Shown: one piece after another, positions 1-9,815 of the stretch
Numbering within the stretch: the stretch's first letter is position 1
Layout: every line of letters begins with the position of its first letter
Source of the DNA: Myxococcales bacterium
GTDB lineage: Bacteria > Myxococcota > Polyangia > Polyangiales > Polyangiaceae
Length of the DNA: 9,815 bases
Direction: 5' to 3'
Assembly (NCBI GenBank): GCA_003151595.1
Contig: PLXW01000082.1
Location: 1-9,815 of the forward strand
The notes under the pieces: model-generated
The model's input: the letters and a program-made list of their open reading frames with translations, nothing else
What the model was told of the DNA's origin: nothing
The model's database searches: none
Position numbers and translations under genes: made by a program

Positions 1-18
1 GGTCACACCAAGGCCTGC

Positions 19-53
19 GCTCGGCCAGGCCGAGCTTGCCGCCGAAGCGGCGG
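19..53. repeat. REP-like hairpin doublet, left copy
   Basis: Two adjacent hairpins precede the first four-helix-bundle gene. The first is GCTCGGC-CAG-GCCGAGC (19-35), a 7-bp perfect stem with a 3-nt loop. The second pairs CCGCC (39-43) with GGCGG (49-53), or alternatively GCCGC (38-42) with GCGGC (47-51). The same doublet lies at the matching place in the other arm with a different loop (TTC on that strand instead of CAG), so the stems are conserved while the loop is not. This resembles REP/BIME-type elements, but no REP-associated tyrosine transposase is present. Confidence 0.6.
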
Positions 54-136
54 TCGCTGCGCGAGCCTTGACCCGCCCTGCGCGCACGGGCTTCGGCATT
101 TTGTCTTCGAGAGAAGGCAGAAAGAAGAAGGGCGCG

Positions 137-457
137 ATGCTCAGGATTTACGATGTGATTCTCGAGGTGGTCGGCGAGCTGCGGCCGGTCATGGGGCAGA
201 TCGAACGGTGCGATGCGGACCTCGCGCGGCAGATGCGGAGGGCGGCGAGTAGCGTCGCATTGAACACCGCGGAAGGTATGTACAGCCAAGGCAAGAACCG
301 CGGCGCGCGCTACCACAACGCGCTCGGCTCGATGCGCGAGACACTCTCATGCATCGAAGTCGGCGTCGCACTCGGCTACCTGCCGCGCGTCGAAGAGGAC
401 CTCGTGGATCGAATCCGCAAGATCATCGGCACGCTCGTGCGGCTCATCGGTAAGTAA
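137..457 (+). CDS. Four-helix-bundle protein (S23/TIGR02436-like), copy A
   Basis: This gene encodes a 106-aa, all-helical soluble protein. The motif run DADLARQMRRAASSVALN at about residues 26-43, followed by EGMYS and GKNRGARYH, is typical of the four-helix-bundle family. That family includes proteins encoded in 23S rRNA intervening sequences and is related to the Avd accessory protein of diversity-generating retroelements. Its biochemical function is generally unknown. The ATG at 137 is chosen because it aligns with the paralogue's start (MLRIY versus MLKIY) and follows a purine-rich GAAGGG at 127-132. A TTG at 68 in the same frame would add residues encoded by the conserved flank and is rejected. 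The first 81 residues match the paralogue at 506-823 at about 85 percent by eye, but the last 25 diverge. No reverse transcriptase or rRNA lies nearby. The family call is solid; the role is unknown. Confidence 0.88.
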   Translation: MLRIYDVILEVVGELRPVMGQIERCDADLARQMRRAASSVALNTAEGMYSQGKNRGARYHNALGSMRETLSCIEVGVALGYLPRVEEDLVDRIRKIIGTLVRLIGK

Positions 458-462
458 CTGAA

Positions 463-500
463 CGTCGCGAGGCCGGGCACGCGCGCCCGGCCTCGCGACG
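463..500. terminator. Perfect 16-bp stem hairpin between convergent genes
   Basis: CGTCGCGAGGCCGGGC (463-478) is followed by a 6-nt loop and its exact reverse complement (485-500). It sits 5 bp after the TAA of the first four-helix-bundle gene and 5 bp beyond the TAG of the second, which reads from the other strand. It therefore suits a bidirectional terminator, although no long T-run follows on either side. It is also close to the axis of the 9-947 inverted repeat, so it could be the junction of the inverted duplication. Confidence 0.7.
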
Positions 501-505
501 AATCT

Positions 506-823
506 CTATGCCGTCAGCTTCGTGAGTGTCGCCATGATCCGATTGATTGAATTGAGCAGCGCCGAATCGATGCCTTCGACGTACCCGAGCGCCACGCCGA
601 CCTCGACGCACGAGAGCGTTTCCCGCATCGACCCCATGGCCGTGTGGTAGCGCGCCCCGCGGTTCTTCCCGCGGCTGTACATCCCTTCGCTGACATTCAA
701 AGCGACGCTGCTCGCCGCCCTCCGCATCTGCCGTGCGAGATCCGCATCCTTCCGCTCGATCTCCCCGATGACGCTCCGCAACTCGCCCACGACTTCCAGA
801 ATCACGCCGTAGATCTTCAACAT
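506..823 (-). CDS. Four-helix-bundle protein (S23/TIGR02436-like), copy B
   Basis: This is a 105-aa paralogue of the gene at 137-457, in inverted, convergent orientation. It keeps the family core (DADLARQMRRAASSVALN, EGMYSRGKNRGARYH, GSMRETLSC and EVGVALGY). About 12 of the first 81 residues differ from copy A, while the C-terminal 24 residues match only at about a quarter of positions. Start choice: the ATG at 823 is preceded on the minus strand by GGAG at 833-830, 6 nt away, and aligns with copy A. An in-frame ATG at 835 would add only MENA. Further upstream, the open frame runs into the conserved non-coding flank and is not believed. Function is unknown. The pair may form hetero-oligomers, which is speculation. 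Confidence 0.88.
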   Translation of the reverse strand: MLKIYGVILEVVGELRSVIGEIERKDADLARQMRRAASSVALNVSEGMYSRGKNRGARYHTAMGSMRETLSCVEVGVALGYVEGIDSALLNSINRIMATLTKLTA

Positions 824-829
824 CGCGTT

Positions 830-833
830 CTCC
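830..833 (-). promoter_or_regulatory. Ribosome binding site of four-helix-bundle copy B
   Basis: GGAG on the minus strand lies 6 nt before the ATG at 823. It supports that start over the ATG at 835, which the site itself abuts. Confidence 0.55.
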
Positions 834-847
834 ATTCCGTCTCCGCT

Positions 848-867
848 TCTCGAAGACAAAATGCCGA
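848..867. repeat. 20-bp block identical in both arms (right copy)
   Basis: These 20 bases are the exact reverse complement of 93-112. In both arms the block lies roughly 25 bp upstream of the four-helix-bundle start codon and contains the core GGCATTTTGTCTTCGAGA, which is AT-rich for this genome. It is better conserved than the coding DNA around it. That suggests a functional site such as a promoter, 5' UTR signal or recombinase site. No good -35/-10 pair could be assigned: the shared TTGAC is too far from any plausible -10. Confidence 0.6.
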
Positions 868-904
868 CGCCCGGGAGCGGAGGGCGCGTCAAGGCTGCGA
901 AGCA

Positions 905-937
905 CCGCCGCAGGCGGCAAGCTCGGCGAAGCCGAGC
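905..937. repeat. REP-like hairpin doublet, right copy
   Basis: CCGCC-GCA-GGCGG (905-917) and GCTCGGC-GAA-GCCGAGC (921-937) mirror the doublet at 19-53 in the opposite orientation. The long stem is base-for-base the same as in the left copy and only its loop differs. The second stem is also kept but with a shorter loop. Stem conservation with loop drift argues for a folded DNA or RNA function. Confidence 0.6.
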
Positions 938-982
938 GCAGGCCTTGATGCGCCCGAGCACCCGGGCAAACTCGTCAGTCCC

Positions 983-1010
983 GAGAGAGAGCCCTCAGTT
1001 GTTCTCTCTC
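983..1010 (-). terminator. Possible terminator of the alcohol dehydrogenase
   Basis: GAGAGAGA (983-990) and TCTCTCTC (1003-1010) form an 8-bp stem around a 12-nt loop, 22 bp beyond the stop of the alcohol dehydrogenase. The loop is rather large and no T-run follows on the minus strand, so this is only a candidate. The rest of 948-1032 shows nothing else. Confidence 0.35.
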
Positions 1011-1032
1011 CCCGGCGAACGCGAACACTCCC

Positions 1033-2046
1033 TCACCCCATCGTCAGCACCGCTCTGAACCTCACCCGATTCTCCATCACCTTCCCGAACGCCTGCTCCG
1101 CCTGCTCGAGCTTGAACAGCTCGACCCTCGGCCGCACGTTCGTCAGCGCGCTGAACGCCATCGCCTCTTCCGAGTCGATCGAGCTGCCGCTCGGCCACCC
1201 CGCGATCGACTTGCCGCTCAGCAGCGTCATCGCCTGAACCTTCAGCGGCTCGAACGGCGCGGCGACGATCAGCAGCTTGCCGCGTGGCTTCAGCCCGTCG
1301 ATCGTGCTGTTGATGGCGTCGGCGCTCGGCGCGGTCGCGAGCACCAGATCCGCGAAGCCCAGCCTCTTCAGCCCCTCCGACGCCGGTTCCTTCTGCGTGT
1401 CGATGTACTCGTGCGCGCCGAGCTGCCGCGCGAGCTCCTCCTTGTCCGAGCCTCGCGAGATCGCCACCGTGCGAAAGCCCATCTGCGCGGCGTACTGAAT
1501 CCCGAGGTGACCGAGGCCGCCGATCCCCTGGACCGCGACGGTGTCGCCCGGGCGCGCGCCGCTGTTGCGGAGCGCGTTGTACGTCGTCACGCCGGCGCAC
1601 ATGAGCGGCCCTGCGTCCGTGGCCGAGAGCTGCTCGGGAATGCGCGCGACCGCCTCGTGCGGAACGACGACGTACTCGGCGTACCCGCCGTCGAAGCTGA
1701 TGCCGGTGATCTTCGCCTTCTCGCAGTTGAGGAAGAGGCCGTGCCGGCAAGCGTTGCACACGAAGCAGTGCCCACCGTGCCACCCCACGCCGACGCGATC
1801 GCCCTTCTTCCATGGCGTCACGTGCGGTCCTACGGCATCGACGCGCCCCGCGATCTCGTGACCGGGGATGCGCGGCAGCGTCATTCCCGGGAACGCACCG
1901 GCGCGGACGAAGGCGTCGCTGTGACAGATGCCGCACGCCTCCACCTTGATGCGCACCTGCCCGACGTCCGGCTCAGGCACGTCGCGCTCGACGACCTCGA
2001 GCGGTGCGCCAGCCTTCGTCGCCTGAACGGCTTTCATCTTTGCCAT
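1033..2046 (-). CDS. Zinc-dependent alcohol dehydrogenase (MDR family)
   Basis: This 337-aa cytoplasmic enzyme is expected to interconvert alcohols and aldehydes using a nicotinamide cofactor. Its catalytic zinc ligands are visible as C41 (GICHSD), H63 (PGHE) and C150 (LMCAGVT). The structural zinc lobe is C94-x2-C97-x2-C100-x7-C108. The Rossmann motif GIGGLG starts at G174 and runs into HLGIQYAAQMG. After the second Rossmann strand there is SRGSDKEE (198-205) where NAD-specific enzymes carry an acidic residue, which hints at NADPH use as in YahK/CAD-like reductases (inference). Length and all ligands are normal, so the gene appears intact. The ATG at 2046 has GAGGAG 7 nt upstream; the ATG at 2037 is less well placed. 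It stands alone on its strand and is divergent from the AhpD-like gene. The substrate cannot be read from sequence. Confidence 0.93.
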   Translation of the reverse strand: MAKMKAVQATKAGAPLEVVERDVPEPDVGQVRIKVEACGICHSDAFVRAGAFPGMTLPRIPGHEIAGRVDAVGPHVTPWKKGDRVGVGWHGGHCFVCNACRHGLFLNCEKAKITGISFDGGYAEYVVVPHEAVARIPEQLSATDAGPLMCAGVTTYNALRNSGARPGDTVAVQGIGGLGHLGIQYAAQMGFRTVAISRGSDKEELARQLGAHEYIDTQKEPASEGLKRLGFADLVLATAPSADAINSTIDGLKPRGKLLIVAAPFEPLKVQAMTLLSGKSIAGWPSGSSIDSEEAMAFSALTNVRPRVELFKLEQAEQAFGKVMENRVRFRAVLTMG

Positions 2047-2053
2047 GGTCGTG

Positions 2054-2059
2054 CTCCTC
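2054..2059 (-). promoter_or_regulatory. Ribosome binding site of the alcohol dehydrogenase
   Basis: GAGGAG on the minus strand lies 7 nt before the ATG at 2046 and favours that start over the in-frame ATG at 2037. Confidence 0.7.
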
Positions 2060-2353
2060 GTCGTTCGCGCGGGTCCGCGGTGACTGCGCTTCGATGCCGC
2101 GCGCGACGATCGCGTCGCCGTGTTGTGCGCGATCGACGACCGACGCGAGCATGCTCGGCGTGCAACCTCCTTGGGCTTCGCGGAGGACGACCGCCATCAG
2201 GCGATCGGAGCGTCGTCCCCGCGCGATATGGCGGCGCCCCTGGGAGCACCGGACGACCGTGATCGTGCGATCTCACCCTCGACGCTCGCGTCGTCCAAAG
2301 CGGCGCTGCGGCAGACGACGATCGTGATCACGCGATCGGACGGTCGCCGATGC

Positions 2354-2460
2354 GCGATCCGTACGCGTAGGGATCGCGATACTCAAGCGTACCCATCGCG
2401 TAGTCCCAGCCCAGGGATCGCGATGGGGCGCCTGACACCTCGCGATCCCTACGCGTAGGG
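2354..2460. repeat. Degenerate copies of the ATCGCG/TACGCGTA repeat
   Basis: The words of the downstream 22-bp array occur here in scattered, partly inverted form. GCGATCC-GTACGCGTA-GGGATCGC (2354-2377) is an inverted repeat with one mismatched pair. CCCTACGCGTAGGG (2447-2460) is a perfect 14-bp palindrome flanked by CGCGAT. Further ATCGCG words sit near 2394 and 2417. This looks like an older or decayed part of the same array, or a set of separate protein-binding sites. Confidence 0.6.
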
Positions 2461-2500
2461 AAGGGGACATCCCACCCCAGGCATCGCGATCCCCCTGCGA

Positions 2501-2620
2501 GGGGATCGCGTTACCTACGCGTGGGGATCGCGTTACCTACGCGTACAGATCGCGTTCCCTACGCGTGGGGATCGCGTTACCTACGCGTACAGATCGCGAT
2601 CCCTACGCGTACAGATCGCG
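2501..2620. repeat. 22-bp tandem repeat array (about 5.5 units)
   Basis: Five full units begin at 2501, 2523, 2545, 2567 and 2589, and a 10-bp partial unit begins at 2611. Each unit is a 4-nt variable head, then GATCGCG or its in-register equivalent, two or three variable bases, and CCTACGCGT. The head is GGGG in units 1, 2 and 4 and ACAG in units 3, 5 and 6. Units 1, 2 and 4 are identical; units 3 and 5 differ by a few bases. Because 22 is not a multiple of three, the array cannot encode a regular peptide repeat. A period close to two helical turns would place any bound protein on one DNA face (inference). It is not a CRISPR array because there are no spacers. Confidence 0.9.
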
Positions 2621-2764
2621 AAGTGACCCTCGTGCCCACGCGCAGTGCACGCGTAGGTACTGCGATTTGCGCCCTCGCCTCCGCACACCGAGAAAATGGC
2701 TGCGGCGCGCCGGTACGGGCGCACAGTTCAGCACGCACGCCCGCCGCCGGCTACGCTCCCCTCC

Positions 2765-3382
2765 ATGACCCGCGACAACGAACGCCGCGCCCGCGCCGCC
2801 GAGTCCCCCATCGTCGGGAGCCTCCCCGACGTCCCGGGCATCGTCGTCGCCATGCGACTCGCGCCCGCCCTCGAAGTTCATCTGCGCGGGCTCGCCGACG
2901 CGCTGCTCGTGAACGACTTTCCCGGCGCGACGATCACGCGCGCCGAGCGCGAGCTGATCGCGACGGCGGTCTCCGCGCGCAACGACTGCTTCTACTGCAT
3001 GGACTCGCACGGCGCGTTCGCCTCCGAGCTCCTCGCGCGTGAGAACGCTCCCGCGATCACCAGCGTGGTCGACGGCGTGAAGAACGGCGGCGGCGCCCTG
3101 CGCGGCGCGAAGATGGACGCGCTCCTCGCGATCGCGCGCGCGGTCGGAGTGCGCTCGCGCGATCTCACGCGCGCCGACGTCGAGCGCGCCATCGCCGCCG
3201 GCGCGAGCGACGCGGACACGCAGCTCGCGGTGCTCATCGCCTCGGCCTTCTGCATGTACAACCGCATGGTCGACGGCCTCCGCGCGCGGACGCCTTCGAG
3301 CGAAGAGGCCTACCGCCCGCGCGCGAAAGAGATCGCCGACCACGGGTACAGCGACCCGCGGATCGTCTCGCTCCCACGCTGA
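2765..3382 (+). CDS. AhpD/carboxymuconolactone-decarboxylase-like peroxidase-related protein
   Basis: This 205-aa protein carries the complete AhpD redox motif: E63-x11-C75-x2-C78-x3-H82 (ERELIATAVSARNDCFYCMDSHG). Known members use the two cysteines and the Glu/His relay to reduce peroxides or to act as thiol-disulphide partners in the cytoplasm. A second family signature, AFCMYNRMVDGL, lies at 161-172. Length and layout fit the peroxidase-related subgroup rather than muconolactone decarboxylases, because both redox cysteines are present. The ATG at 2765 is chosen since the family core starts soon after it. An in-frame ATG at 2696 would add an Arg/Pro-rich leader unlike the family, and neither start has a strong ribosome binding site. 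It is divergent from the alcohol dehydrogenase, with the repeat array upstream. A role in peroxide or electrophile stress is plausible but unproven. Confidence 0.87.
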   Translation: MTRDNERRARAAESPIVGSLPDVPGIVVAMRLAPALEVHLRGLADALLVNDFPGATITRAERELIATAVSARNDCFYCMDSHGAFASELLARENAPAITSVVDGVKNGGGALRGAKMDALLAIARAVGVRSRDLTRADVERAIAAGASDADTQLAVLIASAFCMYNRMVDGLRARTPSSEEAYRPRAKEIADHGYSDPRIVSLPR

Positions 3383-3486
3383 CGCGTGCGTCGCGCCTGG
3401 CTCACACTGACATCGCGTGATCCTCGGCGATTTCTGCTGAATTCCGCAACGACAACCCCGGCACACGCCCTGCTACGACAGCCACC

Positions 3487-4005
3487 ATGCGCAGCACCCT
3501 CGCCCTCGCCCTTCACGCCGCGTTCGCTCTCCTGGCCGTCGCCTGTGGCGGCTCGTCGAGCTCGTCGCTCGGAGACGCGGGGAGCGGCGATGGAGGCGGT
3601 GGCGGCTGCGGCGACCCTCCCCCGTTCCACTGCACCAGCGGATGCAACGGCGCGACGACGAGCGCCGTGTGCGTCAACGGAAGCTGGACGTGCCCGCCCG
3701 AGCCCGAGATCGAGTGCCCGTTCGACGCGGGTTCCGGCGACGACAGCGACGCCAGCGCGTACGACGCGGGGCCGGGCGACGGCGGGATCGACTGCATGGG
3801 GCTCACCTGCAACGCGGCCACGCAGTACTGCGACATCCGAGGGGGCGGCGCTCAGCTCCCCGACGCGGGATCGAACATGACGGTCTCGTGCCCGAACCTC
3901 CCGACGATGCCGTGCGACGCGGGGACCGGCTGCGCGTGCATTCCCAACGCCTGCAGCTGCACGGACGACGGCGGCGCGATCAAGAACGAGTGTCTCGCCC
4001 CGTAG
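3487..4005 (+). CDS. Small Cys-rich lipoprotein with DAG motifs
   Basis: This 172-aa protein has an N-terminal signal peptide (MRSTLALALH then a hydrophobic core) ending in the lipobox LAVA-C20, so it should be lipidated at C20 and anchored in the envelope. The mature part begins with a GGSSSSS linker. It carries 16 further cysteines and five DAG triplets (at 30, 80, 93, 126 and 144) separated by Gly/Asp/Ser stretches, a composition common in myxobacterial lipoproteins. CMGLTCNAATQYC at 103-115 looks like a small disulphide-bonded knot. No catalytic family is recognised. It starts 104 bp after the AhpD-like gene, with no clear ribosome binding site, and ends 6 bp before the convergent flavoprotein's stop. 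Function is unknown. Confidence 0.8.
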   Translation: MRSTLALALHAAFALLAVACGGSSSSSLGDAGSGDGGGGGCGDPPPFHCTSGCNGATTSAVCVNGSWTCPPEPEIECPFDAGSGDDSDASAYDAGPGDGGIDCMGLTCNAATQYCDIRGGGAQLPDAGSNMTVSCPNLPTMPCDAGTGCACIPNACSCTDDGGAIKNECLAP

Positions 4006-4021
4006 CGCGCGTCACCGCGCG
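4006..4021. terminator. Short hairpin at convergent stop codons
   Basis: CGCGCG (4006-4011), the 4-nt loop TCAC and CGCGCG (4016-4021) form a 6-bp stem that starts right after the lipoprotein's TAG and covers the flavoprotein's stop. It could halt transcription from both sides, but it is short, self-complementary GC sequence and no T-run follows, so the call is weak. Confidence 0.25.
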
Positions 4022-5199
4022 ACCAGCTCGCGGACGAGCCCCGCGGCGAGGCGCGCCTTCACGCTCCACGTGAGTCGCTCGCCGGCGTACCAGCGCATGC
4101 CGGCGTCGCGCGCGCGATCGGAGCGCGCGAGGAAGCGCCGCCACCCCGCTCCGCGCGCGCCGTAGACGTTGCGCGCGAGCCACGCGCTCTGGAGCAAGTG
4201 CCGACCGACGCGCGAGGCGCGAACGTCGCGCGCGTAGCCGTCGAGATCTCCGCGGCCGAGGCGAACCGCGCGCGCGAGGTGATGCGCGGCGATCGCGCCG
4301 AACAAGATCGCCTGCGCGATCCCCTCGCCCGTCGTCGCGTCGATCCCCGCCGCTTCGCCCACGAGCGCGAGCCGCTCCATCGCGAGGAGCGACGACGCGA
4401 CGAACGGGCGCGTGCTGAACGGCTTCAGCTTCACCTGCGCCATGTCGATGCCTCGCGCGGCGAGCGCGCGCGCGAGGATCTCTTTCACGTCAGAGCGGCG
4501 CGTGAAGTTCGCGTGGTAGATGCCGCGGCTTACGTGCGACGCGCCGCCGATGACGGTGGGGAAATCCCAGTAGTACCCCTCGAGCCCCGACGCGCAGGGG
4601 GACATGTCGAAGTCGCAGAGCCCGGCGCGCGGCCCGGCGTCGCGATCGTTCGGCGCGGTCTCGAGGACGTAGAGGTGCCCTTTGCGCGCGGCCTCGGCGA
4701 GGCCGAGGCGCTTGCGAACCGTGCTCCCCGCGCCGTCGCACGCGGCGAGGAGCGACGCGCGGATCGTGCGCCTGGTGGTGACGATCGACCATCCGCCGGG
4801 GACGCGAGAGAGATCGACCAGAGCTTCGCCGTCGTGGGCCGCGACGCCGTCGCTCGCCGCGCGGCGCCAGAGGCTGGCGTCGAACTCGCTGCGACGAACC
4901 ACGACTCCCAACCCTTGCGTAGATGTTTCCCAAGCGCTCGCCCCCGCGACGCGGCCGTCGATCACGCGCAGCCCGCGCATCGTCACGTGCGGCACGTCGA
5001 GCGCGGCGTCGATCTTCGCGAGCGCGTCGAGCCCCCACCCGCTGACCGCGCCGGCGCACGGCTTCTCGCGCGGGTGCGTGGCCTTGTCGATCATCACGAT
5101 GCGCGACGGCGCGATCCCCTCCGCGCGCGCGAGATGCAGCGCGGTGCTCGTCCCGGCGGGCCCTCCGCCGATGATCGCGACGTCGAAGTCGAAGCTCAC
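4012..5199 (-). CDS. FAD-dependent oxidoreductase, geranylgeranyl-reductase family
   Basis: This 395-aa flavoprotein begins with the FAD-binding motif DVAIIGGGPAGTSTALHLA (6-24). It then shows PREKPCAGAVSGWGLDAL (43-60), which corresponds to the conserved Cys-containing segment of geranylgeranyl reductases. ACDGAGSTVRKRLG (153-166) and LALVGEAAGIDATTGEGI (277-294) are the second and third FAD contacts. YYWDFP (209-214) matches the YxWxFP substrate-pocket motif of the family. Known members saturate isoprenoid chains or oxidise or halogenate small molecules. The GTG at 5199 is chosen because its GTGA overlaps the TGA of the preceding gene by 4 bp, implying translational coupling, and because it places the Rossmann motif at residue 6. 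The longer open frame upstream is the shadow of that preceding gene. The substrate is unknown; a lipid or isoprenoid is an inference from family and neighbours. Confidence 0.88.
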   Translation of the reverse strand: MSFDFDVAIIGGGPAGTSTALHLARAEGIAPSRIVMIDKATHPREKPCAGAVSGWGLDALAKIDAALDVPHVTMRGLRVIDGRVAGASAWETSTQGLGVVVRRSEFDASLWRRAASDGVAAHDGEALVDLSRVPGGWSIVTTRRTIRASLLAACDGAGSTVRKRLGLAEAARKGHLYVLETAPNDRDAGPRAGLCDFDMSPCASGLEGYYWDFPTVIGGASHVSRGIYHANFTRRSDVKEILARALAARGIDMAQVKLKPFSTRPFVASSLLAMERLALVGEAAGIDATTGEGIAQAILFGAIAAHHLARAVRLGRGDLDGYARDVRASRVGRHLLQSAWLARNVYGARGAGWRRFLARSDRARDAGMRWYAGERLTWSVKARLAAGLVRELVAR

Positions 5200-5453
5200 G
5201 TCACGATCTCCGCGCTCGCCGTCAGGCTCATCGCGCCGAGCTCGCGGCACAGATCGTCGATGACGAGGTCGAGCTCCGCGGCGCGATCGGCGGGCGCGGC
5301 GATCGTGAGATCCCCTCCCCGCTCGGCGAACACCTGCGCGAGCCCCTCCAGCGCCTCGATGATCCCCTTGAAGAAGACGACGTCTGCGCTGGCCATGACG
5401 ACGCGTCGAATGACCATCCCCGGCCCGATGCACGGCGCGACGGACTTACCCAT
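5196..5453 (-). CDS. Small DUF4911-like protein
   Basis: This is an 85-aa protein with a predicted beta-alpha-beta layout: MVIRRVVMASADVVFF, then a helix KGIIEALEGLAQVFAER, a strand DLTIAAP, and a final helix ELDLVIDDLCREL. The order and spacing recall DUF4911, small proteins of delta-proteobacteria with no known function. The match is from memory of the pattern and is not certain. It is not an acyl carrier protein, since no DSL-type attachment motif is seen. The ATG at 5453 is used; an ATG at 5417 would drop a 12-residue leader and is a fair alternative, as neither has a clear ribosome binding site. It lies 17 bp after the SDR gene and overlaps the flavoprotein start by 4 bp, so it is firmly within the operon. 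Confidence 0.72.
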   Translation of the reverse strand: MGKSVAPCIGPGMVIRRVVMASADVVFFKGIIEALEGLAQVFAERGGDLTIAAPADRAAELDLVIDDLCRELGAMSLTASAEIVT

Positions 5454-5470
5454 TTCGCACTGGCCCGCCC

Positions 5471-6592
5471 TCAGCCCAGCGGATCATTGATCTCCGCCGC
5501 TTCCCGCTTCTGCTTCTTCTCGCGGAGGTGCGTCTGCACGTACTCCACGAGCTTCTCCACGTACGCCTCGAACGACGGGCACCGGATGTTCGCCGACTCC
5601 AGAATCTCGTCCGCATTCGTCGACGTCCACGTGACCGGCGTCGCCAGCGCATCGAGGAACGCGCGCGGGCTCTTGGCGAAGCGCTCGAGACCCGGCGTGC
5701 GGAGGAGCGCCTTCGAGATGTTCGCCGGGATGAAGCCGCGCGGCATCCGCTTCCCGCCGGCCAGCGCGACGAGCTCGAACACGCGACGCGCGGTGAGCGG
5801 CGCCGGATCGACGACGTGGAACGTGCGGCCGGGCGCCCGCGGATCGAGCCCGATGGCGCGGATGGCGCGGGCCACGTAGTCCGCGGGGACGAGGTTCAAC
5901 GGCGCGTCGCCGCGGCTCGGCATCGGCAGCGCGATCTCGGCGGGCGACGTCACGATGAGCAGGATGTGGAGGTACGGCCCGTCGAAGCGATCGATCTCGC
6001 CCGTCTGCGAGTTGCCCACGATGATCGACGGGCGCACGACGGCGATCGGCAAGCGCCCCATCGCCGCGCGCATCCGCTTCTCGGCGCGCGCCTTGGTCTC
6101 TTCGACGACGTTGCGGAAGCGCTGCCCGGCTTCGAGGTCGCGCTCGTGGACCATCCCCGTGCGATCGCCCGAGACGAGCGCCGTCGAGTGATGCACGAGG
6201 CACTTCAGCTGCGAGCACGCGGTGGCGAACTCGAGGATCTCGCGCGCCCCGTCGATGTTCACGTGCTCGGCCGCCGCGCGATCGACGCCGAGGTACGAGA
6301 CGCTCGCGCAGTGATGGATGCGATCGACCTCGCCGGCGATCTCCCTGATCTCGGCCCCCGACAGGCCGAGGTCCATCGACGCCGCGTCCCCCTCGATGAG
6401 CTTCACGCGCGCGCGCTGGTCGAGCGGCAGCGCGTCGAGCCACTCGCGCGCTTCGGCTTCGAACTTCGCGCGCACGACGGCGTGCACCAGCGTCTTCGGA
6501 GACCCGCTGACGATCTCTTCGCACATCGTCCGCGCGGCGAACGACGGCAACCCCGTCAGCAGAACGACTTCATCGAACCCGGCTCGCGACAC
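5471..6592 (-). CDS. Atypical extended SDR (NAD_binding_4 / male-sterility type)
   Basis: This is a 373-aa Rossmann-fold protein with an extended-SDR layout: LLTGLPSFAA (11-20), EGDA (67-70), HHCASVSY (93-100), VNIDGAREIL (111-120), HHSTALVSG (134-142), RPSIIVGNSQTGEIDRFDGPY (187-207) and a C-terminal region ending in a charged helix (EKKQKRE). Family members reduce or epimerise nucleotide sugars or reduce acyl thioesters. Two hallmarks are altered. The glycine motif TGxxGxxG reads TGLPSFAA, and the YxxxK tyrosine is V163 in VVEETK167, although Ser136 and Lys167 remain. It may bind a dinucleotide without standard catalysis, or use another residue. The start is a GTG at 6592; an ATG at 6526 would remove the first strand and glycine motif. 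It is the first gene of the three-gene operon, 49 bp after the large lipoprotein on the same strand. Confidence 0.82.
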   Translation of the reverse strand: MSRAGFDEVVLLTGLPSFAARTMCEEIVSGSPKTLVHAVVRAKFEAEAREWLDALPLDQRARVKLIEGDAASMDLGLSGAEIREIAGEVDRIHHCASVSYLGVDRAAAEHVNIDGAREILEFATACSQLKCLVHHSTALVSGDRTGMVHERDLEAGQRFRNVVEETKARAEKRMRAAMGRLPIAVVRPSIIVGNSQTGEIDRFDGPYLHILLIVTSPAEIALPMPSRGDAPLNLVPADYVARAIRAIGLDPRAPGRTFHVVDPAPLTARRVFELVALAGGKRMPRGFIPANISKALLRTPGLERFAKSPRAFLDALATPVTWTSTNADEILESANIRCPSFEAYVEKLVEYVQTHLREKKQKREAAEINDPLG

Positions 6593-6641
6593 GCCCGCAG
6601 CTATACCTCACGCCGCGCGTCCGTCGAATGGCAACGCCCGA

Positions 6642-9026
6642 TCAGTTGCCGCAGTAGTGCCCGCCGACGCCGCGGAGCCAGCCGCCGAACCCGTTGTACT
6701 GCGTGGGGCTGCAGAACGAGGCCGTCCCCGCGAGCACGGGCGCGACGCAGGTGAGCCCGTTGAACCACGTGGCGCAGTTCCCGGTGCGCGCCTGGTTCTG
6801 GCACTGGGTGGTCGCCGAGCCGGCGGGGCACTGCGTGCAGGTCTTCGCTTCGCAGTCCTCGAAGCACCCGACGTCGTTGTCGCAGCTCGCGTTCACGAAC
6901 GGCGAGGCGCACAGGAAGACGCCGGTCTGATCGGCGAACGGCACATCGAACGGCTCGAGGCACGACGCGCAGGCCGCGTTGATCTGCTTCTCGGTCGTGA
7001 AGAACGACGTGCACCCCGCCGAGGCGGCGCCCCCCGCGCACGCCGCTTGCGCTTCGGTGAGGTCTTGCGCGCTGCAGACCTTCTGCGTCTTCGGAGGCGT
7101 CACGGTCGTTCCGCTCGGGCAGCTGGGGTACGGCGCGGGGCAGGTGGTCTGCTGGTTCTTGCAGAGGCGCGGGGTCACGGCGACGTCGCACGTGGAGTTG
7201 CCGTTCGTGCAGTTCGCGCACGCGGCGCCCCCCGATCCGCACGCGGTGCCGAGGAAGCCCGCTTCGCACGTCCCCTGGGTGTCGCAGCAGCCGGCGCAGT
7301 TCGCGGGGCCGCACGACGGGACGCAGGCGTTGGCGGTGCAGACGTCCTTGCTCGACTGACAATCGGAGCAGCTCGCGCCCCCCTTGCCGCACGCCGCGTC
7401 GTCCGTCCCGCCCACGCACACGCCGCTCGCGTTGCAGCACCCGGCGCAGTTCGCGGGGCCGCAGGGGCGCGTGATGCACGTCCCCTTCGCGCACTCGTCG
7501 CCGTTCGTGGTGCAGTTCGAGCACGTGGCGCCGTTCGTTCCGCACGCGCCGTCTTGCGTGCCGACGGCGCAGACGCCGCTCACGCAACAGCCCGAGCAGG
7601 TGCCCGGTCCGCACGTCGGCTCGCAGAAGCCCGCCACGCACTGCGCGTCCGTCCCGCACGACACGCAGGCGACGCCGCCCGATCCGCACGTGCCGCCCGT
7701 CGTCCCCCCCTGGCAGTTGTTCTTGGCGTCGCAGCACCCCGAGCAGTTCGACGGGCCGCACGGCGCGTTGGCGACGCACGAGCCGCCGGTGCACTGCGTG
7801 TTGGTCGGGCACGGGACGCACGCTTTGCCGTTCGCGCCGCAGTCCGAGTCGTCGGTGCCGTTGAAGCAGCTGTTGCCGACGCAGCAGCCGTTGCAGTTGC
7901 TGGCGCTGCACGGGCCGCTCGTCTGGCAGACGTTCCCCACGCACGACCCGCCGTTGCTGCACGGCATGCACGCCTCGCCGCCGAAGCCGCACGCGCCGTC
8001 GTCGCCGCCGCCCAGGCACGTCGTCCCCTGGCAGCAGCCGGCGCAGTTCGACGGGTCGCACGTCGCCGCCGTGGTGCATCCTGCGTTCACGCACGCCTGC
8101 CCGCCCTTGCACGTCGTGCAGGTCTTCCCGCCGGCGCCGCAGTCGTTCGCGTTCGTGCCGGTCTGGCAGAGTCCGTTCAGGTCGCAGCAGCCGAAGCAGT
8201 TCTGGGGGCCGCACGCCGTCGTCGTGCACAGGCCGCCGCCGGCGAGCCCCGGGAGCGCGACGCATTCTTGCGACGCTCCCGTGCACGTGATGCACGCGTC
8301 CCCTTCGCTTCCGCACGCCGCGGCGAGCGTGCCGGAGGTGCACCCCGTCTTGCTGCAACAGCCGGCGCAGTTGCTCGCGTTGCATCCGGGCGCTTCGCAC
8401 GCGCCGCCGCCGAGCGGATCGGGCGCGCAGGCGAACCCCGAGGTGATGCAGTTCGAGCACTGCGCTCCGCCGGTTCCGCACGACGTGTCTTGCGCGCCGC
8501 CGACGCAGACGCCGTTCGAGCAGCAGCCGGCGCACTGCGGGCCGCAGGTGCTCGTGAGGCACGCTTGAAGCTTGGGATCGCACGCGAGCCCTTCGGCGCC
8601 GCAGTTCTCGCACGAGTTGCCGAAGTCGCCGCACGCGCCGCTGGCGTTGCCGGGCTGGCAGAGGCCGTTCACGTCGCAGCAGCCGTTCGCGCAGGAGAAT
8701 TGGTCGCAGCCGTTCGGCGGCGTGATCGAGACGCAGCCCCCTTGCGACGGGCTGCACACCTCCGACGGGCCTTGCTGCGTGCAGTCGTCACACGCGACTC
8801 CGCCGACGCCGCACTCCTGGAGCGTGCTCCCGCCTACGCAGACGCCGTTCGCGCAGCAGCCGGTGCACGTCACGCCGTTGCACGCGCCCCCTTCGGCGCC
8901 GCCGTCCTGGTCGATGACCAGCACGTCATCGAGGAGCGAAGAGCGGCCGCACCCCGCCAGCGTCGCCAGCGCGAGGGCGACGAGCACGGAAGCGAGGCGC
9001 GCGAGCCATCGAGCGCGAACGGTCAT
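6642..9026 (-). CDS. Large lipoprotein with eleven 10-cysteine repeats
   Basis: This 794-aa protein has a twin-Arg-flanked hydrophobic signal peptide ending in the lipobox LAG-C26, so it is an envelope or surface lipoprotein. After a short Asp/Gly linker come eleven tandem repeats at residues 49-628, starting at 49, 107, 161, 215, 272, 323, 373, 423, 472, 522 and 572. The usual unit is about 50 aa and carries ten cysteines in the order C-x4-C-x2-CC-x5-C-x8-C-x6-C-x2-C-x5-C-x4-C, with CGPxNCxGCC as the head. The C-terminal 166 residues are also Cys-rich but not repeated. No catalytic or named binding domain was recognised; adhesion, stalk formation or metal/thiol binding are guesses. The ATG at 9026 is preceded by AGGGG about 9 nt upstream. 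The gene lies 49 bp upstream of the SDR gene, without an obvious terminator, so read-through is possible. Confidence 0.87.
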   Translation of the reverse strand: MTVRARWLARLASVLVALALATLAGCGRSSLLDDVLVIDQDGGAEGGACNGVTCTGCCANGVCVGGSTLQECGVGGVACDDCTQQGPSEVCSPSQGGCVSITPPNGCDQFSCANGCCDVNGLCQPGNASGACGDFGNSCENCGAEGLACDPKLQACLTSTCGPQCAGCCSNGVCVGGAQDTSCGTGGAQCSNCITSGFACAPDPLGGGACEAPGCNASNCAGCCSKTGCTSGTLAAACGSEGDACITCTGASQECVALPGLAGGGLCTTTACGPQNCFGCCDLNGLCQTGTNANDCGAGGKTCTTCKGGQACVNAGCTTAATCDPSNCAGCCQGTTCLGGGDDGACGFGGEACMPCSNGGSCVGNVCQTSGPCSASNCNGCCVGNSCFNGTDDSDCGANGKACVPCPTNTQCTGGSCVANAPCGPSNCSGCCDAKNNCQGGTTGGTCGSGGVACVSCGTDAQCVAGFCEPTCGPGTCSGCCVSGVCAVGTQDGACGTNGATCSNCTTNGDECAKGTCITRPCGPANCAGCCNASGVCVGGTDDAACGKGGASCSDCQSSKDVCTANACVPSCGPANCAGCCDTQGTCEAGFLGTACGSGGAACANCTNGNSTCDVAVTPRLCKNQQTTCPAPYPSCPSGTTVTPPKTQKVCSAQDLTEAQAACAGGAASAGCTSFFTTEKQINAACASCLEPFDVPFADQTGVFLCASPFVNASCDNDVGCFEDCEAKTCTQCPAGSATTQCQNQARTGNCATWFNGLTCVAPVLAGTASFCSPTQYNGFGGWLRGVGGHYCGN
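7143..8882 (-). repeat. Coding tandem repeats of the Cys-rich lipoprotein
   Basis: Eleven in-frame units of 147-174 bp encode the ten-cysteine repeat. Units 6-10 (about 49-50 aa) are the most regular. Units 1-4 and the last unit carry insertions mainly before the final cysteine. The repeats differ too much in sequence to be a recent expansion. The cysteine framework is what is conserved, which points to selection on the disulphide fold. Confidence 0.85.
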
Positions 9027-9125
9027 GACGGGATACCCCTAGGTCTAGTGCAAGCAGGGCGCGCTCGCGGATCACGCCGCGCCGAAGAAAAGGTTACCCG
9101 ACGGCGTCACGCCCGGGCACGTTTC

Positions 9126-9815
9126 TCAGAACGCCGACTTCGCGAGGCACCGGAGCGCGGCGTCCGACGCGACGGCCTCGCCCCACATCGACGCGGTGCC
9201 GCTCACATCGCGACGCCCCCACGCCAGCGCGAGCCCGCCCGGATCGTGCTCGCACGCCGGCGCACGGCTGGGCTGAACGACGACCGCGCCGGCCACTTCG
9301 CCAAGCGCATCGATGAGCGCGCGGACCGCCGGATCGTCGCCGAGCGTGCGCCCCGGGAGCGGCGGCGAGAGGAGCGGGAGCGGCGCATCGGCGAGCGCGA
9401 TCTGCACGTCGTTCGTCCCCGCGCGCCACGCGAGCGAGTACGGAGACGCGAGCTTGGCCGCGGCGCCCGGCGACGGCAGCGGAGCGAGCGTGGCGGTCTG
9501 CGCGCGTCCGTCACCGGGGACGTCCCCCGTTCCGAAGACGACGTCGCGCTGGCCGAGCCACGTGGCCAGAGGCTCGCGGAGCGCGGGGACGTGCGCGAAC
9601 GCATCGACCCCTTCGTGCACCGCGCGAGCGGCGCGCGCCGGATCGCCCGCTTGCGCCGAGACGACCAGCCCGGACGACGATCCCCACGCCAGCGCCAGCG
9701 TCCACGCGTCGCCGCGCGCCGCGGTCCAGTCGTCGATCGCTCCGTGCACCCGCTTCGCGTCCGCCGCCGCGAGCCGAGCGCCGAGCGCCGCGTCGAGCGC
9801 CGCCGCGAGATCGGC
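9126..9815 (-). CDS. Partial Ala-rich protein of unknown function (C-terminal 229 aa)
   Basis: The reading frame is open from the right window edge to a TGA at 9126-9128, so the start lies outside the window. A GTG at 9749 is in frame, but the codons before it continue the same Ala/Leu/Asp-rich helical pattern (ADLAAALDAALGARLAAADAK) and it need not be the start. The visible part has hydrophobic strand-like stretches (TLALAWGSSSGLVVSAQAG, EVAGAVVVQPSR) and a Pro/Leu-rich middle (APLPLLSPPLPGR). Two cysteines lie near the C-terminus. No family was recognised. It ends 99 bp before the start of the large lipoprotein gene on the same strand; they may be co-transcribed, but that interval has room for a promoter. 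Confidence 0.68.
   Translation of the reverse strand, partial: ADLAAALDAALGARLAAADAKRVHGAIDDWTAARGDAWTLALAWGSSSGLVVSAQAGDPARAARAVHEGVDAFAHVPALREPLATWLGQRDVVFGTGDVPGDGRAQTATLAPLPSPGAAAKLASPYSLAWRAGTNDVQIALADAPLPLLSPPLPGRTLGDDPAVRALIDALGEVAGAVVVQPSRAPACEHDPGGLALAWGRRDVSGTASMWGEAVASDAALRCLAKSAF

What the first reader, a model, noticed from the sequence alone, without database searches (positions are those of the whole stretch)
9..947. Inverted pair of four-helix-bundle cassettes with shared non-coding flanks
Two copies of gene plus upstream flank are arranged head-to-head in a near-palindromic block of about 940 bp. The flanking blocks (17, 15 and 20 bp identical) are better conserved than synonymous sites in the genes. 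The unit boundaries at 9 and 947 are sharp. This looks like a dispersed cassette family without its own transposase, perhaps moved in trans. S23-type four-helix-bundle proteins are already linked to 23S rRNA intervening sequences and, through Avd, to diversity-generating retroelements, so a free-standing cassette is worth attention.
Basis: partly seen in the sequence, partly recalled or inferred. Interest (0 to 1): 0.72.

Follow-up and report, generated by a model that had tools for sequence, protein, structure and literature searches.

The report
Hairpin-headed mobile four-helix-bundle gene cassettes
Two facing copies of a small gene, each headed by a hairpin-forming sequence, belong to a family that is scattered through the genomes of some myxobacteria and is present at a site in one species but missing from the same site in relatives, so it looks like an undescribed kind of small mobile cassette.

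Summary
The inverted pair is real: two PF05635/TIGR02436 four-helix-bundle (S23) genes face each other (convergent, not head-to-head), each behind the same leader. The leader is an imperfect hairpin: P1-TGCTCG-P2-variable apex-P2'-CT(G/C)CGC-P1'. Across myxobacterial relatives the stems change letters but stay paired (24 leaders: 101 two-sided changes against 32 in shuffles, 0 of 500), while the internal-loop letters barely vary. Almost no change is one-sided G-T, so the constraint looks like DNA rather than an mRNA leader. The family is multi-copy (3-20 matches in each of 11 host genomes), usually bordered upstream by period-6 arrays (85 of 115 copies, control 4 of 113), and often paired convergently. 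The pair in Sorangium So ce26 is a ~1.5 kb insertion missing from the same site in four congeners; two further cassettes have empty sites in relatives. No recombinase lies in the window's cassette. Y1 (RAYT) genes were not found in 4 of 7 host genomes. The hairpin also sits in one IS110 subgroup but not in its more distant relatives. Best reading: a non-autonomous mobile cassette whose structured hairpin is recognised by the S23 protein and/or a trans-acting enzyme. Mobility is well supported; mechanism is inferred.

The parts
9..95 (+). left leader hairpin, 5' arm incomplete at the window start
   Evidence: R1 20 bits at 11-93; about 7 nt missing against the right leader
137..457 (+). left four-helix-bundle (S23) gene, 106 aa
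   Evidence: PF05635 E 2.6e-11; TIGR02436 50.5 bits, cut-off 24
463..500 (.). 16-bp perfect palindrome (arms 463-478, 485-500) between the convergent stops; terminator-like by position only
   Evidence: read directly from the sequence
506..835 (-). right four-helix-bundle (S23) gene, 105 or 109 aa depending on the ATG used (823 or 835)
   Evidence: PF05635 E 2.4e-11; TIGR02436 47.4 bits; P0001, 109 aa
867..969 (-). right leader hairpin, complete: P1 GCCCGGG/CCCGGGC, loops TGCTCG and CTCCGCT, P2 GGCGC.TCAAGG/CCTTGA.GCGCC
   Evidence: R1 67.6 bits, E 4.3e-12 (this leader is one of the 24 the model was built from); covariation
970..1000 (-). further upstream leader segment (CGAGTTTGCC and CTCTCTCGGGA-like motifs) resembling that of G001 copies
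   Evidence: comparison by eye; end of the element not defined
1033..2046 (-). neighbouring zinc-type alcohol dehydrogenase; the hairpin ends 63 nt from its stop codon
   Evidence: PF08240, PF00107

Best explanation
The block is a convergent pair of units of a small non-autonomous mobile cassette family of Polyangia-type myxobacteria. A unit is a long imperfect hairpin, then (about 30-80 nt on) a gene for a basic ~105-aa S23/four-helix-bundle protein, then often a palindrome; in many relatives period-6 arrays mark the outer ends. SHOWN: shared anatomy, strong stem covariation with nearly invariant internal-loop letters, multi-copy dispersal, presence/absence at orthologous sites in relatives, dN/dS below 0.5 in 16 of 19 genomes. 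INFERRED: the hairpin acts as folded DNA and is recognised by shape plus its unpaired loop; the S23 protein binds it; an enzyme encoded elsewhere does the cutting and joining.
For: 281 relatives at E<=1e-3, the 120 listed 66-100% identical. 24 loci in genome contigs. 3-20 matches (fragments included) in 11 of 11 host genomes; 23 of 377 Myxococcota genomes at E<=1e-20, five of them already known. Hairpin in 108 of 138 leaders. Covariation: 891 of 931 cells paired against a shuffle maximum of 674; 94.3% paired against 68.7%, 101 two-sided changes against 31.9, only 2 one-sided. G.T 21 and A.C 32 of 1425 cells. Arrays upstream 85 of 115, control 4 of 113, background windows 8 of 725. Empty sites: So ce26 pair missing from four of five congeners, the fifth has about 3.2 kb of other DNA there; L087; L243. 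Median dN/dS 0.05-0.78 in 19 genomes, below 0.5 in 16.
Against: No target duplication or circular form was seen, and no enzyme is identified. 30 of 138 leaders are not in the fitting set (truncated, array-replaced, divergent, or dropped by hand). dN/dS is 0.63-0.78 in G008, G009 and G212. Seven of 20 checked hairpins show no S23-like ORF downstream, so hairpin and gene are not an obligate pair. Hexamer arrays also occur away from cassettes in Polyangium. The window itself has no period-6 array by the same script. G.T against A.C does not differ significantly (p 0.17): the data argue against a wobble excess but do not prove a strand, and no adequate RNA control was obtained. Flanks of two other loci (L090, L093) gave no simple empty site.
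Confidence: 0.6

Rival explanations
1. The hairpin is a structured mRNA leader bound by the S23 protein (autoregulation or an RNP), as Avd works with DGR RNA; dispersal is by ordinary recombination.
For: It lies just before the ATG in the fitting copies; proteins are basic, median pI 9.35 of 120; the fold resembles Avd, also in the DGR RNP 8ub7.
Against: Only 2 one-sided changes against 101 two-sided; G.T 21 and A.C 32 of 1425 cells; hairpins without the gene; no Rfam family.
Confidence: 0.3
2. Cassettes are mobilised in trans by IS110-family recombinases, the hairpin being related to a bridge-RNA loop.
For: R1 hairpin in the left non-coding end of three IS110 copies, 61.5-66.2 bits; stem with a two-sided internal loop as in bridge RNAs (PMC11208160 passages); the three further genomes with an IS relative at 49-56% identity all carry S23 cassettes.
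Against: Those three relatives lack the hairpin, though in two of them a hairpin-like segment next to the ATG is kept by eye (the third was not printed); 11 relatives at 27-29% lack it too; loop letters are near constant instead of varying with targets; 19 of 23 cassette genomes have no such IS at 1e-60; no wobble excess.
Confidence: 0.1
3. An ordinary expanded gene family with a REP-like palindrome near it; presence/absence reflects deletion or horizontal exchange of intergenic DNA, not transposition.
For: No target duplication; L093 and L090 flanks are rearranged rather than simply empty.
Against: Missing from several relatives at the Sorangium site with the flank matches within 16 nt of each other; flanks of copies mostly unlike; arrays not seen at the two empty sites read.
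Confidence: 0.15
4. Retro-mobilisation in trans by a host reverse transcriptase, with S23 as an Avd-like helper and the hexamer arrays as extension scars.
For: Fold similarity to Avd; variable arrays at ends; no target duplication.
Against: No reverse transcriptase was sought; hairpin shows no RNA wobble signature.
Confidence: 0.04

Closest known systems
23S rRNA intervening sequences (IVS) with an S23 ORF, e.g. Coxiella burnetii
   Same: Selfish, sporadic element with an S23 ORF and stem-forming repeats (PMC4990558, abstract and passages)
   Different: Here free-standing between protein genes, several copies per genome, hairpin upstream of the gene rather than enclosing it, often convergent pairs
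Avd of diversity-generating retroelements
   Same: Similar fold (4dwl, 8ub7); PF05635 resembles Avd (PMC10053308 passages)
   Different: No reverse transcriptase among the window proteins scanned; template and variable repeats were not sought
REP/RAYT palindromes and MITEs
   Same: Dispersed palindromes between genes, in part without a dedicated transposase (PMC3733652 abstract)
   Different: Longer, carries a gene, stems covary freely, no Y1 transposase found in 4 of 7 genomes
Integron attC sites (recalled)
   Same: Two stems, unpaired spacers, variable apex, recognition by shape
   Different: Stem letters next to the spacer vary freely here, whereas attC R boxes are fixed (recalled); hairpin precedes the gene; inverted pairs
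IS110 bridge RNA loops
   Same: Hairpin with a two-sided internal loop, found in one IS110 subgroup
   Different: Absent from more distant relatives of that IS; loop letters near constant

Membership tests
PF05635/TIGR02436 four-helix-bundle (S23) proteins | profile score above curated cut-off | tested here: met
   44.1/44.2 bits (cut-off 33.8) and 50.5/47.4 bits (cut-off 24)
PF05635/TIGR02436 four-helix-bundle (S23) proteins | S23 fold | tested here: met
   model pLDDT 96; 2gsc and 2rld are the top Foldseek hits, best E 1.3e-3, TM 0.76; 2gsc also by sequence profile, E 6.9e-8
23S rRNA IVS | inserted in a 23S rRNA helix | tested here: not met
   window neighbours are protein genes; no Rfam family at gathering in 20 sources including the window
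REP/RAYT | host Y1 (RAYT) transposase | tested here: not met
   PF01797 not found in 4 of 7 host genomes with cassettes; the window's own host not testable
Integron gene cassette | attC with conserved R boxes | tested here: not met
   P1 letters differ between genomes; R-box consensus recalled
Integron gene cassette | integron integrase | not tested
   host genomes were not searched for IntI
IS110 | DEDD recombinase gene in the element | tested here: not met
   absent from the window's cassette
IS110 | hairpin shared with the IS non-coding end | tested here: inconclusive
   present in 3 copies (self or 68% identical), absent from 3 at 49-56% and 11 at 27-29%
Mobile element | presence/absence at orthologous sites | tested here: met
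   in relatives; not testable for the window itself
DGR | reverse transcriptase with TR/VR | tested here: not met
   no reverse transcriptase among the window proteins scanned; TR/VR not sought; host genome not held

The most novel reading that the evidence does not exclude
A class of mobile gene cassette addressed by a DNA hairpin: the element is recognised by the shape of an extruded hairpin with free stems and fixed unpaired loop letters, and the S23 protein it encodes is the hairpin-binding factor. This would give the PF05635 family a function and suggest that S23-bearing rRNA IVS are one offshoot of such hairpin-protein elements.
Probability: 0.3. Interest if true: 0.88.

Novelty: new variant of a known kind. 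Interest (0 to 1): 0.72.

Why it matters
S23/PF05635 proteins have long been known from rRNA intervening sequences, whose functionality and origin were still called unclear in 2016 (PMC4990558, passages). A dispersed, free-standing form with a covarying hairpin and clean empty sites makes two questions testable: does S23 bind the hairpin, as DNA or RNA, and which enzyme moves the cassette? The lack of wobble changes may also serve as a simple sequence criterion for separating DNA hairpins from RNA leaders.

Tried and rejected
RAYT/REP mobilisation: Y1 family not found in 4 of 7 host genomes. IS110 bridge RNA: at first attractive, weakened when more distant relatives of the IS lacked the hairpin. 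Known RNA family: none in Rfam at gathering; the permissive scan of window 1-3000 gave only four microRNA-family matches far below their cut-offs. Known defence protein: none in PADLOC. Phage and plasmid copies: no blastn match; viral contigs: nine candidate stretches, none confirmed. A telomere-like polarity of the hexamer arrays was considered and dropped because both polarities occur. tRNA stems as a wobble control were too few (8 ARAGORN calls, some doubtful) and a tRNA family search added nothing. A pattern search for one leader arm exceeded its reversed control mainly in Polyangium and was not used further. A second flank search (L232) was run but not analysed for an empty site. The single-protein genome scan found nothing; the alignment scan did. 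The window dN/dS was one codon out of frame and was redone.

Novelty searches. None of the listed titles or abstract starts describes such cassettes; only the open-licence PMC library was searched. Papers: PMC4990558, PMC10053308, PMC10910872 (one figure-legend passage) and PMC11208160 seen as passages, PMC3733652 as abstract and outline; none read whole.

Full report
OBSERVATION. The window's first kilobase holds two four-helix-bundle genes in convergent orientation (137-457 + and 506-835 -), 71% identical in protein and 73% in DNA, with a 16-bp palindrome between their stops and a shared leader at each outer end. The inverted repeat is found by direct search. Synonymous sites are 47% identical, the best leader block 44 of 49, so the leader is under separate constraint. 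The orientation is tail-to-tail, not head-to-head, and the right leader continues past 947 to at least 969. The left leader is incomplete at the window start.

FAMILY AND DISPERSAL. A protein search gave 281 relatives at E<=1e-3, the best 120 of which are listed, 66-100% identical. A scan of genome contigs with a 42-member alignment gave 24 loci, in records labelled Polyangium, Sorangium, Myxococcales, Polyangia, Deltaproteobacteria or (one) just 'bacterium'. All 11 host genomes searched are multi-copy (3-20 matches, fragments and some distant S23 included). In a sample of 377 Myxococcota genomes 23 have a match at E<=1e-20, five of which I already knew. Viral contigs, phages and plasmids gave none. 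In the 139 loci analysed (164 copies or fragments), neighbouring S23 genes less than 1.2 kb apart are convergent 15 times (the window included), divergent twice and tandem four times, the last all in one array. In the two Polyangium loci whose ORFs I read beyond the S23 gene (L088, L069) a sigma-factor-like gene follows (PF08281 and PF04542, tested on L069 only); four convergent pairs, in G005, G006 and G353, are about 850 nt apart.

THE HAIRPIN. The leaders share P1 (7 bp), TGCTCG, P2 (12 bp, usually ending TCAAGG), a variable apex, P2', CT(G/C)CGC(G/T) and P1', ending in fitting copies about 30-80 nt before the ATG. Of 138 leaders examined 108 were kept as fitting; the rest are cut by contig ends, replaced by arrays, divergent, or were dropped by hand. 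Of 75 unique arms, 70 have TGCTCG exactly. In 49 unique leaders 891 of 931 pair cells are standard pairs, against a shuffle mean of 651 and maximum of 674, and 326-430 when slid. The leaders in that count were picked by a pairing score, which raises the observed figure. In a 24-leader alignment 94.3% of cells pair (shuffled 68.7%), 101 cells carry two-sided changes (shuffled 31.9, 0 of 500) and only 2 one-sided. Over 75 unique arms there are 21 G.T against 32 A.C/C.A cells in 1425; the difference is not significant (p 0.17), but an RNA-level constraint should give a marked G.T excess (general knowledge; my own tRNA control was too small), and the register search itself counted G.T as paired. 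Hence I favour DNA-level constraint or palindrome-correcting mutation over an mRNA leader.

HAIRPIN AND GENE CAN PART. A covariance model (R1) gave 73 matches in 8 genomes. The 20 not next to an S23 match or 61 were all fetched. By inspection of about 700 nt downstream: 4 precede an intact, more divergent S23 gene (2 of them tested, both TIGR02436), 7 precede truncated or split S23 remnants (two of these, L290 and L293, weak), 2 end at contig ends, and 7 show no S23-like ORF. One of those seven lies in the left non-coding end of an IS110-family element; two copies of a 68%-identical IS in a Sorangium genome carry it too, inside the 2.18-kb stretch the two copies share. Relatives of that IS at 49-56% identity lack the hairpin, as do eleven at 27-29%. 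The simplest reading is that a hairpin unit of roughly 160-180 nt, also found alone in Sorangium, was captured by that IS.

ARRAYS. Period-6 arrays of at least 40 nt lie within -600 to -60 of the gene in 85 of 115 copies with enough upstream sequence, against 4 of 113 in a control window further upstream and 8 of 725 background windows. In several single-gene elements the far-end array is the inverted unit, in several convergent pairs it is in direct orientation (read from the table, not tested statistically). Similar arrays also occur without cassettes in Polyangium. The window has none.

EMPTY SITES. Sorangium So ce26: flanks of the pair match five congeners at 87-94%; in four the two flank matches lie from 3 nt overlapping to 16 nt apart, so about 1.5 kb with the pair and both arrays is extra in So ce26; the fifth has about 3.2 kb of DNA there that I did not examine. 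Polyangium fumosum L087: about 1.1 kb between flanks against 15 nt in one relative, with 215 nt and 1.8 kb of other DNA in two more. L243 (G353, unnamed, Polyangium-like by flank identity): 1.9 kb including the cassette against 11 nt in one relative and 167 nt in another; in the other three relatives the left flank is not adjacent, and not all of that 1.9 kb need be cassette. Two further G006 loci gave no simple empty site. At L087 and L243 the element's array appears to start directly at a neighbour's stop codon; in the window 63 nt lie between the hairpin and the dehydrogenase stop. No target duplication is evident.

SELECTION AND FOLD. Median dN/dS among copies within a genome is below 0.5 in 16 of 19 genomes, 0.13-0.24 in G002, G005, G006 and G353, and 0.63-0.78 in G008, G009 and G212. 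The AlphaFold model (pLDDT 96) matches S23 structures 2gsc and 2rld first (best E 1.3e-3), and Avd (4dwl, and the DGR RNP 8ub7) more weakly. The proteins are basic (median pI 9.35 of 120).

MECHANISM. Shown: a dispersed family, structure-level constraint on the hairpin, insertion polymorphism in relatives. Inferred: recognition of a folded DNA hairpin; binding by the S23 protein; an enzyme acting in trans. RAYTs are unlikely; IS110 remains possible but is not favoured; reverse transcription was not tested.

NOVELTY. I found no description in the searches listed under Tried and rejected. The closest is the S23-bearing 23S rRNA IVS, called selfish and of unclear origin in PMC4990558 (abstract and passages). 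The cassettes fail the defining features that were tested for IVS, REP/RAYT, attC and IS110, but 'non-autonomous mobile element' is a known kind, so I rate them a new variant.

Noticed in passing
window 2341-2670: Array of 22-nt imperfect repeats (ATCGCGTTACCTACGCGTGGGG-like) between the dehydrogenase and the next gene.
   Followed up: no
window 6642-9026 (-): 794-aa cysteine-rich repetitive protein without a Pfam match.
   Followed up: no
L069, L070, L071 (and the right half only in L097): S23 genes split near residue 50, with 5-9 kb of other DNA between the halves and near-identical junctions in different copies, as if a second element uses a fixed site in the gene.
   Followed up: partly
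L288/L306, L307, L311: IS110-family insertion sequences whose left non-coding end contains the cassette hairpin.
   Followed up: partly
L234 (G118:C2:1854800-1861700): Tandem array of five S23 genes (one truncated match), each with its own hairpin leader.
   Followed up: no
L184/L187 (G013): At the Sorangium site where So ce26 has the pair, another species has about 3.2 kb of other DNA, not examined: a possible insertion hot spot.
   Followed up: no
L120-L131 (G009): A second palindrome, AGGCGCGCGCGTCAGCGAGCGCCT, sits between the hexamer array and the hairpin in many G009 copies.
   Followed up: no
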